This document shows positions 1 through 39,899 of a stretch of DNA of 39,899 bases, in pieces. Every line of letters begins with the position of its first letter. The first letter of the stretch is position 1. Source of the stretch: Rhodospirillales bacterium (GTDB lineage Bacteria > Pseudomonadota > Alphaproteobacteria > Rhodospirillales > CAMCUA01); contig CANITX010000007.1 in assembly GCA_947470575.1 (NCBI GenBank), positions 1 through 39,899 on the forward strand. The letters are read 5' to 3'. The position numbers and the translations under genes are program-made. Under the pieces are notes generated by a model. The model did not search any database, was not told the origin of the DNA, and was given only the letters and a program-made list of their open reading frames with translations.

Positions 1-2
1 AG

Positions 3-752
3 CGCATCGAGGATCGTTTCACGGCACCGGCCCAGGCCAAGCTGTGGCCGCAGTCGGTGCGGCATACTCAATGGCCGGGCACGGGGCGCAAGGGCGATCC
101 CGCCTTCGACCGCTTCTATGCTTCGCAAGTGGAAGGGTTGCGCGATGGCGAGGCTATCGAAATCCTCAACCGCGATGCCGGCGTGGCGTTGCTCGATGCC
201 ATCGGCCCGGCCATCATCATGACGCACTCGCAATCGGGGCCGCTCGGCTGGCTGATTGCCGATGCCCGGCCCAACCTGGTGAAGGGCATCCTGGCCTTGG
301 AACCCAACGGTCCGCCCTTTCGCGACGCCGAATTCTCCGGTGGCGAGACCTGGTACTGCTATACGAAGGAGACGACGCGGCCATGGGGCATCACCCGCCT
401 GCCACTAACCTATGATCCCGCCGTCCAACGGCCGGAGGACCTGACACCGACGCCAGACTCGCAAACCCCGGGACCCAACCTGGTCCATGGCTTCCTGCAA
501 GGCGGCAGGGCGCGCCGCCTGTCGCGGCTGGCCGGCATCCCTATCCTCATCCTCGCCACCGAGGCCTCCTATCACGCTACCTACGATCACGCGACCAGCC
601 GCTTCCTCGAACAGGCGGGCGTTGCCCACGACTTTTTCCGTTTGGAGGATAAGGGGCTGCGCGGTAACGGTCACATGGCGATGTTGGAGAAAAACAATCA
701 CGCCGTGGCCGATCTGATGATCGACTGGTTGGCGCGGCATATGGCCGATTGA
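3..752 (+). CDS. alpha/beta hydrolase, 5'-truncated
   Basis: The reading frame is open from the window edge, so the N-terminus lies outside; the GTG at 57 is only the first internal candidate start. The protein has an alpha/beta-hydrolase nucleophile elbow, H-S-Q-S-G (the central Ser is about residue 60 counted from position 57), inside a buried-strand context (IIMTHSQSG). A His in G-N-G-H-M near the C-terminus is the likely catalytic base. The second residue of the elbow is His-Ser rather than the commoner Gly-x-Ser. The family hydrolyses esters, amides or lactones; the substrate cannot be read from sequence. It lies 79 bp upstream of a dioxygenase gene on the same strand, so co-transcription is possible. 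Fold assignment is firm, function is not. Confidence 0.8.
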   Translation, partial: RIEDRFTAPAQAKLWPQSVRHTQWPGTGRKGDPAFDRFYASQVEGLRDGEAIEILNRDAGVALLDAIGPAIIMTHSQSGPLGWLIADARPNLVKGILALEPNGPPFRDAEFSGGETWYCYTKETTRPWGITRLPLTYDPAVQRPEDLTPTPDSQTPGPNLVHGFLQGGRARRLSRLAGIPILILATEASYHATYDHATSRFLEQAGVAHDFFRLEDKGLRGNGHMAMLEKNNHAVADLMIDWLARHMAD

Positions 753-831
753 TTTCCGGGCGGGCGGTTGTGCGGCGCGCGGCCGACGTGCGATATTAGT
801 GGCAATCAAAATCCGTTGTGGAGGCGGCTTC

Positions 832-1725
832 GTGGCCATCGAGATCAAACAACTCCATCCCTTGTTCGTCGGCGAGGTCAGTGGAGTCGACCTGAGTCAG
901 CCTTTCTGCGACGGACTGGCCCAGGACATCGTGGCAGCATTGGATAAGTACGGCGTCCTCGTCTTCCACGACCAGAAGATCACGGACCAGCAACAAGTGG
1001 CCTTCAGCCGGTTGTTCGGTCCCATCGAGACGACCCGCTACCTGCTGCGCCCCGGCGAGCCGCTGCGCCTCGACAAGCACTTCGCCGACGTTTCCAATAT
1101 GGATGCCCACAACCGCGTCGTCGCCCGCGACGACCGCAAGTGGATGGGCATTCTCGGCAACCGCTTGTGGCATACGGACAGTTCGTTCAAGCAGATCTCG
1201 GCGACCTACTCGCTGCTGTCGGCGCATGTGGTGACGCCGACCGGTGGCGAGACGGAGTTCGCCGACATGCGCGCCGCCTACGACGCGCTCTCGCTCGAGA
1301 TGAAAGAGCGCATCGAGAATCTGGTGGCCGAGCATTCGATCTTCAATTCCCGCGAGAAACTGGGCTTCACCGATTTCACACCGGAGGAACGCGCCGGCAC
1401 CCCGCCGGTGGCCCAGCCCATGGTCCGCGTTCATCCGGGATCGGGACGCAAGTCGCTCTATATCGCCTCCCACGCTGGCTTGATCTATGGCATGTCGGTG
1501 CCCGAGGCGCGCATGCTGCTGCTCGACCTAATCGAACACGCCACGCAGCACCAGTTTGTCTACACTCACAAATGGCGGGTCGGCGATCTGTTGATGTGGG
1601 ATAACCGCTGCAATATGCATCGGGCACGTGATTTCGACAGCTCGCTGCCGCGCGACATGCGCCGCACCACCGTCTGCGATACCGCCAACGACAAACGCCC
1701 CGCTGCTAAACGCGCGGCAGCATAA
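832..1725 (+). CDS. TauD/TfdA family Fe(II)/2-oxoglutarate dioxygenase
   Basis: A 297-residue protein of typical length for the TauD/TfdA family, which couples oxidative decarboxylation of 2-oxoglutarate to hydroxylation of a small substrate such as taurine, phenoxyacetates or alkyl sulfates. The metal triad is visible: H114-x-D116 in W-H-T-D-S and the distal H263 in N-M-H-R-A-R, followed by R277/R278 in D-M-R-R-T for the 2-oxoglutarate carboxylate. I chose the GTG at 832 because GGAGG at 820-824 sits 7 nt upstream; a GTG at 799 in the same frame has no such site. The substrate is unknown. TfdA-like members are often annotated as 2,4-D dioxygenases without proof. It may share a transcript with the preceding hydrolase. 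Confidence 0.9.
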   Translation: MAIEIKQLHPLFVGEVSGVDLSQPFCDGLAQDIVAALDKYGVLVFHDQKITDQQQVAFSRLFGPIETTRYLLRPGEPLRLDKHFADVSNMDAHNRVVARDDRKWMGILGNRLWHTDSSFKQISATYSLLSAHVVTPTGGETEFADMRAAYDALSLEMKERIENLVAEHSIFNSREKLGFTDFTPEERAGTPPVAQPMVRVHPGSGRKSLYIASHAGLIYGMSVPEARMLLLDLIEHATQHQFVYTHKWRVGDLLMWDNRCNMHRARDFDSSLPRDMRRTTVCDTANDKRPAAKRAAA

Positions 1726-1879
1726 TACCTACCGTCCTTATGCGACGACTGTAACGCCAGAGGAGAAGGCAATCCGACATGGCGTGTGGCGGGTATCTTA
1801 CGACGCATGGCGTATGCCGGTTTAAGGCGCATGCCCTGGGCCAGAGACTTTTTAAAATCATCACCCTGCCGTTGCAACA

Positions 1880-1908
1880 TTGACACGGTTGGAAGGCGCC
1901 GGTATCGA
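1880..1908 (+). promoter_or_regulatory. sigma70-like promoter of the tviB-like gene
   Basis: A perfect -35 hexamer TTGACA (1880-1885) is followed after exactly 17 nt by TATCGA (1903-1908), a 3-of-6 match to the -10 consensus keeping T1, A2 and T3. The predicted start near 1915 would give a leader of about 23 nt to the ATG at 1938, with AGGGGA at 1921-1926 as ribosome binding site. It lies in the 212-bp gap after the dioxygenase gene, which has no convincing intrinsic terminator. Prediction from spacing and consensus only. Confidence 0.5.
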
Positions 1909-1937
1909 GTCCTGCAACCCAGGGGAATGTCCTCGCT

Positions 1938-3233
1938 ATGAACCTACCCACGACGGAGACGGCACGCATCGCCGTCATCGGCCTCGGCTATGTCGGTCTG
2001 CCTTTGGCTCTGGCTCTGTCCCGGCACTTTCCCACCCTTGGATTCGATATCGATAAGGGACGTATCGCCGAGCTTCGCCGCGGCATCGACCGGACCGGTG
2101 AAGTCGAGCCTGCCGTCTTGCGTGCCGGCCTGCTCAGCCTGGCTGACGATCCAGCATCCCTGGCGGACCGCAATGTCTTCATTATCGCAGCACCCACCCC
2201 CGTCGATGCCGACAACAGGCCCGACATGTCGGCTCTGCTCGCGGCCTGCCGAACGCTGGGCGCCCATCTTGGCAAAGGCGGCGTCGTGGTGTCGGAAAGC
2301 ACCGTCTATCCCGGCGTCACCGAGGATGTCTGCGGACCGGTCATCGAAGCGGCATCGGGACTAAAGGCCGGCCATGATTTCTTTCTCGGCTATTCGCCGG
2401 AACGCATCAACCCGGGCGACCGGGAGCATACGGTCGAGCGCATCCGCAAGGTCGTCGCCGGCCAGACCCCCGAAGTCGCGGCGCTGCTCGCCGGCCTCTA
2501 CGGCGCTGTCACCAGCGGCGGCGTTTACGTCGCCCGCAACATTCGCACAGCCGAGGCCGCAAAGGCCATCGAGAACGCACAACGCGATATCAATATCGCC
2601 TTCATCAACGAAGTGGCACAGATCGCCCGCCTCTTGGGCCTCTCCATTCACGACGTCCTAGAAACGGCTGGCACCAAGTGGAACTTTCTGCCTTTCCAAC
2701 CTGGTCTGGTCGGGGGCCATTGTATCGGCGTTGACCCCTACTACTTGGCGCATTGCGCCCAGGCATTGGGCCATGAACCGGAAATCATTCTGGCGGGGCG
2801 GCGCATCAACGACGGCATGGCCGATTTCATCGCCGGTTGCGTTGACGAAGAAATCCGCCGGGATGGCGGTGGCACCTATGCGCGAATCCTGCTGTTGGGT
2901 CTCACATTCAAGGAGGATGTACCGGACCTGCGCAGCTCGAAGAGCGTCGACCTGATCCGCGGCCTCACCAAGCGCGGACACACGGTCGATGTTCACGATC
3001 CGATGGCCGATGCCGATGAGGCGCGGCGGCACTACGGCGTCGAATTGCTGACCGGCCTGGAGAAGGCCGCCGGCTATGACGCCTTAGTTGGCGCTGTAGG
3101 CCATCGCAGTTACCGTGACTTTTCCGCCGCCACCTTCGAACGGCTATTGCGCCCAGGCGGCTTGATCGCCGACATCAAGGGAATTTGGAGCAAGACAAAG
3201 CTGCCCAAGAACCAGCGCCGCTGGCAACTCTAG
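1938..3233 (+). CDS. tviB: nucleotide-sugar 6-dehydrogenase, TviB/WbpA type
   Basis: A 431-residue NAD-dependent UDP-sugar dehydrogenase that oxidises C6 of a UDP-hexose or UDP-N-acetylhexosamine to the uronic acid, a precursor for capsule, exopolysaccharide or O-antigen. The N-terminal Rossmann motif G15-L-G17-Y-V-G20 is intact. ERINPGD (155-161) is present, and the catalytic Cys is C262 in G-G-H-C-I-G-V-D-P-Y-Y. This motif form and E-N-A-Q-R-D in the central helix resemble the TviB/WbpA/WbpO branch rather than short UDP-glucose dehydrogenases. The C-terminal domain has the usual T-F-K-E-D-V-P-D-L-R-x-S-K. Its stop is only 4 bp from the stop of the convergent heparinase gene. Substrate (GlcNAc, GalNAc or Glc) cannot be fixed from sequence. 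Confidence 0.93.
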   Translation: MNLPTTETARIAVIGLGYVGLPLALALSRHFPTLGFDIDKGRIAELRRGIDRTGEVEPAVLRAGLLSLADDPASLADRNVFIIAAPTPVDADNRPDMSALLAACRTLGAHLGKGGVVVSESTVYPGVTEDVCGPVIEAASGLKAGHDFFLGYSPERINPGDREHTVERIRKVVAGQTPEVAALLAGLYGAVTSGGVYVARNIRTAEAAKAIENAQRDINIAFINEVAQIARLLGLSIHDVLETAGTKWNFLPFQPGLVGGHCIGVDPYYLAHCAQALGHEPEIILAGRRINDGMADFIAGCVDEEIRRDGGGTYARILLLGLTFKEDVPDLRSSKSVDLIRGLTKRGHTVDVHDPMADADEARRHYGVELLTGLEKAAGYDALVGAVGHRSYRDFSAATFERLLRPGGLIADIKGIWSKTKLPKNQRRWQL

Positions 3234-3237
3234 ACGC

Positions 3238-4908
3238 TCACGCTTCACGTGCAAGCCGCCACTTGACCGTGGTGAGGTCACCGTTCACAGCGCCGCGCAC
3301 GACGATCTGCTGGCAACGTCGCGGCACGCCGGGTGCACCCAGATATACGCTGTCCTCCAGCTGCGGCCGCCCGCCGGCAGCACGGAATCGCCAACCGTCC
3401 CCAGAGGGCAAGCGCAGAATGACGCTATCCCCACTGGCCGCCAGCGAGGCCCGTACGCCCGGATGCAGGTGAAAGCGAATGGCGAAGGAATGACCGCCAC
3501 GCGCCGAACTTCGCGAAACACGGGCCAGAACATCCTCGCCGCGGAGATCGCCGCCGTCATCTGAAACGTAAAGTAGGCGCCTGTGGATGAGGCCCATGAC
3601 ATCGGCATAGCCGTCGTGACTGGCCTCGATCAGAACATTGCCGTCCACTTCGCGCCGCTCGCAGGTCACAGCGGAGGGGCGGCGGCGCAGCCCGCCGGCA
3701 ACGACCTCGGCACTGTTTTTCTCATCGACCGAAAGGGTCGAATGAGCGGCCGAGCCACGCATTGCCAAATGCCACTGCACATCGTCGACCGTGCGAGCCC
3801 CGCAATTGACGATCAACCGGTCCTTGCCGATGCTCATCTCGAAGGAGAGCGCCCCGGCATGGGCAACCGAGTCATAACCCGGTAAGGGCGGAGCCCCACC
3901 GTCGAATAGAAGGAGGCTGCGCCCGGCGGCGATCCGCTGAAACCCGCTATGCGGTGCATTGGTCGGCGGTCGGCCGCGCGAACCGCTAAGCGCCAGGATC
4001 GTCTGAACCTGATGTTCGTCATCCTCCAAACCGTCATGGAAAAGACCCAGCCGGCCATCGCCATAACGAAGGGCGCGCAACATGGGTGCAACGCGATCGA
4101 TGGCGCCCTGAAGATCGGCCGGAACTTCAACATGCCCCGTGATCAACAGGTTGCGGATGTCGATCATGTCGCGCAGTACATGGGCGAGGATGGCTGGACT
4201 TCGCTGCACATGGCCACCATCGGGTAGCAGCTGCCGACTGAGTTCACGAGACAGTGCCGCAATACCAGCGGCCAGCATGCGATCCTGTCCAGCCAAACAT
4301 ACGCCAGCAGCCAGCAATCCCTTGATGGCGGCGAAACGTCGATGATCGGCTGGTTCTTCTTCCACTGTACGGACGAGGTGACGCGCCTGGCGAGCGGCAG
4401 ACCGCAACAGGCGGGCCGCCATTTCAGGCTCAGCGGCAGCGCGTAGAAATCCAAAATTTGCAAACCAGGAAAACAACCGGTTGCCGACCACGTCCGGCCG
4501 CCAAGCCAGTCTGGACCAATTGTCGAATGTCTGTATCCAACCATCGGTCAAACCGACAGCTCTGCGCCGAGCTGCCTCGGACCCCAGGGCACGAAGGTCG
4601 CGCAACCAAGTGAATCCATGCAGCTCGGCTCGCGCGACAATGCCTGTCGGTGGACGGCGCCAAGGATCATCGGACAAGCGGACTCGATCGCCAGCCACGA
4701 TCAAATCGCCTTCGACCATGACCGAGCCCGTGTCGCGATCGCCCGGCCACGGATCGGCAGGTGTACCCCTTAACTCGGCCGGGGCTCTGTTGCCCAGGAG
4801 AAGGCCATATAGCGGATTGGCGTAAACGAACGGCAACAGGCGAGCACGGACGGCCGGCGCAATGCGGCCCAGGGACATACGAAAAGCAGCTGTATTGGCG
4901 GCAGGCAT
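3238..4908 (-). CDS. heparinase II/III family protein
   Basis: A 556-residue protein with the alphaproteobacterial heparinase II/III architecture. An all-helical toroid-like N-terminal half contains W-I-x-x-F-D-N-W and N-R-L-F-S-W-F-A-N-F. A beta-rich C-terminal half from about residue 320 carries F-Q-R-I-A-A-G-R, L-S-F-E-M-S-I-G and A-H-S-T-L-S-V-D. The family includes uronic-acid polysaccharide lyases, but many members next to rsmB are uncharacterised and presumed to act on a surface glycan. No clear signal peptide is visible. In related genomes this gene is commonly the immediate neighbour of rsmB; here a 2.6-kb gap filled by two plus-strand glycan genes separates them. Start is the first Met; an internal Met at residue 11 is an alternative. 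Confidence 0.88.
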   Translation of the reverse strand: MPAANTAAFRMSLGRIAPAVRARLLPFVYANPLYGLLLGNRAPAELRGTPADPWPGDRDTGSVMVEGDLIVAGDRVRLSDDPWRRPPTGIVARAELHGFTWLRDLRALGSEAARRRAVGLTDGWIQTFDNWSRLAWRPDVVGNRLFSWFANFGFLRAAAEPEMAARLLRSAARQARHLVRTVEEEPADHRRFAAIKGLLAAGVCLAGQDRMLAAGIAALSRELSRQLLPDGGHVQRSPAILAHVLRDMIDIRNLLITGHVEVPADLQGAIDRVAPMLRALRYGDGRLGLFHDGLEDDEHQVQTILALSGSRGRPPTNAPHSGFQRIAAGRSLLLFDGGAPPLPGYDSVAHAGALSFEMSIGKDRLIVNCGARTVDDVQWHLAMRGSAAHSTLSVDEKNSAEVVAGGLRRRPSAVTCERREVDGNVLIEASHDGYADVMGLIHRRLLYVSDDGGDLRGEDVLARVSRSSARGGHSFAIRFHLHPGVRASLAASGDSVILRLPSGDGWRFRAAGGRPQLEDSVYLGAPGVPRRCQQIVVRGAVNGDLTTVKWRLAREA

Positions 4909-5059
4909 CGTCCGGACATCGACGGTTTACGGCCTACGCGGCATAACGAGCCGGGATTCCGTCTGGAGGTTAAAGGCTAATCCTGGTAGCAGGTTCACGA
5001 TGGGCGGGCAAGCAAGGCGACCCCTCACGTCACCTATCGCCGCCTGAGGGATCGAACGC

Positions 5060-6187
5060 GTGAGCGAGAGTAAACCGCATCCATCTTCGCCTGCCTCGAC
5101 GAAGAGCCCGTCCTCCGGCGATAGCGGGCGATTTATCCATATCGATGCCCTGCGGGGACTGGCGGCGCTGGCCGTTGCCTACTTTCATTTCTTCGGCGTT
5201 CTTACAGCCGGAGCCAATAGTATGTCGGTCCTGAACGCCGCCATTGTAAGGCTCATCGTTGATTGGATCGATCTTGGGCGGGCCGCCGTACTGCTGTTCT
5301 TCATTATCAGCGGCTACGTGGTGGCACGCAGCGTTCGGTCCGCCCCCAGCCACAACGTCGCGCGCTTCGCCATTCGTCGCCTGCTTCGTCTATACCCCAT
5401 GTACTGGGCGGCTTTGAGCCTCTATCTGATATCGAACGGCACCTATCGAGTCGAGGACATCTGGCCCAACCTGGTCATGATCCAGGTGCCGGGGTGGCCA
5501 CCCCACACGATCATCGGCGTTGCTTGGACAATGACGATAGAAGTCGTCTTTTACGCTGCCTGCGCCGGCCTGTTCCTTCTTGGCCTTTTGCAACGTTTGC
5601 CAAGTCTCGCCGTCACCGGCGGCCTGTTCCTGGGACTCGCTACTATAGCAGCCCTCGGCCGGGTATTTTTCGCCTTCCATATTCCCTTCGAATGGCCGCT
5701 CTTCATGTCGCTCATGTTCGCCGGTGCTCTGCTGCGCGAACTCGATGAAAGCGGCATGGCTCGCCCCGGACCCATCCTCGCTATGGCTATGACGGTCTAT
5801 CTACCGATTGTCCTCAGCCTGTCTCTGCTGATGTTCTGGGACGAATCGATTCACCAGAAAAGTTGGTATCGCCATTTCAATGCCTATGCCGTCGCCATCG
5901 TAACCTTTCTGACCGTTCATTATTTCTGGCGCATTCGAAGCCGGCTGCTGGCCTACCTGGGGCAAATCAGTTATTCGATCTACCTGTTGCATGGAGCTAT
6001 CGGCGGTATGGTCATTGCCGGGCTCAATCAGGCTGGTATCAATCCATACTTGAACCCGCATTTTACGGTGGCATTGATTTTGTTGATGACGGTTCTCGCA
6101 TCAGTAGTGACCTATCACACCGTTGAGGCCCCCTTCATCGCCGTTGGCCACAAATTGGCCGAGGCTATCGGACGTCGACTGCGTTAA
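5060..6187 (+). CDS. acyltransferase-3 family membrane protein (OafA/ExoZ-like)
   Basis: A 375-residue integral membrane protein of the acyltransferase-3 family, which O-acetylates or O-succinylates sugars of LPS, exopolysaccharide or peptidoglycan. The diagnostic D-A-L-R-G (29-33) and the R32-x10-H43 motif (Y-F-H-F) are present. About ten hydrophobic helices follow, including the L-G-x-I-S-Y-S-I-Y-L-L-H-G signature near residue 300, ending with H-T-V-E-A-P-F. The GTG start is supported by GAGGG at 5045-5049. There is no SGNH domain, so it is a stand-alone acyltransferase-3. It is divergent from the heparinase gene and 9 bp upstream of the O-antigen-ligase-like gene, so the two probably share a transcript. 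The acyl group and target are unknown. Confidence 0.92.
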   Translation: MSESKPHPSSPASTKSPSSGDSGRFIHIDALRGLAALAVAYFHFFGVLTAGANSMSVLNAAIVRLIVDWIDLGRAAVLLFFIISGYVVARSVRSAPSHNVARFAIRRLLRLYPMYWAALSLYLISNGTYRVEDIWPNLVMIQVPGWPPHTIIGVAWTMTIEVVFYAACAGLFLLGLLQRLPSLAVTGGLFLGLATIAALGRVFFAFHIPFEWPLFMSLMFAGALLRELDESGMARPGPILAMAMTVYLPIVLSLSLLMFWDESIHQKSWYRHFNAYAVAIVTFLTVHYFWRIRSRLLAYLGQISYSIYLLHGAIGGMVIAGLNQAGINPYLNPHFTVALILLMTVLASVVTYHTVEAPFIAVGHKLAEAIGRRLR

Positions 6188-6196
6188 AAGCTGAGC

Positions 6197-7549
6197 GTGG
6201 AACGGCGTTTGATGAGGATTCCAAAGCGGCATGAGAAGGCGCCGCTCGAAACACGTGGCTCGACGGATATACCTCGGATGACCTTACTCCCTGACCTGCC
6301 CCCGGAACGCGAAAGAAGCATCGGCATCCTGTTTGCCGTCATCGGCGGCCTGATTGCGCCGCTGATGCCGTTCGTGTCTCGTGCACCGACCGTTCTTGCA
6401 CTCGCCGCGGCTATTGGCGGTGTCATTCTGTTGTGGCGAAGGGGTGTTCGCCCAGCCGTACCGGATCGTCGCCTGCTATGGATACTTGCCGGGTTGTTGA
6501 CGTGGGCCGGCCTTTCCGCGTTTTGGGCCATCGATGCCCTCGAAGCGCTGGCCAGTACGGCGAAACTGGCCGGAAATCTGTCTCTCGGCATAGCCCTCGT
6601 CGCCATCGCTGAAAAGGTGAACCCTGCCGAGGCCAGATTAGCTGGTAAAATGCTGGCGGCAGGATGCATTCTGACCATGGTCTTCATGGTCATCGAGTTG
6701 CTGAACGGCGCTCCAGCATCCGCGCTCATCGTCGCCCCACAATTCGATGCCGACCATTTTGCCTTCGAACTGCAAACGTACGGAGCTTATTGGTTCAACG
6801 CCGCGATCAGCTTGCTGTCTTTGATGGTCTGGCCCCTTCTCGCGAACGGATACCGCTTGCCTGCTGCAATCCGAGGCATCTTACCGATCGCCGTGGCGTG
6901 GTTGGCACATGTCATCGGATTTAGCGCCGGCACATTGGCTTTGGTCGCAGGGGTATTTTCAGCTTTGCTGGTATGGAGATGCGGGCTCTGGGGGAAACGC
7001 TTGATTGCCGCCCTGCTGGCGTCCGGTATCCTGATCGCGCCACTACTTCCCCAAACCATTCTAAACCCGGAACGCATGAGCGAGATGAGCAATATCGTCC
7101 CCACGTATGATTTGCCGCGCTTCTACATCTGGGCATTTGCTGCCGATCGGATCGCCGAGCATCCTATCTTGGGATGGGGGATGAATGCGTCGCGCAGCAT
7201 GCCCGGGGGCAAGGAACGGATTGTCGACCATATTCGCGACAAAACGTTTGGCGAGAGGATGCCGCTACACCCGCACAACATCGCACTACAGGTATGGCTG
7301 GAATTAGGTTTGATCGGCGCAGTGCTGTTGGCGGGATTAGCCGCGTATCTAATCCTGCACAATACGGCACCGCCCCGAACACCGCGAATCGCTGCAGCGG
7401 CTGTAGGCTTGACGATTACGGCAGGTTTCCAGTTCGCTCTCAGCTACAGCGCTTGGCAGAGTTGGTGGCTAACCTCTGTCTTTCTTGCGGCTGCGTTCCT
7501 GACAATTTCCGCCAGAACGATTCAGGTTAGTACTTATCGCATATTATGA
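6197..7549 (+). CDS. O-antigen ligase / Wzy-type polymerase family protein
   Basis: A 450-residue polytopic membrane protein with the Wzy_C (O-antigen ligase) layout. Multiple transmembrane helices flank one large periplasmic loop carrying L-G-W-G-M-N-A-S-R (325-333) and P-L-H-P-H-N (356-361), the conserved His-bearing loop of WaaL/Wzy-like enzymes, then a helix starting L-Q-V-W-L-E-L-G. The family transfers or polymerises undecaprenyl-linked glycans on the periplasmic face. Start is ambiguous: GTG 6197, ATG 6212 or ATG 6278; none has a strong ribosome site. The gene ends tail-to-tail with rsmB, the two coding regions overlapping by 6 bp (7544-7549). Ligase and polymerase cannot be told apart from sequence alone. 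Confidence 0.88.
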   Translation: MERRLMRIPKRHEKAPLETRGSTDIPRMTLLPDLPPERERSIGILFAVIGGLIAPLMPFVSRAPTVLALAAAIGGVILLWRRGVRPAVPDRRLLWILAGLLTWAGLSAFWAIDALEALASTAKLAGNLSLGIALVAIAEKVNPAEARLAGKMLAAGCILTMVFMVIELLNGAPASALIVAPQFDADHFAFELQTYGAYWFNAAISLLSLMVWPLLANGYRLPAAIRGILPIAVAWLAHVIGFSAGTLALVAGVFSALLVWRCGLWGKRLIAALLASGILIAPLLPQTILNPERMSEMSNIVPTYDLPRFYIWAFAADRIAEHPILGWGMNASRSMPGGKERIVDHIRDKTFGERMPLHPHNIALQVWLELGLIGAVLLAGLAAYLILHNTAPPRTPRIAAAAVGLTITAGFQFALSYSAWQSWWLTSVFLAAAFLTISARTIQVSTYRIL

Positions 7550-8878
7550 GGCGCCGAGGCATCGTAAACGACACGCGTAGAATCCATCCATTCCACCCAC
7601 GTCCGCAAGATGGCAAGGCAGGCTGCGCAGGTCGCCAGCAGCATCGACGAGCATGCCAAGACCGCCGACTTCGAAAGCACCGATAGGCTCACGCCGAAAT
7701 GGCGCACCTGACGCGAGAAAGGCCGCGATGCGCTCCGGTCCCTCCTCCGGCTGCAACGAACACACGGCGTAAATCAATCTGCCCCCCGGAACCACCATCT
7801 TCGCAGCTGCATGCAAGAGACGGTCTTGTATTGGCGTCAGGCGCCCGACATCGCCCGGTCGGCGGGCCCACAGAATATCGGGATGGCGGCGGATGGTACC
7901 GGTGGCGGTGCACGGTGCGTCCAACAGCACCGCGTCGGCCGGCACCACCGGGCGCCAGAATTCGACATCGGCCGCGATCAGCGATGCGGTCAACGACAAG
8001 CGGCGCAAGTTGTCGGCCAGACGGGCGAGGCGCAGCGTGTCCCGCTCGACAGCCGTAACAACGGCACCCGCCGCCGCCAACTGCGCCGTCTTGCCGCCGG
8101 GTGCAGCGCAAAGGTCGATCAAATTCCTGCCCCCAACAGCACCGAGCAACCCTGCTGGCAACGCGGCAGCGGCGTCCTGTACCCACCAGGCTCCAGCCGC
8201 AAATCCGGGAAGAGCCGGGATCGCACCACGGTTGGCAAGGCGGATCGTACCGGTCGGCAGGAGCTGGCCACCGAGCTGAGTTGCCCATTGCCCTACGTCG
8301 GCTTTGACACTGAGGTCGAGAGGCGGCTCAGCAAGGTGTGCCGCCGCTACATCTCGGCACGTTGCTTCACCATAAGCACGAGACCAGGATTCCCAGAGCC
8401 AATCCGGTGTGTTCAAACGCGCGGCATCCTGCTGGGCCAATAACTCGGAGCCATTCCGGTCGACGCGCCGGAGCACGGCATTGACCAAGGCAGCGTAGGA
8501 AGCGAGTCCACGCTGACGCGCCAAGCGAACCGTCGTATCGACCGCGGCATGAGCCGGCGTTTTCAGGAAAAGTAGCTGGCAGATTCCCAATTGCAGCAGG
8601 GGTAGGATAGCACGCGCGCGCCCCCGCGGCGGGCGATCGATACAGGCGGCGATCACTGCGTTAATTTGCCCGAGGCGACGTAACGCTGTGCTCACCAGGT
8701 GGCGGACGAAGGCACGGTCACGCTCAGCTAGGGTAGCGAAGCTTCCCAACCCCTCCAAAGCGCCGCTCAGTGGCTGCCCACCTTCAAGAACGGCGACGAG
8801 CAGGTCGAGCGCCACCTGCCGCGACGGCAACGTGCTGGCATAATTCATCCGGGTGGAGATGTCGGTCGGCATCGGCAT
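7544..8878 (-). CDS. rsmB: 16S rRNA (cytosine(967)-C(5))-methyltransferase RsmB
   Basis: A 444-residue protein with an N-terminal NusB-like RNA-binding domain (about 18-145) and a C-terminal Rossmann methyltransferase domain. The SAM motif C-A-A-P-G-G-K-T (257-264), the D-A-P-C-T-A-T-G motif with C323 and the catalytic-loop V-C-S-L with C373 match m5C RNA methyltransferases of the RsmB/Sun type. It methylates C967 of 16S rRNA. The first Met is used; Met11 is also possible, and neither has a clear ribosome site. It is divergent from sdhAF4 (about 105 bp gap) and overlaps the 3' end of the ligase-like gene by 6 bp. Confidence 0.95.
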   Translation of the reverse strand: MPMPTDISTRMNYASTLPSRQVALDLLVAVLEGGQPLSGALEGLGSFATLAERDRAFVRHLVSTALRRLGQINAVIAACIDRPPRGRARAILPLLQLGICQLLFLKTPAHAAVDTTVRLARQRGLASYAALVNAVLRRVDRNGSELLAQQDAARLNTPDWLWESWSRAYGEATCRDVAAAHLAEPPLDLSVKADVGQWATQLGGQLLPTGTIRLANRGAIPALPGFAAGAWWVQDAAAALPAGLLGAVGGRNLIDLCAAPGGKTAQLAAAGAVVTAVERDTLRLARLADNLRRLSLTASLIAADVEFWRPVVPADAVLLDAPCTATGTIRRHPDILWARRPGDVGRLTPIQDRLLHAAAKMVVPGGRLIYAVCSLQPEEGPERIAAFLASGAPFRREPIGAFEVGGLGMLVDAAGDLRSLPCHLADVGGMDGFYACRLRCLGAS

Positions 8879-8983
8879 TTTCGATCATGTCAGGCAGTTG
8901 TGGATTTTCGTGCTCAGGGTTCCTACCATAGGTACCGCGCAGATGCGCCCGGAACTGAGAGCCGCCAAGGAACCGCCGCCCCC

Positions 8984-9178
8984 ATGACTGATCCCAACTC
9001 GTCGAGCGAGTCGACCGAGGATACTCCGCGGACCGCATTGATCGAGGAATTCACATCTCACCCCATTGATGTGAATTCGAAATCTTCTACCCCGGCGCCC
9101 GAAACGGGTGGCCCCAAGGGGCCGGATCCGACCCGCTATGGTGATTGGGAGCGCAAAGGCCGCTGTATCGATTTTTAG
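8984..9178 (+). CDS. sdhAF4: DUF1674 protein, succinate dehydrogenase assembly factor 4
   Basis: A 64-residue protein whose C-terminus G-P-K-G-P-D-P-T-R-Y-G-D-W-E-R-K-G-R is the hallmark of DUF1674/SdhAF4, followed by C-I-D-F. The family helps assemble flavinylated SdhA into succinate dehydrogenase and shields the FAD subunit. The N-terminal 40 residues are low-complexity and polar, as usual. The ATG at 8984 was chosen over the upstream frame extension to 8900 because family members begin close to this point and the extra residues overlap the rsmB promoter side. Head-to-head with rsmB, an arrangement seen in many alphaproteobacteria. Confidence 0.9.
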   Translation: MTDPNSSSESTEDTPRTALIEEFTSHPIDVNSKSSTPAPETGGPKGPDPTRYGDWERKGRCIDF

Positions 9179-9253
9179 TTTCGGATATTCAGCCTTTATG
9201 GTTTCACCTAGGAATCGGCACCCGGGAACCTGTCGGCCGAAGATAGTTTCTGA

Positions 9254-10321
9254 ATGATCCGACCACTCCCATTTCTTGCCCTCGTCGGTCTACTGATAGG
9301 CATCGTCGGATATTTCGCCAGCTATGTACCGCCAGGAAATCCTTTCGGCGGCTCATTCGAGGATATTTCCGTCGACTTGATCGCGGCTCCGACGTCTACC
9401 GTGGCGGCACTTAAAATCAGGCACGCATCCTCCATGCCGCCTGTCGATATCGCGCTTTTTGGTGATAGCCGTATATTGCCGGTGTCTGCACACGATGTTG
9501 GCTATCCAAGTTGCAGGTTTTTCAATTTTGCCTTAAGCGGCGAATCCATTCGTTCCAGTGTTGCGTTGATGGAGCACCTTGCCGCCATCGGCAAGGCGCC
9601 TCGCCTTGCCATCGTTGGCATCGACAATTTCGAGAGCCAATACTTCAGCAATCCCACTTGGCTGCCCCCAATGAAACGTTGGCAATCGGCGTGGACCGAT
9701 CTGGCAGTCGGCTGGCAGCGGCAAGACGTATCTATGACAAATTGGCTGCGCATGGGATGGCGTCACCTGCACACATCGGGGGAATCAGTACGCTACATGT
9801 TCGCACGGCAATTCCTCATCTCCGGCGCCAATCTGTGGCTCGACACAGCTATGCCGACAGGTAATGGACATGAAGCCAAAAGCCATCAGAGGCCACACTA
9901 TCGCATCGACGGCAGCCTCTCATATGGCGTTGCCGGCAAGGACGGGCAGGCGGACATCCCGTTACCATCGGCTCCCGAGCAAATAATCGTCGGATATCTA
10001 CGTCATGATCTGCAACGTCTGGCGCGCCAGGAACGGGATGGGCGGCGAGTTATCATCTATGAATCTCCCGTTGCTCCGACCAGCACCCGTCGATTCGCCC
10101 AGCAACCCAGCGCCTATGCAAAATTTCACAGAGAGACGTTCCTCGAAGAATGCCGGAAGTTGGGACTTGCCTGCCAAGCAGACCCAGGCTTGTTCGCTCC
10201 TGATGCGGGATGGCGTGACTCTAGCCACCCACCACCGGGCCCCTTAGGGGCCTACATCCAAACACTGATATCTGAAGCTGTCTCGGGTGATAGGGAATCG
10301 GTCTGCAACAATGATCTTTAA
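9254..10321 (+). CDS. SGNH-hydrolase-like membrane-anchored protein (AlgX/DltD-like role)
   Basis: A 355-residue protein with an N-terminal hydrophobic segment (about 5-24, signal anchor) and an extracytoplasmic domain. G70-D71-S72-R is a block-I SGNH nucleophile motif and D322-S-S-H325 is the C-terminal block-V Asp-His pair, so the catalytic Ser/Asp/His set appears present. N-F-A-L-S-G-E-S (about 89-96) and I-V-G-I-D-N-F are consistent with the intervening strands. It overlaps the MBOAT gene by 11 bp. MBOAT plus SGNH-like partner is the layout of AlgI/AlgX-J, DltB/DltD and PatA/PatB type O-acylation systems, so an acyl-transfer or acyl-esterase role on a surface glycan is inferred. I do not recognise a named family. 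Confidence 0.75.
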   Translation: MIRPLPFLALVGLLIGIVGYFASYVPPGNPFGGSFEDISVDLIAAPTSTVAALKIRHASSMPPVDIALFGDSRILPVSAHDVGYPSCRFFNFALSGESIRSSVALMEHLAAIGKAPRLAIVGIDNFESQYFSNPTWLPPMKRWQSAWTDLAVGWQRQDVSMTNWLRMGWRHLHTSGESVRYMFARQFLISGANLWLDTAMPTGNGHEAKSHQRPHYRIDGSLSYGVAGKDGQADIPLPSAPEQIIVGYLRHDLQRLARQERDGRRVIIYESPVAPTSTRRFAQQPSAYAKFHRETFLEECRKLGLACQADPGLFAPDAGWRDSSHPPPGPLGAYIQTLISEAVSGDRESVCNNDL

Positions 10322-11681
10322 CCAGTATGCCTTCGTATTCGCATTTTTACCTCTGGTGTTGGTGGCCTTCTATTTCCCACGGGCCGCGACGTTACGAGTT
10401 CCCATCCTGGTCGTTGCGTCATTCGCATTTTACAGTGTGTCGGGCTTTCAGCACGCGGTCATGCTTTTTGCAGTTATTGTCTGGGTCTATTTTCTGACAC
10501 GGGCACCTACTGTAAAGGGCAGCCGGATACGGTTGATCGCCACGATTACACCACCCTTGCTTGCGCTCATATATGGCAAGTATCTAGGGTTTCTCCTGTC
10601 TTCGTTCTTAGCTATTACCAATCTGCCATCAGAACCTTTTGGTATTTTTGAAAACATTCTGCTCCCAGCCGGAATTTCTTTTTATACCTTCCATTTGTTG
10701 TCCTTTGCCATTGACCGCTATCGTGGCGATATCCCAGAGTCGCCGCCCTTTGAGCGCTTCACGGCCTACATTGCATTTTTCCCACAGCTCGTAGCCGGTC
10801 CGATCGTTCGCTATCACCAGATGGGCGGATATCTGGAGCGACTACCCCAGTTTCGATTGACAACCGAAGATGCAGCCCGCGGCATCGCCCACATTTGTAT
10901 CGGCATGACCGCCAAGGTTCTGTTAGCCGATACCCTCGATGCCCACCTGGCAGCATATGTAGCCGACCCGGGCAGCCTTTCTGTTTTGACGAGCCTATAT
11001 GTCGTAGCTGCATACAGCTTTCAGATTTATTTCGACTTCTTCGGATATTCGCTGGTGGCCATCGGGCTTGGATTGCTGTTTGGCATTCGCCTGCCCCAGA
11101 ATTTCGACCGGCCATACGAGGCACGCAATCCCCGTGAATTTTGGCGGCGATGGCATATGACCCTATCTTTCTGGATACGCGACTACCTTTACATCCCTCT
11201 TTCCGGTAATCGCCGTTATGTGCGCAATATCCTAATCGTGTTCGCTATTTGCGGCTTTTGGCATGGCGCTGGATGGACCTTCCTGGCGTGGGGTGTGTTC
11301 CATGGCGTTTTGGTCGTCGTCTACCACCGGTTTTCCCGAGTTTGGGACAGCCTGCCGATTCTCCTCCAGCAAGGATTAACCTTTGCCCTAGTATCCCTCG
11401 GCTGGACTCTGTTCCTATTCGACTTCTCTGAGTTACGCCAGTTCATGATCAGCCTGGCCGGCCTGGCCCCCGTACATCAGGCAGACCCGAATATCGGCAT
11501 GTGGACGATGCTGGCCATCGCAGCCTTAGCCTGCTTCGCCTTTCCTTACGAGCGTTGGGCCGAAGGTATCGGCGATGGTCGCCTGACAGTGCTGGCACGA
11601 ACTGCAGGCTGCGCCATCATGCTGGTCTGGACACTTCTCTTCTTTGACCGTTCAAGCGACTTTATCTATTTCCGCTTCTGA
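10311..11681 (+). CDS. MBOAT family O-acyltransferase (AlgI/PatA-like)
   Basis: A 456-residue polytopic membrane protein of the membrane-bound O-acyltransferase family. The start M-I-F-N-Q-Y-A-F-x-F is typical of AlgI-like proteins and places the ATG at 10311, inside the end of the SGNH-like gene. The AlgI signature W-H-M-T-L-S-F-W-I-R-D-Y (H282) and the invariant second His in G-F-W-H-G-A-G-W (H318) are both intact. Such proteins move acyl groups from cytoplasmic acyl-CoA across the membrane onto glycans, usually handing over to a periplasmic SGNH protein such as the one encoded just upstream. Base composition dips: 26 of the first 60 bases are G or C, against 44 of 60 in a hemC stretch. That suggests later acquisition, although membrane-helix codons contribute. 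Confidence 0.93.
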   Translation: MIFNQYAFVFAFLPLVLVAFYFPRAATLRVPILVVASFAFYSVSGFQHAVMLFAVIVWVYFLTRAPTVKGSRIRLIATITPPLLALIYGKYLGFLLSSFLAITNLPSEPFGIFENILLPAGISFYTFHLLSFAIDRYRGDIPESPPFERFTAYIAFFPQLVAGPIVRYHQMGGYLERLPQFRLTTEDAARGIAHICIGMTAKVLLADTLDAHLAAYVADPGSLSVLTSLYVVAAYSFQIYFDFFGYSLVAIGLGLLFGIRLPQNFDRPYEARNPREFWRRWHMTLSFWIRDYLYIPLSGNRRYVRNILIVFAICGFWHGAGWTFLAWGVFHGVLVVVYHRFSRVWDSLPILLQQGLTFALVSLGWTLFLFDFSELRQFMISLAGLAPVHQADPNIGMWTMLAIAALACFAFPYERWAEGIGDGRLTVLARTAGCAIMLVWTLLFFDRSSDFIYFRF

Positions 11682-11694
11682 GAACCTGCCCGCC

Positions 11695-13086
11695 TCAGGC
11701 GCGGGGCATGCGGTTCCAGGCATCGAGGGCGGCTATCTTGTAAGCTTCCGCCAGCGTCGGATAATTGAAGGTATTTTCGATAAAATACTCAAGGGTACCC
11801 TTTAGGTTCAGCACTGCCTGACCGATGTGGACCAGTTCCGTGGCGCCTTCGCCGACGATATGGACCCCCAGAAGTCGGCGGGTCTTGATTGAAAACAGCA
11901 TCTTCATCAGGCCATGCTCGATGCCCATGATGTGCCCGCGCGACGTTTCGCGGAAGCGGGCCAAGCCGCACTCATACGGGATGCCGCGCTGGCGGACCTC
12001 TTCCTCGGTCATACCGACGGAGGAAATTTCCGGCACCGCATAAATGCCGTAGGGATAGAACTCCGGTGCCGGCGGTGCCGGCGTGTTGAAGGCATGGCAC
12101 GTGGCGATACGCCCCTGCTCCATAGACGTCGATGCCAAGCTGGGAAATCCGATGACGTCCCCCGCACCGTAGATATGAGGCACCGACGTCTGAAAGGTCT
12201 GGGGATCGACAGACAGGCGGCCGCGATCGTCTGCGCTCAGGCCACAGGCGGCCAGGTTGAGTGCTGCCGTATCGCCCACCCGGCCGGCGGCGAAGAGCAG
12301 CATTTCCGAACGCACCTGACGTCCATCCTCTAGAACGACGACCGGCCAGCCGTTGCTGAATTCGATGTGATCGACCTTGGTTCCCAGGCGGATGGAAATG
12401 CCTCGATCGCGCAACTGGTGTGTAAACTCGGCGATCAGTTCCCGATCGACGAAATCGAGTATGGTCGGCCGCGACTCGATCAAGCAAACGGCGACATCGA
12501 GAGCGCTGAAAATAGTTGCGTATTCGACCCCGATAACACCACCGCCAACGACCGTCATGCTACGCGGCAGACGCGGCAAATCGACAATATCGTCGCTATC
12601 GAAAACGCTGATGCCGTCGAACGGAACATGTGTAGGGCGATAGGGGCGCGAACCGACGGCGATGAGAAAGCGGTCGCCTTCGATGACCTTGACCTCATCG
12701 GGGGATACGCGCACCTCAATCCGGTGTTGATCGAGGAAGCGTGCTTCCCCTATCAAGCTTTGCACGCCGTTGCGGGCAAATTGGTGCTCCAACACATCCA
12801 CTTCATGATCCAGGGTCTTATGTAGGCGCAACAGCAAATCCTTGGCATCGAGGTCTTTTTTGACCCGATAGGCACGTCCGTAAAAGCCGCGTTCCCGCCA
12901 GCCGGTCAGATTGAGCACGGTTTCACGCAGGGTTTTCGACGGAATGGTGCCGGTATGCACGGACACGCCGCCGACGCGCCGACCCTTTTCGACCACCAGA
13001 ACGGAATGGCCGAACTTCGCGGCCTGAATCGCGCCGCGCCGGCCAGCCGGGCCGCTGCCAATGACGACAAGGTCGTATGTGACCAT
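11695..13086 (-). CDS. sthA: Si-specific NAD(P)(+) transhydrogenase, soluble
   Basis: A 463-residue flavoprotein of the pyridine-nucleotide-disulfide oxidoreductase fold. The FAD motif is G10-S-G-P-A-G15; the NAD motif V-V-G-G-G-V-I-G-V-E lies near residue 180; the C-terminal dimerisation domain ends with N-Y-P-T-L-A-E-A-Y-K. Where lipoamide dehydrogenase has its redox Cys pair, this protein reads V-S-V-H-T-G-T-I-P-S-K-T (41-52), with no Cys. That is the mark of SthA, which swaps hydride between NADPH and NAD without a disulfide. It lies 13 bp from the convergent MBOAT stop codon, and 85 bp separate its start from the next upstream coding end (htpX). Confidence 0.93.
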   Translation of the reverse strand: MVTYDLVVIGSGPAGRRGAIQAAKFGHSVLVVEKGRRVGGVSVHTGTIPSKTLRETVLNLTGWRERGFYGRAYRVKKDLDAKDLLLRLHKTLDHEVDVLEHQFARNGVQSLIGEARFLDQHRIEVRVSPDEVKVIEGDRFLIAVGSRPYRPTHVPFDGISVFDSDDIVDLPRLPRSMTVVGGGVIGVEYATIFSALDVAVCLIESRPTILDFVDRELIAEFTHQLRDRGISIRLGTKVDHIEFSNGWPVVVLEDGRQVRSEMLLFAAGRVGDTAALNLAACGLSADDRGRLSVDPQTFQTSVPHIYGAGDVIGFPSLASTSMEQGRIATCHAFNTPAPPAPEFYPYGIYAVPEISSVGMTEEEVRQRGIPYECGLARFRETSRGHIMGIEHGLMKMLFSIKTRRLLGVHIVGEGATELVHIGQAVLNLKGTLEYFIENTFNYPTLAEAYKIAALDAWNRMPRA

Positions 13087-13171
13087 GCAGGTGTATCCTA
13101 ATGTAGCCCTTTGACCCGCCGTAACGTAGCAGTCGGGCTAGGGAATAGGAATAAAAACCGAAATCCTGAAT

Positions 13172-14083
13172 TTAGCCCCAGGGCCGGTGTGTGCGACGGG
13201 TCGTGCCGGTATTCGGTATGGGCGACGGACGGGAAACGACGACCATCTCGCGCAATCGGCGGATTCGGTTTTCCATATTGGGATGAGTCGAAAACAGGCC
13301 GTCCACCGCGTGCGCATGCAGCGGGTTGACGATGAATAGATGCGCCGTCGCCGGATTAGCTTCCGCCTCGGGGTTATCGACCTGCCGGGCGGCACCGTCG
13401 AGCTTGGCCAATGCCGAAGCAAGCCATAGGGGCTGACCGCAGATTTCGGCGCCTTCACGATCCGCCTCATACTCGCGGGAGCGTGAAATCGCCATCTGCA
13501 CCAGCATCGCGGCGATCGGCGCCAGGATGACCACGGCGACGGTGCCGATGGCGCCAAGCGGATTGTTATTGTTGCGGTCGTTGCCGTGGCCGAAAAAGAA
13601 CGCGAAGTTGGCGAGCATGCCGAGCGCCCCGGCAATCGTCGCCGTGACGGTCATGATCAGGGTATCGCGGTTCTTCACATGCGCCAGTTCATGGGCCATG
13701 ACGCCGGCGATCTCTTCGCGGCTCAGCGCCTGCAGCAGGCCGGTGGTGGCGGCGACGGCGGCATTTTCCGGATTGCGCCCGGTGGCAAAGGCGTTCGGTT
13801 GCGGATTGTCGATAAGATAAACTCGAGGCATCGGCAGTCCAGCGCGTTGCGCCAGATCTGCGACAATACTGTGGAACTCTGGCGCGCTGCGGGCATCCAC
13901 CGGCTGCGCGCCGTACATGCCGAGCACCATTTTATCGGAATTCCAATAGGCGAAGGCATTCATGACAATCGCAAGACCGAAGGCCAGCACCATGCCCTGC
14001 TCGCCGCCAATCATGAACCCGACGGCCACGAACAACGCCGTCAACCCGGACAGCAGGATTGTCGTGCGCAGATAGCCTCTCAC
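13172..14083 (-). CDS. htpX: zinc metalloprotease HtpX (M48B)
   Basis: A 303-residue inner-membrane protease. Two N-terminal transmembrane segments (about 7-47) precede the zinc motif H131-E132-L-A-H135. The third ligand is E204 in S-R-E-Y-E-A-D, and further hydrophobic segments lie between 145 and 200. HtpX cleaves misfolded membrane proteins on the cytoplasmic side, complementing FtsH. Length is normal. The C-terminal 20 residues are Pro/Thr/Arg-rich and variable. In several alphaproteobacterial groups htpX adjoins the sdhAF4-rsmB pair; here it is 4 kb away, separated by the SGNH/MBOAT pair and sthA. Two hairpin-forming repeats lie just upstream of its start. Confidence 0.95.
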
Positions 14084-14110
14084 CGAACCCGCTCCTCATG
14101 TATTTCCAAC

Positions 14111-14152
14111 GGGACGCACCGCGCGTCCCGCGCAACGGACTAATTGCGTTGC
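14111..14152. repeat. two adjacent hairpins between acs and htpX
   Basis: GGGACGC (14111-14117) and GCGTCCC (14123-14129) form a perfect 7-bp stem with a 5-nt loop. GCAACG (14132-14137) and CGTTGC (14147-14152) form a 6-bp stem with a 9-nt loop. They occupy most of the 116-bp gap, downstream of acs and 28 nt upstream of the htpX start on the minus strand. Neither is followed by a T tract on either strand, so they are not standard intrinsic terminators. They may act as mRNA-stabilising structures, Rho-dependent end points or a regulator site. Confidence 0.4.
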
Positions 14153-14199
14153 AGAGGGGCCAACTTCAAGCCCCGGCCTAGCATCACGATATCGCGGCC

Positions 14200-16137
14200 C
14201 TAACGATTCATCCGGTTATCGACCAGATCCGTGACGACGCCGGGATCGGCCAGCGTCGAGGTGTCGCCCAAATTGGAAAAATCGTTTTCGGCGATCTTGC
14301 GCAGAATTCGGCGCATGATCTTGCCGGAACGCGTCTTGGGCAGGCCCGGCGCCCATTGGATCAGATCGGGCTGAGCGATGGGGCCGATTTCCTTGCGCAC
14401 CCATTGCACCAGTTCCTTGCGCAGCTCTTCCGTCTGACGCTCCCCGGCGATCAAGGTGACATAGGCGTAGATACCTTGGCCCTTGATGTCGTGGGGATAG
14501 CCAACGACGGCGGCTTCCGCCACCTTGGGATGGGCGACCAGCGCGCTTTCCACTTCGGCCGTACCCATGCGATGCCCCGAGACGTTGAGCACGTCGTCGA
14601 CCCGGCCGGTGATCCAGTAATAGCCGTCCTCGTCGCGCCGGCAGCCGTCGCCGGTGAAGTACCAGCCAGGGTATGCCGAAAAGTAGGTTTCGACGAAGCG
14701 CTGGTGATCGCCGAACACCGTGCGCATCTGGCCGGGCCATGAATCGATCAGGCACAAGTTGCCCGAGCAGGCCCCCGACAATTCCTTGCCTTCCGCATCG
14801 ACGATGGCCGGCTTGACACCGAAGAACGGCCGGGTCGCGGAGCCGGGTTTGAGCGCCGTGGCGCCGGGCAGCGGCGTGATCAGAATGCCGCCGGTTTCCG
14901 TTTGCCACCAGGTATCGACGACTGGGCAGCGCCCATCGCCGACCACGTTGTAATACCACAACCAAGCCTCGGGATTGATCGGCTCGCCGACCGAACCGAG
15001 GATGCGCAGCGACTTGCGGCTGGTCTTCTTCACCGGTGCGTCGCCCTCGCGCATCAGGGCGCGGATAGCGGTCGGCGCAGTATAGAAGATGTTCACCTTG
15101 TGCTTGTCGCAGACCTGCCAGAAACGCGACGAGTCGGGATAGTTCGGCACGCCTTCGAACATCAGCGTGGTGGCCCCGTTTGCCAGCGGACCGTAAAGGA
15201 TGTAGCTGTGACCGGTGACCCAACCGACGTCGGCGGTACACCAGTAGATGTCGCCATCGTGGTAATCGAAGACGTACTGATGGGTCATCGAGGCATAGAC
15301 CATGTAGCCGCCGGTGGTGTGCAGCACCCCCTTCGGCTTGCCGGTCGAGCCCGAGGTATAGAGGATGAACAGCGGATCCTCTGCGTTCATCTCCGCCGGG
15401 GGACAGACAGGCGACGCCGCCTTTGTTACCTCGTGGTACCAAACGTCACGGCCTTCTTTCCAAGCGATAGAGCCGCCGGTGTGGCGCACGGTCACCACAT
15501 GGCGCACGGTCGAACATTTTACGACAGCGGCGTCGGTATTGGCTTTGAGCGGAATCTTGCGCCCGCCGCGCACGCCTTCATCGGCGGTGATGACGCAGAC
15601 CGACTTGCCGTCTTGAATGCGCCCGGCCAGCGCATCGGGCGAGAAGCCGCCGAACACCACCGAGTGAATGGCACCGATACGGGCGCAGGCGAGCATAGCC
15701 ACCGCCGCCTCGGGAATCATCGGCATGTAAATGGTGATGATGTCGCCCTTGCCGAAACCAAGGCTTTTCAGCGCGTTGGCAAGGCGGCAAACGGCCTCAT
15801 GCAGCTGGCGATAGGTGATCGCCTTGCTATCCTTGGGATCGTCGCCTTCCCATAGGATCGCGGTCTGATTGCCGCGTTTGGCAAGGTGACGGTCCAGGCA
15901 GTTGGCTGAGGCGTTCAGCGTACCGTCGTAGAACCACTTGATGGAGACGGGTGCCTTGAAATCGGTGGCCTTGATCTTGCTATAGGGCTTGATCCAGTCG
16001 ATGCGCTTGCCATGTTCGGCCCAGAAGCCCTCCGGATCATCGACAGAGCGCTTGTACATCGCCAAATATTTAGCGTTATCGCACCAGGCCGACTTTGCAA
16101 GGGTGTCGACTACCGGAAAGAGGTGCTGTTCGCTCAT
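14200..16137 (-). CDS. acs: acetate--CoA ligase
   Basis: A 645-residue AMP-forming acetyl-CoA synthetase, full length for the family. It activates acetate to acetyl-AMP and then acetyl-CoA. Visible motifs are the P-loop-like [19 protein letters not shown] in the acetate pocket, the hinge [10 protein letters not shown] and the C-terminal lysine motif T-R-S-G-K606-I-M-R-R, where acetylation controls activity in other bacteria. GGGAGGG sits about 10-12 nt upstream of the ATG. It follows nhaD on the same strand with a 146-bp gap. No acetyltransferase or deacetylase partner is nearby. Confidence 0.97.
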
Positions 16138-16283
16138 AGTGCCTTAACCCTCCCTGTCAACGCGGCCGTCGATGCGGCCGACCTTCGCTTTTGCTCGCAC
16201 GCGGCGGACCGGCGGATTATCTCAGAAGGCCGGCCGGTGACAAGGGCGGCACCCCACCGGTCTGGCCAGGCCTTGAAAGCCGG

Positions 16284-17567
16284 TTAGTGCAGCAACCGGT
16301 ACTGAACAAGGTAAACGCCGGCACCGGCCAAATAGCCAACCAGCGCCAAGCCGCTGATCTTCTTCACGTACCAGAAGAAATGTATCTTCTCCAAACCCAT
16401 GGCGGCGACGCCCGCCGCCGAGCCAATAATAAGGATCGAGCCGCCGGTACCCGCGCAATAAGCCAGGAACTCCCAAAGAAAATGATCCGGTGGGTATTGC
16501 ATCATACCATACATGCCCATGGAGGCAGCCACCAACGGCACGTTGTCGACGATCGCACTGACCAACCCGATGATAAAAACGATGACTTCCAAACGTCCTA
16601 TAGTTTGGTCAAGCCACTGGGCCAGAGAGGTCAGGATATGGGTATGCTCCAGCGTCGCAACCGCAAGGAGGATGCCAATGAAGAAGACGATCGAACCCAT
16701 ATCGATCTTGCTCAGCGCGTGAACCAAGGTCAGATGGTGCTTGAAGGCATCCTCCTTTCGGCGATGCACCAGATCGCCCACCAGCCAAAGGATGCCCAGC
16801 CCGAACAGGATGCCAAGGAACGGGGGCAGATGCGTCATCGTCTTGAACGCCGGCACCGCCACCAGAACCCCCAGTCCGAGTAAGAACATCAGGTTGCGCT
16901 CGAACTCGGTGGTGCGGATGCCATGGGTACTTTCGACCGCTTCCGGAGACACCACACTGCGTCCCCGCAAGGCATAGGCCGTAATGCCCAAGGGTACCAT
17001 CAAGCTCAGGGCAGCCGGCAGAAACACCCCTTCGACAATGGCCATGGCCGTAATCTGACCGCCGATCCAAAGCATGGTGGTCGTCACATCGCCGATCGGT
17101 GACCAGGCACCACCGGCATTGGCTGCTATGACGATGATGCCTGCGAAAAACAAGCGATCTTCATGCTTGGCTAGAAGCTTCCGCATCAAGGAAATCATCA
17201 CGATAGTGGTCGTCAGGTTATCGAGGATAGCGCTGAGAAAGAATGCAACGAAGCCAACGAGCCACAGGAGGGTTGGCAGTTTCGATGTGCGGACGCGCTT
17301 GGTGATAACCTCGAAGCCGTTGTGAGCATCCACGACTTCGACGATGGTCATGGCGCCCATCAAGAAGAATACGATCTGAGCGGTCGCCGTCACCGACTCG
17401 CCCAATTGCGCACCCACCGTGGACGCATCACTATGGGAAACCGCATAGACGGTCCACAACAGGCCCGCGCCCACGAGGGCGGACGCCGACTTATTGATCT
17501 TGATCGGATGTTCCAGGGCGATGGCCGCATAGGCGACGATAAAGATAACGACGATTGCGGTCAGCAT
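16284..17567 (-). CDS. nhaD: sodium:proton antiporter NhaD
   Basis: A 427-residue membrane protein of the ion-transporter superfamily, NhaD type. It exchanges cytoplasmic Na+ or Li+ for protons and is common in marine and alkaline-tolerant bacteria. Around twelve hydrophobic segments are visible. Conserved-looking pieces include L-D-N-L-T-T-T-I-V-M, N-A-G-G-A-W-S-P-I-G-D-V-T-T-T-M-L-W and S-A-I-V-D-N-V-P-L-V-A-A, which are NhaD/ArsB-like signatures with the ion-binding Asp and Thr residues. The start gives a very hydrophobic N-terminus. It is preceded by an unusually long 422-bp gap holding a strong hairpin, which could be a regulated leader. Confidence 0.92.
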   Translation of the reverse strand: MLTAIVVIFIVAYAAIALEHPIKINKSASALVGAGLLWTVYAVSHSDASTVGAQLGESVTATAQIVFFLMGAMTIVEVVDAHNGFEVITKRVRTSKLPTLLWLVGFVAFFLSAILDNLTTTIVMISLMRKLLAKHEDRLFFAGIIVIAANAGGAWSPIGDVTTTMLWIGGQITAMAIVEGVFLPAALSLMVPLGITAYALRGRSVVSPEAVESTHGIRTTEFERNLMFLLGLGVLVAVPAFKTMTHLPPFLGILFGLGILWLVGDLVHRRKEDAFKHHLTLVHALSKIDMGSIVFFIGILLAVATLEHTHILTSLAQWLDQTIGRLEVIVFIIGLVSAIVDNVPLVAASMGMYGMMQYPPDHFLWEFLAYCAGTGGSILIIGSAAGVAAMGLEKIHFFWYVKKISGLALVGYLAGAGVYLVQYRLLH

Positions 17568-17989
17568 GCGGCAATGCTTCGTTCAAAAGGAATCGGGAAA
17601 TTCATGATCGAGGAGCCGCCGAGACGGGCTAAAGCGGCAAGGGAGATAGAAGACGGACCTGACAATCCCGCCAGGGCGCGGCGAAAATGCCGGCGGGAAA
17701 TGTGCGCGACACAGGTAGCGAAAGGGTGCGAAACGTGAACACACGCGCAATGGCTCCCGCGCGGCGGCCCGCCCGGCGCATAACTTGCCAATGCCATTAC
17801 CACTCGTGCGCAGGCTCTCGAAGCAACCCTACACATCTCAAACAATGCCCTCAAGTTGCGACCTGCCGGCACCTGGATTTCCGGATATTCCAAGTGCCTA
17901 CCGGCGGCATATCCGATGCGAACGGCAATCTTAAGTACGCCCCTGTTCCCCCGGCAAGGCGGACTGGCGGTGGAGCTAAGCCTTAGTCC
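17568..17989. other. 422-bp gap between nhaD and lysR, no convincing gene
   Basis: Both flanking genes are on the minus strand, so this is the 3' flank of lysR and the probable leader of nhaD. Frames on both strands encode Arg/Pro/Cys-rich sequences without domain, ribosome site or codon bias, so I call no gene. The notable element is a hairpin at 17868-17898. I see no confident promoter, terminator or known riboswitch class. Confidence 0.5.
17868..17898 (-). repeat. 10-bp stem hairpin in the nhaD leader region
   Basis: The arms at 17868-17877 and 17889-17898 pair over 10 bp on the minus-strand RNA with a single G-U pair and an 11-nt loop. The stem can be extended by a further GCC/GGC after a 4-nt bulge. 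It sits about 92 nt past the lysR stop and about 300 nt before the nhaD start. No T run follows, so it is a poor terminator. It could belong to a structured leader or be a protein site; the sequence does not decide. Confidence 0.4.
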
Positions 17990-18922
17990 TTACACTTTGG
18001 GCGATGCCCGCCGACCTCCAAATTTCAGTTCCTGAAAAGCGGCACGAAGCTTCGGTGTCGCATAGTCGACAAAGGCGCGGACCTTGGGCGCGACAAGGTG
18101 GCTTTCGGGATAGACGAGCTGAACAGGGACGGACGGTGGACAGAGCGGTAACAGCACGGGCGAGAGGCATCCTTCCTGGATCTGCTTGGCAACCATATAT
18201 GACAGCGCGACAGTGATTCCTTCTCCGGCTTCCGCCGCGGAGATGGCGGCCACGGCATCATTGATCTCGAACCGCGGTTGCAGTGTTACCCGACTGGTGC
18301 CCTTTCCCCCCACGTAGGCCCATTCTCGATTCGGCATGAGCCCCGTGAACGCAATGATCGCATGCAGCTTAAGGTCGGATGCTGACTTCGGTACACCTCG
18401 CTTGGCAAGGTATCCCGGGCTGGCAACCAGGATGCGTCGAACATCGCCCACCTGACGCGCAATCAGTGTCGAATCCGGTAGCACGCCGACGCGCAAGGCA
18501 AGGTCAATACCTTCGTCGACAAGGTTCGTTACTCTGTCGAGCAGCAAGACGCTGGCCGTGACCCGCGGATTCTCGCCAAGAAACCTGGTAACGATGGGCG
18601 GCAGGATGGAGCGGCCCATTGTCACGGAGGCCGAGATCGTCAGGTGACCGGTGGGCATACTGCCCTCGCCGATCACCTCTTTCTCGGCGGATTCGATATC
18701 CGACAACAGATGACGGGCGCGCTCCAGGAACAAACGGCCGGCCTCGGTCAGGCGCACCCGGCGCGTCGTCCGCGTAAGGAGTTCAACGCCGAGACGCTGT
18801 TCGAGCGATGCGATCGCCCGGGTAACCCCTGGCGGCGACCCGCGCAGTCGCATCGCCGCCTTAGCAAAGCCGCCGGTCTCGGCAACGGCAACGAAGACCG
18901 CCATCTCATGAAAACGATCCAT
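17990..18922 (-). CDS. LysR family transcriptional regulator
   Basis: A 310-residue LysR-type regulator. The N-terminal winged helix-turn-helix (about 1-60) contains F-V-A-V-A-E-T-G-G-F-A-K-A-A and V-T-R-A-I-A-S-L-E-Q-R-L-G. A linker helix and a two-lobed effector domain (about 90-295) follow. Its motif set resembles the large CrgA/DmlR-like subgroup. It is divergent from the DUF1348 and PPOX-like genes, the normal position for a regulator of those genes. A perfect 17-bp palindrome starts 7 bp upstream of its start codon, suggesting autoregulation. The effector is unknown. Confidence 0.93.
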   Translation of the reverse strand: MDRFHEMAVFVAVAETGGFAKAAMRLRGSPPGVTRAIASLEQRLGVELLTRTTRRVRLTEAGRLFLERARHLLSDIESAEKEVIGEGSMPTGHLTISASVTMGRSILPPIVTRFLGENPRVTASVLLLDRVTNLVDEGIDLALRVGVLPDSTLIARQVGDVRRILVASPGYLAKRGVPKSASDLKLHAIIAFTGLMPNREWAYVGGKGTSRVTLQPRFEINDAVAAISAAEAGEGITVALSYMVAKQIQEGCLSPVLLPLCPPSVPVQLVYPESHLVAPKVRAFVDYATPKLRAAFQELKFGGRRASPKV

Positions 18923-18928
18923 CTCACA

Positions 18929-18945
18929 ATTCCAATAATTGGAAT
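18929..18945. promoter_or_regulatory. 17-bp perfect palindrome, probable LysR operator
   Basis: ATTCCAATAATTGGAAT is a perfect palindrome around a central A, in an AT-rich patch (18929-18975) unlike the rest of the window. It fits the T-N11-A geometry of LysR-type sites and lies 6 bp upstream of the lysR start and about 205 bp from the divergent start at 19151. Binding by the adjacent regulator is inferred from position and symmetry. Confidence 0.65.
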
Positions 18946-19150
18946 ATTAAATTACATTCAATACCTATTATTTTAATCCGTCCAGAAACGCATATTCCGG
19001 TCATCGGCGATGACTTGCCGAACCAATGTGCACGTCCATGGCCCTCGACATCTTTTTGGCACCGGAACCTAAGAAGTAACCCGTCACCCACATCACCTGT
19101 GTGCCAGGCCCATCCTTCGAGCCCGGCCTTTCCAAGAGTTGCAGCATCCC

Positions 19151-19618
19151 ATGGAAACGAAACCACCCTTACCGCCCTTCACCCGAGAAACGGCGATCCA
19201 AAAAGTACGCATGGCTGAAAACGCGTGGAATTCACGCGATCCGGAGCGTGTCGCGCTGGCCTACACGCCCGACAGCCAATGGCGCAATCGCGCCGAATTC
19301 CCCAGGGGGCGGGACGAAATCATCGCCTTCCTAAAACGCAAGTGGGCGCGTGAACTCGATTATCGGCTGATCAAGGAAATCTGGGCGTTCACAGCCGATC
19401 GCATCGCCGTTCGCTTTGCCTATGAGTGGCATGACGCCAACGGCCAATGGTTTCGTTCCTATGGCAATGAAAACTGGGAATTCGACACGGGAGGCTTGAT
19501 GCAGCAGCGCTTTGCCAGCATCAACGACCTACAGATTGCCGAAAGAGACCCCAGGTATCGCTGGCCGCTGGGCATCCGTCCCGCAGACCACCCTGGGCTC
19601 ACCGATCTCGGGCTGTGA
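19151..19618 (+). CDS. DUF1348 family, NTF2-like protein
   Basis: A 155-residue protein of the nuclear-transport-factor-2-like SnoaL/DUF1348 family: [19 protein letters not shown] at the N-terminus, W-R-N-R-A-E-F-x-x-G-R in the middle and a sheet ending in [10 protein letters not shown]. The family forms cone-shaped alpha+beta barrels that bind small hydrophobic ligands; members have no agreed reaction. The ATG at 19151 fits the family start. The next gene begins 26 bp downstream, so the two likely form an operon, controlled by the divergent LysR regulator. Confidence 0.88.
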
Positions 19619-19644
19619 AAATCAGATAGCGAAGGGCAACAATC

Positions 19645-20259
19645 GTGGGTCACAGGTTCGCAGAAATCGCGTTCACGCCGAACGTAAAGGCAGTGCAGGA
19701 GCTGAATGGCAGCCGCCGAAGCTATGCCCGCTTGGAGGAAGGCGAGGATCACCATGACATACTGGGCCCCAACGAGGCTGGCTTCATCGCCGCGCGTGAC
19801 AGCTTCTACATGGCAACCGTTGGCGCGACCGGCTGGCCTTATATTCAGCATCGAGGCGGACCGGCCGGATTTCTCCGCGTTCTCGACGAAAGGACTATCG
19901 GCTTTGCAGATTTTCGCGGCAATCGGCAGTACATCAGCATGGGCAACTTGCAGTCAGAAGATCGCGTCTCGCTCTTCCTCATGGACTACGCCAACCGCGC
20001 CCGCCTGAAAATCCTCGGCCGCGCACACATCGTCGACACCGATAGCCGCGAAATGTTACAGCGCTTGTCGCTGACGGATTACAAGGCCCAGGTAGAGCGG
20101 GGAGTGCTCATTGCCATTGAGGCCTTCGATTGGAACTGCCCCCAGCATATCGCGCAACGCGTCACGCACGCCCACGTCGAAGCGGCGACCGCCCCTTTGC
20201 ACCAACGCATCGCTGAGTTGGAAGAGGCATTGGCGAAGGCCATTCCGAACGGCCCGTGA
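19645..20259 (+). CDS. pyridoxamine 5'-phosphate oxidase-like FMN-binding protein
   Basis: A 204-residue split-barrel flavoprotein of the PPOX-like superfamily. Features are the early F-Y-M-A-T-V-G-A-T-G-W-P-Y strand, R-G-G-P-A-G-F-L-R-V, F-A-D-F-x-G-N-R-Q-Y-x-S-x-G-N and a C-terminal helix rich in Glu and Ala. It probably binds FMN or F420-like cofactors; enzymes in this clan reduce or oxidise small molecules, and some defend against reactive electrophiles. The GTG start is preceded by AAGGG at about 9-10 nt. Its pairing with a DUF1348 gene under a LysR regulator suggests a small-molecule detoxification or catabolic step, an inference only. Confidence 0.87.
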   Translation: MGHRFAEIAFTPNVKAVQELNGSRRSYARLEEGEDHHDILGPNEAGFIAARDSFYMATVGATGWPYIQHRGGPAGFLRVLDERTIGFADFRGNRQYISMGNLQSEDRVSLFLMDYANRARLKILGRAHIVDTDSREMLQRLSLTDYKAQVERGVLIAIEAFDWNCPQHIAQRVTHAHVEAATAPLHQRIAELEEALAKAIPNGP

Positions 20260-20325
20260 AACCTTGTCGTAAGCAGGTCGCAGCGCTACGCCCGTACCGA
20301 TCTTTAGGGAGTGCCCGGCATGGGG

Positions 20326-20679
20326 TTATGAGCCGGCGGTGCTAGAGATATCGACAAAGACGGCTTCATCCTCGACGGTCGCCGCCACCCGCTCCAGGCT
20401 GTCGCCGAGGCAGGGACCGGAAATGCAGAGGCCGTCTTCGATGCGAAACATCGCGCCATGGGTGGAACACAGGATGTGAGTTTTATCGAGGTTGAGGAAC
20501 CGCCCGGGAGCGAAGTCCAGCGGCGCCCCGATATGCGGGCAACTGTTGCGGTAGACAAAAGCCGCACCGCCACGCCGAACAACGATCAGGTCATGGCGGA
20601 CGCCCTGGTCGGCAACCTGGAATCCGGCTGAATCGCCGTCGGTAATTTGCGCCAGGGCGCACAGCCGGGTGCGGTTCAC
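20326..20679 (-). CDS. small Rieske (2Fe-2S) protein, copy 1
   Basis: A 117-residue single-domain Rieske protein. The cluster ligands C47-P-H49 and C71-S-T-H74 are complete. The GTG at 20679 is the natural start, 26 bp after the stop of a similar gene. It aligns without gaps to its neighbour over the whole domain, with identical ligand spacing and the shared pieces Y-R-N-S-C-P-H and K-T-H-I-L-C, so the two arose by tandem duplication. There is no oxygenase, reductase or nitrite reductase gene nearby. It could be a soluble ferredoxin-type electron carrier for an enzyme encoded elsewhere. The C-terminus has lost the short polar end of copy 2 and carries S-S-T-A-G-S. Confidence 0.9.
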   Translation of the reverse strand: MNRTRLCALAQITDGDSAGFQVADQGVRHDLIVVRRGGAAFVYRNSCPHIGAPLDFAPGRFLNLDKTHILCSTHGAMFRIEDGLCISGPCLGDSLERVAATVEDEAVFVDISSTAGS

Positions 20680-20705
20680 ATCAGGTCTCCGAACGCGGGA
20701 AATCT

Positions 20706-21041
20706 CTAAAGGTCGATGAAAACCGCATCGCCCTCGACCGTGGTGTCGATCGCCGCCAGATGTTCGCCGAAGCAGGGGCCATCGATGCATTCGCCGTCTT
20801 CGACACGGAACAGCGCCATATGGACGGCGCAGAGAATATGGGTCTTGGTGTCGTCCATGCATTGACCCGCCGGATAATCGAGCATGTCGCCTTGGTGCGG
20901 GCAGGAATTGCGGTAAACATAAACTGCGGCGCCTTTGCGCACGGCAATCAGGTCGTGGCTGACGTCGTCTTCGGTGACCTGAAACCCCGCCGAGCCGCCG
21001 TCGGCGATGTCGGTCACCGCGCAAAGCTCGATGCGGCTCAC
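20706..21041 (-). CDS. small Rieske (2Fe-2S) protein, copy 2
   Basis: A 111-residue single-domain Rieske protein with ligands C47-P-H49 and C71-A-V-H74. Loop-2 H-M-A-L-F differs from the H-G-A-M-F of copy 1. The GTG start at 21041 overlaps the stop of the upstream EVE gene (GTGA), so translation is probably coupled. Extension to 21077 would overlap the EVE gene further and adds residues not present in copy 1. Likely a small electron-transfer ferredoxin; the partner is not apparent. Extra Cys residues (C61, C85, C90) are partly shared with copy 1 (C85, C90) but are not part of the Rieske motif. Confidence 0.9.
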   Translation of the reverse strand: MSRIELCAVTDIADGGSAGFQVTEDDVSHDLIAVRKGAAVYVYRNSCPHQGDMLDYPAGQCMDDTKTHILCAVHMALFRVEDGECIDGPCFGEHLAAIDTTVEGDAVFIDL

Positions 21042-21451
21042 GCTGACGTGCCTCCCAGCGCGCACAAGATGCGCCACGACACATCGTCGATGGGCATCAC
21101 CGACAGCCGGGATTGGCGCACCAGGGCAAGATGCTGCAGTCGTTCGTCCGTCTTGATCAGCTCGAGCGTCACCGGCGTCTTCAGCGCCTTGACGGTCTTG
21201 AAGTCGACCATGCCGAAGCGGCCGCTTTCGTCGCTGGGATCCGGATAATGTTCGCGTACCACCTCGACAATGCCGACGATTCGCCGTTCGGCGACCGAAT
21301 GATAGAAGAAGACCTTATCGCCCTTCTTCATGGCTTTCATGTTGTTGTCGGCTTGGTAGTTGCGCACGCCATTCCAGTGCTCGACACCCTTTTTTACCTG
21401 GTCGTCCCACGACCAGGAACTCGGTTCCGTTTTGACCAGCCAATAGGCCAT
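21038..21451 (-). CDS. EVE domain-containing protein
   Basis: A 137-residue protein that is almost entirely an EVE domain (PUA-like fold, thymocyte nuclear protein 1 family). It begins M-A-Y-W-L-V-K-T-E-P-S-S-W-S-W-D, followed by W-N-G-V-R-N-Y-Q-A, M-K-x-G-D-K-V-F-F-Y-H-S and I-V-G-I-V-E-V. EVE domains read modified bases in DNA or RNA, and bacterial stand-alone forms are commonly encoded near core metabolism genes. The ATG at 21451 is preceded by AGGAAG and matches the family start. Its first 137 bp are overlapped by the 3' extension of the Kef gene in another frame. Confidence 0.93.
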   Translation of the reverse strand: MAYWLVKTEPSSWSWDDQVKKGVEHWNGVRNYQADNNMKAMKKGDKVFFYHSVAERRIVGIVEVVREHYPDPSDESGRFGMVDFKTVKALKTPVTLELIKTDERLQHLALVRQSRLSVMPIDDVSWRILCALGGTSA

Positions 21452-23306
21452 TTCTCTTCCTCCCCTGCGCACCGGCAGGCATAGATAGCCGAAGGGTGGG
21501 CCGGGACGCCAGCCTCAACGGGGGTGGGAGCCCCCCCGCCCCTTCGTCCTGTTCGAAAATCTGCTCCAATTCCTTGGCCCATTGCTTGGCGGCCGCGGCC
21601 ATCCGGTCGTCGTCGCGATAAATCTTGTGCTGGTCGCGCAGGCCTTCCTCGTCACGTTGCTTGAAGGTCTGCACCGTCCGCTCCGCCTCGGTGGCGGAAA
21701 GACCCAGGTGGGCCAGCACCGAACGCGCCGTGTCGAGGCTGGACATCAGCGTCTCGCGCCAGATCAGGCTGACACCGATATCCATCAGCTGATAGGCGTG
21801 CTGGCGGTTGCGGGCGCGGGCCAGGATGCGCAGATGGGGGAAATTCTCCTTCACCATGCGGGCCGTGCGGATCGAAGCTTCGACATCGTCGATGGCCAGG
21901 ACGAAAAGCGCCGCCTTGTCGGCGTGGGCGGCACGCAGAAGATCGATGCGCGAGGCATCGCCATAATAGATCTTGCTGCCGTACTTGGCGACGAAATCGA
22001 CCTGCTGCGAGCTGATCTCCAGGGCCGTATACGGAATCCTTCGGGCTCGCAGTATCCGGCCGACGATTTGCCCGTAGCGGCCAAAACCCGCGATGATCAC
22101 CCGGCTTTCCTCTTCGATCTTGACATCGAATGGACGACCGGACGATTCGGGACTCTGTCCGCTTTGCAACCGCGCGGCCACCAGAAGAAGGACCGGCGTT
22201 ATGGCCATCGAAAAAGAAACGACCAGGACCAGAAGGTCCGCCAGTTCCTTTGCCATGACGTTGCCGCCGACGGCGATGGTGAAAATGACGAAGGCAAACT
22301 CGCCGCCCTGCGATAGGAATATGGCGAGACCAAATGAAGAGCGCCGACTATGCCCGGACAGCGCGCCAAGTCCATAGAGGATGGCGAACTTCAAGGCCGT
22401 CAGGCCGGCCACGAGCGCCAGCACGAGTCCCGGTTGTGTCAACAGAAGGCCAAAATTGACCGACATGCCCACGGCCATGAAGAACAGACCGAGAAGCAAG
22501 CCCTTGAACGGTTCGATGTCGGCTTCCAGCGCATGGCGGAATTCGGAATCCGCCAGCAAGACCCCTGCGACAAAGGCGCCGAGCGCCATCGAGAGCCCGG
22601 CCGCTTCCATGATCAGCGACGTGCCGATGACGGCCAGCAGGGCCGAGGCCGTAAACACCTCGCGGATGCCTGATCGGGCGACCAGACGCAGTACGTGGCG
22701 AAGCGCCAGGCGTCCGAACCCGATGACGGCGGCGACGATGGCAGCAACTTTAATGATGGGCAGAACAACGTCGGCCGCTCCGCCGACGGTATCGCCACTC
22801 ATCCCGAGCAATGGCAGCAGCGCGACAATAGGAATGGCGACCAGATCCTGAAACAGCAGGATTGCGAAGGCCGTCCTGCCGTGATGGGTGACGAGCTGGC
22901 CTTTTTCGGCCAACAGCTGCAGGGCGAACGCGGTGGAGGACAAGGACAGACCCAGCCCGGCCACCAACGCCGTCTGCCACGGAACCCCGAAACTCAACGC
23001 AATCAGCGAGATGACCAGTGCGGTACCGGCAACCTGTACACCACCCAGCAGGAAAACCGGCCGGCGCATTGTCCACAAGCGCTTCGGCTGCAGTTCGAGG
23101 CCGATGACGAAAAGCAAGAGGACGACGCCCAGTTCGGCAAAATGCAGGATGCCTTCGACATCCTCGACAAGATGCAGGCCCCACGGACCGATAGCCGACC
23201 CGGCGACCAAGTAACCCAATACCGAACCGAGGCCGAGCCGCCGCGACAGCGGCACGGCGATTACCGCGGCGCCTAGGAATACCGCAGCCAGGCTCAACAG
23301 AGACAT
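21315..23306 (-). CDS. Kef-type monovalent cation:proton antiporter (CPA2) with abnormal 3' end
   Basis: A 663-residue CPA2 antiporter. A transmembrane domain of about 12 helices (1-385) carries L-F-V-I-G-L-E-L-Q-P and S-L-S-S-T-A-F-A. A cytoplasmic TrkA-N/RCK domain (from about 400) has I-I-A-G-F-G-R-Y-G-Q, and a coiled helix ends at W-A-K-E-L-E-Q-I-F-E-Q-D. KefB/KefC proteins catalyse K+/H+ exchange, often gated by glutathione adducts. The last ~70 residues run past a G7 tract (minus strand; 21532-21538) and overlap the EVE gene by 137 bp. Removing one G gives a stop at 21516-21518 and a protein of about 596 residues, closer to family length. The true end is therefore uncertain: error, slippage or real extension. 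Confidence 0.88.
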   Translation of the reverse strand: MSLLSLAAVFLGAAVIAVPLSRRLGLGSVLGYLVAGSAIGPWGLHLVEDVEGILHFAELGVVLLLFVIGLELQPKRLWTMRRPVFLLGGVQVAGTALVISLIALSFGVPWQTALVAGLGLSLSSTAFALQLLAEKGQLVTHHGRTAFAILLFQDLVAIPIVALLPLLGMSGDTVGGAADVVLPIIKVAAIVAAVIGFGRLALRHVLRLVARSGIREVFTASALLAVIGTSLIMEAAGLSMALGAFVAGVLLADSEFRHALEADIEPFKGLLLGLFFMAVGMSVNFGLLLTQPGLVLALVAGLTALKFAILYGLGALSGHSRRSSFGLAIFLSQGGEFAFVIFTIAVGGNVMAKELADLLVLVVSFSMAITPVLLLVAARLQSGQSPESSGRPFDVKIEEESRVIIAGFGRYGQIVGRILRARRIPYTALEISSQQVDFVAKYGSKIYYGDASRIDLLRAAHADKAALFVLAIDDVEASIRTARMVKENFPHLRILARARNRQHAYQLMDIGVSLIWRETLMSSLDTARSVLAHLGLSATEAERTVQTFKQRDEEGLRDQHKIYRDDDRMAAAAKQWAKELEQIFEQDEGAGGLPPPLRLASRPTLRLSMPAGAQGRKRNGLLAGQNGTEFLVVGRPGKKGCRALEWRAQLPSRQQHESHEEGR

Positions 23307-23327
23307 CGGCGGGAGACCTTTCCCCGA

Positions 23328-24332
23328 TCAGGTGAAGGGATGCATCGATTCTGGTCGGAACGGACGGGACAGCAGCCCGGCAATCGTTTCGTCGAGGTCG
23401 GCATTACGGTTGAGGACGGCGTCGACAGCGGCACAGATGGGCATGTCCACACCAAGCCGGACGGCGAGTTCGACAACGGATGCGGCCGTGGAAACGCCTT
23501 CGGCCACGGACCGCCGGCCGGCAAGAATATCGGCCAGCTTCTCGCCCCGGCCAAGAGCGACGCCCAGCGAATAGTTCCGCGACTGCATGGCATTGCAGGT
23601 GAGTGTTAGGTCGCCGATTCCTGCCAAGCCCATCAGGGTCGCCATCTGTGCGCCCTTGGCAAGGCCAAGGCGGACGATTTCCGCCAGCCCGCGCGTAATC
23701 AGAGCAGCCTTGGCGTTGTCACCGAGTTGGCGACCGCCGACAATACCGCAGGCAATGGCCAGGACGTTCTTCACCGCCCCGCCGATTTCCACTCCCACGA
23801 GGTCCGTTGCTGTGTAGATGCGCAAGCGCGGCGTGCCAAGCGCCGCCGCCAGGGCTTCGGCAACCGCCGGATCGGCGGCCGCCAGGGTGACTGCGGAAGG
23901 TAGGTTGCGGGCTACTTCAATCGCGAACGTCGGACCTGAAAGCACGGCGGGGATGGCGCCAGGCAGGGTCTCGGCGACGACCTCGGTTAGCAGCGCACCG
24001 GTATGTGTCTCGATACCCTTGGCGCAGATCACCGCCGGCGTGCCGGCCGCCCAGGACGGCGCCAAGCTGCGGCATAAGCCACGCAAGTGCTGGGCCGGCG
24101 CGCAAAGCAAGACCGCATCGGCCTGCGCCGCATCGGCGAGGTCGCCGGTAGCGCGGATTTCCGGATCGAGTCCGATTCCCGGCAAATACATCGGGTTGAC
24201 ATGTTCTTTGTTAATAGCGGCGACAACCTCGGACTCATAGGCCCACAGCACGGCATCGCGGCCGGCCCGCCGTGCCGCCAAGGCAAGCGCGGTGCCCCAG
24301 GCGCCGGCGCCGATGATTCCGATCCGCTGCAT
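23328..24332 (-). CDS. gpsA: NAD(P)H-dependent glycerol-3-phosphate dehydrogenase
   Basis: A 334-residue enzyme that reduces dihydroxyacetone phosphate to sn-glycerol 3-phosphate for phospholipid synthesis. The N-terminal M-Q-R-I-G-I-I-G-A-G-A-W-G-T-A-L-A is the classic GpsA nucleotide motif, with I-C-A-K-G-I-E in the middle, L-S-G-P-T-F-A near 140 and the catalytic-lysine helix G-G-A-V-K-N-V-L-A-I-A-C-G. The ATG at 24332 is chosen because AAGGA lies 5 nt upstream and the frame before it is not conserved in the family. It follows tsaD by 51 bp in the same direction and likely shares its transcript. Confidence 0.96.
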   Translation of the reverse strand: MQRIGIIGAGAWGTALALAARRAGRDAVLWAYESEVVAAINKEHVNPMYLPGIGLDPEIRATGDLADAAQADAVLLCAPAQHLRGLCRSLAPSWAAGTPAVICAKGIETHTGALLTEVVAETLPGAIPAVLSGPTFAIEVARNLPSAVTLAAADPAVAEALAAALGTPRLRIYTATDLVGVEIGGAVKNVLAIACGIVGGRQLGDNAKAALITRGLAEIVRLGLAKGAQMATLMGLAGIGDLTLTCNAMQSRNYSLGVALGRGEKLADILAGRRSVAEGVSTAASVVELAVRLGVDMPICAAVDAVLNRNADLDETIAGLLSRPFRPESMHPFT

Positions 24333-24383
24333 GTCGTCCTTATGCCCCGGCATCTGTCGGCAGGGCAAGGCGAAGTCCCGCCG

Positions 24384-25442
24384 TCATGCCTTGACGCCGG
24401 CAAAAGCGGCAGGCGGGGCGTCCGGATCGAGCGGCCAGCGGGGACGGGCAGCGAAGTCGAGCGGATCGGTCAGGCCGAGGCGCAACCGTTCCAGCGCCGC
24501 CCAGGCAATCATGGCGCCGTTGTCGGTACACAAAGCAGGGGGCGGCGCCACCAGGCGCATGCCGTTGGCTGTGGCCAGGGACTCGAGGCTGCCGCGCAGC
24601 AGGATGTTGGCTGCCACACCGCCCGCCACCACCAAGGTGTCCGCTGACGGATATCGTTCGCGGAACAATTCGATGGCATTGCCAGTACGATCGACCAGGC
24701 TGTCAGCGACCGCTTGCTGAAAGCCGGCGGCCAGATCGGCAACATCGATGGCGGTCGGGTGACCACCAGGCAGGCCTTCCACGGCATAACGCACCGCGGT
24801 TTTCAGCCCCGAAAAAGAAAAGTGACAGCCTTCGCGCCCCTTCATCGGCCGCGGCAGGCGAAATCGCTTGGCATCGCCGCCGACGGCCGCTTGCGCGACG
24901 GCGGGACCGCCCGGAAACCCCAAGCCGAGCAGCTTGGCCGTTTTATCGAAGGCCTCGCCCGCCGCATCGTCGATAGTGGTGCCAAGCCGGACGTAACGCC
25001 CCACACCTTCGACGATCAGCAACTGGCAATGCCCCCCGGAAACCAGCAGCAGCAGGTACGGAAATTCGATCCCGTGGGTCAGTCGAGCCGTCAGCGCATG
25101 GCCTTCAAGATGGTTGACGGCGACGAACGGAAGGTCGCGGGCAAAGGCGATGGCCTTGGCCGTGGTGACACCGACCATGACGCCGCCGATCAGCCCTGGG
25201 CCTCCGGTCGCGGCGATGGCGGCAAGATCGGTAAAGCCGACCTGGGCATCGTCCAGCGCACGCACGATCAGCCCGCCCAAGTGATCGAGGTGGGCTCGCG
25301 CGGCGATTTCCGGCACGATGCCGCCGAATGGCTTATGTTCTTCGAGTTGGGAAAGCACGACGTTGGAACGGATGTGGCGACGGTCGTCGACCACCGCGAC
25401 GGCGGTCTCATCACAGCTGCTTTCGATACCGAGAACGATCAT
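24384..25442 (-). CDS. tsaD: tRNA N6-threonylcarbamoyladenosine synthase subunit TsaD
   Basis: A 352-residue ASKHA-fold protein. With TsaB and TsaE it transfers threonylcarbamoyl from TC-AMP to A37 of ANN-decoding tRNAs. [14 protein letters not shown] at the start and the iron-binding H-x3-H in V-N-H-L-E-G-H-A identify it, along with L-L-V-S-G-G-H and V-V-A-G-G-V-A-A-N. The ATG at 25442 matches family starts; one at 25457 adds five residues, and neither has a good ribosome site. It is divergent from hemC with an 84-bp gap, a common alphaproteobacterial arrangement. Confidence 0.96.
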
Positions 25443-25526
25443 CAATTTGCCAATCATGCCTTGCCCGCGTCGCCCGGGACTTTACTAATAGGCCATCGCG
25501 ACCGCTACCGCCGAAGGATTCCGAAT

Positions 25527-26477
25527 ATGGTTGCTCGTTCTCCCCTGCGCATCGGCACCCGTGGCAGCCCGCTGGCCCTTGCCCAGGCCGAAGAAACCCG
25601 TCGTCGGCTGACAGCCGCCTTCCCGACGCTAGGCACCGCCGGTGCGATAGAGACGGTGATCATCCGCACCACGGGCGACCTGGTCCAGGATCGCACACTG
25701 GCCGACATCGGCGGTAAGGGACTGTTCACCAAAGAGATCGACGAAGCCTTGCTGGCAGGCAGCATCGACCTCGCCGTCAATTCCATGAAGGACGTCCCCA
25801 CCTGGCTGCCCGACGGCATCGTCATCGGCGCGCTGCTGGAACGGGAAGACCCGCGCGATGCCTTCATCGGCCGCCAGGCGGCGAGTCTGGCGGCGTTGCC
25901 GGCGGGCAGCGTGGTCGGTACGGCGTCGCTGCGCCGCCAGGCGCAAATTCTGCATGGGCGCCCCGACCTGAAGGTCGTGCCCTTGCGCGGCAACGTCGAG
26001 ACGCGCCTGCGCAAACTGGCGGACGGCGCCGTCGACGCCACGCTGTTGGCCATCGCCGGCCTTAACCGACTGGGCAAGGCGGCGTCGGCAACCTCGCTGA
26101 TGAATGTCGAAGACATGCTACCGGCCGTCGCCCAAGGCGCCATCGGCATCACCTGCCGGGCTGGCGATACCCCTGTACGCGAAGCACTGGCGGCGCTCGA
26201 CCATAGCGAAACGGCGCTGCGGGTGACTGCCGAACGGGCCTTTCTCGAAGTATTGGACGGGTCTTGCAAGACGCCGATCGCCGCCCTGGCCGAGATCGAC
26301 GGGGATGGCGGATTGAACTTCCGCGGATTGCTCGCCCTGCCGGATGGCAGCGGTCTGCTGCGCGTCACGCGACAAGGCCGAGCCCGCGATGCCGCCCGGC
26401 TTGGACGGGAGGCGGGCGAGGAGTTGCGACGCACGGCACCCACATCGTTCATGGTCAACGCCCATGGCACCCGATGA
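25527..26477 (+). CDS. hemC: hydroxymethylbilane synthase
   Basis: A 316-residue porphobilinogen deaminase that links four porphobilinogens into hydroxymethylbilane for heme and other tetrapyrroles. It shows R-I-G-T-R-G-S-P-L-A-L-A-Q at the start, K-D-V-P near residue 88 and the dipyrromethane-cofactor Cys C247 in L-D-G-S-C-K-T-P. AAGGA at 25514-25518, 8 nt before the ATG, fixes the start. The frame is open far upstream on the plus strand but that stretch is antisense to tsaD. Its stop overlaps the hemD start (ATGA). Confidence 0.97.
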   Translation: MVARSPLRIGTRGSPLALAQAEETRRRLTAAFPTLGTAGAIETVIIRTTGDLVQDRTLADIGGKGLFTKEIDEALLAGSIDLAVNSMKDVPTWLPDGIVIGALLEREDPRDAFIGRQAASLAALPAGSVVGTASLRRQAQILHGRPDLKVVPLRGNVETRLRKLADGAVDATLLAIAGLNRLGKAASATSLMNVEDMLPAVAQGAIGITCRAGDTPVREALAALDHSETALRVTAERAFLEVLDGSCKTPIAALAEIDGDGGLNFRGLLALPDGSGLLRVTRQGRARDAARLGREAGEELRRTAPTSFMVNAHGTR

Positions 26478-27217
26478 GCAATCGACAGCGCCTGCTGATC
26501 ACCCGCCCAACCGACGACGCCGAGCCCTTGACTCGTTTGCTGCGTGGCATGGGCTTCGAATGCCTGGTTGAACCGATGCTGACCATCGTTCATGAACCCG
26601 GCCCGGCACCGGACCTGACGGGTGTGCAAGCCTTGTTGATGACCAGCGCCAACGGCGCGCGCGCCTTCGCCTCGCGCTCATCCGAACGCCGCCTGCCCGT
26701 GCTGGCCGTCGGCAACGCGACGGCGCAAGCGGCGCGCCAGGCCGGCTTCGCCCAAGTCGACAGCGCGGGTGGCGACGTCGACGACCTAAGTCGCCTTGTC
26801 AGGGCCCGATTGGACCCTGTGGCCGGCGTGCTGTTGCATGTTGCCGGCAGCCGGGTGGCAGGCGATCTGGCCACCCAGCTCGCCGATGCCGGCTTCGCCT
26901 ATCGCCGCGAAGCACTCTATCGAGCCGAGACGGCACAAGGCTTATCGGCGGCAACGATAGCGGTGATGACGGCAGGGATCATCCACGGCGTGCTCTTTTT
27001 TTCTCCCCGAACCGCTGCAACCTTTGTAAGGTTGCTCGATAAGGCCGGCGTCATGGCGATGGTCGCGCGAATGGATGCCTTCTGCCTCTCTCCAGCGGTG
27101 GCCGAAGCGACGCGCCCGGCGCCGTGGCGACGGTCGATGGTGGCCGAACGCCCGGACCAGGATTCCTTACTCCTCACCGTCCAGGCAGCGGTGTCGGACG
27201 AGCCCGCCCGTCGCTGA
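26474..27217 (+). CDS. hemD: uroporphyrinogen-III synthase
   Basis: A 247-residue two-domain protein of the HemD fold that cyclises hydroxymethylbilane with inversion of ring D. HemD is poorly conserved. Supporting pieces are L-L-I-T-R-P near the start, L-L-M-T-S-A-N-G-A-R-A-F, V-G-N-A-T-A-Q-A-A in the hinge and F-F-S-P-R-T-A-A-T-F in the second domain. A 4-bp overlap with hemC (ATGA) and position in the heme operon make the call secure. The C-terminal tail is rich in Pro and Arg. The next gene starts 19 bp downstream. Confidence 0.93.
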   Translation: MSNRQRLLITRPTDDAEPLTRLLRGMGFECLVEPMLTIVHEPGPAPDLTGVQALLMTSANGARAFASRSSERRLPVLAVGNATAQAARQAGFAQVDSAGGDVDDLSRLVRARLDPVAGVLLHVAGSRVAGDLATQLADAGFAYRREALYRAETAQGLSAATIAVMTAGIIHGVLFFSPRTAATFVRLLDKAGVMAMVARMDAFCLSPAVAEATRPAPWRRSMVAERPDQDSLLLTVQAAVSDEPARR

Positions 27218-27236
27218 ACACGCCAGGAAAGCCCGC

Positions 27237-28493
27237 ATGGCCAGAAAACCAAAAATAGCGACCGAACCGCCCGAAGCCGCAACGCAAACGGCCCCGTCCG
27301 CATCGCCTATCCACGAGACCGCATCTCCGGAGCCAACCGCAGCCGAAACCACGGCAATGCCGTTGCCGCCGCCTGCCGTCGCTGCACCATGGCGTTATAG
27401 CTTGGGCGGCATCCTCGGCGCCGTTGTCGCCGCTTCTATTTTGGGTGGCGGTGTGGTCGCCTCCTGGCCCGTGTGGGCGCCCCGACTGGCGGCGCTGCTA
27501 CCCATCGCCATGCAGGACCCTTTTTCCGATACGCGCATGATCGGCATCGCCGATCGACTGGCTTTGCTGGAACAACGCCTGGAGACGTTGCCCAGCGACA
27601 ACCCAAATACCAACGACGGCAAGCTCGACGAATTGGCCGCCACACAGCAACGTTTGACGGCTGAAGTCCGGACTTTGGTATCGCAAGTCGATAACCTACG
27701 GCAGTCCGTTGTCTCCGTGGGAACCGACACGCGTCGGCCGGACGAAGACACTGCCCTAGCGACGCGGCTGACAGCCATCGAACAGGCCGTGCAGGCCTTG
27801 TCGATCCGCCTCAATGACGGGGCCGCCCGGATCGCCGGTCTCGATGCCATCGAGGCCCGGTATCGGGAACAGGCCGACGCCATCGCCAAGCTGTCTAGCC
27901 GCATCGAACAACTAGCCGGGCTATTACAGACGGAACGCCAGACCTTGGCCGCGGCGACACCCCGTCTCGACTTGGCCATAGCGCTTTCCGGTCTGCGTCA
28001 GGCGCTGTCGTCGTCCGCTCCGTTCCGTCAGGAATTGGCAGCGGCCGAAAAGGCGCTGCACGATAGCGGCAGCGATACCGCCCTACTGGCAGCACTGGCA
28101 ACGCAGGCCCCGCACGGCATACCCACCTTGAGCGTACTGCGCCGAAGGTTCGAGGCCCTCGCCGCGGATATCGTGCACGCCGATGCGCCGACAGGGAGTG
28201 ACAGCTGGTTCGAACGTGTCGCCGAGCGGATCAAGGGGCTGGTTACGGTGCGCCGTATCGGTAGCCCTGAGGGCGCGTCCGACGTAGATGCATCGGTAGC
28301 CCGTGCCGAGGCCGCCCTTGCCGCCGACGAACTTGCAGAGGCCGTCGGGGAATTGGAGAGGTTGCATGGCAAGCCCGCCGACACCGCCCAAAGCTGGCTG
28401 GAGGATGCCCGGGCACGTTTAGCCGCCGAACGCACGCTGACCGAACTCGAAGTCCGCCTCGCTCGATCGGCACCCGGCGGCGGGGGCAGGTGA
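27237..28493 (+). CDS. mitofilin family (alphaproteobacterial Mic60) membrane protein
   Basis: A 418-residue protein. A Pro/Ala/Thr-rich cytoplasmic N-terminus (1-50) precedes one transmembrane segment (about 55-78), then a long periplasmic coiled-coil region (about 105-300) and a compact helical C-terminal domain with E-L-E-R-L-H-G-K-P-A-D-T-A-Q-S-W. This is the architecture of bacterial mitofilin, the ancestor of the mitochondrial cristae organiser Mic60, found between hemD and hemY in many alphaproteobacteria, where it shapes inner membrane and touches outer-membrane assembly. AGGAAA precedes the ATG. Sequence identity in the coiled coil is uninformative, so the call rests on layout, the C-terminal domain and neighbourhood. 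Confidence 0.88.
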   Translation: MARKPKIATEPPEAATQTAPSASPIHETASPEPTAAETTAMPLPPPAVAAPWRYSLGGILGAVVAASILGGGVVASWPVWAPRLAALLPIAMQDPFSDTRMIGIADRLALLEQRLETLPSDNPNTNDGKLDELAATQQRLTAEVRTLVSQVDNLRQSVVSVGTDTRRPDEDTALATRLTAIEQAVQALSIRLNDGAARIAGLDAIEARYREQADAIAKLSSRIEQLAGLLQTERQTLAAATPRLDLAIALSGLRQALSSSAPFRQELAAAEKALHDSGSDTALLAALATQAPHGIPTLSVLRRRFEALAADIVHADAPTGSDSWFERVAERIKGLVTVRRIGSPEGASDVDASVARAEAALAADELAEAVGELERLHGKPADTAQSWLEDARARLAAERTLTELEVRLARSAPGGGGR

Positions 28494-28496
28494 ACC

Positions 28497-29873
28497 GTGG
28501 GACGCAGCATCCGCTACGCCATTGTTTTCACAATTCTTGCCCTGTTGGCGATCTGGCTAGCGGATCGCCCGGGAACGGTCACGCTGCGTTGGCAAAGCTA
28601 TCAGATCGATACCTCTGTGGGCGTCCTGATCGCCGCTGTGGCAATCGTCGCGGTCGTTGTCGCGCTCGCCTATCGCTCGTGGCTGTTCATCCGAAGCGCG
28701 CCGTCCCGGCTGCGCCGCACACTCCGCGAACGCCGCCGCCGCCGGGGTTACCAAGCCCTGAGCGCCGGCATGGTGGCAGTCGCTGCCGGCGATGTCGATG
28801 AGGCCCGTCGGCAGAGTCGGCGGGCCGAAGTGCTGGCTGAGGACCCGCCGCTGACCATGCTGCTGCAGGCCCAGACGGCGCAACTGGCCGGCGACGAGCA
28901 GGCCGCGAACAAGTTCTTCATTGCCATGTTGGAGCGGCCGGAGATGGCCTTCCTCGGCCTGCGCGGCCTGTTGACCCAAGCCCTGCGCACGCGCGATCGG
29001 CCGGCCGCCTTGGAGTTTGCCCGGCGTGCCTACCGGCTGCAGCCGCGCAGTACCTGGGTGGCGGGCAGCCTGTTCGATCTTCAGGTCGGCACCGGTCAGT
29101 GGGCCGACGCCGAGGCGACCCTGGACGAGTCCGCCCGCGCCCACCTGATCGATGCCAATATCGCGCGCCGCCGGCGTGCCGTTCTCGAATATATGCGCGG
29201 CCGCGAGGCCGAGACAGGTGGCGCTTCGGACGAAGCCTTGCGCCGGGCGCGTAAGGCCAACGACCTGAGCCCAGAGTTGGTCCCGGCCGCTGCCTGGCTG
29301 GCGCGGCAGTGGTTGAGCATCGGTAAGCGTAGCCGGGCGGCAAAGACGGTGGAGCGAACCTGGGTCCATGCACCGCACCCCGATCTGCTGGCAGCCTTTC
29401 GTGCTTCCCAATCCGCGACCGACCCGTTGCAAACCATGAAGGCCGTCCAGCTCTTGATTGCCGCCAATCCGGATCATAGGGAAAGCCATCTGGCCCTGGC
29501 GGAGACGGCTCTGGATGCCCGTCTCTGGGGCGAGGCCCGCGAACATCTGGGCCGGGCTGGCGGCGGCGACCCGCCAGCCGGGGTCTGCCGGTTGATGGCC
29601 CGCCTGGAGGAAGAGGAACACGGCAATATGGAGGCGGCACGGGCTTGGCTGATGCAAGCCTCGCGCGCCGATCTGGATTCGGCATGGTGCTGCCGTTCGT
29701 GCGGCAACGTCGTTGCTGCATGGGTTCCCGTCTGTACCAACTGCGATGCCTTCGACAGCCACGAATGGCGATCCCCCCTGCATCTTGCGCGTCTTGCCGC
29801 ACCAACGGCAGCAACAGCGCTGCCGGTCGGGAATTCGAGCACCGCCCTCCTTACCAAAGAGGCGACCGGCTGA
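28497..29873 (+). CDS. HemY-like TPR membrane protein with C-terminal zinc ribbon
   Basis: A 458-residue protein with two N-terminal transmembrane helices (about 7-21 and 39-57), then tetratricopeptide-like helical repeats to about residue 385. It matches the proteobacterial HemY_N family, which is linked to heme synthesis genes but is not protoporphyrinogen oxidase. The end carries C399-x2-C402 and C413-x2-C416, a four-Cys knuckle resembling the rubredoxin-type end of LapB, followed by A-F-D-S-H-E-W. The GTG start is 3 bp after the mitofilin stop. Function is probably scaffold or quality control at the membrane; the Cys knuckle may bind zinc or iron. The FemAB-like gene starts 9 bp downstream. 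Confidence 0.88.
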   Translation: MGRSIRYAIVFTILALLAIWLADRPGTVTLRWQSYQIDTSVGVLIAAVAIVAVVVALAYRSWLFIRSAPSRLRRTLRERRRRRGYQALSAGMVAVAAGDVDEARRQSRRAEVLAEDPPLTMLLQAQTAQLAGDEQAANKFFIAMLERPEMAFLGLRGLLTQALRTRDRPAALEFARRAYRLQPRSTWVAGSLFDLQVGTGQWADAEATLDESARAHLIDANIARRRRAVLEYMRGREAETGGASDEALRRARKANDLSPELVPAAAWLARQWLSIGKRSRAAKTVERTWVHAPHPDLLAAFRASQSATDPLQTMKAVQLLIAANPDHRESHLALAETALDARLWGEAREHLGRAGGGDPPAGVCRLMARLEEEEHGNMEAARAWLMQASRADLDSAWCCRSCGNVVAAWVPVCTNCDAFDSHEWRSPLHLARLAAPTAATALPVGNSSTALLTKEATG

Positions 29874-29882
29874 GGCCGGGTC

Positions 29883-30902
29883 ATGCTTGCCCTGGTCATC
29901 GATGCCCTGGATCAAGGAGCCTGGCGGCAACTAGCCGATGGTTTCCTCGACCTATCGCTACCCCAGTCGTGGGCCTACGGCGAAGCCAAGGCAAAAGGCG
30001 GTCCCTGGCACGTCGAACGCGGCGTCTTCCGCGCGGACGAGCGGATTGCCGGAACCGTTCAGGTGTTGCTGCGGCCGCTGCCCTGGGGCCTGCCCGGGGG
30101 TCTCGCCTGGATCAGCCGGGGACCCTTGTGGCGGCAGGCCGGCGACACCCATCCCGAAGGAGTCGCTCCGCTGCTGGCAGCCTTGCGCCGGCACTACGTC
30201 GACGAGCGCGGCTACTACTTGCGGATCGCGCCGCCGGTTGCCGAGACGTCCTTTGACCTCGACCTGCTGCCGAGATTCGCGGCTACAACGTCGGCCGGCT
30301 GGGCTTCGGCGCGCATCGATCTGACATTGCCGGTCGAAACCTTGCGTGCCGGCCTGCAGCAAAAATGGCGCAACGTGCTCAACAAGGCGGAACGGTCGGC
30401 CATGGCCATCGAATGCCTGACGCCGACGAGCGGCGATGGGCATTTCGCCGCCTTCCTCGACGACTATCGGAATTTCCTGGCCGAACGCCGGATCGCCACC
30501 ACCGTCACCCCCGAACTGCTGCGATCCCTGGCGGCGGCAGCGGGCGGCACGCTCGATCTGCTCGCCGCCGTGGCCGACGGCAAGGTGCTCGGTTGGGCCT
30601 TGATCGCCCGCTGCGGCCGGACGGCCGAATATCTGGCCGGCGTCGTCAGCGATGAAGGACGCCGGCAGGGCGCCGGACAATGCCTGTTGTGGCAGGCTCT
30701 GCTCGCCGCGAAAACACAGGGCTGCACAGTCTTCGACGTAGGCGGACTGGACCCCGATCTGACGCCCGAGGGCGTCCGTCATTTCAAGGAAGGATTGGGC
30801 GGCCTGCCCTATCGCTTGGCCGACGAGATCGAGGCCCTTCCCGGCGGACCATTGGGCCGGCTGATCCGCTGGCGGGTCGGCCGGGCCCGGGCGGCTGTGT
30901 GA
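29883..30902 (+). CDS. FemAB-like / GNAT-fold peptide or sugar N-acyltransferase
   Basis: A 339-residue protein with the double-GNAT fold of FemAB-type enzymes, which use aminoacyl-tRNA or acyl donors to modify peptidoglycan stem peptides or surface sugars. Visible signatures are K-W-R-N-V-L-N-K-A-E-R (acceptor-side helix), F-L-A-E-R-R, G-W-A-L-I-A-R-C-G-R-T-A-E-Y-L and G-A-G-Q-C-L-L-W-Q-A-L, then F-D-V-G-G-L-D-P and H-F-K-E-G-L-G-G. ATG is preceded by GAGG at 7 nt. It overlaps the deacetylase gene by 1 bp (TGATG). A chromosome-borne link to the heme operon by spacing makes polar co-expression likely. The substrate is unknown. Confidence 0.85.
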   Translation: MLALVIDALDQGAWRQLADGFLDLSLPQSWAYGEAKAKGGPWHVERGVFRADERIAGTVQVLLRPLPWGLPGGLAWISRGPLWRQAGDTHPEGVAPLLAALRRHYVDERGYYLRIAPPVAETSFDLDLLPRFAATTSAGWASARIDLTLPVETLRAGLQQKWRNVLNKAERSAMAIECLTPTSGDGHFAAFLDDYRNFLAERRIATTVTPELLRSLAAAAGGTLDLLAAVADGKVLGWALIARCGRTAEYLAGVVSDEGRRQGAGQCLLWQALLAAKTQGCTVFDVGGLDPDLTPEGVRHFKEGLGGLPYRLADEIEALPGGPLGRLIRWRVGRARAAV

Positions 30903-31768
30903 TGCCCAACCGCTTGCGCCATCACTTGGCCGGACCTCTGCTCATCCTGCACCGTTTAAAAGCGGCGGCGGTGGGCAGCGGCGGTTTTCGAATATTGCTG
31001 CTGCACGATGTGCCTCCCACCGACCGGGAAGCCTTCGCCGACGTGGTCGGCCATGTGCGCCGTCACCACGGCGTGCTGAGCCCCGACGAGGCGGCGGCTT
31101 GGCTCGACGGGCACCCGCGGATAGCCATCCGGCGCGGCAGGCCGCCTTGCCTGTTCAGCTTCGATGACGGCTTCGCTTCCAACGCCGAGGTCGCCCGCGA
31201 TATCCTGACCCCCGCCGGCATTGCCGGACTGTTCTTCGTCTGCCCCGGCCTGATCGACTTGACACCCCAAGACCAGCCGGCGGCAGTGGCGGCGGGGATC
31301 TTCGACGGCCGGATCGACGGCGCGGAACTGGACCGCCGACTCAGGCTCATGACCTGGAACGAGGTCGAGGCGCTGGCCGTCAGCGGCCATACCATCGGCG
31401 CCCATTCCCTGACCCACCGGCGGCTGTCCAGGCTGCGCGGGGGCACGCTGGCCCATGAAATTCTCGACTCGGGTGCCCGCATCGAAACGCGGCTGGGGAC
31501 GCCGGTGACGTGGTTCGCCTATCCCTTCGGCGACATCGACAGCATCGACGCCGAGACCATGCGGATCATCGCCGGGCGCTACCGCTTTTGCCGCAGCGGC
31601 GTGCGCGGCGCCAACGGACGGACGACACACCCGCTGGCATTGCGCGGCGATCACATCGACCTGACGGCGCCATCCGCGTGGCAACGGCTGACGCTGGAAG
31701 GCGGGCTGGATGGGCGTTATCGCGCGGCACGCCGGCGCCTGGACGATCTGGCGGACAAAAGTCTCTGA
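30902..31768 (+). CDS. polysaccharide deacetylase family protein (NodB domain)
   Basis: A 288-residue carbohydrate esterase 4-like enzyme. The NodB motifs are intact: F-S-F-D88-D89-G (motif 1), G-A-H168-S-L-T-H172 (motif 2, zinc His pair) and F-A-Y-P-F-G-D (motif 3). Such enzymes remove N- or O-acetyl groups from chitin-like sugars, peptidoglycan or exopolysaccharide. There is no clear signal peptide, only a weakly hydrophobic N-terminus, so the substrate could be a lipid-linked or cytoplasmic-face glycan. Translation is probably coupled to the FemAB-like gene. The stop is 9 bp from that of the convergent PLP-protein gene. Confidence 0.9.
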   Translation: MPNRLRHHLAGPLLILHRLKAAAVGSGGFRILLLHDVPPTDREAFADVVGHVRRHHGVLSPDEAAAWLDGHPRIAIRRGRPPCLFSFDDGFASNAEVARDILTPAGIAGLFFVCPGLIDLTPQDQPAAVAAGIFDGRIDGAELDRRLRLMTWNEVEALAVSGHTIGAHSLTHRRLSRLRGGTLAHEILDSGARIETRLGTPVTWFAYPFGDIDSIDAETMRIIAGRYRFCRSGVRGANGRTTHPLALRGDHIDLTAPSAWQRLTLEGGLDGRYRAARRRLDDLADKSL

Positions 31769-31777
31769 CCGGCGGCG

Positions 31778-32866
31778 TCATGCCGTCCAGCGGCGAATAT
31801 CGTCACCCGTCACGCCGCTATGTACGGGCAAAAACAGAAGCCGCCGGCGCAGGCCGATAGCGACGGCATGATGCGCCGGATCGGACAAAACCTCGGGCGC
31901 CAGGTCCGGCCAGCTTTCCACCGGGCAACCGCGGGCGCGATAGCCGTCGTAAAGCGCCGCGGCAGACCCCGCCGTCGCTTCGGCCACGAAGCGATAGGGC
32001 GCGCCCGGTCCCGCGTCCAAGAAGGGGCGAAGATCGCTACGCCCGGCCAGGGCCGCCGCCCACAGTCCGGCATTGCGCCGTCGCATCACCGCTTCGGCGA
32101 CGGGATCGACGCGCGCCATCGAGGATAAGGCCAGCCGACTCGGTGCCGAAGTCTCAGGCAGGGTAACGAAAGGCGGATCGCGATCGAACTCGGGAAGGCG
32201 CCGACGGGTCGTGGCGGCACGCAAAAAGCGAGGCATCGCTGTCTGCAACAGGCGGCGGATCAGCCACGGCCACGGCGACGGCGAAACCGACGGGACAGCA
32301 AGATCCAACGCCTCCCGGGACAACAGCAGGGCGCCGTCGGGAAGGGCGAATAGCTTGTGCGGGCTGTAGAACACCGCCTCGCCCTGTGCTCCGATCCCGC
32401 CGACCGGAACAAGCACATGGGCCGCGTCCTCGATCAGGGCGGCACCGACGGCATCGCAAAAAACCCGCGCCGCCACGCCATCCGCCGGCCAGCCGAAATA
32501 ATGGACGAGGACGAACAGATCGGGGGACCGAGTTGCCGCCAACTGCCGGCAAGCGGCCCATTCGGGTTCCAGTTTTCCGGAAATCGGATAGTGAACGACT
32601 TGGGCTCCGGCTAGGCGCGCCGGGCCGCTCGACTGGTTGCAGAAATAGTCGGGCAACCACAGCACCGGATCGGCCCCGCCCATGGCAATGCGGCGTTGCG
32701 CGACCAGCCCGGCCAAGGCAAAAGCGGAACGGGAAAACCACCGCGCGCGATGGTGCCCGGCCCCCGCCGGACGCCAGGGCGCAGCCAGGGCATCGCCATC
32801 GGGTACGACAGAACAGGCCGCCGCCAACAGGCTGGCGAGACGGGGCAACGGGGCCGCAGTGCTCAT
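31778..32866 (-). CDS. DegT/DnrJ-like PLP-dependent aminotransferase-related protein
   Basis: A 362-residue protein of PLP fold type I, related to DegT/DnrJ/EryC1/StrS sugar aminotransferases. D147 in L-I-E-D-A-A-H contacts the pyridine nitrogen and K171 in Y-S-P-H-K-L-F is the Schiff-base lysine. S-G-x-A-R-L-A-G-A-Q-V-V-H-Y-P-I corresponds to the usual nucleotide-sugar-enzyme core but is divergent. The N-terminus (W-F-S-R-S-A-F-A-L-A) lacks the usual G-T-S-A-L-x-L motif, so the substrate may not be a nucleotide sugar. Convergent with the deacetylase gene, which suggests a loose functional grouping in glycan modification rather than an operon. Confidence 0.78.
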   Translation of the reverse strand: MSTAAPLPRLASLLAAACSVVPDGDALAAPWRPAGAGHHRARWFSRSAFALAGLVAQRRIAMGGADPVLWLPDYFCNQSSGPARLAGAQVVHYPISGKLEPEWAACRQLAATRSPDLFVLVHYFGWPADGVAARVFCDAVGAALIEDAAHVLVPVGGIGAQGEAVFYSPHKLFALPDGALLLSREALDLAVPSVSPSPWPWLIRRLLQTAMPRFLRAATTRRRLPEFDRDPPFVTLPETSAPSRLALSSMARVDPVAEAVMRRRNAGLWAAALAGRSDLRPFLDAGPGAPYRFVAEATAGSAAALYDGYRARGCPVESWPDLAPEVLSDPAHHAVAIGLRRRLLFLPVHSGVTGDDIRRWTA

Positions 32867-32952
32867 GACAGGACACTCATCGCCGGCACCATAAGGCCCG
32901 CGCGGGCGCCAAGCCAGTCCATCGGCCGATCCGGGCTATGCGGGCGAATGCG

Positions 32953-32981
32953 TTGACGATGACAGGCGCGCGCAGTAATTA
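32953..32981 (+). promoter_or_regulatory. promoter of tRNA-Thr
   Basis: TTGACG (32953-32958, 5 of 6) and TAATTA (32976-32981, 3 of 6) are separated by exactly 17 nt and start about 48 nt before the tRNA 5' end. The predicted start near 32988 gives a short 5' leader of about 40 nt for RNase P. Based on consensus and spacing only. Confidence 0.55.
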
Positions 32982-33028
32982 GGGCCGCAGTAAGGACGGC
33001 CACCGGGCATTAGCCCGTGGCATTCGGG

Positions 33029-33104
33029 GCCGCAGTAGCTCAGTTGGTAGAGCATCGCATTCGTAATGCGAGGGTCGGGGGTTCGAGTCCCTCCTGCGGC
33101 ACCA
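33029..33104 (+). tRNA. tRNA-Thr (anticodon CGT)
   Basis: 76 nt with a complete cloverleaf: a 7-bp acceptor stem (GCCGCAG/CTGCGGC), D-arm GCTC/GAGC, anticodon stem TCGCA/TGCGA enclosing the loop TTCGTAA with anticodon CGT, a T-arm with GTTCGAGTC-type loop, discriminator A and an encoded CCA (33102-33104). It reads ACG threonine codons. As an ANN-decoding tRNA it is a substrate of the TsaD pathway. No integrase or duplicated 3' end lies next to it, so it is not an occupied attachment site in this window. Confidence 0.97.
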
Positions 33105-33199
33105 TCCCCTTCCTCACGTATCCCAATCCACTAGCGGACGTTCCGCCAGGACCGCCATCTTGTTTGACGCCATTCCCTCGCGGCACGAGGTAAGAGAAA

Positions 33200-33225
33200 G
33201 GGGGCGACCGAGAAAGGCCGCCCCC
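33200..33225 (-). terminator. hairpin terminator downstream of the PEP-CTERM gene
   Basis: GGGGGCG (33200-33206) pairs with CGCCCCC (33219-33225) over 7 bp, with additional inner CC/GG pairing. Read on the minus strand it lies 25 nt past the PEP-CTERM stop and is followed by TTTCTCTT. A plausible intrinsic terminator for the minus-strand gene; the T tract is interrupted by C. Confidence 0.55.
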
Positions 33226-33250
33226 ATCATACAAAGCCCTAAATGTCAGG

Positions 33251-34177
33251 TCAGGCAGGGTTGCGCCGGCGAGCTGCCCCGAGAGCGACCAGCCCGAGAC
33301 CGAGCAGGGCGAAGGGCGCCGGCTCCGGCAAGGCTACCGATGTCGCCCGCACCGAACTGTCGAATTCGACGTTGAAGGTGTAGTCGCCGATGGCGTCGAT
33401 GTGGAAAACGTTGCCCAGGGTGATGTTCTGCTCGCCCGCCGGACCGGCGACACCGGGACTTTGGGCCGTCGACAGCGCCCGAGTGGTCTGGATGTGGGAG
33501 ACAGTAGCAATGGTATCGCCATCGTGGATCAGGTTGACTCGCAGGCTCAGCGTGGCCCGTGCGGTTTCGTTGGCCGCAGTGGTTTCGACCCGCACCTGAC
33601 GCAGGGCGGCAAGGCTCCACGATAGGTCGATCTCGCCGCCCGAGGCGTTCAGCTCGGCCTGCGACACGTTGAAGGTCCAGGCCATCGAATTGGCCGTGCC
33701 CGTCTGCGCCGAACCGGCCGTTCCGCCGGAGACCTGAGCACCCGACTGCGTGCCGAAATGGCCGCCCGGACCGCTCAGGATGACCGTGTTGGACATATGC
33801 GTGTCGGCGACGGCGTAATTGGTGGCCGGGCTCAACAGGGTCGGACGGTTAGCGCCGAAATAGGCATTGTCGGCGGCGATGCCCAAGGTTCCGTTGACGA
33901 TCTGCAACTGGTTGACCGTGCCGCCCGAAGTGGTGGAGGTCAACACGGTCGGAGAGCTGATCGTGCTGCCGTTCAGCGTCGCGCTGAGTTGCTGAGAGGT
34001 GAATTCGAAGCTGTTGAAACCGCCGAATTCATTGGTCAGCGAAAAAGACGTCACTTCCAAGGCGCTATACGCAAAGGCCGTCGCGTTGGCTGGCGAGGAG
34101 AACGACGTCAATTGGCTGAGTATTGCGGCACCCGTTAGTACCTTTAGCCCAAGAACAACATGCTTCCTTGACATCAT
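33251..34177 (-). CDS. PEP-CTERM sorting domain-containing protein
   Basis: A 308-residue exported protein. The N-terminal signal peptide (about 1-33: a short basic start, V-L-T-G-A-A-I-L-S core, A-N-A cleavage region) is followed by a Ser/Thr/Asn/Gly-rich beta-type body. It ends in L-P-E-P-A-P-F-A-L-L-G-L-G-L-V-A-L-G with a basic tail (A-A-R-R-R), a textbook PEP-CTERM signal: Pro-Glu-Pro, one transmembrane helix, Arg cluster. Exosortase removes this tail and anchors the protein to the surface or exopolysaccharide matrix. I placed the start at the ATG of 34177; the adjacent ATG at 34174 has better spacing to GGAG. No exosortase is in the window. A CRP-like promoter lies upstream. Confidence 0.92.
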   Translation of the reverse strand: MMSRKHVVLGLKVLTGAAILSQLTSFSSPANATAFAYSALEVTSFSLTNEFGGFNSFEFTSQQLSATLNGSTISSPTVLTSTTSGGTVNQLQIVNGTLGIAADNAYFGANRPTLLSPATNYAVADTHMSNTVILSGPGGHFGTQSGAQVSGGTAGSAQTGTANSMAWTFNVSQAELNASGGEIDLSWSLAALRQVRVETTAANETARATLSLRVNLIHDGDTIATVSHIQTTRALSTAQSPGVAGPAGEQNITLGNVFHIDAIGDYTFNVEFDSSVRATSVALPEPAPFALLGLGLVALGAARRRNPA

Positions 34178-34270
34178 TTGGCTCCAAAATCCCGAACGCC
34201 ACCCGGAGGGGCTGTAATGTTTCAAGAGACAACGCGACAGCTTGCGGGCATTCCGCAAATGTCATGGCCA

Positions 34271-34313
34271 ATAATCTCAGGACAACTCACGCTTGGCTGT
34301 GAGCTGTGTCACA
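34271..34313 (-). promoter_or_regulatory. CRP-type site and class II promoter of the PEP-CTERM gene
   Basis: TGTGA (34298-34302) and TCACA (34309-34313) with a 6-nt spacer match the CRP consensus half-sites exactly. On the minus strand GATTAT (34276-34271), a 4-of-6 match to the -10 box, would set the start at about 34264. The site centre (34305.5) is then at -41.5, the exact class II activator position. The leader to the ATG would be about 87 nt. Which CRP/FNR-family protein binds is unknown. Confidence 0.6.
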
Positions 34314-34409
34314 CAGGGCAACAGATGAGTTGAAAACATCGATGACGCAGGCAGCCGTAATTCCGCCGGACTCGCATATAACCAATAATCATAATAACTT
34401 AATGGGATT

Positions 34410-34435
34410 TATGCACAGGGTCTATGCACAGAGTC
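34410..34435. repeat. two tandem 13-bp repeats with DnaA-box-like cores
   Basis: TATGCACAGGGTC (34410-34422) is followed directly by TATGCACAGAGTC (34423-34435), 12 of 13 identical. With the preceding T the first unit contains TTATGCACA (34409-34417), which fits the DnaA box TTWTNCACA; the second has one mismatch (CTATGCACA). An AT-rich run lies immediately upstream (about 34378-34410). Two boxes are too few to call an origin; another regulator site is equally possible. Confidence 0.45.
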
Positions 34436-34574
34436 GATACCTCACCCGATGTCGCCGCATAGGAACTCGAACGCCGCATGCGGCAGTATTTTCCTTGCGC
34501 CAAACCTTGCCTATCGCCGTGAAGCAGGCTTGTTCCCGTTGGCGAGATCGCCTTCAGACAAATCGCTTGGGCGC

Positions 34575-35495
34575 TCAATTCCGCGGCAATCTTCGCTGTC
34601 CGCTTGCCAGCCACGCCGCGCATTCCAGACCGAGGCGGTCACGCGCCGCGGCCTCGTAGCGCTGGTTATCTCCGGCGGTCAGTACATCGCGCCAGCGGCC
34701 GTTGGTGCCCTTGTTGATAAATACGTCCGCGCCGCCATCCCAAATAGCACCGCCGAGCGGCGTGCTTTTCGTCGCGTTGGCTTTCATCCAGTCGAAAGTG
34801 CAGTGCTCGACTTGCGCTGGAAATCGCGCTTCGTCGATGTCGACGCCGAGGAAGCCGGCGATACGTCGCATCGCCCCCGGCAGATCTCGCTTGAGTTCGT
34901 CGAAATGCAGCAGCATGAGATTCGGCAGATCGCGAATTTCCCACCAACTGCGGATGTTCTCCCAGAACGGCCAGAACGGGTGGCCATCCCGATCCATCCA
35001 ATCGAGGAAATATTGACGGATCGATGCCGGCGGTGGTTCGATCGGCGGGCCGACGCGACCCGGCGTATCGTTGAGCAATTGGTACCAGAGTGCATTGGCG
35101 TTGGCATGATGGTTGTACATGCTCCACACCACGTCCCGCCCGTCGCGGGCGACATAAATATATTTGGCGCGGGGCGAATAAACGAGGGCATCGACCGGCA
35201 GGTGAGTCTTGATGAAGCGCCGGTGCTGCTGGGCTTCGAGCGCTTGGAGCTTCGCCTCGGCCGGCGGCACGCGCAAATCGAGCCAGGGCGACATGTCGGC
35301 CACCGGCAGGTCTTCGGCCCCGTCGAACAGCAATTGGGCGACGATCTGCTGCGTCCAGGTGGTACCGGACTTGGCATAGGTCGCGATCACGATGTCGTCG
35401 TCGCGAAACGCGAAGCCGTTCCATACGGTGCTGTCGAAATGGTGATTGTGCAGTTCGCGCACCTTCGTCGGCCATTGCGACGGCGTCGACAGCAT
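34575..35495 (-). CDS. PAPS-dependent sulfotransferase
   Basis: A 306-residue sulfotransferase-1-family enzyme, which moves sulfate from PAPS to a hydroxyl or amine. The 5'-phosphosulfate loop A-K-S-G-T-T-W (41-47), the catalytic H98 in K-T-H-L-P and the 3'-phosphate motif A-R-D-G-R-D-V-V-W-S (116-125) are present. The C-terminal F-I-N-K-G-T-N-G-R-W-R-D matches the K-G-x-x-G-D-W/R-W element. No signal peptide: cytoplasmic. The ATG at 35495 has GGAG 7 nt upstream. The acceptor is unknown; proximity to glycan genes suggests a carbohydrate or lipid acceptor, but no PAPS synthesis genes are in the window. Convergently oriented to nothing nearby; it has its own promoter region at 35496-35696. Confidence 0.92.
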   Translation of the reverse strand: MLSTPSQWPTKVRELHNHHFDSTVWNGFAFRDDDIVIATYAKSGTTWTQQIVAQLLFDGAEDLPVADMSPWLDLRVPPAEAKLQALEAQQHRRFIKTHLPVDALVYSPRAKYIYVARDGRDVVWSMYNHHANANALWYQLLNDTPGRVGPPIEPPPASIRQYFLDWMDRDGHPFWPFWENIRSWWEIRDLPNLMLLHFDELKRDLPGAMRRIAGFLGVDIDEARFPAQVEHCTFDWMKANATKSTPLGGAIWDGGADVFINKGTNGRWRDVLTAGDNQRYEAAARDRLGLECAAWLASGQRRLPRN

Positions 35496-35696
35496 TTTCC
35501 GGCTCCATCCTCAATTTGACTTCGATCCCTTCCGGTTCTGTTCGGATGATATCGACAAATCCGGGGGGAACCGTTCGGTGGCACGACAGCTTCCGCCCGT
35601 CACCCTCGCACAAACGGAATACCCTGCCCATATTCAATGCGAGCCGTAGAAGTGCCCTCGCTGTAGGATGCGGCGCCAGAACAGGAGAACGTTCTC

Positions 35697-35954
35697 ATGG
35701 CTTCCTCGGCCCAGCCTTGCGCACCTTGCCAAGCCCAAACCAAGCAGACACTTCATAGCCGGCCCCATGAAGGCTTGCGCATGGTGCGGGAACGCAACTT
35801 CCCGGGCACCACGTTCGGCAGCGTCCGCGAAACGGAATACGCCTGCCGGGATTGCGGCGGCACGCTGACCCATTCCACCGACATTACCGAATGCGCCTGG
35901 CGGCTCGTCACCGCCAAGAAGGCAAAAGACACCCTGGCGCGCTTTCGCCGCTAA
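35697..35954 (+). CDS. small Cys-rich protein, probable zinc knuckle
   Basis: An 85-residue protein with two CxxC pairs (C8/C11 and C50/C53) plus C66, and a basic C-terminus (T-A-K-K-A-K-D-T-L-A-R-F-R-R). The pairs could form one zinc site. AGGAG 9-10 nt upstream of the ATG supports expression. I do not recognise the family. It sits alone between the divergent sulfotransferase and the convergent aldo/keto reductase, so context gives no function. GC-rich codon use is like its neighbours. Confidence 0.65.
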   Translation: MASSAQPCAPCQAQTKQTLHSRPHEGLRMVRERNFPGTTFGSVRETEYACRDCGGTLTHSTDITECAWRLVTAKKAKDTLARFRR

Positions 35955-35970
35955 CGGAGAAGCCGTCCGC

Positions 35971-36951
35971 TCAGGCTGCCTTGCCGTGGCTACCGGCGCC
36001 TGACATGTCGAGGCCGACGCCTTCGAGATGGCCGAAGACCTTGGCCAGGCGTGCCCGATCCGCCTCGGGCAGCGGCGGACGCAGGATGGAAGCGACGTTG
36101 GTATCCATATGCTTGACGTCGCTGGTGCCGAACAGGATGACGTTGCAGCCGGGCTCATGACGGACGTAGCGGTAGGCCGCGTCGATCAGGCTTTCGGCGC
36201 CCCCCTTGTGCAGCAGAAAATTCAGCGGTTCCTTGTCCTCGGCCATCGACGCGGGCAGTTTACCGGCTTCGACCTGACCCTTGATCTCCGCCTGCAGGCG
36301 GCCGGGAACGCTGAAGATATTGCGCACGACGAACATCATCAGCGTGCCGATATTTTTCTTGATGACGGTCGGCAGGATACGCTGGCGCGGCGTCTGATTG
36401 AGCATGTGAAAGGCCATCATCACGGCGTCCCACACGTCGTCCTGAAGCGCCCGACTCATCATCGACTGTGTCGGGTCGTTGGGCGCCGTTTCGGTGATGC
36501 CGAGGAAGCGAAACTTGCCTTTGTCGCGCTCCTTCAGCAGCGCCGGCACGACATCCCTGTAAAGCGCCTCGTATTCGCTTGGAAACACACCATGGAGATG
36601 CAGGACATCGACGTGATCGGTGCCGAGCTGACGCAAGGAATTATCCAGGCTGGCCACCGCATCGGCGACCGAAATCACCTTTCCTTCCCGCCGTGGCGTC
36701 AGCTTGGTGGAGACGACGACCTTATCGCGCGGAACGACCTTGATCGCCTTGCCCACCACGCCCTCGGTACCATAGGCGGCCGCCGTGTCGAGCAGGTTGA
36801 CGCCAAGGTCCAGGGCATGACGGACAAGAGCGACCGCCTCGGCCTCGCTCTTACCCTTGCTCAAGCCCAGGCGGCTGCCGCCACCGCAACCGAGGCCGGC
36901 GACGCTGACCTTGAGGCCGGTGCGGCCCAACGTCGTGTACTGCATGTCCAT
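35971..36951 (-). CDS. aldo/keto reductase, tandem copy A
   Basis: A 326-residue aldo/keto reductase. The catalytic tetrad D55, Y60, K83 and H120 (L-L-D-T-A-A-A-Y, V-S-T-K, D-V-L-H-L-H) is complete, so it should reduce carbonyls with NADPH or NADH. It starts at M-D-M-Q-Y-T-T-L-G-R-T-G-L-K, the common NADPH-AKR opening. It is about 80-85% identical by eye, without gaps, to the gene 20 bp upstream. Differences cluster around residues 70-150, with an almost invariant block from about 210 to 310. The substrate is unknown; family members reduce sugars, aldehydes or quinones. Confidence 0.93.
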   Translation of the reverse strand: MDMQYTTLGRTGLKVSVAGLGCGGGSRLGLSKGKSEAEAVALVRHALDLGVNLLDTAAAYGTEGVVGKAIKVVPRDKVVVSTKLTPRREGKVISVADAVASLDNSLRQLGTDHVDVLHLHGVFPSEYEALYRDVVPALLKERDKGKFRFLGITETAPNDPTQSMMSRALQDDVWDAVMMAFHMLNQTPRQRILPTVIKKNIGTLMMFVVRNIFSVPGRLQAEIKGQVEAGKLPASMAEDKEPLNFLLHKGGAESLIDAAYRYVRHEPGCNVILFGTSDVKHMDTNVASILRPPLPEADRARLAKVFGHLEGVGLDMSGAGSHGKAA

Positions 36952-36971
36952 GGCCAGTGCCCTTTCGCCGC

Positions 36972-37952
36972 TCAGGCCACTTTGCCCTGGCTGGACTTAT
37001 CGGGCAGGTCGAGGCCGACGCCTTCCAGATGGCCGAAGACCTTGGCCAAGCGGGCACGGTCGGCCTCGGGCAGCGGCGGGCGCAGGATCGAACCGACATT
37101 GGTGTCCATATGCTTGGTATCGCTGGTGCCGAACAGGATGACGTTGCAGCCCGGCTCGTGGCGAACATAGCGGTAGGCCGCATCGATCAGGCTTTCGGCG
37201 CCGGCCTTGTGCAACAGGAAGTTCAGCGGTTCCTTGTCGTCGGCCATCGACGCGGGCAACTTGCCGGCTTCGATCTGGCTCTTGATTTCAGCCTGCAGGC
37301 GACCGGGGACGCTGAAGATGTTGCGCACGACGAACATCAGCAGCGTGCCGATGTTCTTCTTGATGATGGTCGGCAGGATGCGCTTGCGCGGCGTCTGATT
37401 GAGCATGTGGAAACCGATCATCATGACGTCCCACACGTCGTCCTGCAGCGCGCGGCTGACCATTTCCTGGGTCGGATCGTTGGGCGGCGATTCGGTGATG
37501 CCGAGGAATCGGAACTTGCCCTTGTCGCGCTCCTTCAGAAGGGCCGGCACATAATCGTTATACAGCGCCTGGTAATGTATCGGCACGACACCGTGCAGGT
37601 GCAGGACGTCGACATAGTCGAGGTCGAGCCTTTTGAGCGACTTGTCCAAGCTACCGACCACGTCGGCCAGCGGCAGCAGATCGGCGTTGCGGCGCGGCGT
37701 GGTTTTCGTCGAGATAACGAGCTTGTCGCGTGCATAACCCTTAATCGCCTTGCCGACGACCTCCTCGGTGCCATAGGCGGCCGCCGTGTCGAGCAGATTG
37801 ACGCCGAGACCCAGCGCATGGCGGACCAGCGCCACCGCTTCGGCCTCGCTCTTGCCCTTACCCAGGCCGAGCTTGCTGTTGCCGCCGCAGCCGAGGCCGG
37901 CGACGCTGACCTTCAGGCCGGTACGGCCCAATGTCGTGTACTGCATATCCAT
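36972..37952 (-). CDS. aldo/keto reductase, tandem copy B
   Basis: A 326-residue paralogue of the gene directly downstream, with the same tetrad (D55, Y60, K83, H120). The ATG at 37952 is preceded by GGAGGAG and begins with the same M-D-M-Q-Y-T-T-L-G as copy A; the frame extends to 38054 but that part is not shared with copy A. The strong ribosome site and position suggest this is the first gene of a two-gene operon. Long open frames on the other strand are shadows of these GC-rich genes. A 6-bp stem inverted repeat lies about 110 bp upstream of the start. Confidence 0.93.
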   Translation of the reverse strand: MDMQYTTLGRTGLKVSVAGLGCGGNSKLGLGKGKSEAEAVALVRHALGLGVNLLDTAAAYGTEEVVGKAIKGYARDKLVISTKTTPRRNADLLPLADVVGSLDKSLKRLDLDYVDVLHLHGVVPIHYQALYNDYVPALLKERDKGKFRFLGITESPPNDPTQEMVSRALQDDVWDVMMIGFHMLNQTPRKRILPTIIKKNIGTLLMFVVRNIFSVPGRLQAEIKSQIEAGKLPASMADDKEPLNFLLHKAGAESLIDAAYRYVRHEPGCNVILFGTSDTKHMDTNVGSILRPPLPEADRARLAKVFGHLEGVGLDLPDKSSQGKVA

Positions 37953-38062
37953 GGCTTTCGCTCCTCCCGCGGCATGATGAATTTTCCGCCGCATTGATCG
38001 TTTATCGTCTGGCGCATCTGCTACCACGGGATGACGGAAGACACCAACCGTCAACCGCCCCG

Positions 38063-38078
38063 GCAGACCGCAGTCTGC
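38063..38078. repeat. 6-bp inverted repeat upstream of the AKR pair
   Basis: GCAGAC (38063-38068) and GTCTGC (38073-38078) are perfect inverted arms around a 4-nt centre, about 111 bp upstream of the copy B start and 33 bp past the glutathione peroxidase stop. No T tract follows. It may be an operator for the AKR genes or a remnant of a terminator. Confidence 0.3.
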
Positions 38079-38111
38079 ATCATGGCATGAAAATTTCGGC
38101 GGCCGACCCGC

Positions 38112-38714
38112 TCACTTCTTGGCGGACCCGCCGGCGGCCAATGCCGTTTCCACGGCCTTCACGACCTCTGGCGCCGTCGGCGACGTCGATGTGGCGAACC
38201 AGCCGGCCAGACGCCCATCCGCGCCGATCAAATATTTGTGAAAGTTCCATTGCGGCGCCGCCTTGTCGCCCAGCGCCGCGCGGGCCCAGCGATAAAAGGG
38301 ATGGGCATCGGCGCCGAGGACGCGGGCCTTGTCGGCCAAAGGAAAGTCGACGTCGAAATTGACCTCGCAGAAGGATTTGATCTCCTCGGCGCTGCCCGGC
38401 TCCTGGCCGCCGAAATCGTTGGAGGGTACGCCAAGCACCACCAGGCCGCGATCGCGGTAGCGCTGCCACAGGTCCTGAAGGGCGGTGTATTGCGGCGTGT
38501 AGCCACAAAAAGAAGCGGTGTTGACCACCAGGATCGGGTGCCCGCGATACTTGGACAAAGGCAGAGCGCCGCCCTCGATGGCGTTGAAGCTGAAGTCGTA
38601 AGCGTTTTCCACGGGCAGGCTCCTGGCAATATCGGCAGCGATCCCCGGACGGGGCAACGCAGCGGCAAACAGCGTCGCGAGTGTGGCCGCAAGGGCAAGG
38701 AAGAACGTTCTCAT
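38112..38714 (-). CDS. exported glutathione peroxidase family protein
   Basis: A 200-residue Cys-type glutathione peroxidase. A signal peptide is evident (1-27, M-R-T-F-F-L-A-L-A-A ... G-I-A-A), so it acts in the periplasm. The tetrad C70 (N-T-A-S-F-C-G-Y-T), Q104 (F-G-G-Q-E-P) and W156-N157 (Q-W-N-F-H-K) is complete. Loop 1 has S-F-C-G instead of the usual S-K-C-G. A second Cys (C116) may serve as resolving residue with a thioredoxin-type donor. The ATG at 38714 is chosen because it begins the signal peptide; the frame runs open to 38810. Divergent from the SDR gene. Confidence 0.92.
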   Translation of the reverse strand: MRTFFLALAATLATLFAAALPRPGIAADIARSLPVENAYDFSFNAIEGGALPLSKYRGHPILVVNTASFCGYTPQYTALQDLWQRYRDRGLVVLGVPSNDFGGQEPGSAEEIKSFCEVNFDVDFPLADKARVLGADAHPFYRWARAALGDKAAPQWNFHKYLIGADGRLAGWFATSTSPTAPEVVKAVETALAAGGSAKK

Positions 38715-38915
38715 GGCGATCCGTCCATTCGGCACAGAATAACCCGGCCGGCGCCTGCAATCCAACGGCAGGCGTCCGGAAGATACGTAAGGGCTCGGGG
38801 CAAGAGTCACAAGAGGCGCACCACACCCCGCCGCTGTTTCGCAACGGTTGGCATCGACCGTCCCAAGCCGCTACCTTGGCGCTTTGCGGATTCCCATCCG
38901 GTAGGAGACGACACG

Positions 38916-39659
38916 TTGCGGCTGAAAAATAAGATTGCTGTGGTGACCGGCGCCGCTTCGGGTTTCGGCGAAGGCATCGCGCGCCGCTTCGCCGACGAAG
39001 GGGCCCATGTGCTGGTCGCCGATATCGATGCGGAACGCGGCGCCCAGGTGGCGCAAGCCATCCCCAACGGCATGTTTCATCGGGTCGACGTGGCCGACGG
39101 CCGGCAGGTTCAGGCCATGGTCCAGGCCGTGCTGGCGGCTTTCGGCGGGCTCGATATCCTGGTCAACAACGCCGGCATCGCCCAGCGCCGCGGGCCGCTC
39201 GACGATTTCAGCGAAGAGCAGTTCGACCGCCTTTACGCCGTCAATGTCAAAAGCATCTATCACGGCACGCTGGCCGCACTGCCGGTGTTTCGCCAGCGCG
39301 GCGGCGGCGTCATCATCAACACCGCCTCGACAGCGGCCGGCCGGCCGCGGCCGGGATTGACCTGGTACAACGGCAGCAAGGGTGCCGTGGTCTCCCTCAC
39401 CCGCTCGCTGGCGGTCGAACTGGCCCCCGACCGGATTCGCGTCAATGCGATCAATCCGGTGATCGGCGAGACGGGGCTGACCGCCGAATTCATGGGCGGC
39501 GACACGCCGGAGCTGCGCAAGACCTTCGTCGCCTCGGTGCCGCTGGGACGCATGTCGCGCCCCGCCGACATCGCCAACGCGGCGCTTTACCTGGCCTCTG
39601 ACGAGGCCGAATTTATCACTGGCGTCTGTCTGGACGTCGATGGCGGCAGGAGCGTGTGA
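38916..39659 (+). CDS. SDR family oxidoreductase
   Basis: A 247-residue classical short-chain dehydrogenase. The cofactor motif is T11-G-A-A-S-G-F-G; N-N-A-G, S138, Y151 and K155 (Y-N-G-S-K) form the active site, and the C-terminal D-V-D-G-G is typical of 3-oxoacyl reductase/glucose dehydrogenase-like members. I use the TTG at 38916 because AGGAG at 38903-38907 lies 8 nt upstream and residue 5 begins the conserved N-K-I-A-V-V-T-G. The frame is open far upstream but as an artefact antisense to the peroxidase gene. Substrate unknown. The next gene starts 2 bp after the stop, so the two are almost certainly co-transcribed. Confidence 0.9.
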   Translation: MRLKNKIAVVTGAASGFGEGIARRFADEGAHVLVADIDAERGAQVAQAIPNGMFHRVDVADGRQVQAMVQAVLAAFGGLDILVNNAGIAQRRGPLDDFSEEQFDRLYAVNVKSIYHGTLAALPVFRQRGGGVIINTASTAAGRPRPGLTWYNGSKGAVVSLTRSLAVELAPDRIRVNAINPVIGETGLTAEFMGGDTPELRKTFVASVPLGRMSRPADIANAALYLASDEAEFITGVCLDVDGGRSV

Positions 39660-39661
39660 GC

Positions 39662-39899
39662 ATGGCGGCGAATAAACCGAAAATCCTGGTGACCCGGCGG
39701 TTGCCCGATGCCGTTCTGGCCAGGGCCTCGCGCGATTACGACGCCACCGTCAATCGCGCCGATACCCTCTATACCGCCGACGCCCTGATCGCCGCCTGTC
39801 GCGGCATGGATGGTCTGCTGATCTGCCCGTCGGAGCGAATATCTGCCGATGTCGCCAGCCGCCTGCCCGACAGCGTGCGCATCGTCGCCACCTTCTCGG
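39662..39899 (+). CDS. D-2-hydroxyacid dehydrogenase, 3'-truncated
   Basis: The first 79 residues of a protein that runs off the window. K-P-K-I-L-V-T-R-R-L-P at the start, Y-x-A-D-A-L-I-A-A-C-R-G-M-D-G-L-L-I-C and the late R-I-V-A-T-F-S match the substrate-binding domain of glyoxylate/hydroxypyruvate reductases. The NAD domain and the catalytic Arg-Glu-His lie beyond the edge. The ATG follows the SDR stop by 2 bp, so the pair likely acts in one pathway, perhaps 2-hydroxy or 2-oxo acid turnover. Confidence 0.8.
   Translation, partial: MAANKPKILVTRRLPDAVLARASRDYDATVNRADTLYTADALIAACRGMDGLLICPSERISADVASRLPDSVRIVATFS

Follow-up and report, generated by a model that had tools for sequence, protein, structure and literature searches.

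We conclude, with a probability of roughly 0.78, that positions 34264 to 34313 of the window form an activator-dependent class II CRP-type promoter of a PEP-CTERM gene, and that this promoter belongs to a wider regulon. The window is the whole stretch of 39,899 nucleotides that was analysed; it is contig C7 of a 3.43-Mb MAG (here G000; 277 contigs, 91.7% complete). The features of the locus are as follows.

34298 to 34313, minus strand: CRP-type operator TGTGA-N6-TCACA, reading TGTGACACAGCTCACA; exact match, kept in the congeneric orthologue.
34271 to 34276, minus strand: -10 hexamer GATTAT, 21 bp past the TCACA of the operator.
34264, minus strand: predicted transcription start (A), placed from the position of the -10 hexamer.
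34242 to 34258, minus strand: leader inverted repeat TTGCGG-N5-CCGCAA, whose arms are for the most part conserved in the congeneric genome and whose loop differs there.
33251 to 34177, minus strand: gene of an EDSAP-1 family PEP-CTERM protein (308 aa; alternative ATG at 34174), the presumed target.
34575 to 35495, minus strand: upstream sulfotransferase gene (PF00685) on the same strand as the target; its end bounds the intergenic region.

In the proposed mechanism, a CRP dimer, most likely of the single CRP/FNR-family protein encoded on contig C157, would bind TGTGACACAGCTCACA with its centre near -41.5. The bound protein would stand in for the -35 element and aid RNA polymerase at (TGn)GATTAT, with transcription activated from near 34264; the binding, the activation, the cAMP ligand and the start point are what we infer. 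The promoter would be one of a wider CRP regulon that takes in part of the PEP-CTERM set of the genus, while another part would have sigma54-type promoters.

The perfect half-sites named in the original prediction were borne out. The sequence at 34298-34313 is TGTGAGCTGTGTCACA, and it is the sole TGTGA-N6-TCACA with no mismatch in the window. The 0.04 sites first expected by chance stand as a figure for uniform base composition; the expectation falls to 0.017 at the 62% G+C of the window and to a mean of 0.01 in dinucleotide shuffles of the window, where an exact match was met in 1 of 100. With up to 2 mismatches allowed, the window holds 4 matches, which is below the 9.35 of the shuffles, and therefore only the exact match stands out. 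Many sites in the genus have a YGGNCR-like spacer, a pattern that the N6 of this operator (GCTGTG) does not follow.

GATTAT had been placed on the proper strand with the operator centre at exactly -41.5, and the 21-bp gap was confirmed. The start is assumed to lie 7 bp after GATTAT (34264), which puts the operator centre (34305.5) at -41.5, so the word "exactly" rests on this assumed start. The -10 match is weak (4/6), and a TG at 34279-34278, seen by eye, precedes it by one base. No sigma70-type -35/-10 pair was found in 34160-34580. A start at 34264 would give a leader of 87 nt, in which the inverted repeat lies. A leader RNA hairpin was considered and rejected, since the folding of either leader, that of the window or that of its orthologue, was no better than that of shuffles (z -0.88 and -1.01). 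Upstream of the operator, TATGCACAG was observed by eye as a direct repeat at 34410-34431, with a distance of 13 bp between its two copies; the repeat was not seen in the alignment with the orthologue.

The product of the presumed target gene scored 100.9 bits against NCBIfam NF041538 (EDSAP-1), only just over the cut-off of 100, and its tail exceeded the Pfam PEP-CTERM cut-off (22.0 against 20.7 bits). The intergenic region between the sulfotransferase gene and the PEP-CTERM gene is 397 bp long. A target on the opposite (plus) strand was set aside, no conserved gene being apparent there on a view that did not take the ORFs one by one. The sole congeneric genome compared, G001, is also a MAG (the two are 92 and 94% complete), and its contig 8 is the public record CAMCUA010000008.1. 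Gene order in G001 is the same as at the window locus, and the orthologue of the PEP-CTERM gene has 74% protein identity and an upstream gap of 399 bp.

Conservation of the site ahead of orthologues had been set as one of the points on which the prediction could fail, and the G001 orthologue carries TGTGATGCCGCTCACT, with one mismatch, at the same aligned place as the window operator. The two operators agree at 9 of 10 half-site positions and at 3 of 6 spacer positions, against an identity of 49% at the fourfold sites of the gene; at that rate, the probability of keeping 9 of 10 half-site bases is 0.009. The probability of a site with at most 1 mismatch anywhere in 400 bp is 0.001-0.004, before position and spacing are considered. 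At the same 21-bp gap from its operator G001 has AATAGT, and both species have GTGTCCTG ahead of the -10-like hexamer and a repeat TGCGG-N5-CCGCA past the presumed start. This comparison concerns one close orthologue only. A search of 40 genomes of relatives gave that orthologue, one weak tail match in the same genome as the window and weak matches in G025 and G010, and a contig search for further orthologues returned only the record of G001 itself and L077 at 31%. The site is absent at this place from four distant EDSAP-1-like homologues (L077, L023, L025 and L031; 28-31% identity). When 8 pairs of sites from G000 and G001 were compared, 7 aligned base for base, among which the pair L061/L099 is uninformative because it is nearly identical throughout; in the eighth pair (L056/L092), the sites lie in the same gap of both species and do not align. 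For L057/L098, L066/L103 and L065/L100, a -10-like hexamer was seen by eye at gap 21 in both species.

The motif is also frequent beyond this locus. Exact copies of TGTGA-N6-TCACA number 10 in G000 (none for a backwards-pattern control, and 1.48 expected from base composition), 12 in G001 (control 1) and 310 over 60 genomes of the order (control 26). With at most 1 mismatch, the counts of motif and control are 37 and 5 in G000 and 32 and 8 in G001. The spacing to a -10-like hexamer was evaluated for 75 exact sites among the matches listed (310 were counted), which come from 14 genomes and give 150 flanks, with an approximate -10 weight matrix. A hexamer was found at gap 21 in 23 of the 150 flanks; the counts at the remaining gaps between 11 and 31 have a mean of 7.1, with 12 as the next-highest. 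The peak remains without the window (22/148) and in other genera alone (17/106 against 6.3), and 72 of the 75 sites gave the same result. Gap 21 is therefore the commonest -10 position around the motif in the 14 genomes, and the -41.5 placement is unlikely to reflect a lucky choice of hexamer. The genes adjoining the other sites are mixed, with no clear theme (M20 peptidase, SBP_bac_5, YajC, Hsp90, response regulators, GDSL). At three loci (L063:3001-3033, L064:3001-3033 / L104:2962-2994, and L095:3001-3033), two CRP-like sites stand head to tail, 17 bp centre to centre, which is closer than two CRP dimers usually sit.

Nine genes of G000 lie over the Pfam PEP-CTERM cut-off; each was assumed to start at the first ATG of its frame, which may be wrong for some. 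Besides the window gene, two carry a CRP-type core with a -10-like hexamer: L032, where AGTGATGAACATCACT is followed by TAGAGT at gap 22, and L034, where AGTGATAACCGTCACT is followed by AATAAT at gap 21. Sigma54-like sites precede L036, L037 and L038 (1, 2 and 1 mismatches to TGGCAC-N5-TTGCA, respectively), and neither a CRP-type core nor a sigma54-like site was found within the limits used for L035, L039 and L041. At L041 the right half-site alone is present, and CATATT stands at gap 21 from it. Its first 150 positions (L041:1-150, the start of G000:C14) are a contig-end sequence common to the starts of several G001 contigs; this sequence extends halfway into the position that a CRP site occupies in G001, and the repeat may thus have replaced half of the L041 operator. 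The G001 relative, L095, has TGTGACGTCGATCACA and GGTGACGGCGGTCACT followed by CATATT at gap 21, but as it was chosen for its exact site it does not count as an independent case. For L036, the G001 relative L208 has kept a sigma54-like site, TGGCACGAAGATTGCT, as seen by eye. This site is kept between L036 and L208, yet no PrsR lies over the curated cut-off in G000 or G001 (TIGR02915; best scores 362 and 365 bits, respectively, against 502.6).

Eight PEP-CTERM genes of G010 and G025 were read, and sigma54-like sites precede 7 of them. The exception is L028 of G025, whose CGTGACCGCCATCACA is followed by TAAAAA at gap 21. At L031, a sigma54-like site and a distant core occur together. Altogether, a core with a -10 hexamer at gap 21-22 stands ahead of 6 PEP-CTERM genes in 4 genomes (the window gene, L032 and L034; L022 and L095; L028), and none of these 6 has a sigma54-like site. 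As a control, 918 approximate genes of G001 were examined: the core lies upstream of 5, and a -10 hexamer at gap 20-22 accompanies 2 of these, one being the orthologue of the window gene. In a smaller control with three site-carrying contigs left out, there were 855 genes and 3 cores, none with a -10 hexamer. When compared with the 2 of 918, the GTGA-N6-TCAC core with a -10 hexamer at gap 21 or 22 is enriched ahead of the other PEP-CTERM genes of G000 (2/8; Fisher P 4e-4), and also when G010 and G025 are added (3/16; P 4e-5).

As for the regulator, exactly one protein exceeds the PF13545 (HTH_Crp_2) cut-off in each species, on C157 in G000 and on C108 in G001. Comparison with E. coli CRP entries gave matches at about 5e-11, and matches to this protein with E<=1e-15 were found in 36 of 40 genomes. 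The recognition helix reads TTRETVARVL (RETVAR), with the R-E-xx-x-R pattern present. We take it to resemble the RETVGR of E. coli CRP, its R, E and R presumably matching R180, E181 and R185. The orthologues for which the frame was read (L114-L117 and L119) share this helix. Over the last 170 codons, dN between G000 and G001 is 0.020 and dS is 1.23, and this C-terminal part is under very strong purifying selection. In both MAGs the N-terminal frame (first ~60 codons) is broken, at a different point in each (L065, G000:C157:3348-7680, 3030-3900; L100, G001:C108), and the Pfam cNMP_binding match begins at position 25 of 89; other genomes of the order have open CRP frames of 230-270 aa. The interruption is either an assembly error or true decay. 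Class III cyclase matches number 8 in G000 and 6 in G001. A conserved one-mismatch site (L065:3001-3016 / L100:3001-3016) lies immediately after the stop codon of the CRP gene, with a -10-like TAACCT/TAAGCT at gap 21 pointing away from that gene. Past the L100 site in G001, a short ORF of ~34 codons was seen by eye, and it is possibly a CRP-driven small gene.

Conservation of the site in the congeneric genome, the peak at gap 21 and the single CRP/FNR protein in each congener largely support the CRP-type control that was first proposed. Several points weigh against it: the broken N-terminal frame of the one CRP gene, the single close orthologue available for comparison, the lack of the site in the four distant homologues, the atypical spacer, the weak -10 matches, and the chance that these incomplete MAGs miss another regulator. 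A different role for the same protein is unlikely, though it deserves some weight: the CRP protein could repress from this site, or it could bind with another ligand in place of cAMP or with no ligand at all, in which case the class II spacing would not imply cAMP-dependent activation. Such a reading would suit the frame interruption that both MAGs show in the cNMP-binding portion of their one CRP gene, and also the cAMP-independent CRP-family protein of Deinococcus described in PMC11253593. On the other hand, the missing -35 element and the shared 21-bp gap fit activation, and both genomes encode class III cyclases. We consider it improbable that the palindrome is the site of another regulator with a TGTGAC-GTCACA-like target, its CRP likeness being coincidental. 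The paired sites 17 bp apart at L063, L064/L104 and L095 point that way, and so does the added inner C/G carried by the genus consensus of the sites. Against this stand the class II spacing to the -10 hexamer, the conserved RETVAR helix and the enrichment of the motif across an order that has the CRP protein.

The two remaining explanations are very improbable, and both were rejected. At 1.48 exact sites expected in G000, one or two of its ten could be chance palindromes without function, but G001 has retained the window site at the aligned position (P about 0.001-0.004 for a site of at most 1 mismatch within 400 bp), and this conservation together with the genome counts led us to reject chance. 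Sigma54-like sites ahead of L036, L037 and L038 in G000, and by eye ahead of L208 in G001, lend some plausibility to a sigma54/PrsR promoter that drives the gene while the CRP site only modulates it. For the window gene we rejected such a promoter because no site was found: a -24(GG)/-12(GC) search with up to 4 mismatches gave none in either upstream region (397 bp here, 399 bp in G001), and no PrsR passes its cut-off. The class II CRP-type promoter is the reading that we retain.

Class II CRP-dependent promoters of the E. coli galP1 type have TGTGA-N6-TCACA at -41.5, no -35 element and an extended -10. The window promoter is alike in its operator centred at -41.5, the missing -35 and the extended -10; it differs in its G+C-rich spacer, its PEP-CTERM target and its host, an uncultured alphaproteobacterium, and activation here is a prediction. 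It would be a known kind of promoter with a class of target that appears unreported. An earlier tie between cAMP and PEP-CTERM reportedly lies at the enzyme level and not at the promoter level.

The original prediction held that PEP-CTERM genes are better known for sigma54/PrsR control, and PMC1569441 and PMC9850573 agree; sigma54-like sites also occur in this genome. According to the former, which also names PrsK/PrsR/PrsT, a sigma54-type site stands ahead of 99 of 167 PEP-CTERM genes from proteobacteria, and the latter gives RpoN dependence of one PEP-CTERM gene. The sigma54/PrsK-PrsR systems share with the window locus the target class and the single gene behind a long intergenic region, whereas the window locus has a CRP operator, lacks the -24/-12 motif and has no PrsR over the cut-off. 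PMC12530212 places c-di-GMP riboswitches ahead of PEP-CTERM genes in Methylophaga, which is likewise a second-messenger input to such genes; control there is at the RNA level and by c-di-GMP, whereas the window has a DNA operator. In a literature search with subscription papers mostly outside its scope, "PEP-CTERM" and "cAMP receptor protein" were not found together, and in the accessible parts of the literature naming both "PEP-CTERM" and "Crp", the two were not linked.

The cues for exosortase-sorted surface proteins are little known, and those in print are sigma54/PrsR and, in one case, c-di-GMP riboswitches. On balance we lean slightly towards the view that the PEP-CTERM genes of this alphaproteobacterial order are split between a sigma54 type and a CRP class II type, with a defined subset of exosortase-sorted surface proteins switched by the global CRP regulator. 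Since the site is kept in a related species and also stands ahead of some sister genes, part of the family may answer to a global nutrient signal as well as to the dedicated switch usual for it. If this is true, a CRP branch would couple some of the surface coat of freshwater bacteria to carbon or energy state.
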